Assembly: GCF_900115245.1 (NCBI RefSeq)
Contig: NZ_FOVT01000001.1
Span: forward strand, 496,001 to 560,000
Direction of reading: 5' to 3'
DNA: 64,000 bases
Origin: Mesorhizobium sp. NFR06
Lineage (GTDB): Bacteria > Pseudomonadota > Alphaproteobacteria > Rhizobiales > Rhizobiaceae
Part shown: positions 1-64,000 of the stretch, piece after piece
Layout of the letters: each line of letters starts with the position of its first letter
Numbering within the stretch: the stretch's first letter is position 1
Made by a program: the position numbers and the translations under genes
The notes under the pieces: model-generated
What the model was told of the DNA's origin: nothing
The model's input: the letters and a program-made list of their open reading frames with translations, nothing else
Database searches by the model: none

Positions 1-375
1 GCGCGACAGGACCGAGAAGGTGACGCCCGGATGCTTTTCGCGAAACGGCGTCGTCAGCCGCGCCACCATGGCCAAAGCCGTGGGGACCGCCGCAATGCGG
101 ATGCGGCCTGCGAGGCCGTGACGCGCCGCCCGCATTTCCTCGCGCATGGTCCTTGAGTCGCCGACGATACGGCGCGCCCACACCAGCACCTGCTTGCCTT
201 CCGGCGTCAGGCCCTGGAAGCGCGAGCCGCGCAGCACCAGCATGACGCCGAGCTGCTCCTCGAGCTGCTTGATGCCGGCCGACAGCGTCGGCTGGGTGAC
301 GCCGCACACCTCCGCGGCCCGGCCGAAATGCTCCTCCTTGGCCAAAGCGATGAAGAATTCCAGCTTGTCGATCAT
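1..375 (-). CDS. LysR-family transcriptional regulator, N-terminal part (cut by window edge)
   Basis: An ATG at 375 on the minus strand opens a frame of 125 codons that runs off the left edge. The first 60 residues form a typical LysR winged helix-turn-helix, with AAEVCGVTQPTLSAGIKQLE as recognition region followed by LTPEGKQVLVWARRIV. Residues from about 90 (GRIRIAAVPTALAMVARL) begin the periplasmic-binding-protein-like effector domain, most of which is missing here. The protein should bind DNA and respond to a small ligand. It is divergent from the phosphate-transport pair starting at 535. LysR genes often control a divergent neighbour, but nothing in the 159-base gap proves that here. Confidence 0.9.
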   Translation of the reverse strand, partial: MIDKLEFFIALAKEEHFGRAAEVCGVTQPTLSAGIKQLEEQLGVMLVLRGSRFQGLTPEGKQVLVWARRIVGDSRTMREEMRAARHGLAGRIRIAAVPTALAMVARLTTPFREKHPGVTFSVLSR

Positions 376-534
376 GCCATCCGTTCCACCACGGTTTGCC
401 CAAGGTCGGGGAAATCGCCTTGCCGCGCAAGTCGCACGCGCAATCGGATATCGTCCACATTTTTGAGCCGGCTATCTGTTTTCCCGTGCCGCGCATGGCG
501 GTATGTGGGATAGGAGGATGCAAGGAGGGACGAG

Positions 535-1176
535 ATGCTGGGCTGGTTTCGCAAGCTGTTGCCGCGCGAAGATCGCTTCTTCGATCTGTTCGAACGGCAT
601 TCGCGCACCGTGGTCGGCGGCGCCGAGGCTCTCGAGCAGCTTCTCCATGGCAAGGACATCGACCGCTGGTGTCAAAAGATTATCGATCTCGAAAACGAGG
701 CCGACGGCATCACGGCGGAAGTTCTGCTTGCCGTCAGGCGCTCCTTCATCACGCCCTTCGATCGCGGCGACATCAAGGACCTGATCCAGTCGATGGATGA
801 CGCCATCGACATGATGCACAAGACCGTCAAGACGGTGAAACTGTTCGAGGTGAGAGAATTCGACCCCTTGATGCAGGAGATGGGCGACGTCATCGTCCAG
901 GCGGCTCGATTGGTCGCGGAGGCCATCCCGCTGCTCGGCAAGGTCGGCGCCAATGCCGTACGCCTCAATGCCATCGCCGAGGAGGTCATGCACGTCGAGG
1001 GCCGCGCCGATGACCTGCACGAGCAGGGCCTCAAGGATCTGTTCAGGCGGCATGGCCGCAGCGACGCCATGGCTTATCTGATCGGCAGCGAGATTTATGG
1101 GCAACTGGAGAAGGTGGTCGATCGTTTCGAGGACGTCGCCAACGAGATCAGCGGCATCGTGATCGAGAACGTTTAG
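535..1176 (+). CDS. DUF47/PhoU-like accessory protein of the Pit phosphate transporter
   Basis: This 213-residue, all-helical, charged protein has no signal peptide or membrane segment. It matches the DUF47 (PhoU-like, TIGR00153) family: an N-terminal LPREDRFFDLFERHS stretch, then two repeats of a three-helix bundle with acidic ENEAD and EEVMHVEGRAD motifs that bind metal in PhoU relatives. An AGGAGGG ribosome-binding site stands just before the ATG. It ends three bases before the Pit gene, so the two are surely one operon. DUF47 proteins next to Pit are thought to modulate low-affinity phosphate uptake; the exact mechanism is not known. The length is normal for the family. Confidence 0.92.
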   Translation: MLGWFRKLLPREDRFFDLFERHSRTVVGGAEALEQLLHGKDIDRWCQKIIDLENEADGITAEVLLAVRRSFITPFDRGDIKDLIQSMDDAIDMMHKTVKTVKLFEVREFDPLMQEMGDVIVQAARLVAEAIPLLGKVGANAVRLNAIAEEVMHVEGRADDLHEQGLKDLFRRHGRSDAMAYLIGSEIYGQLEKVVDRFEDVANEISGIVIENV

Positions 1177-1179
1177 GCG

Positions 1180-2184
1180 ATGGACGCCACGATCGCCTTT
1201 CCCCTGCTGGTCGGCCTTGTCGCCGTGGCGCTGTTCTTCGATTTCCTCAACGGGCTGCACGACGCCGCCAATTCGATCGCGACCATCGTCTCCACCCGCG
1301 TGCTCAGGCCGCATTACGCGGTGTTCTGGGCGGCTTTCTTCAACTTCATCGCCTTCCTGTTCTTCGGCTTGCATGTCGCCGAGACGGTGGGAAAAGGCAT
1401 CGTCGACGCCAGCATCGTCACGCCGGCGGTGATTTTCGCCGCGCTTGTCGGCGCCATCGTCTGGAACATCGTCACCTGGGTCGCCGGCATTCCGTCGAGC
1501 AGCTCGCACGCGCTGATCGGCGGGCTGGTCGGCGCCGGCGTTGCCAAGGCCGGAACCGGCGCCATCGTCTGGTCAGGGCTCGGCAAGACGGTCGCGGCCA
1601 TCGTGCTCTCCCCGGCGACCGGATTCGTGCTGGCGCTTGTCCTTATTCTCCTCGTGTCGTGGCTGTTCGTGCTGCAGACACCGTTCGCGGTCGACAATAC
1701 GTTTCGCGTCCTGCAGTTCTTTTCCGCCTCGCTTTATTCGCTGGGGCATGGCGGCAACGACGCGCAGAAGACCATGGGCATCATCGCCGTGCTGCTCTAT
1801 TCGCAAGGCGCGCTCGGCCAGACTTTCTACGTGCCGCTCTGGGTGGTCCTCACTTGCCAGTCGGCGCTGGCGCTGGGCACGCTGTTCGGCGGCTGGCGCA
1901 TCGTCCACACGATGGGATCGAAGATCACGCGGCTGAACCCAATGCAGGGGTTTTGCGCCGAGACCGGCGGCGCGATCACGCTTTTCGCCGCCACCTGGCT
2001 CGGTGTCCCGGTCTCGACCACCCACACCATCACCGGCTCTATCATCGGCGTGGGTGCCGCCCGCCGCGTCTCCGCCGTGCGCTGGGGCATCGCCGGCAAC
2101 ATCGTCGTCGCTTGGGTGATCACCTTGCCTGCGACAGCGGCGATTTCCGCGCTCACCTATCTCGCTACCCGCTTGGCCGGATGA
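1180..2184 (+). CDS. pit: Inorganic phosphate transporter, Pit family
   Basis: This 334-residue polytopic inner-membrane protein has about ten hydrophobic segments. The two PHO4 family signatures are visible: GLHDAANSIATIVSTRV near residue 24 and the inverted copy GHGGNDAQKTMGIIAVLLYS near residue 190, plus the VSTTHTITGSIIGVG stretch near the C-terminus. Pit proteins import metal-phosphate in symport with protons. It is the second gene of the operon with the DUF47 partner. This is the short Pit form found in many alphaproteobacteria, without the large hydrophilic insert of E. coli PitA. Confidence 0.94.
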   Translation: MDATIAFPLLVGLVAVALFFDFLNGLHDAANSIATIVSTRVLRPHYAVFWAAFFNFIAFLFFGLHVAETVGKGIVDASIVTPAVIFAALVGAIVWNIVTWVAGIPSSSSHALIGGLVGAGVAKAGTGAIVWSGLGKTVAAIVLSPATGFVLALVLILLVSWLFVLQTPFAVDNTFRVLQFFSASLYSLGHGGNDAQKTMGIIAVLLYSQGALGQTFYVPLWVVLTCQSALALGTLFGGWRIVHTMGSKITRLNPMQGFCAETGGAITLFAATWLGVPVSTTHTITGSIIGVGAARRVSAVRWGIAGNIVVAWVITLPATAAISALTYLATRLAG

Positions 2185-2208
2185 TACGACCGGATCCCGA
2201 GCGCGGGA

Positions 2209-2586
2209 CTATTTACCCACCAGGTTCAGGATGTTGCCGTCGGGATCCTTGAACCAGGCGACTTTCATGCCGTGACCGACGTGGACGTCGCCCTCGAGCG
2301 ACAGCCCAGGCATATCGTAATGTTCGAAGGTAACGCCCTTCGAGCGCAGCGACTTGACGATCGCATCGATCCGGTCGTCGACCGCCCAGGTTACGGCCGT
2401 CGCCTTGTTGGTGCCGGCGAACTGCGAACGATAGACGTTGATGAGTGTGTCGCCGCTTTTGTAGACGATCAGCTCGCCGCCCATGCCATCGACTTGGCTG
2501 AGGCCGAGCGTGCCTTCGTAGAACGCCTTGGCCTTCTCCAGGTCCTTCACCGCGAGATTGGCTGTCGCATTGCTGTTTTCGAGCAT
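2209..2586 (-). CDS. VOC-fold (glyoxalase/bleomycin-resistance) family protein
   Basis: A 125-residue cytoplasmic protein starting at an ATG preceded by GGAGAAGGAGACGGC. It shows the paired beta-alpha-beta-beta-beta layout of vicinal-oxygen-chelate proteins: TANLAVKDLEKAKAFYEGTLGL at the start and WFKDPDGNILNLVG at the end. The usual first metal-binding histidine position reads N or A rather than H, so catalysis by the classic glyoxalase metal site is doubtful. It could be a ligand-binding or stress protein; the substrate cannot be told. It is convergent with pit and divergent from the Mrp gene. Confidence 0.82.
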   Translation of the reverse strand: MLENSNATANLAVKDLEKAKAFYEGTLGLSQVDGMGGELIVYKSGDTLINVYRSQFAGTNKATAVTWAVDDRIDAIVKSLRSKGVTFEHYDMPGLSLEGDVHVGHGMKVAWFKDPDGNILNLVGK

Positions 2587-2815
2587 CGCCGTCTCCTTCT
2601 CCGGTTGTCGTGCCGACGCGTGATCGAACCGAAATAGCGCAAGCGGCCTGTTTGGCCATGGCCGAGGTCGAACCCGATCCTTGATTCCGCTCCGCGCTTG
2701 GCAAATCCGACACCATCCGTCGCTTTCCGGAGCACGCATGGCCAACCATTTGCGCCACGGCTTGGTTCTGCCGGGAAACTGCACTATCTGGAACGCCAAA
2801 GCTCGAGGAAAGACC

Positions 2816-3988
2816 ATGGCCGTCACCAAAGAAATTGTCATAGAGCGGCTGAAGACGGTCAACGGGCCGGACTTTACCGGCAACATCGTCGACCTCGGCA
2901 TGGTCTCCGAGATATTCATCGCCGATTCCAAGGTGTTCTTCTCGATCACGGTTCCCGCCGCCCGCGCCCAGGAGCTCGAGCCGTTGCGCGCCGCCGCCGA
3001 GCGCGCGGTGAAGGCAATTCCCGGCGTCGCCAGCGCCGTCGTCGCGCTTACCGCGGAGAAGAAGGGCGGCGGCATGGAAGCGCCGGTCCAGCCGCGCCCG
3101 GCTGCCGCGCAGCCTGTCGCTCCGCCGCCGGCGCCCCAGCGTCCCGCGCCGCAGGCGCCGGCTTCGCGAAGCCATGGCAAGCGCGGCGTGCCCGGCATCG
3201 ACGCCATCATCGCGGTTGCTTCCGGCAAGGGCGGCGTCGGCAAATCGACCACCGCGGTCAACCTGGCGCTCGGCCTTGCCGCCAACGGGTTGAAGGTCGG
3301 CGTGCTCGACGCCGACATCTATGGCCCGTCGATGCCGCGGCTGCTCGACATCCATGGCCGGCCGCAGACCGTCGACGGCAAGGTGCTGAAGCCGATGCAG
3401 AATTACGGCCTCAAGGTGATGTCGATGGGCTTCCTCGTCGATGAGGAGACGCCGATGATCTGGCGCGGTCCGATGGTGATGTCGGCGCTGACCCAAATGC
3501 TGCGTGAAGTCGAGTGGGGATCGCTCGACGTGCTGGTCGTCGACATGCCGCCCGGCACCGGCGATGCCCAGCTGACCATGGCCCAGCAGGTGCCGCTCGC
3601 TGGTGCCGTCATCGTCTCGACGCCGCAGGATCTGGCGCTGATCGACGCCCGCAAGGGCCTCAACATGTTCAAGAAGGTCGACGTGCCGCTGCTCGGCATC
3701 GTCGAGAACATGAGCTATTTCCTCGCCCCGGATACCGGCAAGCGCTACGACATTTTCGGCCATGGCGGCGCGCGCCGCGAGGCCGAACGCCTTGGCGTCA
3801 CCTTCCTCGGCGAAGTGCCGCTGGAGATGGGCATTCGCGAAAGCTCGGACGCGGGCGCGCCGGTGGTGGTCTCCAAGCCGGACGGCGCCGAGGCGAAGAT
3901 CTATCGCGACATCGCAAGCAAGGTCTGGGAGCGCGTCCAGGAAGAGCGCGGCGCGGCGGAGGCGGCGCCGACAATCGTCTTCGAATAA
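2816..3988 (+). CDS. mrp: Mrp/ApbC/NBP35-family P-loop ATPase (iron-sulfur carrier family), cysteine-free
   Basis: The start is the ATG at 2816, after CGAGGAAAG. The 390-residue protein has an N-terminal MIP18/DUF59-like domain (residues 1-80), a proline- and alanine-rich linker (about 85-120), and a SIMIBI ATPase domain with the deviant Walker A GKGGVGKST near residue 140, switch DADIYGPSMP and VVDMPPGTGD. Mrp/ApbC proteins carry Fe-S clusters to apoproteins through a CxxC motif after ENMSYF. Here that stretch reads LAPDTGKRYDIF with no cysteine, and I find no cysteine in the whole protein. It may therefore act as an ATPase or chaperone without cluster ligation, or need a partner. It stands alone, not in a suf operon. 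Confidence 0.93.
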   Translation: MAVTKEIVIERLKTVNGPDFTGNIVDLGMVSEIFIADSKVFFSITVPAARAQELEPLRAAAERAVKAIPGVASAVVALTAEKKGGGMEAPVQPRPAAAQPVAPPPAPQRPAPQAPASRSHGKRGVPGIDAIIAVASGKGGVGKSTTAVNLALGLAANGLKVGVLDADIYGPSMPRLLDIHGRPQTVDGKVLKPMQNYGLKVMSMGFLVDEETPMIWRGPMVMSALTQMLREVEWGSLDVLVVDMPPGTGDAQLTMAQQVPLAGAVIVSTPQDLALIDARKGLNMFKKVDVPLLGIVENMSYFLAPDTGKRYDIFGHGGARREAERLGVTFLGEVPLEMGIRESSDAGAPVVVSKPDGAEAKIYRDIASKVWERVQEERGAAEAAPTIVFE

Positions 3989-4156
3989 CGCGGATAGCCC
4001 ACCCCCTTGAGCGGAGGGTAGCCAGACGAAGTCCGGTCGGGAGGGGTCGCCTCAACCGCCTCAACCTGATCCGAGCTGTCTCGGACCTATGAAGAAATCG
4101 CGCCGAGCGCTTCATCACGGACCCGCCCGACCCTTTGGGCCACTCAAGGGAAGGGG
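3989..4156. other. Intergenic region with imperfect inverted repeat
   Basis: The 168 bases between the convergent mrp and coxG-like genes carry CCCCCTTGAGCGGAGGG near the left and CCACTCAAGGGAAGGGG near the right, so the ends can pair as a long imperfect hairpin. It may act as a two-way transcription end or be a worn intergenic repeat. No open frame is convincing. Confidence 0.4.
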
Positions 4157-4603
4157 TTAACCCAGCTTCTCCGCAAACGTCGAGAAGAACTGCCCGGCCA
4201 GCTTCTTCGATGTCGATTCGATCAATCGGCTGCCGAGCTGGGCGATCTTGCCGCCGACCTCCGCCTTGGCAGCGTATTTGAGCACCGTGGCCTCCGGTCC
4301 GTCAGCGGTCAGCGTCACATCGGCGCCGCCCTTGGCGAAGCCGGCAATGCCGCCCTTACCTTCGCCCTGGATGGTATAGGAGTGCGGCGGCTTGAGGTTC
4401 TTCAGCGTCACGGCGCCGTTGAAGGTCGCCTTGATCGGCCCGATCTTCAGCACCACCGTCGCCGCCATCTCGGTGTCCGAATTCTTCTCCAGGCTCTGGC
4501 AGCCGGGAATTGCGTCTTTCAGGATCTCCGGGTCGTTGAGGGCTTCCCACACTTTCGCGACGGGTGCGGCGATGTGCTCCTCGCCTTCGATCACCAAAGC
4601 CAT
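4157..4603 (-). CDS. CoxG-like SRPBCC protein (carbon monoxide dehydrogenase subunit G family)
   Basis: The ATG at 4603 is preceded by GGGAGGTCTTG. The 148-residue protein has the START/SRPBCC fold pattern of Cox[20 protein letters not shown] at the N-terminus, [27 protein letters not shown], and a helical C-terminus [20 protein letters not shown]. CoxG proteins are linked to assembly or membrane anchoring of molybdenum hydroxylases of the CO dehydrogenase type. No coxMSL-type genes lie in this window, so here it is an orphan; a solitary lipid- or cofactor-binding role is also possible. It is divergent from the sugar-acid dehydratase. Confidence 0.85.
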
Positions 4604-4752
4604 CAAGACCTCCCGGATTGCTGTTGTCGATTGGTCGTAGCGCGCGGCCCGAAACAAGTCTATCGCACCAAAGTCCGGGTCGCGGCGCGCCTGCCTCTTG
4701 CCTGCATGAACGCATTGTCATATCGATTTGTCATACAAATACGGAGACCACC

Positions 4753-6558
4753 ATGGCAGGCGCCCCCACCAAGAAGAAGAAATTTCGCTCGCAGGAGTGG
4801 TTCGACAATCCCGACAATCCGGGCATGACGGCGCTGTATCTCGAGCGCTATCTGAATTACGGCCTGACGCGCGCCGAGCTGATGTCGGGCAAGCCGCTGA
4901 TCGGTATCGCACAGACCGGTTCCGACCTTTCGCCCTGCAACCGGCATCACCTCGAGCTTGCCAAGCGCGTGCGCGAAGGCATCGTCTCGATGGGCGGCAT
5001 TCCGTTCGAGTTCCCGTGCCACCCGATCCAGGAAACCGGCAAGCGTCCCACCGCCGCGCTCGACCGCAACCTTGCCTATCTCAGTCTCGTCGAGGTGCTC
5101 TACGGTTATCCTCTCGACGGCGTCGTGCTCACCATCGGCTGCGACAAGACCACGCCGGCGCTGCTGATGGCGGCCGCTACCGTCAACATTCCCGCCATCG
5201 CGCTGTCGGTCGGCCCGATGCTGAACGGCTGGCACAAGGGCAAGCGCACCGGTTCCGGCACCATCGTCTGGGAATCGCGCCAGCGCCTTTCGGCCGGCGA
5301 GATCGGCTATGACGAGTTCATGGACATCGTCGCCTCGTCGGCGCCGTCGACCGGCTATTGCAACACCATGGGCACCGCCACCACCATGAACTCGCTGGCC
5401 GAAGCGCTCGGCATGCAACTGCCTGGCTCGGCCGCCATCCCCGCGCCCTATCGCGAGCGCGGCCAGATCGCCTACGAGACCGGCAAGCGCATCGTCGACA
5501 TGGTGCATGAGGACCTGAAGCCGTCCGACATCATGACCCGCGAGGCCTTCGAGAACGCCATCGTCGTCAATTCGGCCATAGGCGGCTCCACCAACGCGCC
5601 GATCCATCTCAATGCGATTGCCCGCCATCTCGGCGTGCCGCTCGACAATGACGACTGGCAGAAGATCGGCCTCGATATCCCGCTCCTCGTCAACCTGCAG
5701 CCGACGGGCGAGTATCTCGGCGAGGATTATCACCACGCCGGCGGCGTGCCGGCGGTCGTCGCCGAATTGATGAAGGGCGGCCTGTTGCCGCATCCCGATG
5801 CCGTCACCGTCAACGGCAGGTCGATGGGCGACAATTGCAGGGATGCCGTCAACGAGAACCACGATGTCATCCGCAGCGCCGACAAGCCGCTCAAGGCCAA
5901 TGCAGGCTTCATCAATCTCAAGGGCAATCTGTTCGATTCCGCGATCATGAAGACCAGCGGCATCTCGCCCGAATTCCGCCAGCGCTATCTCTCCAATCCG
6001 AACGACCCCGAGGCTTTCGAAGGCAACGCCATGGTCTTCGACGGCCCGGAGGATTATCACGCCCGTATCGACGACCCGGCGCAGGGCATCGACGAGCACA
6101 CGATCCTGTTCATGCGCGGCGCCGGTCCGGTCGGCTATCCGGGCGGCGCCGAGGTCGTCAACATGCAGCCGCCGGCCCATCTCATCAAGAAGGGCATCCA
6201 TGCGCTGGCCTGCATCGGCGACGGCCGTCAGTCCGGCACCTCTGGTTCGCCGTCGATCCTCAACGCCTCGCCGGAAGCCGCCATCGGCGGCGGCCTTGCG
6301 CTGCTCAAGACCGGCGACCGCGTGCGCATCGACCTCAGGAAGGGCACGGCCAACATCCTCGTCAGCGACGAGGAGATCGCCAAGCGGCGTGCGGCGCTGC
6401 AGGGCGATGGCGGCTATCACTACCCCAAGCACCAGACGCCCTGGCAGGAGATCCAGCGCGGCATGGTCGACCAGTTCTCGGCCGGCATGGTGCTGAAGCC
6501 GGCGGTGAAGTATCAGGACGTCGCCCATACCAGCGGCGTGCCGCGCGACAATCACTGA
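4753..6558 (+). CDS. IlvD/Edd-family sugar-acid dehydratase (xylonate/arabinonate dehydratase type)
   Basis: A 601-residue cytoplasmic enzyme of the dihydroxy-acid dehydratase superfamily. The N-terminal [20 protein letters not shown] and the motifs [43 protein letters not shown] and [20 protein letters not shown] are those of the pentonate group (Caulobacter XylD, Rhizobium L-arabinonate dehydratase), and the length fits. Cysteines in SPCNRH, GCDKTT and YCNTMG would hold a [2Fe-2S] cluster and Mg would bind the substrate. It should convert a sugar acid to its 2-keto-3-deoxy form. The exact sugar cannot be told, and no sugar dehydrogenase or aldolase flanks it. Confidence 0.93.
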
Positions 6559-6575
6559 ACGTGTTCGACTCAGGC

Positions 6576-6608
6576 AGGGCGGCTTGCGGACAGCGGGCCG
6601 CCCTTTCT
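6576..6608 (+). terminator. Probable intrinsic terminator after the dehydratase
   Basis: An 8-base stem AGGGCGGC/GCCGCCCT (6576-6583 with 6597-6604) with a 13-base loop is followed by TTTCTC, 17 bases after the stop codon. The T-run is short, so strength is uncertain. Confidence 0.6.
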
Positions 6609-6682
6609 CATGCCTTGTTTCGGCTCCCCGGCGTCCACAGATAAGCTCGATCTCGGCAGGCTTGCGAAGGAGAGAGACCATC

Positions 6683-7081
6683 GTGGCGAAACGGCGTTCT
6701 TCCCTTGGCTTCCTCGGCATGTTCGGCCGCTCGGGCGACCTGCGCCAGCTCGACGACGCGCTGCGCGCGGCCGACCTGCATCCCGCCCTGGTTCCCGAGG
6801 GCGTAAAGCTCACCATCGTCAATCTGATGAACGACCGCTGGCCGGCCGAGCCGCCGGCGGACGCCTATGCGTCGGTGGCGCAGCTCTGTGGTTATTGCGT
6901 CGCCGGGCCGGATGTGTTCGAGCAGGCCAATGGCCGTGAGCCGACATTGGCGGTCGAGCGCCGCATCGAGGCGGCATTGGAGACCGGCGACAGCTTCGAC
7001 GCGCAGATCGTGCTGATGACGCTGCACGCCAAGCTGATCAACGCCGAGGTCGTCGAGCGCTACGGGCTGAGTGCCGAGTAG
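6683..7081 (+). CDS. Hypothetical protein of 132 residues
   Basis: The GTG at 6683 has a good ribosome-binding site (GAAGGAGAGAGACC), so I prefer it to upstream starts. The product is a soluble, acidic, mostly helical protein with no signal peptide or membrane segment. It begins VAKRRSSLGFLGMFGRSGDL and contains FDAQIVLMTLHAKLINAEVVERYGL at the C-terminus. I do not recognise the family. It lies 125 bases after the dehydratase, behind a terminator-like hairpin, and is convergent with the mttB-like gene. Codon use matches the neighbours, which supports a real gene. Confidence 0.75.
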   Translation: MAKRRSSLGFLGMFGRSGDLRQLDDALRAADLHPALVPEGVKLTIVNLMNDRWPAEPPADAYASVAQLCGYCVAGPDVFEQANGREPTLAVERRIEAALETGDSFDAQIVLMTLHAKLINAEVVERYGLSAE

Positions 7082-7092
7082 GATGCGCTGAG

Positions 7093-7210
7093 ATTCAGGT
7101 CAAGCCGAGTCGAAAACGGTGCTTTCCGAGAACCGGAGCGGAGCGTACTTAAAGTACGTGAGCACCGGAAGCGCAGGAAGGTGCCGTTTGCAGACCGGCC
7201 TCACCTGAAT
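7093..7210. repeat. Nested 118-base palindrome between convergent genes
   Basis: Outer arms ATTCAGGT (7093-7100) and ACCTGAAT (7203-7210) are exact inverse complements. Inside are AAACGGTGCTTTCC and GGAAGGTGCCGTTT, and at the centre CGTACTT-A-AAGTACG (7144-7158). The whole element could fold into a cruciform or long RNA hairpin on either strand. It begins 12 bases after one gene and ends 12 bases before the stop codon of the other. It may serve as a two-way terminator or an RNA-stabilising element, or be an interspersed repeat with only one copy here. Confidence 0.7.
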
Positions 7211-7221
7211 ATCAGGGTATC

Positions 7222-8811
7222 CTAGCCGCCCATCTTGTTGCGCGGCAACTTGATCATCTCGCCGAAGCGGGCGCGCAGCTTGTCGTCGAGCACGCGCGAG
7301 ACGTGGCGCGGGAAACGCTCGGCAAGCACCCGTTTCTTCTCCGCGATGGCCCGCGACAGGATGTCGGGCCGGCCCTTTTCGTTCCATTCCTTGGGCGAGA
7401 AACGGTCGCCGACGGCGGGATAGAAATACTCGGTCTGCATCAGCTTCAACGTCTGCTCGTTGCCGAGATAGTGCCCGGGACCCTTGAGGCAGACATCGGT
7501 GATGGTGTCGATCGACAGTGCGTCTTCGGTCACCTCGATGCCGCGCACGCAGCGCAGGCAATGTCCGAGCATGTCGTTGTCGATGATCAGGCTTTCGAGG
7601 CAGAAGCCGAGCAGCGAGGCGTGCATACCGGCCGATTCATAGACCAGGTTCAGGCCCGCCAGCCCGGCCATGACATTGGTAATGCCCTTCTCGTAGCCGG
7701 CCTGGATGTCGGGCAGCTTGGAGTCCGACATGCCGGCGGCCGAACCGCCGGGCAGGTCGTAATATTGCGCCATCTGCGCGCAGGCGGCGGTCAGCACCGC
7801 CTGCTCCGCCGAACCGCCGGACATGGCGCCGGTCCTCAGGTCTGAGACGAACGGCCAGGTGCCGAAGATCGCCGGATGTCCGGGCTTGATGGCGTTGACG
7901 TAGACCAGGCCCATCAGCACTTCCGCCACCGCCTGCACGACGGCCCCGGCAATCGCCGCCGGCGCCGTGGCGCCGGCCTGGCCGGCCGACAGAAGCAGGA
8001 TCGGAATGCCGCCCTCGACGCAGGCTTCGAGCACGCCGCAGGCATCCTCGGCGAACTTCATCGGCGGCACGACGAAACAGTTCGAGTTCGACACGAACGG
8101 CCGCGCCCGGAAATTCTCCTCGCCGCCGGCGATCGCATAGAGCATTTCCAGCGCCGGCTTGACGTTTTCGCGCACGGTGAAGGAGGTGCCGACATGCTTG
8201 GCCGTGCCCATCACGCAGGCATAGAGCGTGTTGAAATCCATATCGAGCGGATCGGGGATGTCGCGCGGCACCATGGTGCGCTGGAAGAAATGGATGTTGT
8301 CCAGCCCATCGACGAGACGGGCGGCGTCGTAGAGATCCTGCAGCAGCGATTCGCGATATTCGCGCTTCTCGACGTCGACCAGGTGCACCGCCGCGCCCGC
8401 CGTGCCGAAATGCACGCGTTTGCCCTGGATCAGCATGTCGTGCTTCGGATCCTGGCCGCAGAGCGTGAAGTTGCGCGCCGCTCTTTTGATCGTGTCCAGC
8501 ACCAGCGCGCGCGGCAGCCGGATGCGGCCGTCGTCGCCGTAGGTGCCGCCGACCCGGGTCAGCGCTTCGATGCAGGACGGGATGGCGTTGGCGAAGCCGA
8601 CCGTTTCCAGCAGCGTCAGCACCGCCTCGTGGATGCGTTCGCGGTCGTTCTGGCTCAATGGCCCGTAGCTGCCGCCCTCAAGCCCCGCTCGCACCGGACG
8701 GATGTCGTCGGCTAAAGGCGCCGCCCGCATCGCGCGGCGCGCTTCGCGCCCGCCGGAACGCCGCGAACGCTGGTCCGACGACGCTTCCTGCTTCTCGAGA
8801 GCCACTGACAT
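7222..8811 (-). CDS. MttB-family (non-pyrrolysine) methylamine/betaine methyltransferase
   Basis: The ATG at 8811 follows GGTGGAG. The 529-residue protein matches the trimethylamine methyltransferase MttB superfamily (COG5598): LSQNDRERIHEAVLTLLETVGF, FGTAGAAVHLVD, PGGSAAGMSDSKLPDIQAGYE and ESAGMHASLLGFCLESLIIDNDML. There is no in-frame amber codon, so it is a non-pyrrolysine member, like glycine betaine methyltransferase MtgB or relatives acting on other quaternary amines. Such enzymes pass a methyl group from the substrate to a corrinoid protein. No corrinoid protein, activase or methyltetrahydrofolate partner lies in the window, so the substrate is open. The first 35 residues are a charged, low-conservation leader. 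Confidence 0.92.
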   Translation of the reverse strand: MSVALEKQEASSDQRSRRSGGREARRAMRAAPLADDIRPVRAGLEGGSYGPLSQNDRERIHEAVLTLLETVGFANAIPSCIEALTRVGGTYGDDGRIRLPRALVLDTIKRAARNFTLCGQDPKHDMLIQGKRVHFGTAGAAVHLVDVEKREYRESLLQDLYDAARLVDGLDNIHFFQRTMVPRDIPDPLDMDFNTLYACVMGTAKHVGTSFTVRENVKPALEMLYAIAGGEENFRARPFVSNSNCFVVPPMKFAEDACGVLEACVEGGIPILLLSAGQAGATAPAAIAGAVVQAVAEVLMGLVYVNAIKPGHPAIFGTWPFVSDLRTGAMSGGSAEQAVLTAACAQMAQYYDLPGGSAAGMSDSKLPDIQAGYEKGITNVMAGLAGLNLVYESAGMHASLLGFCLESLIIDNDMLGHCLRCVRGIEVTEDALSIDTITDVCLKGPGHYLGNEQTLKLMQTEYFYPAVGDRFSPKEWNEKGRPDILSRAIAEKKRVLAERFPRHVSRVLDDKLRARFGEMIKLPRNKMGG

Positions 8812-8984
8812 GGAAGCACTCCACCTTTGTCTTTATCTACGGGGCGGGACGCGGCGGTTGGTCCACCATCGGCCTGCCTCGTCCCCTTCTGGCCCCGACT
8901 ATGCCGCCGCCATTGGTACAGCCTATGGGCCAATCATTCCCGTCGAATATGCCAGAGTTCTAAAGCGGCAAGGCTCTGCCCAAA

Positions 8985-9017
8985 CGAAAAGAGCCGGCGC
9001 TATGCCGGCTCTTTTCG
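8985..9017 (-). terminator. Strong intrinsic terminator downstream of the MocR-type gene
   Basis: CGAAAAGAGCCGGC (8985-8998) pairs perfectly with GCCGGCTCTTTTCG (9004-9017) over 14 bases with a 5-base loop. On the minus strand the stem ends in a run of four T, 14 bases after the stop of the regulator gene at 9032. Because both arms carry A/T tracts it could stop transcription both ways. Confidence 0.85.
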
Positions 9018-9031
9018 CGAAGTCTGTGCGA

Positions 9032-10525
9032 TCAAGCGGCCGCGGGCCTGCGCCCGGCGGCGGTGGCGAGTTCGCGGATGCCCGGCTCGATATGCTGCAG
9101 CGAGATCGAGGAGATGCCCAAGCGCATGAAACGCGAGGGCTCTTCGCTGCGGTCGAAGAACCGGTCGCCAGGTTCGATGATGACGCTGCGCGAGGCGGCG
9201 GCTTCGGCAAGGCCGCGTGAATCGGTGCCGCGCGGCCCTTCCAGCCAGAGCGATGTGCCGCCCGCCGAGTCGGTCGAGCGCCATTCTGGCAGGAACGCGG
9301 AAATCGCATGGACCAGACGCTTGCGCCGCTCGTCAAAGGCGGCGGAAAGCCTGCGCACCAGCGCCTCGTGGTGGCCGAGCGACAGGAACAGCGCAACGGC
9401 GCGCTGGTTGTTCGCCGGCGGGTGCCTGAGCATGAAGCGGCGCAGCGCTCGAAGTTCGGCGATCAGTCCGGCAGAGGCCACGATGTAGCCAAGCCTGAGA
9501 CCCGGAGCCAACGTTTTCGACATCGAGCCGACATAGACGACGCGACCCGAGCGATCGAGGCTCTTCAGCGCCTGCTGCGGCGCCTCGTCGAGCAACTGGC
9601 TGTCATAGCCGTCCTCGATGATGATCTGGTTGTTGCGGTTGGCGCGCGCCAGAAGATCCTGCCGCCGCTCCGCCGACAGCGGCACCATGGTCGGGCAGTG
9701 GTGGCTGGGCGTGACGAAGACGAAGCCGGAATCGCTGGGGATCGACGAGGTCACGATGCCCGACTGGTCGACTGGAACTGGCTGGATATCGGCGCCGGCG
9801 AGCCGGAAGATGGAACGTGCATCCGGATAACCCGGGTCTTCCATCGCCACCTTCGAGCCCTTGGTCATCAGCAGCGTGGCCAGCATATAGAGCGCATTCT
9901 GCGCGCCCAGCGTCACGATGATCTCATCCGGATTGGCGAAGATGCCGCGCCGCGGCAGAAGCCTGGCCTGGATCTGCTCGATCAGCAGCGGATCGTCGCG
10001 GTCCACCATGTCGGACGCCCAGTTGCGGATCTCGAGCACGGCCAGCGCCATGCGGTTGCACTCGCGCCATTCGGCGGTCGGGAACAGCGCCGGATCGAAC
10101 TGGCCGTAGACGAACGGGTATGAGGACTTGATCCAGTTGTCGTGCTTGGCCGGCGGCGGCATGTCGCTGGCGGCGATCTGCCGGCGTGCCTTCCAGTCGA
10201 TCTCGTTCTGCTGGTCGGGCGCCTTCTGGTGTGGCTTGGCGGGGGTGGCCAGCACGTCCGGATTGACGAAATGGCCGCGCCGTTCGCGCGCCACCAGGAA
10301 GCCCTGGTCGACCAGCTGCTGGAAGGCCAGCACCACCGTGCCGCGGGCAACGCCCAGTTTTTCCGCGAGAATTCGGCACGACGGCAGCGGCATCGAAGCG
10401 GCGATTTGTCGGTCGAGAATGGCCGCGACGATCGCCTGGCGGATCTGCGCCTGGAGGGTTTGACCGGATTCAGCCGAAATCCGGAACAGGCCGGACCATA
10501 TGGCCGTATCATTGCGCTGTGGCAT
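9032..10525 (-). CDS. MocR/PdxR-type regulator: GntR winged helix fused to class I aminotransferase domain
   Basis: A 497-residue fusion protein. Residues 15-90 are a GntR-type winged helix (SCRILAEKLGVARGTVVLAF). Residues 135-485 are a fold-type I PLP domain, with AQNALYMLATLL, DPGYPD near residue 230, EDGYDSQL near 304 and the PLP lysine K337 in SMSKTLAPGLRLGY. MocR proteins use bound PLP or an amino compound as signal and usually act on a divergent promoter. The divergent neighbour is pgi, which is not a typical target; the convergently placed mttB-like gene is an alternative. A strong terminator follows. Confidence 0.92.
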   Translation of the reverse strand: MPQRNDTAIWSGLFRISAESGQTLQAQIRQAIVAAILDRQIAASMPLPSCRILAEKLGVARGTVVLAFQQLVDQGFLVARERRGHFVNPDVLATPAKPHQKAPDQQNEIDWKARRQIAASDMPPPAKHDNWIKSSYPFVYGQFDPALFPTAEWRECNRMALAVLEIRNWASDMVDRDDPLLIEQIQARLLPRRGIFANPDEIIVTLGAQNALYMLATLLMTKGSKVAMEDPGYPDARSIFRLAGADIQPVPVDQSGIVTSSIPSDSGFVFVTPSHHCPTMVPLSAERRQDLLARANRNNQIIIEDGYDSQLLDEAPQQALKSLDRSGRVVYVGSMSKTLAPGLRLGYIVASAGLIAELRALRRFMLRHPPANNQRAVALFLSLGHHEALVRRLSAAFDERRKRLVHAISAFLPEWRSTDSAGGTSLWLEGPRGTDSRGLAEAAASRSVIIEPGDRFFDRSEEPSRFMRLGISSISLQHIEPGIRELATAAGRRPAAA

Positions 10526-10845
10526 GGGAAATCATCCTCGGATGGCCAGCTGTTTTCACTTGGCTGGACCAGTCGAGTGTATGGGTGGCACAAGGGGTTG
10601 CGCCAATCAATTTTTCTGATCGCTGGGATTTATGCCAGTGATCTATTGCGTGACGCGCAGCGTCATCGCTGCCGAGCGCGATGCATCAGAAATGCGCGAC
10701 GCGCAGTGTCATCGCCACGGCGTGGCGCATGCGTCATCGCCGCGCTTGAACGAATGGAAATCGCCACAATACAATGACGCGACGACACGCGCCGGAAACA
10801 TCCGGCCTGTTAACATGAGACTAAAAACCCGCCAGGAGCCCGCCA
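10526..10845. promoter_or_regulatory. Divergent promoter region of MocR gene and pgi, with short repeats
   Basis: This 320-base gap carries two near-identical 18-base units, TGACGCGCAGCGTCATCGC at 10651-10669 and GACGCGCAGTGTCATCGCC at 10698-10715, and a shorter third GCGTCATCGCC at 10731-10741. Each unit holds the inverted GACGC/GCGTC pair. MocR regulators often bind direct repeats, so these may be operator sites, but this is inference. No convincing gene is present. Confidence 0.45.
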
Positions 10846-12489
10846 GTGGATCAGTCTTCTTTCGACAAGCAACTTGCCGCTTTGCGCGACCAGCGCGCGG
10901 CGGCATCGGGCACCATGCGCGAGGCCTTCGCCGCCGACCACAAACGTTTCGAGAAATTCTCCGCCAACGATGGCGATCTTCTGCTCGACTGGTCGAAATG
11001 CGCCGTCGACGCAAATACGATGACGATGCTGGAAAGCCTCGCCGGGGCCGCCGGTCTCGAAAGCCGCCGCGCAGCCATGTTCGAAGGCAAGAAGATCAAC
11101 ATCACCGAGAACCGCGCCGTGCTGCACACTGCGCTGCGCAATCTGACCGGCAAGAGCGTCGTGGTCGATGGCCAGGACACCAAGGCCGATGTGATTGCCG
11201 TGCTCGACGCCATGGGCGCCTTCGCCGACGCAATCCGCTCCGGCAAGGCGGCCGGCGCCACCGGCAAGAAGATCACCGACATCGTCAACATCGGCATCGG
11301 CGGCTCGGACCTCGGCCCGGCGATGGTGACGCTTGCGCTCGCTCCCTACCATGACGGGCCGCGCGCGCATTACGTCTCCAATGTCGACGGCGCCCATATC
11401 CACGACACGCTGAAGGGCCTGTCTCCCGAGACGACCTTGTTCATCATCGCCTCCAAGACCTTCACAACGGTCGAGACGATGACCAATGCCGAGACGGCGC
11501 GCAAATGGGTGGAAAAGGCGCTCGGCAAGGAGGCGATCGGCAAGCATTTCGCCGCCGTCTCGACCGCGCTCGACCTTGTGGCGAAGTTCGGCATCGCGTC
11601 GGACCGCGTCTTCGGCTTCTGGGATTGGGTCGGCGGCCGCTATTCGGTCTGGAGCGCAATCGGCCTGCCGGTGATGATCGCCATCGGTCCGCGCAACTTC
11701 CGCGCCTTCCTCGACGGCGCGCACGAGATGGACGAACATTTCCGCTCAGCACCGGTACGGAAGAACTTGCCGGTGCTTTTGGGGCTGATCGGCTGGTGGC
11801 ACCGGGTCGTCTGCAAATATCCGGCCCGCGCCGTCATCCCTTACGACCAGCGCCTGTCGCGCCTGCCGGCCTATCTGCAGCAGCTCGACATGGAATCGAA
11901 CGGCAAGAGCGTCACGCTGGACGGCACCGCCGTCACCACGCCCACCGGCCCGCTGGTCTGGGGCGAGCCCGGAACCAACGGCCAGCATGCCTTCTTCCAG
12001 CTGTTGCACCAGGGCACGGACTTCATCCCGGTCGAGTTCCTTGCCGCCGCCATTGGCCATGAGCCCGACCTGAAGCACCAGCACGACCTGCTGCTAGCCA
12101 ATTGCCTGGCGCAGTCCGAAGCCTTCATGAAGGGCCGCACGCTGGAAGAGGCGCGCGCGCAGATGCTGGCCAAGGGCATGAAGCCGGCCGATGTCGACAG
12201 GATCGCGCCGCACCGCGTCTTTTCGGGCAACCGGCCCTCGCTGACCATCCTTTACAGCAAGCTCGATCCGCGCACGTTGGGCCGGCTTATCGCGCTCTAC
12301 GAACATCGCGTCTTCGTCGAGGGCACGCTGTTCAACATCAATTCCTTCGACCAATGGGGCGTCGAGCTCGGCAAGGAACTGGCGACGGGCCTGCTGCCTG
12401 TCGTTGAGGGCAAGGAGACTGCCGCAAACCGCGACGCCTCGACTGCCGGACTGGTGGGACACATCCACCAATTGCGCGGTGCGGAGTAA
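10846..12489 (+). CDS. pgi: Glucose-6-phosphate isomerase
   Basis: A 547-residue cytoplasmic enzyme that interconverts glucose-6-phosphate and fructose-6-phosphate. It starts at GTG after CCAGGAGCCC. Family hallmarks are [15 protein letters not shown] near residue 146, the sugar-phosphate-binding [16 protein letters not shown], the PROSITE-type [20 protein letters not shown], the catalytic glutamate region ESNGKSV, and [10 protein letters not shown]. Length is standard for the bacterial long form. It is followed five bases later by a HAD phosphatase gene, probably in one transcript. Rhizobia generally use Entner-Doudoroff routes, where this enzyme serves in recycling and polysaccharide synthesis. 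Confidence 0.97.
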
Positions 12490-12494
12490 CGGGA

Positions 12495-13220
12495 TTGGCG
12501 GTCATCAAGGGAATTCTCTTCGACAAGGACGGAACGCTTGTCGATTTCAACGCAACTTGGCTCGGCATCGCCGATTTCATGGCCATGGACGCCGCCGAGG
12601 GCGATCGCTGGAAGGCCGACAGGCTGCTCGCCGCCGCCGGCTTCGATTTCGCCAGCAAGCGCTTCAAGCCCGATTCGATCTTTGCTTCCGGCTCGAATAT
12701 GGATGTCGTCGAGCTCTGGTTCCCGCGCTTGTCCAACGAGGACCAGATGCTGGCCGTTTCCCGCTTTAACGAAATCACCTCGGTGCAGGGCTCGTCGATG
12801 GCGGTGGCGCTTCCCGGCGTCATCGATTCGCTGCGGGCGCTGCACAAGCGCTCTTATCGCATGGGCGTCGCCACCAATGATTCCACCAGCGGCGCCGAGA
12901 AGACGCTGGCCACGCTCGGTGTCGCGCAGCTCTTTGACGCCGCCTTCGGCTATGACGCGGTGGCCAATCCGAAGCCGGCGCCGGACACCGTCGTTGCGTT
13001 CTGCGATCTGACCGGGCTGAAGCCGGGTGAGATCGCCATGGTCGGCGACAACCGCCACGACCTCGAAATGGCGCGCGCCGGCGGCTGCGGCCTGGCGGTG
13101 GGCGTGCTGTCCGGCACCGGCACGCGCGACTCGCTGGCGCCGATGGCGGACGTCATTCTGGAATCGGTCGCCGACCTGCCGGATTTTCTCGCGACAAGGG
13201 TGAACGTGCCGGTGGGCTAA
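12495..13220 (+). CDS. HAD-superfamily hydrolase, phosphoglycolate-phosphatase-like
   Basis: The 241-residue product starts at TTG, five bases after the pgi stop. Motif I is FDKDGTLVDF at the N-terminus (nucleophile is the first D), motif II lies in ATNDSTSG, motif III is the lysine in NPKPAPD, and motif IV is GDNRHDLEMARAG. The large helical cap between motifs I and II marks a subfamily IA enzyme such as phosphoglycolate phosphatase. The natural substrate cannot be fixed from sequence. The last 68 bases overlap the tail of the methyltransferase gene on the other strand. Confidence 0.88.
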   Translation: MAVIKGILFDKDGTLVDFNATWLGIADFMAMDAAEGDRWKADRLLAAAGFDFASKRFKPDSIFASGSNMDVVELWFPRLSNEDQMLAVSRFNEITSVQGSSMAVALPGVIDSLRALHKRSYRMGVATNDSTSGAEKTLATLGVAQLFDAAFGYDAVANPKPAPDTVVAFCDLTGLKPGEIAMVGDNRHDLEMARAGGCGLAVGVLSGTGTRDSLAPMADVILESVADLPDFLATRVNVPVG

Positions 13221-13923
13221 CGCGGTCTGCGACAAAAGCGAACACCGCGCTGGGCCTGGGTTCGCTGCCGCCGTTTCCACCGACATCCGGCACCTGGTAT
13301 TCGGCAAGCAGGCAAAGCCGTTGCCTGGGCAGCCAGGCGCGGCCCGGGTCGCCGACCAGCACATCGATGCCGGCGGCGAGGCAGCGGTCGAGGAACGGCA
13401 TCATGCGCTGCCCGACTTCCTGCGCGTAAAAGACATCGCCGGCCAGCACCAGGTCGACCGCCGGCGGCGGACCGGTCGTGACATCCTCATGACATATCTG
13501 GATAGCGACGCCATTGGCTTCCGCGTTGAGGCGCAGTGCCGCGACGCCGTTGCGGTCGACCTCCGCCGCGACCACCTCATGCGCCCCAGCCTTCGCCGCG
13601 GCGATGCCGACCAACCCCGAGCCGGCGCCGAGGTCGAGCACGCGCCGTCCGGCAACGATCGAAGGTCGGTCGAGGACATGGCGCGCCAGCACCGTTCCGC
13701 CGGCCCAGGCATAGGCCCAGTAAGGCGGCTGCGGATCGTTGCCGCTTTCATCGGCATCGTCCGCTTCGAGCAGCCGCCTGAGGCCGCTGCCGGGATGCGC
13801 CAGATAGAGCCTGATCTCCGGCAGCGAGGGCACTGGCGCCAGCCTCATGTTCGCCTGGATGAACGCTGCCGGGTCGAGCTTCTCGGTCCGCTTTCGCGTC
13901 GCGTCCTCAGAACGCGCGCTCAA
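13153..13923 (-). CDS. Class I SAM-dependent methyltransferase (ETFBKMT/Nnt1-like)
   Basis: The SAM-binding motif VLDLGAGSGLVGIAAAKAGA is clear, preceded by PPYWAYAWAGGTVLARHVLD and followed by VVAAEVDRNGVAALRLNAEANG and LVLAGDVFY, a pattern shared with lysine methyltransferases of the ETFBKMT/METTL20 type. The start is uncertain: a TTG at 13923 overlaps the stop of the upstream acyl-CoA ligase gene, which suggests translational coupling and gives 256 residues; the FIQAN motif starts about 25 residues later. The C-terminal 25 residues (after FAFVADR) are likely not part of the fold and overlap the HAD gene. The target is unknown; ETF-beta would suit the link with fatty acid oxidation. Confidence 0.8.
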   Translation of the reverse strand: MSARSEDATRKRTEKLDPAAFIQANMRLAPVPSLPEIRLYLAHPGSGLRRLLEADDADESGNDPQPPYWAYAWAGGTVLARHVLDRPSIVAGRRVLDLGAGSGLVGIAAAKAGAHEVVAAEVDRNGVAALRLNAEANGVAIQICHEDVTTGPPPAVDLVLAGDVFYAQEVGQRMMPFLDRCLAAGIDVLVGDPGRAWLPRQRLCLLAEYQVPDVGGNGGSEPRPSAVFAFVADRVSPPARSPLSRENPAGRRPIPE

Positions 13924-15923
13924 GCCTGTTCCCGCAGCGCGCGCCGCAGTATCTTGCCGACCGGCGTCTTCGGCAGCTCGGTGCGGAACTCGATATATCT
14001 CGGCCGCTTGTAGCCGGTCAGGTTCTCGCGGCAATAAGCCATCAGCGCCTCGATGGTCAGCGCCGGATCCTTCTTGACCACGAACAGCTTCGGCACCTCG
14101 CCCGAATGCTCGTCCGGCACGCCGATCGCGGCCACTTCCAGCACGCCGGGATGATGCGCCACCACTTCTTCCAGCTCGTTCGGATAGACGTTGAAGCCGG
14201 AGACCAGGATCATGTCCTTCTTGCGATCGACGATCTTGGTGTAGCCGCGCTCGTCCATGAAGCCCATGTCGCCGGATTTGAAGAAGCCGTCCTCGGTCAT
14301 CGCCTTGGCGGTCTCGTCGGGCCGGTTCCAGTAGCCGGCCATCACCTGCGGGCCGCGAATGCAGATCTCCCCCACTTCGCCGAGCGGCACATTGTTGCCG
14401 TCGTCGTCGCGGATGGCGATTTCGGTCGAAGGCAGCGGCAGGCCGATCGTGCCGGTGAAGTCGCTGGAGCTGAACTTGTTGGCGGTGGCCACTGGCGAGG
14501 TTTCGGAAAGCCCATAACCCTCGCTCACCGGGCAGCCGGTCAGCGCCTTCCAGCGCTCGGCAACGCCCTTCTGCACCGCCATGCCGCCGCCCAGCGTCAG
14601 GATCAGCGGCTTGAAATCCAGCTTGCGGAACTCCTCATTGTTGAGCAGCGCGTTGAACAGCGTGTTGAGGCCGGGGAAGATGTGCATCGGGTATTTCGCC
14701 AGTTCCTTGACGAAGCCCGGAATGTCGCGCGGGTTGGGAATAAGCACGTTCTGCGCGCCCTGCTGCATGCCCATCAGCGCGTTCACCGTCAGCGCGAAGA
14801 TGTGATAGAGCGGCAACGCGCAGATGAAGTTGAGATGCGCCGGCTTCGGCTTGATCGTGTAGGCATCCTCCACCCACAGCGAATTCTGCGCGACGTTCGA
14901 AAGCACATTGCGATGCAGCAGCGTCGCGCCCTTCGAGATGCCGGTCGTGCCGCCCGTATATTGCAGGAAGGCGATATCGTCGCTCGACACCGCCGGCGGC
15001 TTGAAGGCGATGGTCGCGCCGGTCTTGAGCACGGCGTTGAATTTGACGTGGCCGGGCAGCGACCATGCCGGAACCATCTTTTTCACCCGCCGCACGACGA
15101 GGTTGACGATGGCGCCTTTGAGCCCGCCCAGCATGTCGCCCATGGCCGCGACGATAACGAGCTTCACCGGCGTCCTCGCGATCACCGCCTGCAGCGTTCC
15201 GGCGAAGTTTTCCAGGATAACGATCGCCTGCGCGCCGGAATCCCTCAACTGGTGTTCCAGTTCGCGCGGCGTGTAGAGCGGGTTGACGTTCACCACCGTG
15301 TAGCCGGCGCGAAGCACCGCCATCATCGCCACCGGATATTGCAGCACGTTTGGCATCATCAGCGCCACGCGCGCACCCTTCTCCAGGCCTCTCGCCTGCA
15401 GGTAGGCGCCGAAGGCGGCCGAGAGCCGCTCGAGCTCGGCATAGGTGATCGACTTGCCCATGCACACGAAGGCCGGCCGCGCGGCGAATTGCTTGCAGGC
15501 GCCGACAAGGAAGTCGCCGATGGACTTGTAGGGCAGGGCGCCGATCTCGGCCGGCATGTTCTTCGGATAGCTCCTCAGCCACGGCTTTTCCGGCAGGCCG
15601 ACAGTGAGTTCGGTGATCTCTTTCGGCAGGGCCTTCGAGGCAGGCTTGGCGGCGCTCGCCGTTGGCGCCGTTGTCGCGGTTGCCGGCTTGGCGGCCGTTG
15701 CTTTTCCGGTTGCCGGTTTGCTGGCTTTTGCGGCTGCCGACTTGTCGGCTTTTGCGGTCGCTGCCTTGATCGCGGGCTTGGCGGCGGCCGGCTTCGCGGG
15801 CGCCGCTTTTGCGGCTGCTTTGGGCTTCGGCACGGCGGCCTTGGCCGTCTCGGGCGCATCGCTTTCGGCGGCGGCCTTGGCCTTTGCTTTCGCCGGGGCT
15901 GTCGTCTTGGCTGCTTTTGCCAC
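13920..15923 (-). CDS. fadD: Long-chain fatty acid-CoA ligase with Lys/Ala-rich N-terminal extension
   Basis: The GTG at 15923 has the site AGGGAGAGACAG and gives 667 residues. Residues 1-100 are a low-complexity tail of Ala, Lys, Pro and Thr in AKP and AAK repeats, like histone H1 or AlgP-type proteins. The rest is a full ANL adenylating enzyme: P-loop YTGGTTGISKGATLLHRN, GYGLSETSPVA, DRKKDMILVSGFNVYPNELE and the catalytic lysine in PKTPVGKILRR. It activates fatty acids with ATP and CoA at the membrane face. The tail is absent from standard FadD. Its charge suggests binding to nucleic acid, membrane or polyphosphate. It overlaps the downstream methyltransferase start. Confidence 0.9.
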   Translation of the reverse strand: MAKAAKTTAPAKAKAKAAAESDAPETAKAAVPKPKAAAKAAPAKPAAAKPAIKAATAKADKSAAAKASKPATGKATAAKPATATTAPTASAAKPASKALPKEITELTVGLPEKPWLRSYPKNMPAEIGALPYKSIGDFLVGACKQFAARPAFVCMGKSITYAELERLSAAFGAYLQARGLEKGARVALMMPNVLQYPVAMMAVLRAGYTVVNVNPLYTPRELEHQLRDSGAQAIVILENFAGTLQAVIARTPVKLVIVAAMGDMLGGLKGAIVNLVVRRVKKMVPAWSLPGHVKFNAVLKTGATIAFKPPAVSSDDIAFLQYTGGTTGISKGATLLHRNVLSNVAQNSLWVEDAYTIKPKPAHLNFICALPLYHIFALTVNALMGMQQGAQNVLIPNPRDIPGFVKELAKYPMHIFPGLNTLFNALLNNEEFRKLDFKPLILTLGGGMAVQKGVAERWKALTGCPVSEGYGLSETSPVATANKFSSSDFTGTIGLPLPSTEIAIRDDDGNNVPLGEVGEICIRGPQVMAGYWNRPDETAKAMTEDGFFKSGDMGFMDERGYTKIVDRKKDMILVSGFNVYPNELEEVVAHHPGVLEVAAIGVPDEHSGEVPKLFVVKKDPALTIEALMAYCRENLTGYKRPRYIEFRTELPKTPVGKILRRALREQA

Positions 15924-16387
15924 CTGTCTCTCCCTGTCGCCTTCGATCTGGGGCGCCCGCTTCCAGGGAAGCGTCCTCCACGCCTGTCGCGGTTTTCCCC
16001 GGGAAAATCCCGCCCGCCATCTATGTATTGCCTCTATCGGCGGCCGTGCAAGCCTTGCCCCTGCGGCAAGCCGGGGAAAGATTTGCCGTCGAAATCCTCG
16101 TGGTTGGAGGGCCTCCCGCATCGTGCCGGGGCGGCCGGCCGAGCCGAGTGGTCATACCGCATGCGCCGGTTCCGAAAGGCGGCCGATCAATAAAAAAATG
16201 CCGTCGTTAATAATGTCGTGAGCAGAAAAAACTACTCATTTTTTCTACTGCGGGAGCAAAAACTAGATTCTTTTCCTGCTTCCCATGGGGTACGCAAACG
16301 AGGTGTTCCAAAGGCGAAGAAACGGTGCTTATATGCGCCCTTCGCGAGCCTGATAGAGGGGCTTGGGAGAACATCAGGGAGTGCTCA
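15924..16387. promoter_or_regulatory. Divergent promoter region of fadD-like gene and dppA
   Basis: This gap of 464 bases holds no convincing gene. The part from 16190 to 16270 is much richer in A and T than the surroundings, with several A and T runs. A TTATAT hexamer at 16330-16335, about 50 bases before the dppA start, is a possible -10 box, but I see no clear -35 partner. Confidence 0.35.
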
Positions 16388-17986
16388 ATGAAAAAGACAA
16401 TGACTTTTGCAGCCGCGTTGCTGGCTGCAAGCGTCCTCAGCGGCATGGCCAGTGCTAAGACGCTCGTTTATTGCTCCGAAGCGTCGCCGGCCAATTTCGA
16501 TCCCGGTACGACGACCGGCGGCAACGACTTCGACGCGTCTTCGCGCACGGTCTATTCGCGCCTGGTCGAATTCAAGCATGGCGGCACCGAGGTCGAGCCC
16601 GGCCTCGCCGACAAGTGGGAAATTTCCGACGATGGCCTGGTCTATACTTTCCATCTGCATCCGGGTGTGAAGTTCCAGACCACCGACTATTTCAAGCCGA
16701 CGCGCGACCTCAACGCCGACGACGTCGTCTTCTCCTTCGATCGCCAGTTCAACAAGCAGAATCCGTGGAACGGCGACAAGTATCTGCCCAACCTCACCTG
16801 GGACTATTACACCGGCATGGACATGCCGAAATATGTCGCCAAGTGGGAGAAGGTCGACGACCTCACCGTCAAGCTGACGCTGACCGAGCCGAACGCGCCG
16901 ATGTTGGCCAATCTCGGCATGGACTTCGCCTCGATCGTGTCGAAGGAATATGCCGACCAGCTCCAGAAGGACGGCAAGATGGCCGACTTCTCGACCAAGC
17001 CGATCGGCACCGGTCCGTTCCAGTTCGTCGACTACCAGCTGGATTCGGTCATCCGCTACGCGGCCAACCCCGACTATTTCAAGGGCAAGGAAAAGATCGA
17101 CGATCTGGTCTTCGCCATCACGCCTGACGCGACCGCCCGCATCCAGAAGGTGCTGGCCGGCGAATGCGACATCGCGCCCTATCCGAACCCGGCCGACATC
17201 GCCACCATCAAGGCCAACAAGGACGTGACCCTGATGGATCAGGCCGGCCTGAACATCGGCTATATGAGCTACAACACCACGATCCCGCCGCTCGACAAGC
17301 CGGAAGTGCGCCATGCGCTCAACCAGGCGATCGACCGGGAAGCCCTGATCAAGTCGCTGTTCCAGGATGCCGGCGCCACGCCGGCCGAAAACCTGATCCC
17401 GCCGACCATGTGGTCTTGGAACAAGGACGTGAAGACCGACGCCTACAATCCGGAAGCGGCCAAGAAGGTGCTGGCCGATGCCGGCCTGAAGGAAATCCAG
17501 CTCTGGGCCGCCGACCGCGTCCGTCCGTACAACCCGAACTTCCAGCGCGCCGCCGAGCTGATCCAGGCCGACTGGGCCAAGGTCGGCGTCAAGGCGAACA
17601 TCGTCAACTACGAGTGGACGAAGTATCGTGAGGAAGGCAAGAAGAAGGACCGTCCCGGCGCCTTCCAGATCGGCTGGACCGGCGACAATGGCGATCCGGA
17701 CAACTTCTTCGCCACCCTCTTCGCCTGCTCCGCCATCGGTGTGTCGAACTACTCGAGCTGGTGCGATAAGGACTTCGAGGACCTGATCCAGAAGGCCAAG
17801 AAGACCAGCGACCAGGCCGAGCGCACCAAGCTCTATGAGCAGGCGCAGGTGATCTTCGCTAAGCAAGCGCCCGCTTTCCTGCTGGCGCACAGCCAGGTTT
17901 ACGCGGTCGTTCGCAACAATGTCAGCGGCTTCAAGATGGATCCGCTCGGCATTCATCGCTTCGACGGCGTTGACAAGGCCGAATAA
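16388..17986 (+). CDS. dppA: Dipeptide ABC transporter, periplasmic binding protein
   Basis: The ATG at 16388 after CAGGGAG opens with a clear signal peptide, MKKTMTFAAALLAASVLSG, cut after MASA, giving a 532-residue precursor. The mature start KTLVYCSEASPANFDP and later stretches such as LNADDVVFSFDRQ, MDFASIVSKEYAD, NLIPPTMWSWN and GWTGDNGDPDNFFATLF follow E. coli DppA almost block by block. It captures di- and perhaps tripeptides or related compounds in the periplasm (haem and 5-aminolevulinate in some species). It heads a five-gene operon dppABCDF, with a hairpin between it and dppB. Confidence 0.95.
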   Translation: MKKTMTFAAALLAASVLSGMASAKTLVYCSEASPANFDPGTTTGGNDFDASSRTVYSRLVEFKHGGTEVEPGLADKWEISDDGLVYTFHLHPGVKFQTTDYFKPTRDLNADDVVFSFDRQFNKQNPWNGDKYLPNLTWDYYTGMDMPKYVAKWEKVDDLTVKLTLTEPNAPMLANLGMDFASIVSKEYADQLQKDGKMADFSTKPIGTGPFQFVDYQLDSVIRYAANPDYFKGKEKIDDLVFAITPDATARIQKVLAGECDIAPYPNPADIATIKANKDVTLMDQAGLNIGYMSYNTTIPPLDKPEVRHALNQAIDREALIKSLFQDAGATPAENLIPPTMWSWNKDVKTDAYNPEAAKKVLADAGLKEIQLWAADRVRPYNPNFQRAAELIQADWAKVGVKANIVNYEWTKYREEGKKKDRPGAFQIGWTGDNGDPDNFFATLFACSAIGVSNYSSWCDKDFEDLIQKAKKTSDQAERTKLYEQAQVIFAKQAPAFLLAHSQVYAVVRNNVSGFKMDPLGIHRFDGVDKAE

Positions 17987-17996
17987 TATTGCGAAC

Positions 17997-18023
17997 GGGG
18001 CGGCGCAATTCCTGCGCCGCCCC
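17997..18023 (+). terminator. Intercistronic hairpin between dppA and dppB
   Basis: GGGGCGGCGCA (17997-18007) pairs perfectly with TGCGCCGCCCC (18013-18023) around a 5-base loop, 11 bases after the dppA stop. There is no T-run after it. Such hairpins usually protect the binding-protein message from 3' decay or cut read-through, so that the binding protein is made in excess over the permease. Confidence 0.75.
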
Positions 18024-18036
18024 ATTCCATTTGACG

Positions 18037-19044
18037 ATGCTCAGATATCTTCTCAACAAAGTCGCCCTCCTGATCCCGACCCTGGTCGGCATCACCATCT
18101 GCGCCTTCGCGTTTGTCCGGCTGCTGCCCGGCGACCCGATCCTCGCCATGGCCGGCGAGCACGGCGTGACCCCCGCCCGCTACGAAGAGCTCAAGCAACA
18201 GTTCGGCTACAACCTGCCGATCTGGGAGCAGTATGCGCGCTATGTCGGTGAGGTCGCCACCGGCGATTTCGGCGTTTCCATTTCATCCAAGCGCCCGGTC
18301 TTCGAGGAGTTCAAGACGCTCTTCCCGGCTACGCTGGAGCTGTCTTTCTTCGCCATGATCTTCGCCATGGTGATCGGCATACCCGCCGGCATCTTCGCCG
18401 CCGTCAAGCGCGGCTCATGGTTCGATCAATCGCTGATGGGCACTGCCCTTGTCGGGTATTCGATGCCGATCTTCTGGTGGGGGCTTCTGCTCATCATCTT
18501 CTTCTCCGGCTATCTCGGCTGGACGCCGGTCTCGGGCCGCATCGGCCTGCAGTTCTTCTTAAGGCCGATCACCGGCTTCATGACCATCGACAGCCTGATT
18601 TACGGCAAGTGGGACGCGTTCCGCTCCGCGCTCAGCCATCTCGTCCTGCCGGCGATCGTGCTCGGCACCATTCCGTTGGCGGTGATCGCGCGCCAGACGC
18701 GCTCGGCCATGCTCGAGGTGCTGGGTGAGGACTATGTCCGCACCGCGCGCGCCAAGGGCCTGTCGTCCGCCCGCGTCATCGGCGTGCATGCGCTGCGCAA
18801 CGCGCTGATCCCGGTCGTCACCACCATCGGCCTGCAGGTCGGCACGCTTCTCGCCGGCGCCATCCTCACCGAGACCATCTTCGCTTGGCCGGGCGTCGGC
18901 AAGTGGATGGTCGATTCCATCTTCAAGCGCGACTATGTCGTCGTTCAGTCGGGTCTGCTCTTGATCGCGCTCATCGTCATGGCGGTGAACCTCATCGTCG
19001 ATGTGCTCTATGCCGTCATCAACCCGCGCATCAGGGCAGCATAA
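18037..19044 (+). CDS. dppB: Dipeptide ABC transporter permease
   Basis: A 335-residue inner-membrane protein with six hydrophobic segments. The first segment LLNKVALLIPTLVGITICAF is followed by the long periplasmic loop typical of DppB/OppB proteins (LLPGDPILAMAGEHG). The EAA loop reads EDYVRTARAKGLSSARVIGVHALRNA near residues 230-255 and contacts the ATPases. The ATG at 18037 is chosen over a longer upstream frame because the family starts MLRYLLNK. It ends directly at the dppC start codon. Confidence 0.95.
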   Translation: MLRYLLNKVALLIPTLVGITICAFAFVRLLPGDPILAMAGEHGVTPARYEELKQQFGYNLPIWEQYARYVGEVATGDFGVSISSKRPVFEEFKTLFPATLELSFFAMIFAMVIGIPAGIFAAVKRGSWFDQSLMGTALVGYSMPIFWWGLLLIIFFSGYLGWTPVSGRIGLQFFLRPITGFMTIDSLIYGKWDAFRSALSHLVLPAIVLGTIPLAVIARQTRSAMLEVLGEDYVRTARAKGLSSARVIGVHALRNALIPVVTTIGLQVGTLLAGAILTETIFAWPGVGKWMVDSIFKRDYVVVQSGLLLIALIVMAVNLIVDVLYAVINPRIRAA

Positions 19045-19956
19045 ATGAGCCAGTCGACAGAAATCGCCCCGATGGCCGCCGGCAGCCCGGATCGTCTCAC
19101 CGGCCTCAAGACCTTCTGGCACTATTTTTCGGTCAATCGCGGCGCCGTGATCGGCCTGTTCGTCTTCATCCTGCTGGTGCTCGCCGCGCTCTTCGCGCCG
19201 CTGCTCGCGCCCTATGCGCCCGACGTGCAGGACAAGACCGCGTTCCTGAGGCCTCCCGCCTGGCAGGACGGCGGCAGCACCCAATATCTGCTCGGCACCG
19301 ACCCGGTCGGCCGCGACATCCTCTCGCGCCTGCTCTACGGCGCGCGCTTCTCGCTGCTGATCGGCGCGGTTGTGGTCACGCTGGCTCTCACCGGCGGCAT
19401 CACGCTCGGTCTGCTTGCAGGCTATTTCCGCGGCTGGGTCGACGTCGCGATCATGCGCGTCATGGATCTCATCCTCGCCTTCCCGTCGCTGCTCCTTGCG
19501 CTGGTGCTGGTCACAATCCTCGGGCCCGGCCTGTTCAATGCGATGCTTGCGATATCGCTGGTGTTGCAGCCGCATTTCGCTCGCCTGGTGCGCGCCGCCG
19601 TGATGGCGGAGAAAAGCCGCGAATATGTCGTGGCGGCCAAGGTCGCCGGCGCGGGCCATCTGAGGCTCATGCTCGCCACCATCTTGCCGAACTGCCTGGC
19701 GCCGCTGATCGTCCAGGGCACGCTGTCCTTCTCCAACGCCATCCTGGAAGCCGCCGCGCTCGGCTTCCTCGGCCTCGGCGCGCAGCCGCCGACGCCGGAA
19801 TGGGGCACCATGCTTGCCTCGGCGCGCGAATTCATCCTGCGCGCCTGGTGGGTGGTGACTTTCCCCGGTCTCGCCATCCTCGTCACCGTGCTTGCCATCA
19901 ACCTGATCGGCGATGGCCTGCGCGACGCGCTCGATCCCAAGCTCAGGAGGTCGTGA
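19045..19956 (+). CDS. dppC: Dipeptide ABC transporter permease
   Basis: A 303-residue inner-membrane permease whose ATG follows the dppB stop without a gap. It has the N-terminal segment FWHYFSVNRGAVIGLFVF, the LLGTDPVGRDILSRLLYGAR motif that marks DppC/OppC proteins, and the EAA loop KSREYVVAAKVAGAGHLRLM. It pairs with DppB to form the channel. Its stop overlaps the dppD start by one base, so translation is coupled. Confidence 0.95.
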   Translation: MSQSTEIAPMAAGSPDRLTGLKTFWHYFSVNRGAVIGLFVFILLVLAALFAPLLAPYAPDVQDKTAFLRPPAWQDGGSTQYLLGTDPVGRDILSRLLYGARFSLLIGAVVVTLALTGGITLGLLAGYFRGWVDVAIMRVMDLILAFPSLLLALVLVTILGPGLFNAMLAISLVLQPHFARLVRAAVMAEKSREYVVAAKVAGAGHLRLMLATILPNCLAPLIVQGTLSFSNAILEAAALGFLGLGAQPPTPEWGTMLASAREFILRAWWVVTFPGLAILVTVLAINLIGDGLRDALDPKLRRS

Positions 19957-20807
19957 TGGCGCTGCTCGACATCCAGAATCTCGTCGTCGAATTCCAGACC
20001 GCGTCCGGTCCGTTCCGCGCCGTCGACGGCGTCTCGCTCCATGTCGACGAACGCGAGGTGCTCGCCATCGTCGGTGAATCCGGCTCCGGCAAGTCGGTGT
20101 CGATGCTGGCCGTGATGGGCTTGTTGCCGTGGACGGCGACCGTCACAGCCGACCGCATGACCTTCAACGGCCGCGACCTGCTGAAGATCAGCCCGGCCGA
20201 CCGCCGCAAGATCATCGGCAAGGACATTGCCATGATCTTCCAGGAGCCGATCGCCAGCCTCAACCCTTGCTTCACCGTCGGCTTCCAGATCGAGGAAGTG
20301 CTGCGCTTTCATCTCGGCATGGACCGCGCCCAGCGGCGGGCCCGCGCCATCGAGTTGTTGAAGCAGGTCGGCATTCCGGAGCCGGCCGAGCGCCTCGACT
20401 CCTTCCCGCACCAGATGTCGGGCGGGCAGTGCCAGCGCGTCATGATCGCGATGGCGATCGCCTGCAATCCGAAGCTGTTGATCGCCGACGAGCCGACGAC
20501 CGCGCTCGACGTCACCATCCAGAAGCAGATCCTCGATCTCCTGGTCTCGCTGCAGGCCAAATACGGCATGGGCCTGATCATGATCACCCACAATATGGGC
20601 GTGGTGGCGGAGACCGCCGATCGCGTCATCGTCCAGTACAAGGGCCGCAAGATGGAAGAGGCCGACGTGCTGTCGCTCTTTGAATCGCCGAAGAGCAATT
20701 ATACGCGCGCGCTGCTTTCGGCGCTGCCGGAGAATGCCGTCGGCGATCGGCTGCCGACCGTCTCCGACATGCTGTTCGAGCCGGCGCCCCAAGGAGTTGA
20801 TACATGA
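19956..20807 (+). CDS. dppD: Dipeptide ABC transporter ATP-binding protein
   Basis: A 283-residue ATPase. Walker A is [10 protein letters not shown], the Q-loop [11 protein letters not shown], the signature SGGQCQR, Walker [13 protein letters not shown] and the switch histidine in MITHNMG. It ends with the [15 protein letters not shown] motif of the oligopeptide ATPase tail. The usual C-terminal cysteine cluster that binds an Fe-S centre in many DppD proteins is not seen, so the tail is shorter than in E. coli (327 residues). An AGGAGG site sits just inside the end of dppC. Confidence 0.93.
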
Positions 20808-20820
20808 CCGGAGCCGGCGC

Positions 20821-21645
20821 ATGACCAAGGTCGTCGAAGGCAAGAACATCGTGCGCGACTACCATGTCGGCGGCGGCCTGTTCCGCGGCGCGCGCACCGT
20901 GCATGCGGTGAAGGGTGTCTCCTTCAGCGTCGAGAAGGGCAAGACGCTGGCGATCGTCGGCGAGAGCGGCTGCGGCAAGTCGACGCTCGCCCGCATCATC
21001 ACGCTGATCGATCCGGCGACTTCCGGAGAGCTGTTCATCGACGGCAACAAGGTCGACATCGCCAGGGACGGTCTCTCCAAGGAGATGCGCCGCAAGGTGC
21101 AGATCGTGTTCCAGAACCCTTACGGCTCGCTCAACCCGCGCCAGAAGATCGGCGACGTTCTCGGCGAGCCGCTGCTCATCAACACCGACAAGCCGGCCGA
21201 GGAACGGCGCGACCTTGCAATGAAGATGCTGAAGAAGGTCGGCCTGGGACCGGAGCACTACAACCGCTATCCGCACATGTTCTCGGGCGGCCAGCGCCAG
21301 CGCATCGCCATTGCCCGCGCGCTGATGCTGAACCCCAGCCTTTTGGTGCTGGACGAGCCGGTCTCGGCGCTCGACCTCTCGGTGCAGGCGCAGGTGCTCA
21401 ACCTGCTTGCCGACCTGCAGGACGAGTTCAAGCTGACCTATGTCTTCATCAGCCACGACCTGTCGGTGGTGCGCTACATCGCCGACGACGTGATGGTGAT
21501 GTATTTTGGCGAGGCGGTCGAATACGGCCCGCGCGACGAGGTGTTCTCCGACCCCAAGCACGCCTATACCAAGACGCTGTTTGCCGCGACGCCGCGCGCC
21601 GACATCGCCAGCATCAAGGCACGGTTGGCGAAAAAGGCGGCTTAA
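20821..21645 (+). CDS. dppF: Dipeptide ABC transporter ATP-binding protein
   Basis: This 274-residue ATPase is the partner of DppD. It shows GESGCGKSTLA, FQNPYGSLNPRQKIGD, SGGQRQRIAIARAL, LLVLDEPVSALD and FISHDLSVVRY, and ends PKHAYTKTLFAATPR. It starts 13 bases after the dppD stop; an ATG overlapping that stop runs into TGA at once and is rejected. It is some 60 residues shorter than E. coli DppF, mostly at the C-terminus, but all catalytic motifs are present. It is the last gene of the operon; intergenic repeats follow. Confidence 0.93.
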   Translation: MTKVVEGKNIVRDYHVGGGLFRGARTVHAVKGVSFSVEKGKTLAIVGESGCGKSTLARIITLIDPATSGELFIDGNKVDIARDGLSKEMRRKVQIVFQNPYGSLNPRQKIGDVLGEPLLINTDKPAEERRDLAMKMLKKVGLGPEHYNRYPHMFSGGQRQRIAIARALMLNPSLLVLDEPVSALDLSVQAQVLNLLADLQDEFKLTYVFISHDLSVVRYIADDVMVMYFGEAVEYGPRDEVFSDPKHAYTKTLFAATPRADIASIKARLAKKAA

Positions 21646-21684
21646 GTTTCCTGGGCCGTCATCCTGGAGGGCGCTTAGCCATAG

Positions 21685-21866
21685 GTCGTCATTCTAGGGC
21701 GGAGCGCTGCGAAGCAGCGCGCAGACCCTAGAATCCATGCCGTTACCCAGGTCACAAGCGCAGCGGTGCAGAATTCTGCACCGTGAGCGGCGCTCACACG
21801 TCATGGAATGGATCCTCGGGTCTGCGCCGCGTCGCTTCGCTCCTTGCTTCGCCGTGGATGACGACG
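21685..21866. repeat. Long palindromic intergenic repeat, family A, copy 1
   Basis: The left end GTCATTCTAGGGCGGAGC and right end GCTTCGCCGTGGATGAC are inverse complements apart from a few bases. Inside are ACCCTAGAATCCATGCCGT and ACGTCATGGAATGGATCCTC as a second inverted pair, and the palindrome GCAGAATTCTGC at the centre. Two further copies lie at 28378 and 50695. The layout is like RIME-type rhizobial elements. It sits between convergent units and has no coding sense. Confidence 0.8.
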
Positions 21867-21887
21867 CGACGATCGTGACCGCCCCTT

Positions 21888-21963
21888 ACTCCCGCAGCAG
21901 GAGGGCGGACCGAAGGTCCGGGCGGACTCCCGTAGCAGGAGGGCGGACCGAAGGTCCGGGCGG
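21888..21963. repeat. Tandem pair of a 38-base unit
   Basis: Two adjoining 38-base units (21888-21925 and 21926-21963) starting ACTCCCGCAGCAGGAG differ by a single C/T. Each contains the small hairpin CGGACC-GAA-GGTCCG. They lie just after the stop codon of the class V aminotransferase on its own strand, so the hairpins could act as transcript ends. Confidence 0.8.
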
Positions 21964-21978
21964 AACAAAGGACCTAAT

Positions 21979-23253
21979 TCACGACAGCTTGGCGACGATC
22001 GTCCGCAGCGCTTCCCCAAACCGGTGCACTTCCTCCACCGTGTTGTAATGCACCAGCGAGGCGCGGATCGCGCCGCTGTCCATCGACAGGTTGAGCCGCT
22101 TCATCAGCCTTGGCGCGTACATGTGCCCGTCGCGGATGCCGATCTGCATGGCGGCCATCTCCTCGACGATCTTCTGAGGTGACAGCTTGCCGATGTTGAA
22201 GCAGAAGGTCGGCACGCGTTCATGCATGCGCGCCTCGTCGGCGACGCCGTAAATGGTCGCGCCGCAATCCTTCAACACCTTCATCATCTCGCGCGACAGC
22301 ATCAGCTCATAGTCGCGGATGGCGTTCATGCCGGCGACGATGTTGTCGCGGCGCGAGCGGTTGTTCTCCGGCAGGAAATTGCGGCCGATCGATTCCAGAT
22401 ATCGCACCGCCGCGTCCATGCCGGAGACGTTCTCGTAGATGAACGTGCCGGCCTCGACCTTATAGGGCGGCTCGTCCGGAATGAAATCCTCGCGAAAGGT
22501 CGGCAGCCGCTTCAGCGTTTCGAAGCGACCCCACAGGAAACCCATATGCGGCGAGAAATTCTTGTAGCCGGAACACACGAGATAGTCGCAGCCCCAGGCC
22601 TGCACATCCATCAGTCCGTGCGGTCCGTAATGCACGCAGTCGAGGAACACTTCGGCGCCTGCCGCATGGGCGATCCTGGCCACGGCAGCGACATCGACGA
22701 TCGAGCCGATCGAATGCGCCGTCACCGTGCAGGCGACGAGGCGGGTGCGGTCAGAGACGAGCGGCTCGAGGTCCTTGACGTGGAGATTGCCGTCCTCGCG
22801 CATGCGCCACCATTTGAACTTGGCGCCCGCCGGCTCGAGCGCCAGCCAGGTGGCGATGTTGGCGTCGTGGTCCATGTCGGTGACGACGATCTCGTCGCGT
22901 TCCGTGAGCATCTGGCCGATGCCGAGGCTGACCAGGCGGATGAACGATGTGGCGTTCATGCCGAAGCAGATTTCGGACGGGCTGTAGGCGTTGATCAACA
23001 GCGCCACGCTCTCACGCGCCTCGGCCACCGACTGGTCGACGGTGACGCTGCGGCCATAGCGGCCGCCGCGCTGCACATTGTGTCCGACCAAGTGATTGGT
23101 GACCGCGTCGAGCACGCTTTGCGGGATCTGCGCGCCGGCGGCATTGTCCAAGAAGATGAAATCGCCCGCGCGCTGGAGCGCAGGGAACATGGCTCGGATT
23201 TTCTGGACGGGGAACGCGCTGGCGCTGGTATTGTCGGTCTGATGCTTGTTCAC
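21979..23253 (-). CDS. Class V aminotransferase fold PLP enzyme (cysteine-desulfurase-like)
   Basis: The GTG at 23253 has AGGAG nine bases upstream; another GTG at 23271 is possible. The 424-residue protein is a fold-type I class V enzyme: [51 protein letters not shown], the DCVHYGPHG motif and the PLP lysine in [13 protein letters not shown]. It resembles the SufS-like TIGR01976 group. The mobile catalytic cysteine loop of true desulfurases is not obvious, so a lyase, epimerase or other role on amino acids is possible. It is last in an operon with an amino-acid permease, binding protein and aminotransferase. Confidence 0.85.
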
Positions 23254-23302
23254 GAGAGTACGCTCCTGCACAGGACTTGGAATGATGGGGTCGGTCGGGA
23301 GG

Positions 23303-23977
23303 TCAACGCTTCTTCTCTGTCTGGAAGCGTCGCTCGAGCAGGCTGACGAGACGGACCATCGGCCAGAGGAAGATGAGATAGACCAGCGCCGCGCCGATCA
23401 GCGGCGAGGGATTGGCGTAGAGCGACTGCGCGTTGGTCGCTTCCTTCAAGAGTTCGGGCAGCGCCACCGTCGAAGCGAGCGAGGTGTCCTTGAACATCGA
23501 GACGCAGTTGCTGGTCATCGGCGGGATGACCACGCGGATCGCTTGCGGCAGCACCACCTTGCGCAGGGTGAGCATGAACGGCAGGCCGAGCGCCTGCGCC
23601 GCTTCGAACTGTCCGCGCGGGATGCTTTCGATGCCGGAGCGGAACACTTCGGCCGAATAGGCCGACATGATGATGGCGAAAGCCGTTACGGCGGACGCCC
23701 AGGACGACAGGCGGATGCCGAGGAAGGGCAGCGCGTAATAGATCAGGATCAGCACCACCAGCACCGGCAGGGCGCGGAAGATGTCGGTGTAGCCGATGGC
23801 GAACCACCGCAGCGGCTTCGGCGCATAAAGCCGCACCAGGCTGATCACCAACCCCGCGGCAATGCCGATGACGATGCTCATCACGCCGAGCAGCAGCGTG
23901 TTGAGGAAGCCGCGCAGCAGCGCCGGCAGGCTGGACGCAATGACGTCGGGATTGAAGAAAGTGTCGATCAGCGACAT
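23303..23977 (-). CDS. Polar amino acid ABC transporter permease
   Basis: A 224-residue inner-membrane protein of the HisM/GlnP type, starting at ATG 23977. It has five hydrophobic segments, [19 protein letters not shown] at the start, and the EAA motif [20 protein letters not shown] followed by [19 protein letters not shown]. It forms the channel for the binding protein encoded just upstream. No ATPase gene is present in this operon, so one must be supplied from elsewhere in the genome. Confidence 0.93.
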
Positions 23978-24132
23978 GGGAGCGTTCCCGAACCGTTTTG
24001 CGCCTTGCGACGCCAAGGCCAAGCACCGAAGCCGATTTTGCCGCACCAAATGTGGCTACGGCAGGCTCATGCGTGAAAACGGGACGTGCCGGCCTTTCGA
24101 GCCGGCACGTCCCTGTTCCGTCCCGCCGCCGC

Positions 24133-24930
24133 TCAGGCCTTGGGAAGCGGCATTTCCTTGACGGTGGAGGAATCGGCCGGAGCATCGCTGTCGAACCACT
24201 TCTTGTGGATCGCGGCTATAGTGCCGTCCTTCTTCATCGCGGTGAGCGCGTCGTTCAGCTTGCCGAGCAGGGGATGGTCCTTGGTCATCATCAGGCCGTA
24301 CTGTTCGCCGGTCTTGATGCGTTGCTTGACGACGAGATCCTTCATCTTCTTGAAGGAGTACTGCATGCCGGGGATGTCGCTGACGGCGGCGTCGACGCGG
24401 CCGGCGCTGAGGTCGAGCAATAGGTTCTGCTGCGTGTCGTAGCCCTTGACGTCGCTGAATCCATCGGCCTGCTGATGGTCCTTGACCCAGGTCTCGCCGG
24501 TCGAGCCGGACAACACGCCGACCACCTTGCCCTTGAGGTCTGCTTCGGTGCTGATCGCGTTGTCGGCCTTGGTGGCGATGCCCATGTCGGAGTCGTAATA
24601 GGGCTGCGTGAAGGACTGCGACTTCAGCCGCTCCTGCGTGATGGTGATCGACGAGATGGCGACGTCGATGCGCTTCGAGGTGGTGGCGGCGAACAGCGCC
24701 TGGAAACCGAGATCGGCGATGTCGGTGGTCATGCCGATGCGCTTGGCCGCCTCATTGACGATGTCGACCTCGAAACCCTCGAAGGTGCCGCTCTCGTTCT
24801 TGTATTCGAACGGCGGATTGGTCGGGTAGGCGCCGACATTGAGCACATCGGCGGCATAGGCGGTGGCGGGGCCGGCGGCGATGCCGATGGCGGCGGCCAT
24901 GAGAAGCAGGTTGCGACGCGTAAAGCTCAT
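24133..24930 (-). CDS. Polar amino acid ABC transporter, periplasmic binding protein
   Basis: The ATG at 24930 follows AGAGGGAACAAAA. A signal peptide MSFTRRNLLLMAAAIGIAAG ends at AYAA, giving a 265-residue precursor of the SBP_bac_3 family: VGAYPTNPPFEYKNESGTFE, GFEVDIVNEAAKRIGM, DVAISSITITQERLKSQSFT and LLDLSAGRVDAAVSDIPGM. The twin arginine near the start may suggest Tat export, but the motif is weak. It would bind an amino acid or opine-like compound. The link with two PLP enzymes suggests uptake of an amino compound that is then transaminated. Confidence 0.94.
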   Translation of the reverse strand: MSFTRRNLLLMAAAIGIAAGPATAYAADVLNVGAYPTNPPFEYKNESGTFEGFEVDIVNEAAKRIGMTTDIADLGFQALFAATTSKRIDVAISSITITQERLKSQSFTQPYYDSDMGIATKADNAISTEADLKGKVVGVLSGSTGETWVKDHQQADGFSDVKGYDTQQNLLLDLSAGRVDAAVSDIPGMQYSFKKMKDLVVKQRIKTGEQYGLMMTKDHPLLGKLNDALTAMKKDGTIAAIHKKWFDSDAPADSSTVKEMPLPKA

Positions 24931-25002
24931 TTTTGTTCCCTCTGTTGTTGAACGGGCGGGTTGTCCCCGCACGGTTTTTGCCGCCCGGCTTCCGGCAGGG
25001 CG

Positions 25003-26202
25003 TCAATGCATCGCGGCGGTCATGCGTTCGAGCGCCGTTTCTATCTGGCCGCTGTCGCGGCACACACACATGCGCAGGAATGCCGCCGACGAATTTCCAA
25101 AAAGATGACCAGGCGCAAGCCCGACCCGTGCCGTCTCCAGTACCCGGGCGCAGACCTGGCGGGCGTCGCTTTCGCCTTCCATGGCAAAGAAGGCATACAT
25201 GCCGCCGCGCGGCTTGGTCGGCAGGATGATGCCGGGGATTTGCGCCAGCCTGTCATAGGCGAGGTCGAGGCCGGTCCTGATCCGCTGCCTGATGTCTCCG
25301 ACAAGCGGCTCGCCCTGCCGGATCGCCGCGACGGCACCGGCCTGGATCGGCGCGGCGGTGCCGCTGTTGACATATTGCGTCATGGCGCCGAGCTGGTCGG
25401 CCACGCCCGACGGGTGTGTCAGCCAGCCGATGCGCCAGCCGGTCATCGCCCAGGCTTTCGAGAAGCTGTTGACCGACAGCACCCGGTCGCCGTCCTCGGC
25501 GATCTGCAGGATCGAGGGCGCGACGTCTCCGTCGAAATAGAGCCGGCCGTAGACCTCGTCGGAGATGATCCAGATGCCGGTGCGCCGGCTGAAATCGAGC
25601 AGCGCCTGCATCTCGGCGCGCGACGCGGTCCAGCCGGTCGGATTCGATGGCGTCGACAGGAAGATCGCGCGGGTGCGAGCGTCGCAGGTGGCGAACAGCC
25701 GGTCGAGGTCGAGCCGCCAGTCCTCCTTGAAGTCGAGCGAAAACGGCCGCGGCTCGCCGCCGATCAGGTGGATGGCGTTGTGGATGTTGGGCCATTGCGG
25801 CGCGACATAAACGACGTTGGTGCCGGTATCGACGAGCAGCTCGAGCGCCAGATAGAGCGCTTGCATGCCTCCCGGAGTGACGGTCGTGCGGACTATCGGG
25901 ACCGCCCGGCCGTGGATACGCGTCTGGTAGTCCGACAGCGCCTCGTTGAGCGGGCCGTGTCCGCGCATGTTGGGAACATAGAACGTCAGCCCTTCGTCGA
26001 AGGCGGCCTTTGCCGCGTCGCGGATGAAGGCGGGCGTCACCATGTCGCCTTCGCCGTACCAGAGCGCGATGACATCGCCCAGTTCCCGCGCGCGCACCGC
26101 GAGGTTGGCGATATTTTCCGTGTGCAGGTCGCGGATCTGGGCGCGCACGCCATCGAATGCATAGCGCGCGCTGGACGACGACTGGGGCAACACGAACGAC
26201 AA
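25003..26202 (-). CDS. Class I/II pyridoxal-phosphate aminotransferase
   Basis: I choose the TTG at 26202 because GGAGGGGG lies nine bases upstream; a GTG at 26193 is the alternative. The 399-residue protein has VTPGGMQALYLALELL, VYVAPQWPNIHNAIHL, STPSNPTGWTASRAEM, the Asp/Tyr pair in ISDEVYGRLYF and the PLP lysine in SVNSFSKAWAMTGWRIGW. This is the aspartate-aminotransferase fold, subgroup I gamma type. It likely makes or uses a 2-oxo acid from the imported amino compound. It is first in the four-gene minus-strand operon, just behind a perfect 14-base palindrome. Confidence 0.92.
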   Translation of the reverse strand: MSFVLPQSSSSARYAFDGVRAQIRDLHTENIANLAVRARELGDVIALWYGEGDMVTPAFIRDAAKAAFDEGLTFYVPNMRGHGPLNEALSDYQTRIHGRAVPIVRTTVTPGGMQALYLALELLVDTGTNVVYVAPQWPNIHNAIHLIGGEPRPFSLDFKEDWRLDLDRLFATCDARTRAIFLSTPSNPTGWTASRAEMQALLDFSRRTGIWIISDEVYGRLYFDGDVAPSILQIAEDGDRVLSVNSFSKAWAMTGWRIGWLTHPSGVADQLGAMTQYVNSGTAAPIQAGAVAAIRQGEPLVGDIRQRIRTGLDLAYDRLAQIPGIILPTKPRGGMYAFFAMEGESDARQVCARVLETARVGLAPGHLFGNSSAAFLRMCVCRDSGQIETALERMTAAMH

Positions 26203-26318
26203 GAACTGAAACCCCCTCCACCCGGAGCGCCACGATGGATTGACCGGAAGCCCTCCGCCACGGCAGCCACCATCGACTTCGGATGCTATCCAAAGCGCGG
26301 CGCTTTTCAAGGTAAAAG

Positions 26319-26332
26319 TTTTAAGCTTAAAA
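26319..26332. promoter_or_regulatory. Perfect palindrome, candidate MarR operator (site 1)
   Basis: TTTTAAGCTTAAAA is a perfect 14-base palindrome in an AT-rich patch, 117 bases upstream of the aminotransferase start and downstream of the aldolase gene. It shares its AAGCTT core with the site at 34808. MarR regulators bind such two-fold symmetric sites; two MarR genes lie in this region. Binding is inferred. Confidence 0.6.
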
Positions 26333-26364
26333 AGTTTGGCCCGCCTGTTGTTCCGGAGATACGC

Positions 26365-27129
26365 CTAGGAGCCCAGTTCGGCGCGCGCGGCGGTACGGTT
26401 TGCCGCAGCGCCGGCGCCCAAAAACATCGTGTCGCTGGCCAGCACGAAGAAACTCGCGCCGATGGTTGCCCAGCGGTTGATGGTCTGTGGGCTGGCGCAG
26501 AAGATGCCGGCCGTCCTGCCTTGTGCGATGGTCGCGCCGATGATTGTGCGGATCGCGTCGGAGAGCTTGTCCGCGCCTGCCGGTCCGACCGCGTCGATCG
26601 ACACCGAAAGATCGCCGGGACCGACGAAGATCACGTCGACGCCGTCGACAGCCGCGATCGCCTCGACGTTGGCCAGTCCTTCGGCGGTCTCGACCTGAAC
26701 GGCGACGACAATTCGCTCATTGGCCGCGGCAAGATATTCGGGAATGCGATAGCCGTAGCCGGCGGCCCGTCCCGGTCCGACGCCGCGCTCGCCGAGCGGC
26801 GGATAACGCGAGGCCTTGACGGCCATCGCGGCCTGGGCGGCGGTCGAGACGCGCGGCACCAAAACCCCTTGCGCGCCGCTGTCCAGGGCGGCCTGGACAG
26901 CTTCGGGCGCGTGGCCGGGAACACGCACCATGGCCGGCACGCGATGCACGTCGGCCGCCCGCACCATGGCCTCGATCATGTCGCGCGAGATCTGCGCGTG
27001 CTCCCAGTCGATACAGAGGAAATCGAGACCGGCCAGCGCCATCACCTCGACAGCGACCGGATGGGGAATGGCGGCGAAGGAGCCAATGAGGTTCGTCTTG
27101 CCGATGCATTTCTGGCGGAATTCGCTCAT
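26365..27129 (-). CDS. HpcH/HpaI-family aldolase
   Basis: A 254-residue class II aldolase of the HpcH/GarL family, starting at ATG 27129 after AAGGGGATCGGC. Motifs are GLDFLCIDWEHAQISRDMIE, VPAMVRVPGHAPEAVQAALD, GAQGVLVPRVSTAAQA, the metal-binding glutamate in VAVQVETAEGLANVEAI and VDVIFVGPGDLSVSI. Such enzymes cleave 4-hydroxy-2-oxo acids to pyruvate or glyoxylate plus an aldehyde and need a divalent metal. It is divergent from the flavin monooxygenase gene with a palindrome between them. The true substrate is not evident. Confidence 0.9.
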   Translation of the reverse strand: MSEFRQKCIGKTNLIGSFAAIPHPVAVEVMALAGLDFLCIDWEHAQISRDMIEAMVRAADVHRVPAMVRVPGHAPEAVQAALDSGAQGVLVPRVSTAAQAAMAVKASRYPPLGERGVGPGRAAGYGYRIPEYLAAANERIVVAVQVETAEGLANVEAIAAVDGVDVIFVGPGDLSVSIDAVGPAGADKLSDAIRTIIGATIAQGRTAGIFCASPQTINRWATIGASFFVLASDTMFLGAGAAANRTAARAELGS

Positions 27130-27185
27130 GCCGATCCCCTTCGTGTTGCCCAATCCATATCCGCAAACGACGATTGAGCGAAGCT

Positions 27186-27201
27186 ATTTCAGGCTTGAAA
27201 T
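27186..27201. promoter_or_regulatory. Palindrome in divergent promoter, candidate MarR operator (site 2)
   Basis: ATTTCA-GGCT-TGAAAT has exact 6-base arms. It lies 57 bases from the aldolase start and 48 bases from the monooxygenase start, a place where one repressor could control both genes. It resembles the sites at 26319, 34808 and 42508. Confidence 0.6.
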
Positions 27202-27248
27202 ATTTTCCCGCCGGCCTAGCGTATGGCGTCTCGCCGCGAGTTTCCAAG

Positions 27249-28340
27249 ATGATCAAAACGCATCCCCTGCACGGCCCGAACAGTCTGAAACTCGGCGTCT
27301 TTTCGACCAACGCGGATGGCGGACTTGCCATCACCGACGTGCCGGAACGCTGGACCGCGAGTTGGCAGGACAATTTGACGGCGGCGCAGATAGCAGATCG
27401 CGCGGGTCTCGAATTCATGCTGCCGATCGCGCGCTGGCGCGGCTTTGGCGGCCGCAACAAGGTGCGCGAATTCTCGTTCGAGACCTTTACCTGGGCGGCG
27501 GCACTCAGCGTGGCGACGGATCAGATCGGCCTGTTCATGACGGTGCACGTGCCGCTGGTGCATCCGCTCTACGCCGCCAAGGCGCTGGCGACTGTCGACC
27601 ACATCAGCCAGGGCCGCGCCGGCCTGAACATCGTCTGCGGCTGGAACCCGAAGGAATTTGGCATGTTCGGCACGCCACTGGTCGAGAAGGGTTATGACCA
27701 GGCGGCGGAATGGATCGACATCCTAGAGCGGCTCTATGCGTCGAGCGAGCCTCTCGACTATGAGGGCGCATATTATCGGCTGAAAGAGGCGGTGAGCCGG
27801 CCGGCCAGTCTTCAGCTTCCGCGCCCGGTGACCATGAATGCCGCCTTCGGTGGCCCTGGACGCGATTTCGCCGCCGCCAAATGCGATTACCTGTTCACGA
27901 CCTTCTCCGAGATCGGCGATGCCGGCAAGCATGTCGCCGACATCGGCGAGCGCGCCGACAAGGTAGGCCGCGATGTCGGCGTCTATACCGTGGCGCATGT
28001 CGTATGCCGCCCGACCATGGAAGAGGCGCAGGCCTATTACACGCGCTACGCCGTCACGATGGCCGATCACGACGCGGTCGATGCGCATATGGCCGGCAAG
28101 AAGGAATTCTCCCAGTCGCACGACCCACATGCCTATGACCGCTACCGGCAGCGCTTCGCCGGCGGCGCCGGCACCTATCCTTTGATCGGAACACCGGAAA
28201 CGATCGCCGCCGACATGGCTGAAATCGCCGGCCATGGCTACCAGGGCATCGCGTTGTCCTTCGTCAACTACACCCAGGAACTGCCCTATTTCTGCGACCA
28301 TGTGCTGCCGCTGCTGCGGCAGGCCGGGCTGCGGGGATAA
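27249..28340 (+). CDS. LLM-class flavin-dependent monooxygenase (RutA/SfnG-like)
   Basis: The 363-residue protein starts at ATG 27249. It is a bacterial-luciferase-like TIM barrel close to RutA and dimethylsulfone monooxygenase SfnG: LKLGVFSTNADGGLAITDVP, RWRGFGGRNKVREFSFETFT, TVDHISQGRAGLNIVCGWNP, and GTYPLIGTPETIAADMAEI near the end. Such enzymes use FMNH2 from a separate reductase and oxygen to oxidise N- or S-containing or ring compounds. No flavin reductase gene lies next to it. Its placement in the island suggests a step in breakdown of a nitrogen-containing compound; the substrate is unknown. Confidence 0.9.
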   Translation: MIKTHPLHGPNSLKLGVFSTNADGGLAITDVPERWTASWQDNLTAAQIADRAGLEFMLPIARWRGFGGRNKVREFSFETFTWAAALSVATDQIGLFMTVHVPLVHPLYAAKALATVDHISQGRAGLNIVCGWNPKEFGMFGTPLVEKGYDQAAEWIDILERLYASSEPLDYEGAYYRLKEAVSRPASLQLPRPVTMNAAFGGPGRDFAAAKCDYLFTTFSEIGDAGKHVADIGERADKVGRDVGVYTVAHVVCRPTMEEAQAYYTRYAVTMADHDAVDAHMAGKKEFSQSHDPHAYDRYRQRFAGGAGTYPLIGTPETIAADMAEIAGHGYQGIALSFVNYTQELPYFCDHVLPLLRQAGLRG

Positions 28341-28377
28341 GATCCGATCTGCAGTCTGTTGGCCGGGCTTTCCCAAC

Positions 28378-28563
28378 GTCGTCATCCCAGGGCGAGGCAG
28401 GAGCGAAGCTCCGTCGCGAAGACCCTGGGATCCATTCCGTTACCTCGGACGCAGGCCGCGACGGAGGAGAATTCTGTACCGTCACGGCGCTTTGAAGTCA
28501 CGCAATGGATCCTCGGTTCTACGCCGCGTCGCTATCGCTCCTTGCTCCGCCCGTGGATGACGA
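28378..28563. repeat. Long palindromic intergenic repeat, family A, copy 2
   Basis: Ends GTCATCCCAGGGCGAGGC and GCTCCGCCCGTGGATGAC are near inverse complements, with GACCCTGGGATCCATTCCGT and ACGCAATGGATCCTCGGTTC inside. The central GAGAATTCTGTACCG is a variant of the centre in copy 1. It fills the gap between the convergent monooxygenase and ridA-like genes. Confidence 0.8.
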
Positions 28564-28574
28564 AGAGATGGTGT

Positions 28575-28970
28575 TTATTCCGGGATAACCGCCATCGCCT
28601 GGATCTCGATCTTGGCGCGGTCCTCGACCAGCGCTACGACTTGCATGGCCGCCATCGCCGGAAAATGCCGGCCGATGACGTCGCGATAGGCCTCGCCGAT
28701 ACCCTTGAGGTTGGCGAGGTATTCGGCCTTGTCGGTAAAATACCAGGTCATCGAGGTGAGGTGCTGCGGGGCGCCACCGGCCTCGGCAAGCACCGCGACG
28801 ACGTTGGCCAGAGTCTGGCGCACCTGGCCGACGAAGTCGTCGGTTTCGAATTTGCATTCGGCGTTCCAGCCGACCTGACCGCCGACAAACACCAGTCGTC
28901 CTTGTGCGGCCACGCCATTGGCGTAGCCGATCGGCTTGGCCCAGCCTTCCGGCTGCAGGATCGTGTGCAT
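28575..28970 (-). CDS. RidA-family protein (enamine/imine deaminase)
   Basis: A 131-residue trimeric-type RidA protein with ATG at 28970 after GGGGGAGGC. YANGVAAQGRLVFVGGQVGW, FVGQVRQTLANVVAVLAEAG and the C-terminal LVEDRAKIEIQAMAVIPE follow the YjgF/YER057c/UK114 family. The arginine that binds the carboxylate of imino acids in RidA proper (IRCAEV or similar) is replaced by EIQAMA, so this is a different subfamily. It is the last gene of the 2-aminobenzoyl-CoA-type operon; a role in hydrolysing the enamine left after ring reduction is my inference. Confidence 0.88.
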   Translation of the reverse strand: MHTILQPEGWAKPIGYANGVAAQGRLVFVGGQVGWNAECKFETDDFVGQVRQTLANVVAVLAEAGGAPQHLTSMTWYFTDKAEYLANLKGIGEAYRDVIGRHFPAMAAMQVVALVEDRAKIEIQAMAVIPE

Positions 28971-29014
28971 GTCTGGCCTCCCCCTATTTCAAATTTGGTT
29001 CGCAAGGCATCGCG

Positions 29015-30163
29015 TCAGGCCGCGCCCATCACCTGTCGTGCAATGACAACCTTCTGCACGTCGGATGCGCCCTCGTAGATGCGCAGCGCCCGGATCTCGC
29101 GATAGAGGCTCTCGACGATGTGGCCCTTGCGCACGCCGTCGCCGCCATGCAGCTGCACCGCCTTGTCGATCACCTCCTGCGCCCTGTCGGTGGCGAAGAG
29201 CTTGGCCATCGCCGCCTCGCGCGTCACCCGCGCCGCGCCCATGTCCTTGGTCCAGGCGGCGCGGTAGATGAGGAGCGCGGCGGCATCGACATCGAGCGCC
29301 ATGTCGGCGATGTGGCCCTGCACCATCTGCAATTCCGCCATCGGCGCGCCGAACAGTTTGCGTTCGGCCACCCGTTTGACGCTCTCGTCCAGCGCGCGGC
29401 GCGCAAAGCCGAGCGCCGCCGCGCCGACGGTCGAGCGGAAGACGTCGAGCACCGACATGGCGATGCGGAAACCGTCGCCGGGCTTGCCGATCAGGCCGGA
29501 AGCCGGGACGCGGATCTTGTCGAAGGACAACCTGGCCAGCGGATGCGGCGCAATCACCTCGAGTCGCTCGGCGATGCCCAGTCCCTTCGTGTCGGCGGGC
29601 ACGATGAAAGCGGAAATCCCCTTGGCGCCGGGCGCCTCGCCGGTGCGGGCAAAAACCACATAAAGATCGGCGATGCCGCCATTGGAGATCCAAGTTTTTT
29701 CGCCCGACAGGACATAGTGGTCACCGTCGCGGACGGCCGTCATTTCCATGTTGGCGACGTCCGATCCCGAGCGGGGCTCCGACAGCGCAAAAGCCGAGAT
29801 CGCGTGGCCGTCGCGTGTCTTTTCGAGCCAGCGCTGCTGGTCCGGCGTGCCGAACAGCGAGATCGCGCCGGTGCCGAGACCCTGCATGGCGAAGGCGAAG
29901 TCGGCGAGCCCGTCATGGCGCGCTAGCGTCTCGCGCGTGATGCAGAGCGTGCGCACGTCGAGCGGTCCTGGGTTGGCCGGGTCGAGCGCCGTCGGTTTCA
30001 GCCAGCCGTCGCGGCCAAGTTTCGCAACCAGCGCGCGGCAGGCCGCGTCGACATCGTGGTGATCCGCGGGCAGGTTTTTAGCGCACCAGGCGTCGAGCTT
30101 TTCGGCGAGTTGGCGGTGGCGGCCCTCGAAGAAGGGCCAGTCGAGGAAGGAGCGGTCAGGCAT
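29015..30163 (-). CDS. Acyl-CoA dehydrogenase
   Basis: A 382-residue flavoenzyme starting at ATG 30163 after GGAGGCGGAC. It has [38 protein letters not shown] and [16 protein letters not shown] (FAD-binding middle domain), [20 protein letters not shown], and the C-terminal [20 protein letters not shown] followed by [19 protein letters not shown]. It would make an alpha,beta-double bond in a CoA thioester and pass electrons to ETF. In this operon it fits a beta-oxidation step after ring reduction. It is separated from the enoyl-CoA hydratase gene by a palindromic repeat. Confidence 0.93.
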
Positions 30164-30199
30164 GTCCGCCTCCGCAGTGCTTCAAGCATTGCGCTCTAC

Positions 30200-30361
30200 G
30201 GCGCCCCCCTCTGTCCTGCCGGACATCTCCCCCTCTAGGGGGGAGATTGGCGGTTTCGGCGCTGGCGCCACTCTTTCGACGCTGGAGATTGGCGAAAGCG
30301 GTTTTGACAGCTGTTCTCCCCCCAAGTGGAGGAGATGTCCGGCAGGACAGAGGGGGGCGCT
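30200..30361. repeat. Palindromic intergenic repeat, family B, copy 1
   Basis: The ends GCGCCCCCCTCTGTCCTGCC and GGCAGGACAGAGGGGGGCGC are exact inverse complements over 20 bases, continuing into GGACATCTCC/GGAGATGTCC. The middle carries GGGGGAGATTGGCG-like pieces. Copies occur at 43495 and 63656. This one sits inside an operon, between the acyl-CoA dehydrogenase and enoyl-CoA hydratase genes. Confidence 0.88.
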
Positions 30362-30394
30362 GTCCCGCCAAAGTCTCCAAGAGAGCACCCATCC

Positions 30395-31207
30395 TCAATT
30401 CCCCTCGAACACCGGCTTTTCCTTCGCCACGAACGCCTTGTACGCCCGCTCGAAATCGCCGGTCTGCATGCAGATCGCCTGCGCCTGCGCTTCCGCCTCG
30501 ATCGCCTGGTCGAGGCCCATCGACCATTCCTGGTTGAGCTGCGTCTTGGTGATGCCATGCGCGAAGGTCGGACCGGAGACGATGCGGGCGGCCATCTCCA
30601 GCGCATCGGCCTCGAGTGCTGCCGGTTCGACCAGCCGATTGTAGAATCCCCAGCGCTCGCCTTCGGCGGCGCTCATGGTGCGGCCGGTGTAGAGCAATTC
30701 GGCGGCTCTGCCCTGGCCGATGATGCGGGGCAGGATCGCGCAGGCGCCCATGTCGCAGCCGGCGAGGCCGACGCGCGTGAACAGGAAGGCGGTCTTTGCT
30801 TCCGGCGTGGCGATGCGGATGTCGGAGGCCATGGCGATGATCGCGCCGGCGCCGACGGCCACGCCGTCGACGGCCGAAATGATCGGCTTGCCGCAATTGA
30901 GCATCGCCTTGACGAAGTCGCCGGTCGTGCGCGTGAAGGCAAGCAGCGCCTTCATGTCCATCTTGACCAGCGGCCCGATGATGTCGTGGACGTCGCCGCC
31001 CGAGCAGAAATTGCCGCCATTGGGCAGGAACACCACCGCATCGACGTCGTCGGCATAGACGAGGTCGCGGAACGTATCGCGCAGTTCCGCATAGCTGTCG
31101 AAGGTGAGCGGATTCTTGCGCTCCGGCCGGTCGAGCCGGACTTTCGCGATCCGGCCGTCGACCTGCCAGAGGAAGTGCTTCGGCTTGAGCTTCGCCATGG
31201 CGCTCAT
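30395..31207 (-). CDS. Enoyl-CoA hydratase/isomerase (crotonase) family protein
   Basis: The 270-residue product starts at ATG 31207, overlapping the MarR stop. Crotonase features are [20 protein letters not shown], the first oxyanion-hole loop [13 protein letters not shown] and the second [20 protein letters not shown], and [20 protein letters not shown]. The catalytic glutamates of E. coli-type hydratase are not both obvious: the second position reads C-D-M-G, so a ring hydrolase, isomerase or hydratase variant is possible. Its place in the operon suggests it acts on a CoA thioester from aromatic breakdown. Confidence 0.9.
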
Positions 31208-31668
31208 TCGCGTCCCTCCCAGTTGCTGCGGAACGATTTCAGCATGCCGGTCAATCGCCTTGCGTCGTCTTCGCTGACAGTGCCGAGCAGTTCGCCGACC
31301 CAGCCCTCATGCGCGGCCGCCATCGCGGCGAAAGACTTCGAACCTTCCTCCGTCAGCCTGACCATCGACGTGCGGCGGTCGCCATTGCGCCGCGCCCGCG
31401 TCACCAGCCCTTCCGAGACCAGACGATCGACGATACCCGTCACATTGCCGTTCGACACGAGCAGGAAGCGCGACAGATCGCTCATCAGCATGCCTTCCGG
31501 CGACCGGTAGAGTGCCGCCATCACGTCGAAGCGCGGCAGGGTGGTGTCGAACTCCTTCTTCAGCCGCTCGCGCAGCTCCGCCTCGATGGTGCGCGAGGCG
31601 CGCAGCAGGCGTATCCACAGCCGCAGCCTGTCCTTGCCCGGCCCAACGGATGTCGGTCCCGCTACCAT
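31204..31668 (-). CDS. MarR-family transcriptional regulator (within catabolic operon)
   Basis: A 154-residue winged-helix protein. The ATG at 31668 overlaps the SDR stop by seven bases, and its stop overlaps the next gene, so it is translated inside the operon. It shows [40 protein letters not shown], the recognition region [20 protein letters not shown] and the wing [17 protein letters not shown]. MarR proteins bind as dimers to palindromes and are released by aromatic ligands or their CoA esters. The sites at 26319, 27186, 34808 and 42508 are candidate targets, with autoregulation through the operon promoter. Confidence 0.93.
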
Positions 31669-32435
31669 GTTTCGCCTCCCGAGACCGAGATCGCCTGCCC
31701 GGTGATCGACCGCGCGGCATCGCTGCAAAGCCACAGCACCGCCGATGCGACCTCCTCGGGCTGGATGAAACGCCCCTGCGGGTTCGTCGATGCGAGGCTG
31801 GCGCGAGCCTCGTCAGCGGAACGTCCTGTCTTCTCGACGATGCGCTGGATGGACTCTTCCAGCATCTCGGTCTCGACGAAGCCCGGACAGACAGCGTTGA
31901 TGGTGACACCGGATTTGGCGGTCTCGGCGGCTAAACCCCGCATCAGCCCGACGACGCCGTGCTTGGCGGCGACGTAAGGAGCGACATAGGCATAGCCTTT
32001 CACGCCTGCGGTCGAGGCGACGAAGATGATGCGGCCCTGCTTGCGCGCCAGCATACCGGCCAATGCGGGCCTCACCGTCAGGAAAGCGCCGGTGAGGTTG
32101 ACGTCGAGCGTGCGCTGCCAGTCGGCCAGCGAGGTCTTGTGCGCCGGCGCACTGCCCGCCATGCCGGCATTGGCGACGACGATGTCGAACGCTCCGCGCG
32201 CCGCTTCCGCCTTCTGGTAGAGGCTCGCCATGTCGGCCTCGTTCGTGACGTCGGCGGCGAGGCCAAAGATGCCGTCGTTCGCCTTCGCCAGTTCCGCCAG
32301 CGCCGCCTCGCGCCGGCCGCAGATGGTGACGGCCACACCGGCTGCCGCCAGCGCCAGCGCGACGGCTTTGCCGACACCTGAGCCGCCGCCGGTGACCAGG
32401 GCGTGTGTGCCCGCGATTGCTTGAGCCGCGCTCAT
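31662..32435 (-). CDS. SDR-family oxidoreductase (3-hydroxyacyl-CoA dehydrogenase-like)
   Basis: The 257-residue enzyme starts at an ATG overlapping the stop of the monooxygenase/reductase gene. The Rossmann motif is [18 protein letters not shown], followed by [11 protein letters not shown], the catalytic serine in IIFVASTAG, and Y-V-A-A-K in [12 protein letters not shown]. The C-terminus [14 protein letters not shown] is typical of classical short-chain dehydrogenases. NAD(P)H-dependent oxidation of a 3-hydroxyacyl-CoA is the likely job here, given the acyl-CoA genes around it. Confidence 0.93.
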
Positions 32436-34726
32436 ACTTTGAGCCCCGTCGCTGCTTCGCGCTCGGCCAGCCGGTAGATCTGGTCGCGTCCCGGCAGGTA
32501 GGGATCCGGCCATTTGACGCCGCGGTCGCCGAGCGTCACCGCCGCATGCAGCGTCCAGTAGGGATCGGCAAGATGCGGCCTTGCCAGCGCCACCAGATCG
32601 GCGCGCCCGGCCATCAGGATCGAGTTGGCATGGTCGGGCTCATAGATGTTGCCGACCGCCATCGTCGCCATGCCGACCTCGTTGCGGATGCGGTCCGAAA
32701 ACGGTGTCTGGAACATGCGGCCGTAGACCGGCTTGGCGGCGATCGAGGTCTGCCCCGCGGACACGTCGCAAAGGTCGACGCCGGCCCCATGCAGCAGGCT
32801 GGCGATCTCGACGGCGTCAGCCGGTGTGACGCCTTCGATGCCGACCCAGTCATTGGCCGAGATGCGCATCGAGATCGGCTTTTCGGCCGGCCACACCGCG
32901 CGCACCGCATGGAAGATCTCCAGCGGATAGCGCATGCGGTTTTCCAGCGAACCGCCATACTCGTCGGTGCGCCTGTTAGTCAGCGGCGTGATGAAGGCCG
33001 ACAGCAGATAACCATGCGCGGCATGGATCTCCAGCATGTCGAAGCCGCAGCGCTCGGCCATTTCGGCCGAGGCGACGAACTGGTCGCGGACCAGATCCAT
33101 GTCGACGCGGTCCATCGCCTTCGGCACCTGGTTCTGCGGCGACCACGGCACGGCGGACGGCGCCATCACTGGCCAGTTGCCGGAGACGAGCGGCACGTCC
33201 GTTCCCTCCCAGCCGACCCGGGTCGAGCCCTTGGCGCCGGAATGGCCGATCTGGGCGCAGATTTTCGCTTCGGTCTCCGCATGGACGAAGTCGACCAGGC
33301 GCTTCCAGGCGACCTCATGCTCCGGCTTGTAGAAGCCCGTGCAGCCAGGCGTGATGCGCCCCTCCGGGCTGACGCAGGTCATCTCGATATAGACGAGCCC
33401 GGCGCCGCCCTTGGCGCGCTCGGCATAGTGCGAAAAATGCCAGTCGGTCGGGCAGCCGTCGACGGCCTTGTACTGCGCCATCGGCGACACGACGATGCGG
33501 TTGCCGAGCGTCATGTCGCGCAGCTTGAACGGCGCGAACATCGGCGCCCGGCGCAAGCTGTTGCTGCCGGCGCCGGCCCTGCGCTGGAACCATTCCTCTG
33601 CGCCGGCGAGCCATTCGGCGTCGCGCAGGCGAAGGTTCTCATGGCTGATGCGCTGCGAGCGGGTGAGCAGCGAATAGTTGAACTGAACTGGATCTAAGCC
33701 GAGATATCGTTCGACTTCCTCGAACCATTCGAGCGAGTTGCGCGCCGCCGACTGCAGCTTCAGCACTTCGGTGCGCCGCGCATCCTCATATTTGCGGAAG
33801 GCGGCCTCGAGGTCCGGCTCGGACTCGACATAGTCCGCCAGCGCCACAGCGCTCTCCAGCGCCAGCTTGGTGCCGGAACCGATCGAGAAATGCGCCGACG
33901 CTGCGGCATCCCCCATCAGCGCCAGGTTCTTGTAAGACCAGCGCTCGCACAGCACGCGCGGGAAGTTGATCCAGGCCGAACCTCTGATGTGGTTGGCGTT
34001 GGTCATCAGCGGATGGCCGCCGAGATGTTTCGCGAAGATGCGCTCGCAGACCGCGATCGATTCCTGCTGCGTCATTTGGCCGAAGCCGAAGGCAGCCCAG
34101 GTCTGCTCGCTGCATTCGACGATGAAGGTCGCCGTCTCGCTGTCGAACTGGTAGGCATGCGCCCACACCCAGCCATGCTCCGTCTTCTCGAAGATGAAGG
34201 TGAAGGCGTCGTCGAATTTCTGCGTCGTGCCGAGCCACACGAACTTGCATTTGCGGGTGTCGATGTCGGGCTTGAAGACATCGGCGAAGGCCGCGCGGGA
34301 TCTCGATTTCAACCCGTCCGCCGCGACCACCAGGTCGTGCGTCTCCATGAAAGGCCTGGGATCGGAGATTTCGGTCTCGAACGCCAGCTTGATGCCGAGC
34401 TCGCGGGCGCGGCGCTGCAGCAGGATCAAGAGCCGCTTGCGGCCGATGCCGCAGAAGCCATGGCCGGAGGAGACGGTGCGCACGCCGTCATGGATGACGG
34501 CGATATCGTCCCAATAGGCAAAATGCTTCTTGATCCAGACGGCGCTGACCGGGTCGTTCCTGGTCAGGTTCTCTAGCGTTTCGGCCGACAGCACCACGCC
34601 CCAGCCGAACGTGTCGTCCGGGCGGTTGCGCTCATAGACCGTCACGTCATGCGCGGCGTCGCGCAGCTTCAGCGAGATGGCAAAGTAGAGTCCGGCCGGT
34701 CCGCCGCCGAGAACCGCAACCTTCAT
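32432..34726 (-). CDS. Bifunctional 2-aminobenzoyl-CoA monooxygenase/reductase (salicylyl-CoA 5-hydroxylase/OYE fusion)
   Basis: A 764-residue fusion starting at ATG 34726 after GGAGATCGC. Residues 1-380 are a group A flavin monooxygenase ([56 protein letters not shown]) like salicylyl-CoA 5-hydroxylase. Residues 400-764 are an Old Yellow Enzyme-type reductase ([64 protein letters not shown]). This domain order and length match the Azoarcus evansii enzyme that hydroxylates and dearomatises 2-aminobenzoyl-CoA with FAD, O2 and NADH. A related aryl-CoA substrate such as salicylyl-CoA is possible. It leads the operon SDR-MarR-hydratase-dehydrogenase-RidA. Confidence 0.93.
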
Positions 34727-34807
34727 GTCTTGCGATCTCCTCTTCGCTTCAGGAGCCGCCGGCAAGGCCGGCGATCCCGATTTTCAGTATCGCGCCCACG
34801 GACAATT

Positions 34808-34823
34808 ATTTCAAGCTTAAAGT
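34808..34823. promoter_or_regulatory. Near-palindrome upstream of the aryl-CoA operon, candidate MarR operator (site 3)
   Basis: ATTTCAAGCTTAAAGT, 82 bases upstream of the monooxygenase/reductase start, has the AAGCTT core of site 1 and the ATTTCA arm of site 2. The surrounding 40 bases are AT-rich, as expected for a promoter. It would let the MarR encoded in the operon control its own message. Confidence 0.6.
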
Positions 34824-34862
34824 TTTATAATTGAACAATGACCAGGCGCTTGGCCGATCAGG

Positions 34863-35462
34863 TCACTTGGTCGGATCCTTCGGACTCCACAGCACCGTTT
34901 CGGCGCCCTTCTCGTAGGCCATGCCTTCGGGGTAGCTGATCGCTTCGAGCTGCAGGCCCCAGGGCGCCTGGAAATAGAGGATGGTTTGGCCGGCCGCCGG
35001 TCCTTCCTTCACGGGCAATGGCCCCAATCTTGTCTTCACGCCTTTGGCGTCGAAATAGGCCTTCGCGGCGGCGACGTCATCGACATAGAAGGCGATGTGG
35101 AAGCCGCCGATGTCACTGTTCTTCGGTGTCAGATCCTTCTGGTCGGGCGCGGTGTATTTGAACAGTTCGATGTTCGATCCGGTGCCGCAGCGGACCATGG
35201 TGATCTCCTCGATCACCGCCTTCGGATCGACGCCGAGCAAGTCCTGCATGAAGGTGCCCTTGTCGTCGGCGAACGGGCCGAACGACATCGCCTTCTTGCA
35301 GCCGACGACATTGGTGAAGAAATCGACGGCCTGCTTCATGTCGGGCACGGTGATGCCGGTGTGGTCGTGTCCGCGCATGCCTGGGATCGAATCGGCCGCG
35401 GCAGCCCCCACTGCGCCGAACAAAGAGGCCGCGAAAATCGCTGCCCGGATTGCGTATGTCAT
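34863..35462 (-). CDS. Exported VOC-fold (glyoxalase-like) protein
   Basis: The ATG at 35462 follows GGAGGGTGAC. The 199-residue product begins with a signal peptide, MTYAIRAAIFAASLFGAVG with a cut after AAAA, then a two-repeat VOC fold: MRGHDHTGITVPDMKQAVDF, IGGFHIAFYVDDVAAAKAYF and TILYFQAPWGLQLEAISYP. The metal ligands H (in DHTGI), H (in GGFHIAF) and E (in QLEAIS) are all in place, so it may be a metal-dependent dioxygenase or lyase. A periplasmic location is unusual for this fold. It is last in the ABC-transporter operon. Confidence 0.87.
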   Translation of the reverse strand: MTYAIRAAIFAASLFGAVGAAAADSIPGMRGHDHTGITVPDMKQAVDFFTNVVGCKKAMSFGPFADDKGTFMQDLLGVDPKAVIEEITMVRCGTGSNIELFKYTAPDQKDLTPKNSDIGGFHIAFYVDDVAAAKAYFDAKGVKTRLGPLPVKEGPAAGQTILYFQAPWGLQLEAISYPEGMAYEKGAETVLWSPKDPTK

Positions 35463-35542
35463 GTCACCCTCCAATGGCGGGCTGACTTGTCATTACGCAC
35501 GTCCGAGGCCCGCTGATCGGCATGCGGATATCAGAGCTCACT

Positions 35543-36367
35543 TCATGCCGGTGCCTTGGGCCGCAGCCAGTCCGCGTCGATCTCGGGGAGCGGAATGGCG
35601 GCGAGCAGGTCGCGCGTGTAGGCCTGCTTCGGATTGTCGAACAGCGCGTCGGTGGCGCTCGATTCAACGATCACGCCCTCGCGCATGACGATCACCTGCT
35701 GGCACAGCCGCCGGATCACCGACAGGTCGTGGCTGATGAAGGCCACCGTCAGCCCCATCTCGGCCGCGAGCTTCTCCAGCAGCGTCAGGATCTGCGCCTG
35801 CGTCGAGACGTCGAGGCCGGAGACGATCTCGTCGGCCAGCACGAATTTCGGCGACAGCGCCAGTGCCCTCGCGATGCCGACACGCTGGCGCTGGCCGCCT
35901 GACAGTTCGTGCCGGTAGCGGCTGGCAAAACTCTGTGGCAGGCCGACGCGCTGCAAGGCTTCGGCGACGCGTTCCTTCAGCCTGTCGCCAAGCCCGTTCT
36001 GCCTCAAGGGTGCTGCGATGATGTTGAAGATCGTGTGCCGCGGATTGAGCGAGGACATCGGATCCTGGAAGATCATCTGCAGGTCGCGGCGCAGCGGTCT
36101 GAGCTCAGCTTCCGAAAGATGGCTTATGTCGCGACCCTCGAAGCCGATCGAGCCGGCGCTGGGCTCGATCAGGCGGACCAGCGCGCGGCCGAGCGTCGAC
36201 TTGCCGGAACCGGATTCGCCGACGATCCCGGTCACCGATCCTCTCGGCAGGTCGAAGTCCAGACCCTTGAGGATCTCGGCCAGCGGCGCGCGGCCGATCA
36301 GCGGCTTGCGCGTCATGTCGGGCAGCGCCACCTTCAGCCCGCGCACGGAAAACAGCGGCTCAGCCAT
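35543..36367 (-). CDS. Peptide/opine-type ABC transporter ATP-binding protein (DppF-like)
   Basis: A 274-residue ATPase starting at ATG 36367 and overlapping the previous gene by eight bases. It has [67 protein letters not shown] and FISHDLSVIRRL. The Walker B reads ADEIVSGLD in place of the usual DEPTSALD, a small variation. It forms the energy unit with the DppD-like protein encoded just upstream. Confidence 0.94.
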   Translation of the reverse strand: MAEPLFSVRGLKVALPDMTRKPLIGRAPLAEILKGLDFDLPRGSVTGIVGESGSGKSTLGRALVRLIEPSAGSIGFEGRDISHLSEAELRPLRRDLQMIFQDPMSSLNPRHTIFNIIAAPLRQNGLGDRLKERVAEALQRVGLPQSFASRYRHELSGGQRQRVGIARALALSPKFVLADEIVSGLDVSTQAQILTLLEKLAAEMGLTVAFISHDLSVIRRLCQQVIVMREGVIVESSATDALFDNPKQAYTRDLLAAIPLPEIDADWLRPKAPA

Positions 36368-37238
36368 GGGCCGGCCTCCAGTCTCTGTCGCTGGCTGCTA
36401 TCTCCGCCGCCAGCCCGGCGAGCACGGCTTCGTCCACCGGCTTCAGCGATGCGTATGGATCGGTGTATCGCGGTGTCGCTGCCATCAGCGCCCGCGTGTA
36501 GGGATGCTGGGGAGCCGCGAAGAGATCAGCGGTCCCGGCCTCCTCGACCACCTTGCCGGCATAGAGCACCGACACTTTCTGGCTGATCTTGGCGACAACG
36601 CCGAGATCATGGGTGACGAACAGGATCGCCGTGCCATGGTCGCGTTGCAGTTGCGCGATCAGCCGCAGGATCTGCTTCTGCACCGTCACGTCCAGCGCTG
36701 TCGTCGGCTCGTCGGCGACGATCAGCCTCGGCTCCGCCGCGAAGGCGGCCGCGATCAGCACGCGCTGGCGCATGCCGCCGGAAAGCTCGTGCGGGTAGCA
36801 TCTCAGCACACGCTCGGGGTCGCGGATCTGCACCTCGTCGAGCAACTGGCCGATGCGGCTGTCCGCCCTTTCGCCGCTCCAGCCGAGGATGCGCACCAGC
36901 CGGTCGGTCATCTGCGGGCCGATGCGGCGCGACGGATTGAGCGCGGTGAGCGGATCCTGCGGGATCAGCGCCGTGCGGGCGCCGATCAAGGTCCGCCGCG
37001 CCTTGGCATCGAGGCGGCCGAGGTCTTCGCCCTCGATCAGCATCTCGCCTTCGACGATGCGCACGCTCTTCGGCAGCACGCCGAGCACCGCCTTGCCGAT
37101 CATCGTCTTGCCGGCGCCGCTCTCGCCGACCAGCGCGCGCACCTCGCCGGGCTGCACGGTGAGCGACACCGAACGCAGCACGCGCTGGCCGTTGGGCAGC
37201 ACGGCGCTCAAGTGGTGAATGTCGAGGCACGCGCTCAT
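36360..37238 (-). CDS. Peptide/opine-type ABC transporter ATP-binding protein (DppD-like)
   Basis: A 292-residue ATPase with the start ATG at 37238, overlapping the permease stop. Motifs are [75 protein letters not shown] and [14 protein letters not shown], then [16 protein letters not shown] near the tail. All catalytic residues are present. Tight overlaps on both sides show a single translationally coupled operon. Confidence 0.94.
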
Positions 37239-38083
37239 CGCAGCACCGGATCGAAGCGTGCCTTCAATCCCTCGCCGAACTGGCTGAAGGAAAGCACGGT
37301 GAGGATGAGCGTGACCAGTGGGAACACCAGCACCCACCAGGCCTGATGGATCGACAGCCGGCCCTCGGCGATGATGCCGCCCCAGGTCGGATCGTCGGTC
37401 GCGATCGACAAATTGACGAAGGACAGGATCGCCTCGACGATGACGGCGATGCCCATTTCGAGTGACAAGAGCGCCACCACAGACGGCAGCACATTGGGCA
37501 GCACCTCGCGCAGCATGATGCCGATGCGGCCATAGCCTGCGATGCGCGCGCTTTCGACATAGTCCATGCGCGCCTGGCTCATCGCCTCGGCGCGGATCAC
37601 CCGGCAGAAGCGCGTCCAGTCGATGACGGCAATCGCGATGATGACGGAGCTCAGGCCGGTGCCGAGCACGGCGACCAGAAGGATGGCGAACAGCACCGGC
37701 GGGAAGGCCATCCAGACGTCGACGATGCGCGAGATCATGCGGTCGGCCCAGCCGCCGAGATAACCGGCGATCAGCCCGAGCGTGGAGCCGAGAAGGCAGG
37801 CGGACGTCGCCGCGGCGAAGGCGACGATGAAGGCGATGCGGCCGCCGAAGATCAGCCGCGAGAGCAAGTCGCGGCCGAGGCTGTCCGTGCCCAGCCAATA
37901 GCCTGGCTCGGCGCCGTCGAGCCAGAAGGGCGGCAGGCGCTCCAGCATCAAATCCTGCGCCAGCGGATCCTGCGGCGCGACCAGCGGCGCGAAGACGGCG
38001 GCGAGCAGCGCCAGCACAAGCCAGCCGCCGGCCAGCCACAGCCGCGGGCTCAGGCTCCGTCGCGCGATGCGGGCCTCATCCAT
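37235..38083 (-). CDS. Peptide/opine-type ABC transporter permease (DppC-like)
   Basis: A 282-residue membrane protein starting at ATG 38083, inside the end of the DppB-like gene. It has an N-terminal segment LWLAGGWLVLALLAAVFAPL, the YWLGTDSLGRDLLSRLIFGG motif of DppC-type permeases, and an EAA loop MDYVESARIAGYGRIGIMLR. It forms the channel with the DppB-like protein. Confidence 0.94.
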   Translation of the reverse strand: MDEARIARRSLSPRLWLAGGWLVLALLAAVFAPLVAPQDPLAQDLMLERLPPFWLDGAEPGYWLGTDSLGRDLLSRLIFGGRIAFIVAFAAATSACLLGSTLGLIAGYLGGWADRMISRIVDVWMAFPPVLFAILLVAVLGTGLSSVIIAIAVIDWTRFCRVIRAEAMSQARMDYVESARIAGYGRIGIMLREVLPNVLPSVVALLSLEMGIAVIVEAILSFVNLSIATDDPTWGGIIAEGRLSIHQAWWVLVFPLVTLILTVLSFSQFGEGLKARFDPVLR

Positions 38084-39083
38084 GGCGCAGCCTCGGATTG
38101 AGCAGCGCATACGTCATGTCGACGGCAAGGTTGATCAGAACGAAGAGCAGCGCGAACACCAGCACGATGCCCTGGATCAGCGGCAGGTCGCGGTTGATGA
38201 CGGCGTCGATCGCCATGTTGCCGAGGCCTTCATAGGAAAACAGCCGCTCGACGATGACGGTGCCGCCAATGAGGAAAGTGAACTGCACCCCGACGAGCGT
38301 CAGCGTCGGCAGCGCCGCGTTCTTCAGCGCCTCGCGCAGGATCACCTGCGTCTCGGAAAAGCCCTTCACCCTGGCCAGAACGACATAATCGAGGTCGAGC
38401 ACTTCCTTCAGCGACTGTTTGAGTAACTGCGCGATGATCGCCGCCAGCGGCAGCGCCAAGGCCACGGCCGGCATCAGCATGTGCTTCAGCAAGTCCCAGG
38501 TGAGATCGAGCCGCAGCCGAAAAATGCTCTCGACCAGATAGAATTGGGTGACGAAGGGCAGGTCGAGCTGCGGCGACACCCGACCGGAAATGTCGAAGAC
38601 CGGGATAAGCACGCCGAAGAGCAGGATCAGCACCAGGCCCCACAGGAAATCGGGGATCGAGAGCGTCGCACCGCTGGCGATGTCGATGCCGGCCTCGACC
38701 GCCGTGCCGCGCGAGCGTGCGCCGAGGATCGCGGCGGTGGCGCCGATCGCGATCGCCATCAGCAGCGCGACGGTCGCAAGCTCCAGCGTCGCCGGCAGCC
38801 GGTTGAAGACCAGCCCGAGCACATCCTGGCGCAGCGAGATCGAGGCGCCGAAATCGCCGTGCAGCACGCCGGCGAGCCAGATGAAGAACTGCTGCACGAT
38901 GCTCTTGTCCAGCCCGTAGAGCGCGCGCAGCCGCGCGATGTCGTCATCGCTTGCCCCCGGGGGCAGCATCATGGCGATCGGATCGCCGGGCGCCACGCGG
39001 ATGACGACGAAGACGACGATGGCGACGCCGAACAGCGTCACCAGCATCGTCAGAAGACGAACGAGAAATCTCTGCAGCAGCAT
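38076..39083 (-). CDS. Peptide/opine-type ABC transporter permease (DppB-like)
   Basis: A 335-residue membrane protein with ATG at 39083. The first segment FLVRLLTMLVTLFGVAIVVF is followed by IRVAPGDPIAMMLPPGASDD, and the EAA loop is LDYVVLARVKGFSETQVILR. It is the first permease of the second peptide-type transporter. A palindromic repeat separates it from the binding-protein gene upstream, where in dppABCDF there is a simple hairpin. Confidence 0.94.
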   Translation of the reverse strand: MLLQRFLVRLLTMLVTLFGVAIVVFVVIRVAPGDPIAMMLPPGASDDDIARLRALYGLDKSIVQQFFIWLAGVLHGDFGASISLRQDVLGLVFNRLPATLELATVALLMAIAIGATAAILGARSRGTAVEAGIDIASGATLSIPDFLWGLVLILLFGVLIPVFDISGRVSPQLDLPFVTQFYLVESIFRLRLDLTWDLLKHMLMPAVALALPLAAIIAQLLKQSLKEVLDLDYVVLARVKGFSETQVILREALKNAALPTLTLVGVQFTFLIGGTVIVERLFSYEGLGNMAIDAVINRDLPLIQGIVLVFALLFVLINLAVDMTYALLNPRLRHG

Positions 39084-39116
39084 GCTGGCCTAAGCCTAGT
39101 ATCTTTCTAACGAAGT

Positions 39117-39237
39117 GCCCCCTCATCCGGCCGCTTCGCGGCCACCTTCTCCCCGAGGGGAGAAGAGGTCACAGCGGCTGAGCCAATCTCTTCTCCCCTC
39201 TGGGGAGAACGTGGCCCGAAGGGCCGGATGAGGGGGC
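39117..39237. repeat. Palindromic intergenic repeat, family C
   Basis: GCCCCCTCATCCGGCC at the left and GGCCGGATGAGGGGGC at the right are exact inverse complements; the inner parts GGCCACCTTCTCCCC/GGGGAGAACGTGGCC and GAGGGGAGAAGAG/CTCTTCTCCCCTC also pair. Only one copy is seen. It lies between the binding-protein and permease genes of one operon, where the RNA hairpin could set unequal expression. Confidence 0.85.
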
Positions 39238-39281
39238 CTGCGTCGTTGAAGAAGACACGCCACCGTGCCTCCCGATATCGA

Positions 39282-40808
39282 TCAGGCCGGGGTCATCAGC
39301 GCCGGCAGCAGCGCGCCGGATACATGTTGCACGACATTGACCTTCTTCGAATGCACGATCGGCTGCGCATACTGTATCAGCGGCAGCACATAGGCCTGCT
39401 CGGCGATGTACTTGTCGACGGCCTTCCAGCCGGCGATGCGCTTGGCCTCGTCCTTCTCGCCCCACAGCGGGTTGATCATGTCGATCAAATCCTGGCTGTC
39501 CCACACCGAATGCGGGCTCGGACCGTACATGGCAAAACCAGTCGAGGTAGTTGGGTCGCCGATGGAGTTGCCCCAATTGTAGAAGGCGGCCGGCGCCAGC
39601 TTGTCGGCGGCACGCAGCTCGTAGTGCTTGGCGATCTCATAGACTTCGATATTGGCCTCGATGCCGACCTTGCGCCACATCCCGACGATCGCCTGGATCA
39701 TCTCATAATCCTTGGGTTTGAAGCCCTTGGTCGTCTGGATGGTGAACTTGACCGGTTTCTTGGTCGAATAGCCGGAAGCGGCGAGCAGTTGCTTGGCCTT
39801 CTCCGGATTGTGCTCGACCTTGATCGAGGGATCGAAGGCGGCGTATTCCGGCGTCTCCAGCGTCGCGATCGGCTGGCCGTAGCCGCGCAGCAGCCGCTTG
39901 ACCAGAAGTTCCTTGTCCACCGCCATCACGGCCGCCTGGCGGACGTTCTTGTCCAGCATCGCCTCGATGTCGTTGAAGAAGATCATGCCGATGTCGGAGA
40001 CGTTCTTGATCGAGCCGGCGAGCCCGTCCTTGGCGATCAGCCGGTCATATTCCTCATAAGGAATTTCCAGCGTCACCTGCGAGGAGCCGGATTCGATTTC
40101 GGCAACGCGGCTCGCCGCGTCGGTGACGAACTTGATCGTCACATTCTCGAAGGCCGGCTTGTTACCCCAGTAGTGCGGATTGGCCTTGAGCCGCAGGAAG
40201 GCGTTGCGCTCGAACTTGTCGACCATGTAGGGACCGGTGCCGAGCGGCGCCTTCTCGAAGCCCTCGGCGCCCATCTTCTCGTAATAAGCCTTGGGCAGGA
40301 TATAGCCGGTCAGGAACGACATCCACTTGAAATAGACCGGGTCGAACTGCACCACGTCGCCGGTGATCTTGTTGCCGTCGATCTTGAAGTTGTTGACGTT
40401 CTTCCAGACGAACTGGATCGGGTTGCCGGTCTTCTCGTCGCCCGCCCGCTGCAGCGACCACACCACGTCCTCCGCCGTGAACGGCGAGCCGTCATGCCAT
40501 TTCACGCCCTCGCGCACGGTCATTGTCACCTTGGTGCGATCCTCGTTCCAGCCCCATTCGGTGAGCAGGCCGGGCGTGAAGGAAAGATCCGGCTTCTGCC
40601 CGATGATCTGGTCGAACACCGACTGGTAGAGGCCCTGGATGGTCGGGTTCACCGCCGACGGTCCGGTCGTCGGGTCCCAGGACGGCAGGTTGACGTTGTA
40701 GGCGATGGTGAGCTCGTCCGCCGCCTTTGCCGCCCTCGGCACGCCGAGCGTCGCAGCACCTAGCGCCGCCGCGCCGTATCCGAGCAAATCGCGTCTGTTG
40801 ATGGTCAT
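39282..40808 (-). CDS. Peptide-type ABC transporter, periplasmic binding protein (SBP family 5)
   Basis: The ATG at 40808 follows AAAGGGGAACG. The 508-residue precursor starts MTINRRDLLGYGAAALGAAT with a cut near PRAAKA; the RRDLL pattern suggests Tat export of a folded protein. Family 5 features are WGWNEDRTKVTMTVREGVKW, DGSPFTAEDVVWSLQRAGD, APLGTGPYMVDKFERNAFLR and NPEKAKQLLAASGY. The ligand is probably not a plain peptide, given the catabolic genes around it; an indolic or aromatic amide is possible but only by context. Confidence 0.93.
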   Translation of the reverse strand: MTINRRDLLGYGAAALGAATLGVPRAAKAADELTIAYNVNLPSWDPTTGPSAVNPTIQGLYQSVFDQIIGQKPDLSFTPGLLTEWGWNEDRTKVTMTVREGVKWHDGSPFTAEDVVWSLQRAGDEKTGNPIQFVWKNVNNFKIDGNKITGDVVQFDPVYFKWMSFLTGYILPKAYYEKMGAEGFEKAPLGTGPYMVDKFERNAFLRLKANPHYWGNKPAFENVTIKFVTDAASRVAEIESGSSQVTLEIPYEEYDRLIAKDGLAGSIKNVSDIGMIFFNDIEAMLDKNVRQAAVMAVDKELLVKRLLRGYGQPIATLETPEYAAFDPSIKVEHNPEKAKQLLAASGYSTKKPVKFTIQTTKGFKPKDYEMIQAIVGMWRKVGIEANIEVYEIAKHYELRAADKLAPAAFYNWGNSIGDPTTSTGFAMYGPSPHSVWDSQDLIDMINPLWGEKDEAKRIAGWKAVDKYIAEQAYVLPLIQYAQPIVHSKKVNVVQHVSGALLPALMTPA

Positions 40809-40915
40809 GGTCGTTCCCCTTTGTTGGTTGTCCCAATGCTGGTTGTCATTTGTCCACGCGGCGTTTTTCATTCGGTAGGTTTGGTGGGCAACCGCGCCTT
40901 GTCCATCCTGGAATT

Positions 40916-42490
40916 CTAGTTCCCTCCCAACTGCTGCGCGAGCATGAAGCCGGAGCCAGCGCCCGTGCCGGCGCCGGGCCATGTCGCCGCGCCCGTCAGA
41001 TACAGATTGGCGATTGGTGTGGCCCAGCGCGCGAAGGACCGCGCCGGGCGAAAGAGGAAATTCTGCGCCAGGTGGTGGCTGCCGCAGATCTGGTCGCCGC
41101 CAACCAGGTTAGGGTTCTCGCGCTCGAGGTCGAGCGGCGAAAACACCGCCCGGCCGAGGATCTTGGGGCGTAGGCCCGGCGCGTAGCTCTCGATGATGTC
41201 GAGCACGCGTTCGGCATAGGCGTCCTTGACCGCATCCCAGTGAGCGGGCGCGATCTTGCCGGCGGCGTCGCCAAGGATCTCGGCCGGCAGCATGCGCACC
41301 TGCACCCACAGCACGTGCTTGCCTTCCGGCGCCCGCGACGGATCGATCGCGGTCGGCTGGCCTACAACGAGCACCGGCTGGTCGGGCAGCAGGCCGGCGA
41401 TCGCCTGCTGGTAGACGCGCGACATGGCGTCGAGCGAGGGCGCCAGATGCACATAGGCGAACCGGCGAAGCTCGGCGCCGGCGCTCCAGTCAGGCAAATC
41501 GTCCAGCGCCAGATGGATCATCATCGTCCCGGGCGCATGGCGGAATTGTCTCATCGCCGTATCGAAGCCGGCGTCGCCGGATCCATTCGGCAGCAGCTTG
41601 CCCGGCAGCGCTTTCGGCGCGACACCGGCAATGACGGCTTTGCGCGCGACATGGGTTTCGCCCGACGCCAGCCGCACCCCGGTTGCCTTCCCGCCGGCGA
41701 CGGTGATCTCGGAGACGTCCGCGCCGGTCGTGATCTTGCCGCCCGCCGCCGTCACCATGCCGGCCAGGCCGCGGATGATGGTGTCGGCGCCGCCCTTGCC
41801 CAGCACCATGCCGAAACTCTGGTTGGCCATCGATTCCAGATAGGGGAACACGGCGCCGCCGGCGATGTCGGGCGCGAAGTCGAGATGCATGCCCCAGGCC
41901 GCAAGCGTCGTCCTGACATGCGGTGTCTCGAAATTTTCCTCCAGCCAAGCGCGGGGAGAGGAGAGAAGCAGCCGGCCGGTGTCGAGCGCGCCGGCGAACC
42001 CCTTCTTGCGCCACAGGTTCCAGCCGGTGCCGGCCAGCGCCCGTGCGCTCATCGGCGATCCCAGCAGGCGGAACAGATGCTCGGCTTCAGCTGGAAAGGC
42101 GCCGACCAGGCGTCGCCATACGGCAGCGTCCGCGGCTGAGAAGGCGGTCAGCCGGGAGGCGGTCTTCTCCAGATCGTTGCTGACGCCGAACCATTTCCCA
42201 TCGGGAAAGGCGCTGGCGAAACAGTCGGCCACGGGCGCGAAGTCCAGCCCGTGGGTTTTCAATTCATTTGCATATTTCCTGTGGAAGGCCGAGCCGGCAA
42301 ACAGGCTCAGATTCATCGCGCCGAAATCGTGCCGGAACCCGGGAAGCGTGTATTCGGCGGTTCGCACCGCGCCGCCGATCGTCTGGCTCCGCTCGAAAAC
42401 CCCTATTTTCCAGCCTTTGAGCGCCAGATGCGCGGCGCATGCCAGACTATTGTGGCCCGCCCCGACAAAAATGGCGTCGAACTCGCTCAC
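40916..42490 (-). CDS. FAD-dependent oxidoreductase, phytoene-dehydrogenase-like (first paralogue)
   Basis: A 524-residue flavoprotein starting at GTG 42490 after GGGGCGGGGC. The dinucleotide-binding motif is DAIFVGAGHNSLACAAHLA with ERSQTIGGAVRT after it, and the C-terminal FAD motif is LYLTGAATWPGAGTGAGSGF. It belongs to the COG1233/PYROXD2-like amine-oxidase superfamily. These enzymes oxidise or isomerise hydrophobic or cyclic substrates. A homologue of similar length lies at 43715, and the two flank the isatin-hydrolase-like gene, which suggests consecutive redox steps on one ring system. The reaction is unknown. Confidence 0.88.
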   Translation of the reverse strand: MSEFDAIFVGAGHNSLACAAHLALKGWKIGVFERSQTIGGAVRTAEYTLPGFRHDFGAMNLSLFAGSAFHRKYANELKTHGLDFAPVADCFASAFPDGKWFGVSNDLEKTASRLTAFSAADAAVWRRLVGAFPAEAEHLFRLLGSPMSARALAGTGWNLWRKKGFAGALDTGRLLLSSPRAWLEENFETPHVRTTLAAWGMHLDFAPDIAGGAVFPYLESMANQSFGMVLGKGGADTIIRGLAGMVTAAGGKITTGADVSEITVAGGKATGVRLASGETHVARKAVIAGVAPKALPGKLLPNGSGDAGFDTAMRQFRHAPGTMMIHLALDDLPDWSAGAELRRFAYVHLAPSLDAMSRVYQQAIAGLLPDQPVLVVGQPTAIDPSRAPEGKHVLWVQVRMLPAEILGDAAGKIAPAHWDAVKDAYAERVLDIIESYAPGLRPKILGRAVFSPLDLERENPNLVGGDQICGSHHLAQNFLFRPARSFARWATPIANLYLTGAATWPGAGTGAGSGFMLAQQLGGN

Positions 42491-42507
42491 GCCCCGCCCC
42501 GAAAATG

Positions 42508-42521
42508 CTTTATGCTTAAAG
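42508..42521. promoter_or_regulatory. Palindrome in divergent promoter, candidate MarR operator (site 4)
   Basis: CTTTA-TGCT-TAAAG has exact 5-base arms. It sits 18 bases from the flavoprotein start and 90 bases from the cyclase start in a 120-base divergent gap. A second short symmetric piece, ATGCAT, is at 42532-42537. Similarity to sites 1-3 suggests shared control. Confidence 0.58.
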
Positions 42522-42610
42522 ATAATTGCAGATGCATAAGTTTTCGTCTAGTAGGATATTAAGGGCCGCAACGAGCCTTGATCGTCACGCATAAGAGGGA
42601 ACGAAAGACC

Positions 42611-43402
42611 ATGGACACGCAAAAACTCCTCGGCGAGGTCGCCGGCCAGCTGCTTTCGGGCGCCATCAAGGTGGTCGACCTGTCGGCGCCGCTGGGACCC
42701 GACACGCCGCTGATCAAGCTGCCGCCGGAACTCGCCGTCGACACGCCGAAGGTCGAGATCCACGCCATCTCCAAATATGACAAGAACGGTCCGTGGTGGG
42801 CCTGGAACTGGCTGAAGCTCGGCGAGCATTCGGGCACGCATTTCGACGCGCCGCAGCACTGGATCACCGGCAAGGACTATCCGGACGGCGCCACCGACAC
42901 CATTCCGGCGCAGAATTTCGTCGGGCCGGTCAACGTCATCGACTGCTCCAAGGAAGCCGCCGCCGATCACGACTTCCTGCTCACCGTCGACCACATCAAG
43001 GCCTGGGAAGCCGAGCACGGCGCCATCAATCCCGGCGAATGGGTGGTGATGCGCACCGACTGGTACAAGCGCAACGGCTCGGAAGCCGAGTTCCTCAACG
43101 CCAACGAGACCGGCCCGCATACGCCGGGACCGACGGCGGAAGCCATCCAGTTCCTGATCGGCAAGGACATCAAGGGCTGGGGCTCGGAGACGATCGGCAC
43201 CGACGCCGGCAAGGCCGGCGGCATGGAGCCGCCGTTTCCGGCGCACACCCTGATGCACAAGGCCAACCGTTACGGCCTCGCCAGCCTGTGCAATCTCGAC
43301 CAGCTGCCGCCCAAGGGCGCGATCCTGATCGCCGCCCCGCTCAAGATCGAGCACGGCACCGGCAGCCCGATCCGCGCGCTGGCGCTGGTGCCGGGCAAGT
43401 AG
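42611..43402 (+). CDS. Cyclase-family metal hydrolase, isatin-hydrolase-like
   Basis: The ATG at 42611 is preceded by AAGAGGGAACG. The 263-residue protein has the cyclase-family (COG1878) metal motif HSGTHFDAPQH with H73, H77, D79 and H83 as likely Mn ligands, plus VVDLSAPLGPDTPLIKLPPE at the start, FVGPVNVIDCSKEAA, and GEWVVMRTDWYKRNG. Length, motif spacing and the Trp-rich KNGPWWAWNWLKLGEH are like isatin hydrolases, which open isatin to isatinate, rather than the shorter KynB kynurenine formamidases. KynB-like or other amide hydrolysis remains possible. It heads an operon with a flavoprotein, MarR and 2-oxoacid oxidoreductase. Confidence 0.85.
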   Translation: MDTQKLLGEVAGQLLSGAIKVVDLSAPLGPDTPLIKLPPELAVDTPKVEIHAISKYDKNGPWWAWNWLKLGEHSGTHFDAPQHWITGKDYPDGATDTIPAQNFVGPVNVIDCSKEAAADHDFLLTVDHIKAWEAEHGAINPGEWVVMRTDWYKRNGSEAEFLNANETGPHTPGPTAEAIQFLIGKDIKGWGSETIGTDAGKAGGMEPPFPAHTLMHKANRYGLASLCNLDQLPPKGAILIAAPLKIEHGTGSPIRALALVPGK

Positions 43403-43494
43403 GCGAGGTGGCGGTCTTCGGGAGAAGATCATGCTCGTGGGCAATGGAGTGATGGTGGGTACCGGGTGGCAGCCTGGTAAAGGTGCCGCTCTAC

Positions 43495-43655
43495 GGCGCC
43501 CCCCTCTGTCCTGCCGGACATCTCCCCCACAAGGGGGGAGATTAGCAGCTCTGGCGCCCCGTTCGTCCCTGCCAAGTCGGCGATTGGCGAAGGCCGCGGT
43601 GACGGCCGATCTCCCCCCTTGTGGGGGAGATGCCCGGCAGGGCAGAGGGGGGCGC
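43495..43655. repeat. Palindromic intergenic repeat, family B, copy 2
   Basis: GCGCCCCCCTCTGTCCTGCC at the left pairs with GGCAGGGCAGAGGGGGGCGC at the right (one change), with CTCCCCCACAAGGGGGGAG next to the left arm and CTCCCCCCTTGTGGGGGAG next to the right arm. It fills the 312-base gap between the cyclase and flavoprotein genes, inside an apparent operon. Nothing else is seen in that gap. Confidence 0.88.
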
Positions 43656-43714
43656 GAAGGAACGCGGCTTTACGCGATTGACCTTCAACTGCGAGCACCC
43701 GGGAGCACCCCCCA

Positions 43715-45286
43715 ATGACCGCCCCCGATCACATCATCGTCGGCAGCGGCATCAACGCCCTGGTTTGCGCGGCAATGCTTGGCGCCAAGGGCGCCAAGGT
43801 GCTCGTGCTCGAGCGCAACGACCGCATCGGCGGCTGCATGCGCACCGAAGAGATCACGGCGCCCGGTTTCGTCCATGACGTGATGGCGACGACCTTCGTG
43901 CTGTTCATCACCTCGCCGGCCTATGCCGCGCTGGGTAAGGACCTTGCGCGGCACGGGGTGGAGTTCTGCCATACGGCCACGCCGACAGGCGTGCTCACAC
44001 CCGACGGTGGCCATGCCGTGCTCACCACCGACCGCGCCGCCAACATCGCGGCGCTGAACCGGATCGCATCCGGCGACGGCGACCGTCACGGCGGCGATGT
44101 CGGTGACATCGAGCGCAATGCCGGGCTGTTGTTCGGCCTGCTCGGCGGCGCGCTCTGGTCCTATCCGACGACCAAGCTCATTGCCGGCGAGGTCTGGCGG
44201 CGCGGCGCGCGCAACCTTGCCGCCTTCATGGGCGAGGCGCTGGTGCCGGCGCGGGGCTGGCTGGAGACCACTTACAGCTCGGACACCGTCCGCGCGCTGT
44301 GGGCACCCTGGGTGCTGCATGCCGGGCTTGGGCCGGAAGACGCCTTCTCCGGCCAGATCGCAAAGGTCATCGCCTTCGCGCTGGAGGCAGCCGGCGCGCC
44401 GATCGTCAAGGGCGGCGCCAGGAACCTGCTCGCCGCCTTCGAGGCGCTGATCAGGGAGCGCGGCGGCGACATCCGCGTCAACGCCGACGTCGCCGCGATC
44501 GTCCAGAGCGGCGGCCGCGCCTCTGGCGTGCGGCTCGCGTCCGGCGAAACACTGAACGCCACGCAGAGCGTCATCTGCTCGCTTACACCGACGCAGCTCT
44601 ACGGCCGCCTGCTCGGCAAGGACGCCCCGCAGGCGGCGACCAAGGCCACGCAATCCTATCGCTACGGCAAAGGCAACTTCCAGATCCACTACGCGCTGAA
44701 CAAGCCGCCGGCCTGGCGGGGCGAGGGCCTCGACAAGGTGGCGCTGCTGCATCTGACGCCGGGGCTCGACGGCGTGTCGAGAGCCTGCAACGAAGCGGTG
44801 CGCGGCCTGTTGCCGGAAGTGCCGACCATCTGCGTCGGCCAGCCGCATGCGCTCGACCCGTCGCGTTGCCCGCAGGGCAAGGCGATCCTCTGGCTGCAAC
44901 TGCCGGAGGCGCCGCGCCACATCAAGGGCGATGCGGCGGGCAAGCTCGACGCCCCCGCCGACGGCCGTTGGACCGAGACGCTGCGCGAGGCCTATGCCGA
45001 CCGCGTCGAGGCGATCCTCGCCAACCATATCGACGGCTTGAAGGACAGCGTGATAGCGCGCCGCGCCTATTCGCCAGCCGATCTCGAAGCGATCAACATC
45101 AATCTGGTCGGCGGCGATCCCTATGGCGGCTCGTCGACCATCGACCAGTCATTCCTGTGGCGGCCGTTCAAGGCAAGCCGCAACCACGAGACCGGCATCA
45201 AGGGCCTTTACCATATCGGCGCTTCGACCCATCCGGGCGCGGGCCTTGGCGGCGGTTCCGGCTTCCTGTTGGCGGGGAAGCTATGA
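43715..45286 (+). CDS. FAD-dependent oxidoreductase, phytoene-dehydrogenase-like (second paralogue)
   Basis: A 523-residue flavoprotein homologous to the one at 40916. The FAD motif is HIIVGSGINALVCAAMLGAK, followed by ERNDRIGGCMRTEEI, and the C-terminal motif is LYHIGASTHPGAGLGGGSGF. Matching blocks LVGGDPYGGSSTIDQSFLWR here and LVGGDQICGSHHLAQNFLFR there show common descent. It is second in the operon after the cyclase gene and its stop overlaps the MarR start. A dehydrogenation of an indolic intermediate would fit, but is inference. Confidence 0.88.
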   Translation: MTAPDHIIVGSGINALVCAAMLGAKGAKVLVLERNDRIGGCMRTEEITAPGFVHDVMATTFVLFITSPAYAALGKDLARHGVEFCHTATPTGVLTPDGGHAVLTTDRAANIAALNRIASGDGDRHGGDVGDIERNAGLLFGLLGGALWSYPTTKLIAGEVWRRGARNLAAFMGEALVPARGWLETTYSSDTVRALWAPWVLHAGLGPEDAFSGQIAKVIAFALEAAGAPIVKGGARNLLAAFEALIRERGGDIRVNADVAAIVQSGGRASGVRLASGETLNATQSVICSLTPTQLYGRLLGKDAPQAATKATQSYRYGKGNFQIHYALNKPPAWRGEGLDKVALLHLTPGLDGVSRACNEAVRGLLPEVPTICVGQPHALDPSRCPQGKAILWLQLPEAPRHIKGDAAGKLDAPADGRWTETLREAYADRVEAILANHIDGLKDSVIARRAYSPADLEAININLVGGDPYGGSSTIDQSFLWRPFKASRNHETGIKGLYHIGASTHPGAGLGGGSGFLLAGKL

Positions 45287-45768
45287 TGGAACAGAATGTC
45301 CCGCAGAAGCGCCAGCGCATCTCGACCCTCGGCGAGATCGGCCTGCAGCAATTCGCGCCCTATCTGATGAACCGCATCATGGGTCGCTACAACGCCACGC
45401 TGCGCGAGGATTTCCGCAAGCAGGGCCTGACCATTCCGCAGGTGCGCACGCTGGCCGTGCTTTCGGTCGCCGACGGCGTCACCGTCAACGACCTTTCGGT
45501 CTACACGGTGATCGAGCAGTCGACCTTGAGCCGCACGCTCGACGCGCTGGAGGGCCAGGGCTTGGTACGGCGCGAGCAGGGCGTCAGCGACAGCCGCTTC
45601 CGCCATGTGTTCCTGACCGATGACGGCCGCGCTCTGTTCACCCGCGCCTGGCCGGCCATGCATGACGCCTTCGAGGCAATGTTCGACGGTGTCGACGATG
45701 CCGAATATGCCGCGCTGATCGCAATTCTGCAGAAAATGCTGAAGAACATCCGCAAGCACGATATTTGA
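45283..45768 (+). CDS. MarR-family transcriptional regulator (with 2-oxoacid oxidoreductase)
   Basis: A 161-residue winged-helix regulator; its ATG overlaps the flavoprotein stop (a second ATG follows at once). FRKQGLTIPQVRTLAVLSV, the recognition helix YTVIEQSTLSRTLDALEGQG and wing RREQGVSDSRFRHVFLTDDG are clear. It is only distantly like the MarR at 31204, so two different signals may be read. It lies 46 bases before the oxidoreductase genes and may control this operon through site 4 or a site not seen. Confidence 0.92.
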   Translation: MMEQNVPQKRQRISTLGEIGLQQFAPYLMNRIMGRYNATLREDFRKQGLTIPQVRTLAVLSVADGVTVNDLSVYTVIEQSTLSRTLDALEGQGLVRREQGVSDSRFRHVFLTDDGRALFTRAWPAMHDAFEAMFDGVDDAEYAALIAILQKMLKNIRKHDI

Positions 45769-45814
45769 GTTTGACGTACGCGCCGCCTCTCGGCGGCAAC
45801 GGAAGGAGGCAGGG

Positions 45815-47968
45815 ATGGCCGAACGGTCTTTTGCCAAGGAAGTCGAAAAGCTGAGGTTAGGGGCCGGCGAGGAATTCGCCGGCGAGGGCATCCTCGCCAT
45901 CACCAAGGCGCTGCTCCAATGCGGCGTCGGCTATGTCGGCGGTTACCAGGGCGCGCCGATCAGCCATCTGATGGATGTGCTTGCAGACGCCCAGGACATT
46001 CTGGGCGAGCTCGGCGTCCATTTCGAGGCGAGCGCTTCGGAAGCCACCGCCACCGCCATGCTTGCCGCCTCCGTGCATTATCCGATCCGCGGTGCCGCCA
46101 CCTTCAAGTCGACGGTCGGCACCAACGTCGCCTCCGACGCTTTGGCCAATCTAGCGTCGGGAGGCGTTACCGGCGGCGCGCTGATCATCGTCGGCGAGGA
46201 CTATGGCGAGGGCTCCTCCATCATGCAGGAACGCAGCCACGCCTTTGCCATGAAGAGCCAGGTCTGGCTGCTCGATCCGCGGCCGAACCTGCCCTCGATC
46301 GTCAAGGCGGTCGAGGATGGCTTCGAGCTGTCGGAAGCCTCCAACACGCCGGTCATGCTGCAGGTGCGCATCCGCTGCTGCCATGTCCATGGTCATTTCA
46401 TTGCCAAGGACAACAAGCGGCCGCCAATGTCGGTCGCCGATGCGCTGTCGGCGCCGCGCCGCGACACCGGCCGCATCGTGCTGCCGCCCGCGTCCTTCCT
46501 GCATGAGAAGGAAAAGGTCGCCAAGCGCTGGCCGGCTGCGGTCGACTTTATCACGAGCCGCAAGATCAACGAGATCTTCGGGCCGGACCACGGCTCCGTC
46601 GGCATCGTCATGCAAGGCGGCATATACAATTCCGTCATTCGCGCCCTGCAGCGGCTCGGCCTCGCCGACACCTATGGCGACACCGATGTGCCGCTTTATG
46701 TGCTGAACGCCGTCTACCCGCTCGTCGACGATGAGTTTCTCGCGTTCTGCGAAGGCAAGCAGGCAGTGCTGGTCGTCGAGGAAGGCCAGCCCAACTATAT
46801 CGAGCAGGCGTTTGCCGCCATGCTTCATAAGGCCGGGCGCGGCACCAAGCTGGTCGGCAAGGAGCATCTGCCGATGGCCGGCGAATATACCGGCCAGGTG
46901 ATGCTCGACGGCATCGGTTCCTTCCTGCGCGCCCATGCTCCGCATCTTTTGCCGGGCGAGGTGCGCGCGCCGAACAAGCTGGGCGAGGGCGTCGACACCG
47001 CCGATCTCATCAACGTCGTTCCCGGCCGTCCGCCCGGCTTCTGCATCGGTTGCCCGGAGCGGCCGATCTTTGCCGCGACAAAGCTGGTCGAGCAGGAACT
47101 CGGCAAGCATCACATCGCCTCCGACATCGGCTGTCATCTGTTCTCGATCATGCCGCCCTTTGAGCTTGGCGCCACCACCATGGGCTACGGGCTTGGGCCG
47201 GCCTCGGCTTCGGCCTTCAATTCGCCGGAAGCAAAGCGCCGCTCGATATCCTTCGTCGGCGACGGCGGCTTCTGGCACAACGGCCTGACCTCCTCTATCG
47301 GCAACGCGGTCTTCAACAAGAATGACGGCGTCATCGTCATCGTCGACAATTTCTATTCGGCCGCCACCGGCGGCCAGGACATATTGTCGTCGCGCGCCTC
47401 GAACCGCACCAAGTCGACCAAGCATCCGATCGATGAAGCGGTGAAGGGCATGGGCGTCAAATGGCTGCGCCACATCGATCGCACCTATGATGTCGGCAAG
47501 ATGCGGGCCGCGCTGCGCGAGGCGCTGACCACCGAGGAGAAGGGGCCGAAGGTCATCGTTGCCTCTTCCGAATGCATGCTCAACCGCCAGCGCCGCGAGA
47601 AGCCGCTGATCGACAAGGCGATCAAGGGCGGCGAACGCGTGGTGAAGCCGAAATTCGGCGTCGACGAGGACATCTGCACTGGCGACCACGCCTGCATGCG
47701 GCTGTCTGGCTGCCCGTCGCTGTCGGTGAAGTCGCTCGACGATCCGCTGCGCGACGATCCGGTCGCCTCGATCGACCAGAATTGTGTCGGCTGCGGCAAT
47801 TGCGGCGAGGTGGCGGATGCGGCGGTGCTCTGCCCGTCCTTCTACCGCGCCGATGTCGTGCACAATCCCGGCCGCTGGGACCGTTTCCTGGAAAGCGCGC
47901 GCCGTGCCGCGATCGGCCTTTTGCAGCGCCGCCGCGAGAGCCGCCGCCTGATGTTCGCCGATGCTTGA
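45815..47968 (+). CDS. iorA: Indolepyruvate-type 2-oxoacid:ferredoxin oxidoreductase, alpha subunit with ferredoxin domain
   Basis: A 717-residue subunit with ATG after GGAAGGAGG. The N-terminal half holds the pyrimidine-binding and transketolase-C-like domains (GVGYVGGYQGAPISHLMDVL, HFEASASEATATAML). The thiamine diphosphate motif GDGGFWHNGLTSSIGNA begins near residue 483. Residues 621-673 are a ferredoxin-like domain with cysteines in ICTGDHACMRLSGCPSL and NCVGCGNCGEV...LCPSF. It oxidatively decarboxylates an aryl 2-oxo acid to the acyl-CoA. Indolepyruvate is the family default; here 2-aminophenylglyoxylate (isatinate) is a good alternative. Confidence 0.92.
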   Translation: MAERSFAKEVEKLRLGAGEEFAGEGILAITKALLQCGVGYVGGYQGAPISHLMDVLADAQDILGELGVHFEASASEATATAMLAASVHYPIRGAATFKSTVGTNVASDALANLASGGVTGGALIIVGEDYGEGSSIMQERSHAFAMKSQVWLLDPRPNLPSIVKAVEDGFELSEASNTPVMLQVRIRCCHVHGHFIAKDNKRPPMSVADALSAPRRDTGRIVLPPASFLHEKEKVAKRWPAAVDFITSRKINEIFGPDHGSVGIVMQGGIYNSVIRALQRLGLADTYGDTDVPLYVLNAVYPLVDDEFLAFCEGKQAVLVVEEGQPNYIEQAFAAMLHKAGRGTKLVGKEHLPMAGEYTGQVMLDGIGSFLRAHAPHLLPGEVRAPNKLGEGVDTADLINVVPGRPPGFCIGCPERPIFAATKLVEQELGKHHIASDIGCHLFSIMPPFELGATTMGYGLGPASASAFNSPEAKRRSISFVGDGGFWHNGLTSSIGNAVFNKNDGVIVIVDNFYSAATGGQDILSSRASNRTKSTKHPIDEAVKGMGVKWLRHIDRTYDVGKMRAALREALTTEEKGPKVIVASSECMLNRQRREKPLIDKAIKGGERVVKPKFGVDEDICTGDHACMRLSGCPSLSVKSLDDPLRDDPVASIDQNCVGCGNCGEVADAAVLCPSFYRADVVHNPGRWDRFLESARRAAIGLLQRRRESRRLMFADA

Positions 47969-49547
47969 CCAGGCCTCGCCCCTGCGCCCGAAGGCGGGCG
48001 CTTCTGATGACGAGCGGGTGATAAAGCTCGCCGTGCTTGCCGTCGGCGGCCAAGGCGGCGGCGTGCTTGCCGACTGGATCACCGACGTCGCCGAGCGCAA
48101 CGGCTACATCGCGCAATCGACGTCCGTGGCCGGCGTCGCCCAACGCACCGGCGCGACGATCTACTATATCGAGATGGCCCGCGACACCGGCCGGCTGCCG
48201 GTCTTCGCCCTGTCGCCGTCGCAGGGCGACGTCGACATTTTGATCGCCGCCGAACTCATGGAAGCCGGCCGCGCCATCATCCGCGGCTTCGTGACCCCCG
48301 AGCGCACGACGCTGATTGCCTCCTCGCACCGCATCGCCGCCGTCTCCGAGAAGATCGAGCCCGGCGACGGCCGTGCGTCGTCGGACAAGGTCCATGCGAC
48401 GGCGCAAGCGGCCGCCAAGCGTTTCATCGCCTTCGACATGGAGAAGATCGCCGCCGAGAATGGCACCATGATTTCGGCCAGCCTGCTCGGCGCGCTGGCC
48501 GGCTCCGACGCGCTGCCCTTCACCCGCGAAAGCTACGAGCAGGCGATCGGTGCCGGCGGCCGCGGCGTCGGGCCAAGCCTTGCCGCCTTCGGCGCCGCTT
48601 GCGACCGCGCGCGCGGCATCGCGGCAGCGCCGGCTGGCGACAACGCAGCGGCAAAACCGGCCGTTGCCGAACCCAGGTCAACCGCGAGGGTCAGTGGCCC
48701 CGAAACGCTGTTGAAGAGCTGGCAAGAGCTTGCCGGCCGCGTCGCGGCGCTCCCGGAACCGCTGCGCGACATGGCCGAACGCGGCCTGAAGAAGGTCGTC
48801 GACTACCAGGACATCGCCTATGGCGGCGAATATCTGGACAGGCTGGATAAAGCTGTTGCGTTGGATAGCCCGGAGCGCGGCTTCGCGCTGTCGATCGCGG
48901 CGGCGAAACATCTCGCCAACGCCATGTGCTATGACGACATGATCCGCGTTGCCGATCTGAAGACGCGCTCGACGCGCGACAAGCGCGTGCGCAAGGAGGT
49001 CGGCGTCCAGGAAGGCTCCGTCCTCCAGGTCACTGAATATTTCCACCCCCGCATCGAGGAATTCTGCGGCACGCTGCCGGCAGGCCTTGGCAGCTACATC
49101 GAGAACCGGCCGAAGCTCGCCGCTTTCCTCGACCGCCGCATCAATCGCGGCCGCCGCATCCGCACCGACAGCTTTGCCGGCTTCGCCATGCTTTGGTTCA
49201 TCGGCGGCCTGCGCCGCTGGCGCCGCCGCCTGCTGCGCCACAGGATCGAGATCGAGCACCTGGAACGCTGGTACGAACTGGCCCTCAACCACGTTCGCGA
49301 CGACTACGCGCTGGCCACCGAAATCCTCAACTGCCGCCGATTGATCAAGGGCTACAGCGACACCCACGCCCGCGCCCAGTCGAAATTCGACCGCGTGCTG
49401 TCGGCGCTTCCCCTGCTCAAGGGCCGTGACGACGCCGCCGACTGGCTCCGCCGCCTGCGCGACGCGGCGCTCAAGGACGAGAAGGGCGATATGCTCGATG
49501 GCGCGCTGAAGACGGTGGCGACGCTTGGCGATAGCCCGGCTTTATAG
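47961..49547 (+). CDS. iorB: Indolepyruvate-type 2-oxoacid:ferredoxin oxidoreductase, beta subunit fused to DUF6537
   Basis: The ATG lies inside the end of iorA (8-base overlap). Residues 20-210 are the gamma/beta domain of 2-oxoacid oxidoreductases (LAVLAVGGQGGGVLADWITD, STSVAGVAQRTGATIYYIEM). After an Ala/Pro linker (about 215-240), residues 250-520 are the arginine-rich helical DUF6537 extension (RGLKKVVDYQDIAYGGEYLD, RGFALSIAAAKHLANAMCYD, HARAQSKFDRVLSALPL). The fusion is usual for aerobic proteobacterial forms. It forms the catalytic complex with the alpha subunit. The operon ends here and meets a convergent gene 15 bases later. Confidence 0.91.
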   Translation: MLDQASPLRPKAGASDDERVIKLAVLAVGGQGGGVLADWITDVAERNGYIAQSTSVAGVAQRTGATIYYIEMARDTGRLPVFALSPSQGDVDILIAAELMEAGRAIIRGFVTPERTTLIASSHRIAAVSEKIEPGDGRASSDKVHATAQAAAKRFIAFDMEKIAAENGTMISASLLGALAGSDALPFTRESYEQAIGAGGRGVGPSLAAFGAACDRARGIAAAPAGDNAAAKPAVAEPRSTARVSGPETLLKSWQELAGRVAALPEPLRDMAERGLKKVVDYQDIAYGGEYLDRLDKAVALDSPERGFALSIAAAKHLANAMCYDDMIRVADLKTRSTRDKRVRKEVGVQEGSVLQVTEYFHPRIEEFCGTLPAGLGSYIENRPKLAAFLDRRINRGRRIRTDSFAGFAMLWFIGGLRRWRRRLLRHRIEIEHLERWYELALNHVRDDYALATEILNCRRLIKGYSDTHARAQSKFDRVLSALPLLKGRDDAADWLRRLRDAALKDEKGDMLDGALKTVATLGDSPAL

Positions 49548-49562
49548 ACGTTGAACTGCCGC

Positions 49563-50009
49563 CTATTCAGTCGCTTCCCGTCCCGAGACCTGCTCGACGA
49601 GGATGCGAAAAAAGACGTGCGGCAGGCTGTCCGACAGGGGAGGCGTGACCGGCTTGAGCGCGCCGGGCTCCCACCAGTCCGTGTGCTTGCTCAACACCGC
49701 CCATGCGTGGTCGCGCTGAACCTTGTGGCCAACCCGGTCCGGCAGTTCCTCGTAGCGGCCTTCGATCACCACGCTTCTCCATCCGCGCCCTTGCGTGTGT
49801 TCTTGCACCTGGGCGCACACCAGGGGATTGGCCCGCATCCAGTCGATCTTCTTGCCCAGCAGGGAGAACGCATAAAGGTGACTGTCGGCATAGGCGTAGT
49901 TGAAGGGCACGACGTAGGGTTGTCCGTCCTTCGCGCATGCCAGATGTCCGGTGCGGTTGGCTGCCAGCATTTTCGTGCATTCCAAGGTGGAGAGCGTGCG
50001 GATCATCAT
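49563..50009 (-). CDS. Pyridoxamine 5'-phosphate oxidase-fold protein (flavin-binding)
   Basis: I place the start at the ATG at 50009 after GGGAGATC, giving 148 residues. The split-barrel fold shows in MIRTLSTLECTKMLAANRTG, HLACAKDGQPYVVPFNYAYA, LYAFSLLGKKIDWMRANPLV and GWRSVVIEGRYEELPD. These proteins bind FMN or haem and often act in stress or are of unknown role. It is not PdxH proper, which has a different C-terminus. It is convergent with the ior operon. Confidence 0.85.
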   Translation of the reverse strand: MMIRTLSTLECTKMLAANRTGHLACAKDGQPYVVPFNYAYADSHLYAFSLLGKKIDWMRANPLVCAQVQEHTQGRGWRSVVIEGRYEELPDRVGHKVQRDHAWAVLSKHTDWWEPGALKPVTPPLSDSLPHVFFRILVEQVSGREATE

Positions 50010-50316
50010 CGCTATGATCTCCCATCTGGCCTTCGGCCTCGAGAAACTCCGGTCGGTTCTCATCAACGCTAGCGCAGGACACATCCTGGCTCATTGATAT
50101 GGATCAATTCGATATGGGGCGAAGGCCGAGGCTTGCCATCTCAACAGCGCGGCTTCGGCGGGCGTGGAGATGCGAACCGCGAGCCGTTGCATGCCGAACC
50201 GCTCCGTGCGGGAACTTCGACCCGATCTGACGAAAATGTGATCAGTCTCGCTCCGACGGAATTCGGCCGCGCCCTCCGTTTCAGCGCGGTAGGGATGAAT
50301 CACGGAGACGAACCTT

Positions 50317-50580
50317 ATGATCACCAGATATTTTCTGCCTCTTGCGATGTCTGCCGGCACGTTGATGCTGTCCAGTCTCGGCTCGCAGGCCATGCCGATG
50401 GCCAAGCCCAGCGCGACCTCGCCGATCGAAACCGTCGGCTGGCGCTGCGGTCCCGGCTGGCATGTGAACCGCTGGGGCAAATGCGTGCCGAACGGCCGCC
50501 GGTTCATCCGGCCGGTGCGCCATTGGCACCTCGGTTCCTGGTACCACCATCGCTGGCACCCGGGCTATTGGAGCTGGTGA
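50317..50580 (+). CDS. Small secreted Gly-Cys-Gly family protein (first copy)
   Basis: This 87-residue protein begins with a signal peptide MITRYFLPLAMSAGTLMLSS, cut near SQAMP. The mature part has WRCGPGWHVNRWGKCVPNGR and then a tail rich in Arg, His, Trp and Tyr (RPVRHWHLGSWYHHRWHPGY). The C-G-P-G-W-H-x-N-x-W-G-x-C pattern is shared with the protein at 54541. The two cysteines could form a disulfide. Such proteins (similar to what is called the GCG_CRPN group) are common in Rhizobiales; their role is unknown. Confidence 0.85.
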   Translation: MITRYFLPLAMSAGTLMLSSLGSQAMPMAKPSATSPIETVGWRCGPGWHVNRWGKCVPNGRRFIRPVRHWHLGSWYHHRWHPGYWSW

Positions 50581-50694
50581 TCTCTTTCAGGGGATAGACA
50601 CCCCGCTGGAAACGGCGCGGGCGTTTTTTGTTGAGCTCTCGCACGAGGGGCCATCTCGTTGAAAGCGTTCGTGAATGGCCGAAGCCCCTCAGCT

Positions 50695-50875
50695 TCGTCA
50701 TCCACGGGCGGAGCGGGAGCGAAGCGGACGCGGAGACCCGAGGATCCATTCCGTGACTTTAGCGGGGGGAGGCAGCGGAGCAGAATTCTGCACCGCGGCG
50801 ACGCCTCAGCTTCACGGAATGGATTCCAGGGTCTGCGCGCGTCGCTTCGCTCCTTGCTCCGCCCTAGAATGACGA
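50695..50875. repeat. Long palindromic intergenic repeat, family A, copy 3
   Basis: The ends CGTCATCCACGGGCGGAGC and GCTCCGCCCTAGAATGACG are near inverse complements; inner pieces are GAGGATCCATTCCGTGAC and TTCACGGAATGGATTCC, with GCAGAATTCTGCACCG at the centre as in copy 1. It follows the small secreted protein gene. Confidence 0.8.
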
Positions 50876-50939
50876 ATGACAGCAGACGCCGCAGCTATCG
50901 CCGATGAACAGAATCGAGGCTAACACCACCAGATCCGGC

Positions 50940-51137
50940 ATCGGCTTCACTCCCGCCGAACCCGGAAACACCCTGTCGCCGAGCACGGGGGGCCGAAAGC
51001 CCGAGCTGGTCGGCTGAAAGGCCCTTCAGAACAGCCCTGACATCGCTGGTCGGCGCCATATCACGCTGCGTGTAAAGCTGAGCCGGGCTTCAATCCGGGC
51101 CAGTCGGCGATGACACGGCCGCCTTTTATCGCGCCGC
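50940..51137 (-). pseudogene. Decayed duplicate of the 3' end of the DUF1501 gene
   Basis: About 195 bases align along their whole length with 51720-51914, the last part of the DUF1501 gene: both have CCGGAAACACC.TGTCGCCG, CCCTGACATCGCT.GTCGGCG and CCAGTCGGCGATGAC.CGGCC. Roughly five of six bases agree. The copy has base insertions and losses, such as GCCGGGCTTC for GCCGGCTTC, and no usable frame, so it is a relic of a partial tandem duplication. It is separated from the intact gene by the GYD gene. Confidence 0.85.
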
Positions 51138-51255
51138 AGTCGCGCGGGCCTTCCTTGCCGCCTGTGGTTCGCGCGCCCGGCTCGTGCTATCGTCATTCTG
51201 GGAGACGGCGGACGCGCCGTGAGCGCCCGCACGCTCCCCATTGTGGGAGGATCAA

Positions 51256-51549
51256 ATGGCTTACTACGTACTGCTGTCGGATTTCACTGATCAAGGTATC
51301 AAGACCATCAAGGATACGCAGAAGCGTGCTGAGGCTTTCAAGGCGATGGCCAGCAAGAGCGGCATCAAGGTTCACACCCTGTTGTGGACGCTTGGTCAAC
51401 ATGATGTCGTGGCGATTGCAGAAGCCGACGACGACATTGCCGCGACCGCGCTGGCTCTGTCGATCGCATCGCTAGGCAACATCAGAACCCAGACATTGAG
51501 AGCGTTCGATACGGCAGATATGACCAAGATCCTGGCGAAGATGGCCTGA
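51256..51549 (+). CDS. GYD-domain protein
   Basis: A 97-residue cytoplasmic protein with ATG 51256 after GGGAGGATCAA. It has YVLLSDFTDQGIKTIKDTQK, IKVHTLLWTLGQHDVVAIAE and IASLGNIRTQTLRAFD, the ferredoxin-like alpha-beta fold of the GYD family. The namesake GYD triplet reads GQHD here. The function of the family is unknown. It lies between the DUF1501 gene and the decayed duplicate of it, so it may have been placed there by the same rearrangement. A strong terminator follows. Confidence 0.88.
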   Translation: MAYYVLLSDFTDQGIKTIKDTQKRAEAFKAMASKSGIKVHTLLWTLGQHDVVAIAEADDDIAATALALSIASLGNIRTQTLRAFDTADMTKILAKMA

Positions 51550-51625
51550 CCGCCACTGTGCTGCCCTGCGCAGGCGATTGAACCCCGCCGCTGGACCGAA
51601 TGGCGGCACGGTTTTCCCCGAAGCG

Positions 51626-51652
51626 AAAACCCCGGCGCGAGCCGGGGTTTTT
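51626..51652 (+). terminator. Intrinsic terminator after the GYD gene
   Basis: AAAACCCCGGC (51626-51636) pairs with GCCGGGGTTTT (51641-51651) over 11 bases with a GCGA loop, and the stem ends in five T. It is 77 bases after the GYD stop. The A-run on the other strand could let it also end the DUF1501 transcript. Confidence 0.85.
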
Positions 51653-51701
51653 GTGACCTTGCGAAGCTGCAGGCCTTGCCGGGACAGTAGCCGGGATCGG
51701 A

Positions 51702-52940
51702 TCAGGCAATCAGGTTCTTCATCGGCTTAACCGCGGCGGACTCCGGAAACACCTTGTCGCCGAGCACCGCCGCCGACAACCCGAACTGGTCGGCGAGCAG
51801 GCCCTTCAGCACACCCCTGACATCGCTTGTCGGCGCCAGGTCACGCTGCTCGTAAAGCTGAGCCGGCTTCAACCCGGGCCAGTCGGCGATGACGCGGCCG
51901 CCCTTGATCGCACCGCCGGCGAGCAGCACGACCGTGCCGGTGCCGTGATCGGTCCCGACCGTGCCGTTGATGCGGGCGGTCCGCCCGAACTCGGTGATGG
52001 CGACGATCGCCGTGTCCTTCCAGCTTGAGCCGAGCCCTGTCTCGAATTCCTCGAAGGCGCCGTCGAGGCCGCCGAGCAGGTTGGCGAGCCGCCCCGTGGC
52101 GCCGCCTTCATTGACATGCGTGTCCCAGCCGTCGAAGGCGAGCGCCGCGATGCGCGGCCCGTCATCGGCCGCCATTAGCTTCGCCGCGCCACGCGCGGAC
52201 TGTCGCATGCAGGCGGCGTTGTCGAGACCGCCTCTCGGCTTCATCATCTTGCCGTCGAGCTGGCCGCCCATTGCCATGCGGTCGGCGTCGAGCCCCTTTT
52301 GCAGGGCCGCCGCCAGCACCGGATCGCGATGGTTGTAGAGGTCGAGCACGCGTTCGGCCAGCGCGTCGCCGGGCGTCGGCAAGGCCTGCGGCGCCCAGCC
52401 GAGCACGGCTGCGGCACCGCGGATCACCAGCGGTGTCGACGGCCCGACCGCGAGCCCACCGGCCTTCGCTATCCTGTCGCCCGCCGGCAGGCTGGCTAAA
52501 GCCCGGTTGAGCCAGCCTGTCGTGGCATTGCCGGGGCCGGGCAGGCCGCTTTCCAGCACGTCCTGGCCGTCGAAATGCGAGCGGTCGCGGTAGCCGGTCG
52601 CGGCCGCATGCACCACCGCGGCCTGCCCTGCCTTGAACAGGCGCGCAAACACCGGCATTGCCGGGTTGACGGCGAAGAAGCCGTCGAGCGGCAATGCCGG
52701 GTTGGCGCCTGAGAGCGACACCGCGATGTCGCCATGCAGGCCGGCATAGTCGGGGTCGCCGACCGGCCCGATCGTCGACAGCCCGTCCAGCGCGCCGCGT
52801 AAGACGATGACGATAAGGCGCGGGTCGCGATTGTCGGCGGCGCGCGCGAAGCGCGGCAGGTAGGCCCAGGCAAACAGCGCGCCGCCGGTCATCAGCACCG
52901 CGCGGCGGGACAGGCTGGGGGTTTCGCAAAGAAGGCTCAT
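51702..52940 (-). CDS. DUF1501 family exported protein (Tat signal)
   Basis: A 412-residue protein with ATG at 52940. The N-terminus SLSRRAVLMTGGALFAWAYL ending in FARA is a twin-arginine signal. The body has RLIVIVLRGALDGLSTIGPV, YRDRSHFDGQDVLESG and AIVAITEFGRTARINGTVGT followed by DHGTGTVVLLAGGAIKGG, the sulfatase/alkaline-phosphatase-like pattern of DUF1501. It pairs with a DUF1800 gene 36 bases upstream, a very common pairing. The joint role is unknown but periplasmic. A part of its 3' end is duplicated at 50940. Confidence 0.92.
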   Translation of the reverse strand: MSLLCETPSLSRRAVLMTGGALFAWAYLPRFARAADNRDPRLIVIVLRGALDGLSTIGPVGDPDYAGLHGDIAVSLSGANPALPLDGFFAVNPAMPVFARLFKAGQAAVVHAAATGYRDRSHFDGQDVLESGLPGPGNATTGWLNRALASLPAGDRIAKAGGLAVGPSTPLVIRGAAAVLGWAPQALPTPGDALAERVLDLYNHRDPVLAAALQKGLDADRMAMGGQLDGKMMKPRGGLDNAACMRQSARGAAKLMAADDGPRIAALAFDGWDTHVNEGGATGRLANLLGGLDGAFEEFETGLGSSWKDTAIVAITEFGRTARINGTVGTDHGTGTVVLLAGGAIKGGRVIADWPGLKPAQLYEQRDLAPTSDVRGVLKGLLADQFGLSAAVLGDKVFPESAAVKPMKNLIA

Positions 52941-52976
52941 GGATTCATCTCCATTGCTAAGTCACCGTCGCTGGAA

Positions 52977-54434
52977 TCACCGTCGCTGGAATTCCGGGGC
53001 CATCAGCAGCAGCGCCAGCCCCTGCTGTCTGGACTCGGCGCGCGAAATCGCCTGCCGCGTCTCGGCCGATACGGACGCGCCGATCAGCGACGCCAGCATC
53101 TCGTTGGGATCGCCGATGTCGTCCGCCTGCTTGGCCGCCTGCCAGGCAATGTCCAGGCGCGTCTTGAGGCCCTCGGCGGAGGCCCATGCATCCGTCTGGT
53201 CGGCAAAGCCGTTCGGTCCGGGCGGCTGCCACAGCGGTTCGCCAAGCGCCCTCAGCCAGCGAAGCGACCGTTGCGGTTCGTTGCCGGCGGTTGAGCCGAC
53301 CGCGCGCCGCAGCGCCACGACATAGTCGAATGGCGAGCGCAGCTTGGCGAGCGGCGTCGACCAGGCCTCGGGCATGTCGATCAGCGTCAGCGCGATCGAC
53401 CGCAGGTCGCCGTCCGTCTTGGTGAAGACAGCGGCCAGGCGGGCGACGGCCGCCGGCGGCGGATCGTCCGCGATGAAATGGCGGGCCAGCTTGGCGGCGA
53501 TGTGCCGCGCGGTGGCCGGATGGCGGGCAATGTCGTTGAGCGCGGCTTCCGCCTGGCCCATGCCGCCGTCTGGATAGGTCTTGCCGAGCAGCATCGCCTT
53601 GCCGGGCTGATGCGCATTGGCGTTGAATACGAAAGTGCCGGGTTCGCCCAGCCGCCCCTCGCGGCCTGCCATGGTCCAGCCGGTCAGCATGCCGGCGAAA
53701 CTGGTGACGTCGGCTTGGGCATAACCGCTGCCGACACCGAGTGTATGCAACTCCAGGATCTCGCGAGCGAGGTTCTCATTGAGGCCGCGGCCGCGTTTTT
53801 TGCCGGCGCGCGAGTCCGGCCCGATCGATTGCTGGTTGTCGAGAAAAAACAGCATTGCAGGATGGTGCTCGACGGCCAAAAGCATGTCGGCGAAGCGGCC
53901 GAGCACGAAGGGGCGGATCGCCTCGCGCTCGAAGGCGCCTGCGCAGGCCCGCACGACCGGTGCCTTGGCGGCGGAAACGCAGAAATGGTTCGACCAGAAA
54001 CCGACCAGCCGCTCAACGAAGCCGGGTGTCGCGGCGAGCGCCTTGTCGAAGCGGGCCTGCGCTTCGCCGCGATAGATATCGGCCTCGACACGCGGCACCG
54101 CGGGTTTGGCTTTTGTCTCCACCGGGCTGGCTGGATCATCCGCGGCCATCGTCCGCATGGTGGGCGCCGCCTTCTCGTCCCGAGCCGCCTTGCGCTCCAT
54201 GGCTGCCGCCATGCTGGCCTGGATCGCGGCGGTACTGTCCAGCAGCCCGGCATTCTTCGGGTCGTCGGGGAAGATGAGCGCGATGTCCTGCTGCTTGAGC
54301 TCGGCCTTGACGTAGCCGCGCGGATCGGCGGCGATCCTGCCAAGGTCGTCGCCGGGCTTTGCACCGAAGCCGAAGCGGTTGAGTGCGACCAGGGCTGCAT
54401 TCGGCGAGACGGAAATTGAAACGGGTGCGGCCAA
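52977..54434 (-). CDS. DUF1800 family protein
   Basis: I prefer the TTG at 54434, which has GGAGG six bases before it, giving 485 residues; an ATG at 54485 would add a basic, poorly conserved leader. The protein has ALVALNRFGFGAKPGDDL, FVERLVGFWSNHFCVSAAK, LFFLDNQQSIGPDS, GLNENLAREILELHTLGVGS and YAQADVTSFAGMLTGWTM, the hallmarks of DUF1800. An alanine-rich insert lies near residues 75-120. It is encoded just before the DUF1501 partner. No clear signal peptide is visible. Confidence 0.9.
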   Translation of the reverse strand: MAAPVSISVSPNAALVALNRFGFGAKPGDDLGRIAADPRGYVKAELKQQDIALIFPDDPKNAGLLDSTAAIQASMAAAMERKAARDEKAAPTMRTMAADDPASPVETKAKPAVPRVEADIYRGEAQARFDKALAATPGFVERLVGFWSNHFCVSAAKAPVVRACAGAFEREAIRPFVLGRFADMLLAVEHHPAMLFFLDNQQSIGPDSRAGKKRGRGLNENLAREILELHTLGVGSGYAQADVTSFAGMLTGWTMAGREGRLGEPGTFVFNANAHQPGKAMLLGKTYPDGGMGQAEAALNDIARHPATARHIAAKLARHFIADDPPPAAVARLAAVFTKTDGDLRSIALTLIDMPEAWSTPLAKLRSPFDYVVALRRAVGSTAGNEPQRSLRWLRALGEPLWQPPGPNGFADQTDAWASAEGLKTRLDIAWQAAKQADDIGDPNEMLASLIGASVSAETRQAISRAESRQQGLALLLMAPEFQRR

Positions 54435-54540
54435 TGAAGCCTCCGCCTGAAGCCGACGCCGATCGCGTCGGCCGACATGTTCCATGATACGCAAGGATGC
54501 TCATGGCGCCGGCCGCAGCACCGGCGTCATGAGCGGGCCG

Positions 54541-54831
54541 TCACCAGCGGCGCCAGTGGTGCCAGCGGTGGTAAGGATGCCAGACCGGGCCGATATAGAC
54601 GCGCGGTCCGCCCCAGTAATAGTAGCCGGGATAGATCACGCGGCGACTGGGGACACAGCGGCCCCAGTAGTTGGGATGCCAGCCCGGACCGCAACCCCAG
54701 GCAACATGCTCGACAAGCGCCGGCGCCGCGGGTGCGGCCGGCGCGAGCGGCATTGCCGAGGCGGCGCTTGCCGCTGCGGTCCCGCCGACGGCGAGTACCG
54801 CCGCGATCGAATATTTCGTCAGACTGTTCAT
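54541..54831 (-). CDS. Small secreted Gly-Cys-Gly family protein (second copy)
   Basis: The 96-residue precursor with ATG 54831 has a signal peptide MNSLTKYSIAAVLAVGGTAA, an Ala/Pro spacer, then WGCGPGWHPNYWGRCVPSRR and a tail rich in Tyr, Trp, His and Arg (VWHPYHRWHHWRRW). The motif is the same as in the protein at 50317, while the signal and tail differ. Both likely sit in the envelope. Role unknown. It lies downstream of the sigma/anti-sigma/sensor cluster on the same strand and might belong to its regulon. Confidence 0.86.
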   Translation of the reverse strand: MNSLTKYSIAAVLAVGGTAAASAASAMPLAPAAPAAPALVEHVAWGCGPGWHPNYWGRCVPSRRVIYPGYYYWGGPRVYIGPVWHPYHRWHHWRRW

Positions 54832-54940
54832 GGGATGCTCCCGAAAGTTTCGAGGTTGAAGAGAACCTGACCGCCAAAGGCGGTCGCAGGCCTGTCCCTC
54901 TTTCCCTTGAACGGTGCGTGCTCGTCCTTTCCGTCGCTGC

Positions 54941-55381
54941 CTACGGCGATTTTTTTGCGGGCGGCTGCCAGCCCGCACGCCGCAGCAGGGCATCGGCCAG
55001 CAACTGACGGTCCTGCGGTGAGCTCGACGCCGCGAATTCGATGATGCGCTGCTCCAGCCGGGTGCGGATGGTGGCATCGGCATTGCGCGCGCGCTCGAGC
55101 GCTGCCGCAAGGGCGGTGGTGTCGAGCGTCGGCTGCCGCAGCAGATTCGCCGCCTCACGCCGCGCGGCCTGGCCGTCGAGGATCACGTCCCGCGATTCCC
55201 TGCGCACCTCGCGCAGCGCCTGGCGAAACAGCTTGCGGTCGGCGGCAGGCAGCCGGCCGCCCGCCGCTTCCAGCGAATAGCCCGGATTGGATTTGCCGAT
55301 CAGCCAGCCTGCGCCGCCGGCGAGCGCGCCGATCAGAAAGACGTTGAGCACCAAGGATGCCGCGACGAGACGGGGGTTCAT
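54941..55381 (-). CDS. Periplasmic heavy-metal-sensor-like protein (CnrX/ZraP type), membrane-anchored
   Basis: A 146-residue protein starting at ATG 55381, overlapping the anti-sigma stop (ATGA). Residues 7-28 (AASLVLNVFLIGALAGGAGW) anchor it in the membrane. The rest is a long helical hairpin with LPAADRKLFRQALREVRRES, ALERARNADATIRTRLEQRI and SSPQDRQLLADALLRRAGW, the LTxxQ-like pattern of the Spy/CnrX/ZraP periplasmic fold. These sense metals or envelope stress. Next to an ECF sigma and its anti-sigma it is probably the signal-receiving arm. Confidence 0.87.
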   Translation of the reverse strand: MNPRLVAASLVLNVFLIGALAGGAGWLIGKSNPGYSLEAAGGRLPAADRKLFRQALREVRRESRDVILDGQAARREAANLLRQPTLDTTALAAALERARNADATIRTRLEQRIIEFAASSSPQDRQLLADALLRRAGWQPPAKKSP

Positions 55382-55833
55382 AGGTCCTCCTCGGCCTGGT
55401 CGGCGTCGGGACCGGCATCGCCGAACGACGTCGCATTGGCATCCATCACATAATGGTCGGAGGCAGCGTCCGGGGTAACGACCATCACCAGCGCCAACCC
55501 GGCCACGGCGCCGGCGAGGCCGACACCCGCAAGCCCGAAGCCCAGCCACCAGAACCGCCGGCTGCGCACATGCCTGACCTCGCTCGCCGCCCGGGCGACA
55601 ATCGCGCCATGCAGCGCCAGGCTGGGTGCTTCGACCCGGTGCCGGTCGAGGAGGGCGTCGAGCCTGCCGGCGCGCGCCAGGATGGCGCGGCCTTCCTCGC
55701 TATCGGCAAACGACGAGGCGGCTGCCTGCTCGGCCGCCGGCCAGCGATGCAACGCGCCGCCATAGGCATCCGCCAGCGCGGCGAAGCGCCGGGCATCCAT
55801 CGGCCCGCCTGTGCTCTTTCTTCCGTCAGCCAT
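55378..55833 (-). CDS. Probable anti-sigma factor, single-pass membrane protein
   Basis: A 151-residue protein with ATG 55833 after GGAAGGGGGAACG. The N-terminal 90 residues are cytoplasmic and helical (DARRFAALADAYGGALHRWP). One membrane segment, FGLAGVGLAGAVAGLALVMV, lies around residues 98-118, and a short acidic tail faces the periplasm. It has no cysteine, so it lacks the zinc-binding HxxxCxxC motif of ZAS anti-sigma factors. Its role is inferred from its place between the ECF sigma and the periplasmic sensor gene. Confidence 0.78.
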   Translation of the reverse strand: MADGRKSTGGPMDARRFAALADAYGGALHRWPAAEQAAASSFADSEEGRAILARAGRLDALLDRHRVEAPSLALHGAIVARAASEVRHVRSRRFWWLGFGLAGVGLAGAVAGLALVMVVTPDAASDHYVMDANATSFGDAGPDADQAEEDL

Positions 55834-55906
55834 TTCGTTCCCCCTTCCACCATCTTGACGTGGCCCCCCACGCGTTGCCCGCAAAGCCGGCAATTTCCTC
55901 GCTCTC

Positions 55907-56449
55907 TCAGTCATCGCCATCGTCTCCGGCGAGCATGGCCTGCAAAGCGCGACGACCGCGCGCCAGCAGGCTCTCCAAGGCATCGACGCTGACTTGCATG
56001 GCGCCGGCGGCCTCGATGTTGGACAGCTCCTGATAATAAACCAGCACGATCGCCTCGCGCTGGCGCGGCGCGATGCGCTGCAGTGCTTGGCTGATCCGCC
56101 GCGCTTCGTCGCCCGGCATGGCATCGGGAAGCGGCGCCGCATCGGCCACCTTCGGCAATTCGTCCGTCGTCCATTCGCGCCGGCGCCGCAGCCGATCGTA
56201 GCAAAGGTTGAGCGCGACGCGGTGGATCCAGGTGTCGAAGCGCGCGTGCCCCTGGCGCCAGCCCGAGGCATGGCGCCAGATGCGCACGAAGGTCTCCTGG
56301 GCGACGTCCTCGGCCTCCGCCGCGTCGCCGAGCATCCGGTTGGCCAGAGCCAGGATGCGCGGCAGCTTGCGCGCCACCATCGCCTGCACGGCGGCGGGGT
56401 CGCCGGCACCGACGCGGCGAACCAGTTCCTCGTCCGGATCGGCGCCCAT
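55907..56449 (-). CDS. ECF-subfamily RNA polymerase sigma factor
   Basis: A 180-residue sigma-70 family protein; I choose ATG 56449 with GGGAGCG nine bases upstream. Region 2 is LALANRMLGDAAEAEDVAQE and FVRIWRHASGWRQG with RFDTWIHRVALNLCYDRLRR, and region 4 is IAPRQREAIVLVYYQELSNI followed by EAAGAMQVSVDALESLLARG. It directs RNA polymerase to a small regulon in answer to an envelope signal. It is encoded before the anti-sigma and sensor genes and after the EF-hand protein gene. Confidence 0.94.
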   Translation of the reverse strand: MGADPDEELVRRVGAGDPAAVQAMVARKLPRILALANRMLGDAAEAEDVAQETFVRIWRHASGWRQGHARFDTWIHRVALNLCYDRLRRRREWTTDELPKVADAAPLPDAMPGDEARRISQALQRIAPRQREAIVLVYYQELSNIEAAGAMQVSVDALESLLARGRRALQAMLAGDDGDD

Positions 56450-56494
56450 CAAGCTGGGCGCTCCCAATGATCATCGTGCCGCATAACCTCTCGG

Positions 56495-56923
56495 TCATTG
56501 CTCCTGATTGGGAGCGGTTTTGTGGCCCGGCCTCTCGTCGGCGCCGAGGGCGCCGTCGCCGTTCTTGTCGAGCCTGGCGAAGCGCTTGGCGAGCAAGGCG
56601 TCGAGCTCGGCCTTGTCGACGAGGCCATCCTTGTCGGCGTCCATGCGCGCGAAGGATTTGGCTGGATCGCCCTTGGCCTTGCGATCAGTCTGGAACGCCG
56701 TCCATTCGGCAAGGCTGACCTTGCCGTCATTGTCCGTATCCGCGCGCATGAAAGCCTTCTCCCGACGCGTCTCGAACTTTTCCAGCGTCAGGCCGGACTT
56801 GGCGGCGGGAGCCGAGGTGGCCGGCGTCGGCTGCGCCGGCGCAGGGGTCGGCGTCGTTGTCTGGGCGACCGCGGCCGCGGTCTGCAAACCGAGGGCAACG
56901 ACGAATATCGTGTGGCGGATCAT
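56495..56923 (-). CDS. Exported EF-hand calcium-binding protein
   Basis: A 142-residue precursor: signal peptide MIRHTIFVVALGLQTAAAVA, then a Thr/Pro/Ala linker to about residue 40, then three EF-hand loops: DTDNDGKVSLAE, DADKDGLVDKAE and DKNGDGALGADE. Oxygen ligands at positions 1, 3, 5 and 12 are in place in the first two loops. It should bind calcium (or another divalent metal) in the periplasm. It lies just upstream of the sigma factor gene on the same strand and may be a target or a metal buffer for that system. Confidence 0.92.
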   Translation of the reverse strand: MIRHTIFVVALGLQTAAAVAQTTTPTPAPAQPTPATSAPAAKSGLTLEKFETRREKAFMRADTDNDGKVSLAEWTAFQTDRKAKGDPAKSFARMDADKDGLVDKAELDALLAKRFARLDKNGDGALGADERPGHKTAPNQEQ

Positions 56924-57073
56924 GCTCTCGTCTCCGGTTGGGCGGGGCCATTGGCGGCCACGCTTCAGCCGTTGAACGCGGCGACGAGCAAAATCCGTCG
57001 GTCTCTTTTTCGACCGGACAATGGGTCCATCGTATCCGGCGTGGCCGGGCCGGGCCCGAAGGAGAAGCGACCG

Positions 57074-57262
57074 CTATTTCGGTTGATCGACCACCACCAG
57101 CTGGTCCGGCTTGAAACCTGCATGTTGCGGGGTCCAGACGTCGCCCTCGCGGTTGAACCAGTGGCACAGATACGTGCCCGAGGCCGCGCCGTCGCTGACG
57201 GTCATGTCGGGGCCTCCGGATTTCAGCCTGACGACGTCTCCGGTCTTGAAACTATTGGGCAT
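57074..57262 (-). CDS. YodC-like DUF2158 small protein
   Basis: A 62-residue protein starting at ATG 57262 after GGGAGGTCAAA. FKTGDVVRLKSGGPDMTV and YLCHWFNREGDVWTPQHAGF are the usual DUF2158 features; YodC of E. coli is about the same size. A small SH3-like beta barrel is expected. Its function is unknown. Confidence 0.9.
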   Translation of the reverse strand: MPNSFKTGDVVRLKSGGPDMTVSDGAASGTYLCHWFNREGDVWTPQHAGFKPDQLVVVDQPK

Positions 57263-57547
57263 TTTGACCTCCCATGCTGAGGCCATGAGTTTTCCACCAA
57301 ACCTGAGTCGCGACAATGGTCGATGCAGCTCGACCGTTCGGCGCAGAAAACCGGGAGGGAAGAAACTGGTGCGTTGCGTGACTCGATCATGCGGCCCAAG
57401 CATGACGAATTAGCGGGCGCGGGAGCAGGATTGCCTCCAGCCGCTTGCAGCCCGGAAGCGCCCGTTCCGCTTTCGGCCGCTGTGCAAAGCAGGTCGCCAG
57501 GCCGCACGCGAAGCGCATGGGAGAGGGCATCGTTGCAACCGCGACGA

Positions 57548-59371
57548 TCACTCCGGCACCCCGGCGATGCCCAGCGCCTCGACGTAACGCTCGGCGAACA
57601 CCTTGTCCCGCCACGGGTTGATCTGTCTCTGCAGGGTGAGCGTGAAGGTCGGGAACGCCTCCATCAGCCGCCGAGCCGCCGCCTGCGCCTCGTCCAGCCG
57701 GTTGAGTTTGACCAGCGCCATGATCACCACCCGGTGCGAGGTGCCGTAGTTCGGCATCTCCTGCAGCGCGCGTGCTCCCCATGCCAGCGCTTCCTCATAG
57801 CGCTCGAGCATCAGGTAGCTCATCCCGATGCCGGAGAGCGCGATGCCCTTCTCTGGGTCGACCGGGCTCAGCCGCATTGCCCTGTGAAAGTGCTCGATCG
57901 CGACGAGCGGGCGGCTGGAATGTGCGTTCACCCAGCCGCTGCTCGTATGGCCCTGCGCCGAATTGGGGTTGAGCAACAGGGATCTCTCTATCGTGCCCAA
58001 CGCCATCTCGTAGTCCTTCGCGCTGTAGGCGAGCACCTGCGCGGCGAAGCGTAGGCTGGTGGGGTCGTCGCGCGCTTCCGCCAGTACCTCGCGCGCCATG
58101 CGCACGGCGACCCGGACATCGTCGGGCTCGTGCCAGCACTGGCTCACGGATACGCTGCGGATATAGGCGCCCAGCCCCTTTGCCAGGTTGAAGCCAGGGT
58201 CGATGCTGAGCGCCTCGTTGGTGAGCCGGCGCACGTCGGCAAAGCCTTCGCGCGTCATGCTGTAGAAGCGCGGCAGCGCGCGAAGATAGAGGTCGTAGGC
58301 GCTGATGTAGTCCGTTGGCTTCATGCGCGCCTGCTTGATCTGCTCCAGCCGGATGCTCGGCTCGACAGCGCCGACGACGCTCTCGGTCACCTTGTCCTGC
58401 AGGTCGAAGATGTCGCCCACGTCGCCCTCGAAGCGGTCGGCCCAGACATGGTGTCCGCTGATCGCATCCACCAGCTGCCCACTGATGCGAACCCGCGATC
58501 CTGCTCTGCGGATGCTGCCTTCGAGCACGTAGCGGACGCCCAGCTCGCGCCCAACCTGGCGCAGGTCCACCGCCCGGCCCTTGTAGGTGAAGGACGAGTT
58601 TCGAGCGATCACGAAGAAGGAGTTCACACGGCTCAATCCCGTGATGATGTCCTCCACCAGCCCGTCGGCGAAGTATTCCTGGTCGGGGTCTCCGCTCATG
58701 TTGGTGAAAGGCAGAACCGCGATCGAGGGTTTCTCGGGCAGGGGAGGCGGCGCAGCCACCGAGGCGCTGGCGTCGGTCTCGACGCGATAGGCGCGCACAG
58801 GCCGCTCGATGTTCTTGAGGCGCAGGTCGCCGAGCAGCGTGAAGCCGCAGTCGAGCTTGCCCTGAAGGTGGTCGTATGCGGTGCCCGAGACGACCACGGT
58901 GCCAGGATCGGCGATGCTTTCGAGGCGGGCGGCGATGTTGACCCCGTCGCCGTAGAGGTCGCCGTCCTCCTCGCAGACCACGTCGCCCAGATTGACGCCG
59001 ATGCGGAAGCGAATCCGCTCTTCCTCGGGCGTCTCCGCCTCGTGCTCTGCCAGGGCCTGCTGGATCGCCATCGCCGAGGTCACCGCGTTAACGACGCTCG
59101 CGAACTCGCACAGCATGCCGTCGCCGGTAAGCTTGACGATCCGACCCTGGTGCTCGGAGACCAGCGGCTCGAGGAGGTCCTTGCGGTAGATCTTCAGCCG
59201 CTCGAGCGTGCCGCGCTCGTCGCGCTCCGTCAGTCGCGAATAACCGACCACGTCGCAAGCCATGATCGCTGCCAGGTGACGCTGCGTGGTCATCGCACCG
59301 CTCGGCAAAGCGCCTGCACGCGGGCCCCCCCGCGTCCATGTCCGGCCAACTTCCAGACGCCTCACCTGCAT
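57548..59371 (-). CDS. Class III adenylate/guanylate cyclase with TolB-like and TPR domains
   Basis: I choose the ATG at 59371 (GGGAGAG nine bases before); ATG at 59380 or at the MTTQRHLAAIM codon are alternatives. The 607-residue protein has a cyclase catalytic domain at about 30-200, with metal-binding aspartates in ACDVVGYSRL (D40) and KLTGDGMLCEF (D84), and YGDGVNIAARLESIADPGTV. A TolB/FlgO-like domain follows (SIAVLPFTNMSGDPDQEYFA, then DGLVEDIITGLSR), and TPR-like repeats fill the rest. It makes cyclic AMP or GMP in the cytoplasm. Many such paralogues occur in rhizobia; this signal is unknown. Confidence 0.92.
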   Translation of the reverse strand: MQVRRLEVGRTWTRGGPRAGALPSGAMTTQRHLAAIMACDVVGYSRLTERDERGTLERLKIYRKDLLEPLVSEHQGRIVKLTGDGMLCEFASVVNAVTSAMAIQQALAEHEAETPEEERIRFRIGVNLGDVVCEEDGDLYGDGVNIAARLESIADPGTVVVSGTAYDHLQGKLDCGFTLLGDLRLKNIERPVRAYRVETDASASVAAPPPLPEKPSIAVLPFTNMSGDPDQEYFADGLVEDIITGLSRVNSFFVIARNSSFTYKGRAVDLRQVGRELGVRYVLEGSIRRAGSRVRISGQLVDAISGHHVWADRFEGDVGDIFDLQDKVTESVVGAVEPSIRLEQIKQARMKPTDYISAYDLYLRALPRFYSMTREGFADVRRLTNEALSIDPGFNLAKGLGAYIRSVSVSQCWHEPDDVRVAVRMAREVLAEARDDPTSLRFAAQVLAYSAKDYEMALGTIERSLLLNPNSAQGHTSSGWVNAHSSRPLVAIEHFHRAMRLSPVDPEKGIALSGIGMSYLMLERYEEALAWGARALQEMPNYGTSHRVVIMALVKLNRLDEAQAAARRLMEAFPTFTLTLQRQINPWRDKVFAERYVEALGIAGVPE

Positions 59372-59791
59372 GGTATCCATCTCTCCCAGTCTCCGCCGGT
59401 CGCCGATACAGGACGGAGAACGCAGCCTGACCTTGCCCTCACAATACTTCGCTATCCCGCTTGCGAGGCGTGGAGCGTTCCAGTCGCGCGCTAACAGCCA
59501 ACCGTCGACACGCCCACGCAGCCCCTCTGGGGACGCTGAAACGCCACTTCCAGAAGGGCGGGGATATTCCCTGCCCTGTGTAACCGGTTGACGCCACTGC
59601 GGCGGTGCTTTTGTATCGGGCATCACACCAGACATTCGCGCTCGGAGGCGCTGAGGTCGGCTAGCGGCGCAATCCGGCTGTCCGACGCCGGAGTGTGTCC
59701 GCTTGAGGCGACCCCCGGGTCGGTTTGTGGCGAATCCAGATCCGCCCAACAGGTGTATGGTGTTGGAAACAACAGGCTTTTAGGAATGGAC
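59372..59791. other. Intergenic region without recognised features
   Basis: About 420 bases between the cyclase gene and the tRNA. I see no gene with good coding signals, no repeat shared with the rest of the window and no clear promoter boxes. It must hold the cyclase promoter on the minus strand. Confidence 0.4.
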
Positions 59792-59867
59792 TGGTGCCGC
59801 TTGCGTGACTCGAACACGCGACCCCATCATTACGAATGATGTGCTCTACCAACTGAGCTAAAGCGGC
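59792..59867 (-). tRNA. tRNA-Thr (anticodon CGT)
   Basis: On the minus strand GCCGCTT pairs with AAGCGGC as acceptor stem (59861-59867 with 59796-59802), followed by discriminator A and an encoded CCA (59792-59794). The D arm is GCTCAGTTGGTAGAGC, the anticodon stem CATCA/TGATG with loop TTCGTAA (anticodon CGT, reading ACG), and the T arm GCGTGTTCGAGTCACGC. All arms pair fully. No duplicate of its 3' end or integrase is nearby, so it does not mark an island here. Confidence 0.97.
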
Positions 59868-60152
59868 CCGGGAAGCATCGCGCTTCCAGAATGGCTGCGT
59901 GATAGACTCAACCGCTCGCTAATTCAAGATGGCTGCGGCGAATTCCGGCCCGGGATTTGCGGCATATGAGTGCGGCCGGCATCCACGGGCTTTTTCGCGA
60001 GCGGGCTGCTTTTACACCCGGATGACCGCACGGGCCGCGCCGGCGGTGACGAAAAATGTTGATTCTTCAACAGAAAATGCAGAAATGGCTTTGAATGTGG
60101 CAAGGCGCGGCCGTTGATTGATCGCTCGCCTGGGCCTAACGATCAGGGAACT

Positions 60153-61376
60153 GTGAGCGAACGCGCAGAGGGAGCTCGCTTGGACGCCATCGAGAAAGCG
60201 ATCCGCAATGCCTTCGAGAAAGGCAATGCCGAGGACAGGGCGTTTCGCGAGAGGGTCTATCGATCCGCCTTTGCCGCGCTCGACCGTGTCCTGCAGGCCA
60301 ATCCGAACGTCACGGTGGAAGCCGCCATCACCCGCCGCAAGGCGGTGCAGGCCAAGATCACCGAGATCGAGTCCGAATTCCTGCCGGCCGTCCCCGATGT
60401 GACCCTGCCGCCGGAGAACGTCGCGTCGGCCGGCAATGCAGCGAAAGGCCAACGCGCCGACGCTCCGGCCGCGTCTCCCGCCCCGTGGGTCGACGCGCCG
60501 CTGCCACCATCGCAAACGGCGTCGTCGCCTTCGATCACCGTTGACGGCCCGGTACAGCCCGATGCGTCGGACCTGCCGCGCTCGCGCGTGCTGCCGCGTG
60601 TGCCGGACATCATGCCGGATGAGACGGCGCTTCCCGATGCGCCGTTGCTCGATGATTCGCCGGGAGCTCCCGTCGGCAACGGCGCCGAGGTCGCGCCTGA
60701 CCGCGACGAGCGGCGGATCCGAGGGCGGCGCCTGCCGCTGACCGCCATCTTCGTCGTCGCGACGCTGCTCGCGGCGGTCGGCATCGGCGGCTATTTCGCG
60801 ATCCAGACCGGGGTCTTCAAGACGGCCGCTCAGCTCGACACCGGACCGCCGGAACCGACGCCGACGCTAGACAGCGAGGACTCCTCGCAGCCGGCCGAGG
60901 CCGGCTCGCCGCAGAAGCCGGGCGAAGCCGACCAGTCGAAGAACTGGATCAACGTCTTTTCGCCCGCCGATCCAACCCATGTCAGCGCGCCCTCCGACGC
61001 CGGTGCCGAGGTGATGAAGGACGACACCGGTCAGTTCCTGCGCATCCGCTCGGGCGCGTCGGGCTCGGCCATTGCTTTCGATGTCGGCCAGGGCATTCTG
61101 GAGAAGCTTGCCGGCAAACATGCCATGTTCGACATCGTCGCCCGCTCGGAAGAGGGCAAGGAAACGCAGATATCGGTCGACTGCAATTTTGGCGATCTCG
61201 GCGACTGCGGCCGCAAGCGCTACGCGGTCGGCCACGAGCGCAACGAATATCTGTTCGACGTGCAGTTCCCGAACAAGCACCCGGGCGCCGCCGGCACCAT
61301 CGCCGTCAACTCCGATTTCGACAAGCAGGGCAAGTCGGTCGACATCTACGAGATCCGCGTTTCGATCGCGGAATAA
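60153..61376 (+). CDS. Single-pass membrane protein of unknown function, rhizobial type
   Basis: I prefer the GTG at 60153 behind CAGGGAACT; a TTG at 60114 is also possible. The 407-residue protein has a cytoplasmic N-terminus with coiled-coil-like DAIEKAIRNAFEKGNAEDRA, a long Pro/Ala/Asp-rich spacer, one membrane segment LTAIFVVATLLAAVGIGGYF near residue 210, and an extracytoplasmic domain that ends in a compact beta-rich fold (LRIRSGASGSAIAFDVGQGI, QISVDCNFGDLGDCGRKRYA). The last domain looks like a carbohydrate-binding or jelly-roll fold. I do not know its role. Confidence 0.83.
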   Translation: MSERAEGARLDAIEKAIRNAFEKGNAEDRAFRERVYRSAFAALDRVLQANPNVTVEAAITRRKAVQAKITEIESEFLPAVPDVTLPPENVASAGNAAKGQRADAPAASPAPWVDAPLPPSQTASSPSITVDGPVQPDASDLPRSRVLPRVPDIMPDETALPDAPLLDDSPGAPVGNGAEVAPDRDERRIRGRRLPLTAIFVVATLLAAVGIGGYFAIQTGVFKTAAQLDTGPPEPTPTLDSEDSSQPAEAGSPQKPGEADQSKNWINVFSPADPTHVSAPSDAGAEVMKDDTGQFLRIRSGASGSAIAFDVGQGILEKLAGKHAMFDIVARSEEGKETQISVDCNFGDLGDCGRKRYAVGHERNEYLFDVQFPNKHPGAAGTIAVNSDFDKQGKSVDIYEIRVSIAE

Positions 61377-61497
61377 TCGTCGCGACGCTTTCGTTTCTCC
61401 TGTCGGGGCGCGACGAATCGCGGGCGTCTCTTTATTCGTCGAGCGTGTATTCCGACGATGTAAGGAGTTTGGCGCCCACGGCCACTTGGAGGAGAAA

Positions 61498-61908
61498 ATG
61501 AGTGCTTCTCGTCCTCAGACGAACGACGCCGAATTGATCAGGGCATTGGTCGAACAATGGGCCGAGGCCGTCCGCCGAAAGGATATGGACGGCATTCTGC
61601 GCCATCACGCACCGGACTTCATCATGTTCGACGTGCCGCCGCCGCTGCAATCCAGAGGCATCGAGGCTTATCGCGACACCTGGCCGCTGTTCTTCGCCGC
61701 CTCGCCGCAGCCGCCTGTCTTCGAGATCGTCGATCTGAAGATCACGGCCGGCACCGACGTGGCATTCGCGATCGCGCTGATGCGCTGCCTGGTCGTAGCG
61801 GACGGCAAATCAAGCGATCTCGATTTTCGGCTGACCATCGGCTTCGAGAAGATCGCTGGCCAGTGGACCTTCATGCACGAACATCATTCCGTGCCGGCGA
61901 CCGACTGA
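61498..61908 (+). CDS. NTF2-like/SnoaL-type protein (SgcJ/EcaC family)
   Basis: The ATG at 61498 has the strong site GGAGGAGAAA. The 136-residue protein has the cone-shaped NTF2 fold pattern: LIRALVEQWAEAVRRKDMDG, ILRHHAPDFIMFDVPPPLQS, GIEAYRDTWPLFFAAS and GQWTFMHEHHSVP at the end. The family includes polyketide-associated hydrolases and many proteins of unknown role. The substrate cannot be told. It stands alone, followed by a palindromic repeat. Confidence 0.88.
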   Translation: MSASRPQTNDAELIRALVEQWAEAVRRKDMDGILRHHAPDFIMFDVPPPLQSRGIEAYRDTWPLFFAASPQPPVFEIVDLKITAGTDVAFAIALMRCLVVADGKSSDLDFRLTIGFEKIAGQWTFMHEHHSVPATD

Positions 61909-61915
61909 CCTTGTT

Positions 61916-62017
61916 GGAGCAATTCCAGGAAAAGTGTGAACAGGTTTTGCGTCCGCAATTGCATCAAACAAGGGGGCAGAGCGGTACGCCGTTTCCGTGA
62001 AACGGTAAAACGCTCTA
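61916..62017. repeat. Palindromic intergenic repeat, family D, at a convergent gene end
   Basis: The element begins GGAGCAATTCCAGGAAAAGT and ends with the hairpin AGAGCG...CGCTCT (61978-61983 with 62011-62016), inside which CCGTTTC-CGT-GAAACGG (61989-62005) pairs exactly. I recall similar sequences as frequent intergenic elements in rhizobia. It covers the stop codon of the ligase gene and could end transcription from both sides. Confidence 0.75.
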
Positions 62018-63613
62018 ATCCAGCAGCGCCTGCAGCGTCTCGATGCGGTCGGCCTCGGCCGCCGGCTTGTCCCAGCGCAGCCGCGATATCCGTGGAAAGC
62101 GCATGGCGACACCCGATTTATGGCGCGTGGAGCGGTTGAGGCCTTCGAATGCCACTTCCAGCACCAGGCCGTTCCTGCGGTCGGCGCGCACCGAGCGAAC
62201 CGGCCCGAACCGTTCAGTCGTGTTGTCGCGGACATATTTGTCGATCTCCCTCAGCTCCTCGTCCGTGAAGCCGAAATAAGCCTTGCCGACCGGCACCAGC
62301 TCTTCCGAACCCTCCGGCCCGGACCAGACGCCGAACGTGTAGTCGGAATAGAAGCTCGAGCGCTTGCCGTGGCCGCGCTGCGCATACATCAGCACCGCAT
62401 CGATGGTGTGCGGATCGCGTTTCCACTTGAACCAGGGTCCTTTCGGCCGGCCGGCGAGATAGGGCGAGTCCCATCGCTTCAGCATCACCCCTTCGATGAT
62501 CGGATGCGGCGGCGCCTGGCGCAGCCGCTCCAGCGTCTCCCAATCGGAAAACGCGACCAGCGGCGAGAGGTCGAAACGGCCGGGGTCGAGCGTGTTGACG
62601 AAGGTCTCGAGCCGCTTGCGGCGCTCGGCGAAGGGCAGGGCGCGCAAATCCTCGCCATCGATCTGCAGCGCGTCGTAGCAGCGCATGAAGGCCGGATATT
62701 GCTGCTGGATCTTTGGCGACACGCTCTTACGGTTCAGCCGCTGCTGCAGATCGGAAAAGGTTCCGGTTGCCTCGCGCGGGTCGCCGACCAGCAGTTCGCC
62801 ATCGAGCGTCGCTTCGAAGTTCATTGCCGCGGCAAGGTCCGGAAAGGCGCCGGACACGTCGTCGCCGGTGCGCGAATAGAGCCGGCGCACGCCGCCTTCG
62901 CACACCGCCTGCACACGGATGCCATCCCATTTCCACTCGGCCGCATAATCGGCCGGGTCGAGCTTTTCGAGGTCGCCGTCGTCGATGGCGTTGGACAGCA
63001 TCACCGGCCGGAACAGCGCGAGCGCCGCACTCCGCGGCTTTTCCGCTTTGCCTTCCAGCCAGGCGAACAACTCGGCATAAGGCGGCGTCAAGCCGTGCCA
63101 GAGCTCCTCGATCTCGGCGACGTCGACTTTGCCGAGGTCGGCCAGCGCCTGCTTGGCGAGCCGCGCCGACACGCCGATGCGCAAGCCCCCGGTCACCAGC
63201 TTGATGATGGCGAAGCGCGCCGAGATGCCGCCGTCGTCGAGTAGCCGCGCCAGCACCTTCGGCCCATCCGACCGGCTGGCCGCCTGCAGCTTGCCGACCA
63301 CTTCGGCAAGCGTCGGCACATGATTGGGGATATGGCTCTGTGGTTGCGGCCAGACCAGCGACACGGTTTCGGCGAGGTCGCCGACATAGTCGTAGGAATA
63401 GCCGAACAGCACCGGATCCATGCGCTCGACCACCAGCGCACGCAGCATCGCCGGCTTCACCGCCGCGATCGACAGGTCGCCGGTGATCGCCGCCAGCGCC
63501 AGCCCGCGGTCGGGATCCTCGACGCTGCGGAAATAGTCGGTGAGCAGCGTCAGCTTGCCGTTGCGCGACGGCGTCAGCACGAGGCGGTCGAGGAGTTCGG
63601 CGAAGCGGTTCAT
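62015..63613 (-). CDS. ATP-dependent DNA ligase (damage-response type)
   Basis: A 532-residue ligase with ATG 63613. An N-terminal helical DNA-binding domain (1-200) is followed by the nucleotidyltransferase domain with the AMP-binding lysine K228 in EWKWDGIRVQAV, motif III TLDGELLVGD, motif IV EGVMLKRWDSPYLAG and motif V WFKWKRDPHTIDAVLMYAQR, then an OB domain. It belongs to the group linked to a beta-lactamase-fold exonuclease and a helicase and tied to cisplatin-type damage. The exonuclease gene lies upstream. It seals nicks using ATP, besides the essential NAD-dependent LigA encoded elsewhere. Confidence 0.94.
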   Translation of the reverse strand: MNRFAELLDRLVLTPSRNGKLTLLTDYFRSVEDPDRGLALAAITGDLSIAAVKPAMLRALVVERMDPVLFGYSYDYVGDLAETVSLVWPQPQSHIPNHVPTLAEVVGKLQAASRSDGPKVLARLLDDGGISARFAIIKLVTGGLRIGVSARLAKQALADLGKVDVAEIEELWHGLTPPYAELFAWLEGKAEKPRSAALALFRPVMLSNAIDDGDLEKLDPADYAAEWKWDGIRVQAVCEGGVRRLYSRTGDDVSGAFPDLAAAMNFEATLDGELLVGDPREATGTFSDLQQRLNRKSVSPKIQQQYPAFMRCYDALQIDGEDLRALPFAERRKRLETFVNTLDPGRFDLSPLVAFSDWETLERLRQAPPHPIIEGVMLKRWDSPYLAGRPKGPWFKWKRDPHTIDAVLMYAQRGHGKRSSFYSDYTFGVWSGPEGSEELVPVGKAYFGFTDEELREIDKYVRDNTTERFGPVRSVRADRRNGLVLEVAFEGLNRSTRHKSGVAMRFPRISRLRWDKPAAEADRIETLQALLD

Positions 63614-63655
63614 GGGGAGGCGGGCCGCGCAAATAGGCGAGGTTTGCGTTCCTTC

Positions 63656-63816
63656 GCGCCCCCCTCTGTCCTGCCGGACATCTCCCCCACTCGGGGGGAG
63701 ATCGGATGTCGCCGTCGCTTTCGCCAATCGCCAACGTTGCGAAGGAAGCGCCGGCGGCCAAACCGCCAATCTCCCCCCTTGTGGGGGAGATGGCCGGCAG
63801 GCCAGAGGGGGGCGCC
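63656..63816. repeat. Palindromic intergenic repeat, family B, copy 3
   Basis: GCGCCCCCCTCTGTCCTGCC pairs with GGCAGGCCAGAGGGGGGCGC (one change), flanked inside by CATCTCCCCCACTCGGGGGG and CCCCCCTTGTGGGGGAGATG. It separates the exonuclease and ligase genes, which elsewhere are usually adjacent in one operon. Confidence 0.88.
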
Positions 63817-63857
63817 GCAGAGCGCAACGCTAGCGATTGTCGAAACCACTTCGGCCA

Positions 63858-64000
63858 TCAATCGCCCTCGTCCTCATACCCCACCAAATGCAGCGGCCTC
63901 GCCGCGATGCCCTCCAACTCGCACCAGCGCACCAGCGCTTCCTCGCGGCCATGCGTCACCCAGATTTCCTGTGCGCCCGTTTCCTTGAGCGTGATGATCA
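63858..64000 (-). CDS. Ligase-associated DNA exonuclease, C-terminal end (cut by window edge)
   Basis: The last 47 codons of a minus-strand gene enter from the right edge and stop with TGA at 63860-63858. The visible tail IITLKETGAQEIWVTHGREE and LVRWCELEGIAARPLHLVGY, then EDEGD, is the usual C-terminus of the metallo-beta-lactamase-fold exonuclease that travels with this ATP-dependent ligase. The catalytic part lies outside the window. The identification rests on this tail and on the neighbouring ligase gene. Confidence 0.8.
   Translation of the reverse strand, partial: IITLKETGAQEIWVTHGREEALVRWCELEGIAARPLHLVGYEDEGD

Follow-up and report, generated by a model that had tools for sequence, protein, structure and literature searches.

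The window analysed here is the whole stretch of 64,000 nucleotides from the genome of Mesorhizobium sp. NFR06. It carries a fadD gene whose product begins with a long Lys/Ala/Pro/Thr segment, followed downstream by a methyltransferase-like gene (Table 1). A preliminary description of this DNA had given the tail about 100 residues and placed its start at the same position (15923); both were right, and the strand, unstated there, is minus.

Table 1. Features of the tailed fadD locus, in window positions
Feature	Positions	Strand	Basis or remark
Tailed fadD gene	13920-15923	minus	GTG start at 15923, 667 aa (open reading frame translation)
Shine-Dalgarno-like GGGAG	15930-15934	minus	Sequence; ends 6 nt 5' of the GTG start
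Lys/Ala/Pro/Thr tail, residues 1-99	15627-15923	minus	Composition, AF2 pLDDT, dN/dS
Linker, residues 100-114, up to invariant Trp115	15582-15626	minus	Ortholog alignment
Long-chain acyl-CoA ligase (FadD) core, residues 112-667 and stop	13920-15590	minus	Overlaps the last linker residues
Methyltransferase-like gene, downstream of fadD	13153-13848	minus	PrmA and Methyltransf_16 (PF10294, lysine methyltransferase) among matches

Concerning the enzyme itself, searches with the whole protein matched PF00501 at residues 143-532 (E 4.9e-91) and PF13193 at residues 583-657 (E 7.2e-20). No further Pfam domain was found in the protein at E values up to 0.1, so the phasin domain PF05597 was not found either. 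The NCBIfam model PRK07059 (NF005463) covers residues 112-666 with 1023.9 bits, above its cut-off of 869. In an alignment of 45 rows, Trp115 is invariant, as are Y322-G328, G551-D552, D566-M571 and K657 (AMP-binding motif, FACS region and C-terminal catalytic lysine). The AlphaFold2 (AF2) model of the core is mostly confident and adopts the ANL fold, its best Foldseek matches are CoA ligases, and the closest sequences with a solved structure belong to acyl- and aryl-CoA ligases, including FadD13 (3r44). The intact FadD domain of the preliminary description is thus borne out by the domain matches, the PRK07059 score and the invariant motifs. Judged by its sequence, this is an ordinary FadD of the PRK07059 type, complete as a long-chain acyl-CoA ligase, with an N-terminal tail: catalytic core, motifs and fold are those of the ANL superfamily enzyme, whereas a tail of 42-289 residues, counted up to the tryptophan, is added here and absent from other FadDs.

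Residues 1-99 are made up largely of 44 Ala, 20 Lys, 11 Pro, 10 Thr and 5 Ser, with few others, and contain no aromatic residue, Cys or His. For the window's protein, AF2 (45-row alignment) gave pLDDT values below 50 over residues 1-110, predicting an unfolded segment ahead of the ANL-fold core. We then defined a tail as at least 40 residues before the tryptophan with at least 12% Lys and small residues making up at least half, all lengths running to the tryptophan and including the linker. The same kind of tail was found at 124 loci, representing 122 distinct proteins. Their length is 42-289 residues (median 113) and all are basic, with a net charge of +7 to +58, or +0.10 to +0.28 per residue; total charge grows with length (r 0.93). 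Pooled over 14,002 residues, leaving out the last 16 before the tryptophan, the tails contain Ala at 0.365, Lys at 0.197, Pro at 0.117, Thr at 0.101, Ser at 0.073 and Asp plus Glu at 0.030, with Phe, Trp, Tyr and Cys together below 0.001.

All 146 genomes of the genus contain the FadD core. We read the sequence upstream of the core in 75 of these, 20 of which had been chosen for short open frames, and found a clean tail in 70. The tail that the preliminary description had wished to see checked in orthologues is therefore kept in close relatives. In L256 it is interrupted by N and a stop, in L261 the locus is cut by a contig end with the last part of the tail visible, and L217 has a short basic leader alone, of 32 or 55 residues depending on the start. 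Loci L222 and L255 possess the tail, and their reading frame is broken within or ahead of the core, pointing to a pseudogene or a sequencing error. No tail precedes five second copies of FadD from the genus, which show 59-60% identity. Genus and family counts leave out the window's own copy (L226), the other acyl-CoA ligases of its genome (L082-L088), the second copies (L275-L279) and one locus at a contig edge (L294); the family rows include L232, which is the same gene as L212, and L234.

In the GTDB family, 225 of 247 sampled genomes have the core. Among the 70 of 97 matching genera that were read, mostly taken in order of match quality from the best down, 30 contain at least one tail and 40 are tail-less by our rule, which also scores basic leaders of 27 residues (L199) and 21 residues (L231 and L233) as tail-less. 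At the level of the order, a search at E 1e-150 matched 26 of 199 genomes; 20 of these lie outside the family, and their 22 matches, from 11 genera of other families, are all tail-less. The 40 family genera and the 11 genera of other families indicate that FadD chemistry does not need the tail. Six of 80 named loci are tailed: four from Mesorhizobium, one from Chelativorans and one from an unclassified alphaproteobacterial MAG; those from Rhizobium, Sinorhizobium (including L007 and L023), Bradyrhizobium, Burkholderia, Massilia and Pseudaminobacter are tail-less, and the annotated S. meliloti FadD, beginning about 14 residues before the match, has no tail. In a plasmid collection 85 records matched, and among the 15 matches listed the alignment begins at residue 102 or later. 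We also inspected 28 tail-less loci, drawn from both clades, for a tail relocated to the C-terminus. None was seen in 27, and the remaining locus, L076, breaks off short of the end of the gene. Besides the genus of the window, one genus (g51) is mixed, with a 64-residue basic tail in L174 and a 28-residue leader without lysine in L173, and its two species form a natural pair. The N-terminal extension of another locus, L180, is 316 residues long, begins MAKAVK and is near charge balance (44 Lys plus Arg, 40 Asp plus Glu); it was not counted as a tail.

A FastTree phylogeny was built from 233 cores, including 91 with a tail. On this tree the tail label switches 14 times, with at least 8 of the switches forced by starred branches. 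One large clade (support 87, not starred) holds 86 of the tails, and five tailed rows lie outside it. Short basic leaders such as MAKK occur in several tail-less relatives, which makes it plausible that the tail arose by growth of such a leader.

Whether the tail is maintained was examined with 23 close Mesorhizobium orthologues, in which the linker (residues 100-114) is well conserved. Over the alignable Lys/Ala part of the tail dN/dS is 0.37 (pS 0.316, pN 0.137), about five times the value of 0.075 for the core, the pairs behind both ratios not being independent. Lys to Arg changes occur at 2.2 times expectation, Lys to acidic changes at 0.58 and bulky outcomes at 0.49; over all tail codons acidic outcomes stand at 1.21 times expectation (203.5 against 167.9) and so are not rarer. 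These classes carry little weight, as the four-fold spectrum is shaped by codon preference and the pairs are not independent. High-GC low complexity was considered as the sole cause and is a weak explanation, since tails are found where the GC3 of the core is 0.49 (L189) or 0.57 (L193) and 78 tail-less cores have a GC3 above 0.8. On these sequence comparisons, the tail frame is coding and under constraint, though far less than the enzyme core, and the tail is almost certainly kept by selection.

We also considered whether the tail might be an artefact of start assignment, the real protein starting 3' of it. The start codon is GTG, and this is the one point found in favour of that explanation. 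Starts were assigned by the best Shine-Dalgarno score, with Ala-Lys starts preferred within one step of that score; without the preference 2 of 124 starts change. Ala-Lys follows the start used in 114 of 124 tailed loci under this rule, and when Shine-Dalgarno score alone decides, 112 begin x-Ala-Lys and all 124 tails keep at least 42 residues. In the window, the sole alternative in-frame start before Trp115 is a GTG at 15833, within the tail. The next, an ATG at 15557, falls past the invariant Trp115 and Tyr119, and initiation there would lose invariant residues. An upstream ATG at 16121 was rejected as the start, as it has no clear Shine-Dalgarno sequence and G+C by codon position is 0.70/0.62/0.61, against 0.61/0.41/0.88 in the core. 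Together with the conservation and dN/dS of the tail, the in-frame starts led us to reject an artefact, which we consider extremely unlikely. As far as sequence tells, an internal start that removes the tail, named beforehand as an outcome that would overturn the preliminary description, is not supported, and the tail is very probably translated, as that description had supposed, given its start, frame, dN/dS and conservation.

A start codon other than ATG (GTG or TTG) is found in 113 of 124 tailed genes (for example L081 and L089-L119) versus 23 of 149 tail-less loci, 126 of which start with ATG. This contrast is confounded by ancestry; with tree-independent pairs, the link between start codon and tail was not significant (median p 0.25).

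The arrangement of lysines in the tails is regular. We selected 42 representatives whose cores stay under 85% identity and shuffled each tail on its own. Of 1,120 Lys-Lys gaps, 536 are of 4 or 5 residues (207 expected from the shuffles) and 64 are adjacent lysines (221 expected). Both deviations, more gaps of 4-5 and fewer adjacent lysines, appear in 41 of the 42 representatives, and z exceeds 2 for spacing in 33. The window's tail itself has 10 of 19 gaps at 4-5 residues, where 3.7 are expected, and no Lys-Lys. KPAA units, scattered along the tails, number 228 in all 124, against 42 in shuffles.

Tails of this type are known from other proteins. The spacing of polyphosphate granules requires the KPAA domain of AlgP, and DNA is bound by KPAA peptides (PMC9239181); for the AAKP repeats of PhaF, non-specific DNA binding is described (PMC5658603). 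The FadD tail shares with AlgP of Pseudomonas aeruginosa a Lys/Ala/Pro-rich, strongly basic and predicted disordered character and KPAA units, which are enriched in the FadD tails, and with PhaF of Pseudomonas the AAKP-like units and strong positive charge. A lysine about every 4-5 residues is common to all three, the spacing in AlgP and PhaF being deduced from their published repeat units. The likeness to AlgP-type tails noted in the preliminary description therefore goes beyond composition and includes lysine spacing. In AlgP, however, the domain is C-terminal on a small helical protein, whereas the FadD tail is N-terminal on an enzyme, and its units are scattered where those of AlgP appear to form a tandem array. 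PhaF differs in its PHA-binding phasin domain, of which FadD has none. Mycobacterial FadD13 is an acyl-CoA synthetase held on the membrane through a basic element (PMC8253482), but that element is a surface patch of the folded domain and not a tail. Mosquito ribosomal protein S6 is likewise a housekeeping protein with a histone H1-like extension (PMC548281), but it is eukaryotic and its extension is C-terminal. Enzyme and tail type are thus each already known; their combination, a FadD or other acyl-CoA ligase with such a tail, was not found in the literature searched, mainly by titles and abstract openings.

The genome of the organism was then searched for the lysine motif by pattern. There were 27 matches against 17 for a reversed control, implying that many of the matches are due to chance. 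The motif also occurs in what we take to be the C-terminus of Ku, trigger factor and ribosomal protein L21, and its presence in the latter two indicates that it is not specific to DNA binders. A small H1-like protein (L304, contig C6:290100-290323) begins MAKTTTKAPAAK and contains long AAKPAAK repeats; the FadD tail type may derive from it or have it as a partner. With the tail as BLAST query, nothing else in the genome was found below E 0.1. As the H1-like protein found by the pattern search was also missed, this negative means little.

The methyltransferase-like gene was considered as a modifying enzyme of the tail. Of 56 tailed loci that have at least 900 bp of downstream sequence, 35 have it next to fadD, as against 0 of 98 tail-less loci. 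These 35 comprise all 32 same-genus genome loci with enough sequence and L001-L003. It is missing from the other 21, among them L063 and L006, both labelled Mesorhizobium, and other tailed genera. Tempting as a possible protein methyltransferase next to a tail rich in lysine is, this distribution makes it a local partner at best, and we do not claim it as part of the tail system.

The match of make-up and lysine spacing with the AAKP domain of PhaF and the KPAA domain of AlgP led us to read the tail as a polyanion tether that may dock FadD on nucleoid DNA, RNA or polyphosphate, the most likely reading, though a tentative one, to which we assign a probability of about 0.45. An intrinsically disordered polycationic domain of the PhaF/AlgP kind would then sit at the N-terminus of an ordinary FadD. 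Through many weak electrostatic contacts it would dock the enzyme on a long polyanion, so that FadD would be concentrated at, or spread along, this scaffold while the folded core activates fatty acids. Both polyanion binding and the choice of DNA, RNA or polyphosphate over membrane are inferred by analogy. We count against the tether the tail-less genera of the family and of the order, the five tail-less second copies, the motif in the putative trigger factor and L21, the nearly charge-balanced extension of L180 and the acidic outcomes that are not rarer.

A polycation of this length could attach to acidic surfaces of any kind, and the main rival reading has the tail dock electrostatically on anionic membrane, which is rather unlikely in our estimate. 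Membrane-binding basic clusters differ from these tails in their hydrophobic and aromatic residues and in their clustered lysines; the near absence of bulky hydrophobic and aromatic residues from the tails and their avoidance of lysine clusters speak mildly against membrane docking, and so do the tail-less Sinorhizobium and annotated S. meliloti FadDs. It stays the main rival owing to two reports: S. meliloti FadD has membrane-lipid fatty acids among its substrates (PMC7232532), and FadD13 is held on membranes by a positive patch, a negative-patch variant failing to bind (PMC8253482). Tailed cores are also the more basic, with a median net charge of +8 (n=124) versus +3 (n=145) for tail-less cores, a difference confounded by ancestry. 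Alternatively, the tail may be a weakly selected spacer with no specific partner, either a solubility aid or entropic bristle or a slippage-prone filler tolerated on a free N-terminus. Its fast change in sequence and length, its dN/dS relative to the core and the repeated changes of the tail label on the tree would fit such a spacer, which we nevertheless regard as unlikely, as dN/dS is well under 1, make-up is stable across 30 genera, lysine spacing is regular and high GC on its own is a weak explanation. Least supported, and very unlikely, is targeting to PHB granules, in which the tail would place FadD on the granules or tie these to the nucleoid, on the model of ACS1 and PhaF. PHB in rhizobia is short-chain and not a FadD substrate, and no PF05597 phasin was found in the genome when this family alone among phasins was searched, although there is one PhaC_N match. 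A review (PMC5658603) counts ACS1, an acyl-CoA synthetase, as one of the PHA granule proteins of Pseudomonas, but also states that PhaF reaches granules via its phasin domain, and FadD has PF00501 and PF13193 only. Of the membrane lipids, polyhydroxybutyrate granules and nucleoid put forward in the preliminary description, the nucleoid (or polyphosphate, which that description did not name) would, by analogy, fit the tail type best.

Were the polyanion tether correct, the main fatty-acid-activating enzyme of one branch of the rhizobial family might be wired to the nucleoid or polyphosphate, which would link fatty-acid recycling in space with the chromosome or with starvation granules, and tail length (net +7 to +58) might tune this coupling by genus; we hold this wider proposal to be doubtful. 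Since the annotated S. meliloti protein is tail-less, work on S. meliloti FadD may not transfer to Mesorhizobium. The 42 diverged tails lend themselves to the question of what is maintained by selection in a basic, disordered domain, here charge and spacing rather than sequence. With tailed fadD in 30 of 70 genera read and tail-less relatives that offer natural controls, it is directly testable whether bacteria activate fatty acids on a polyanionic scaffold.
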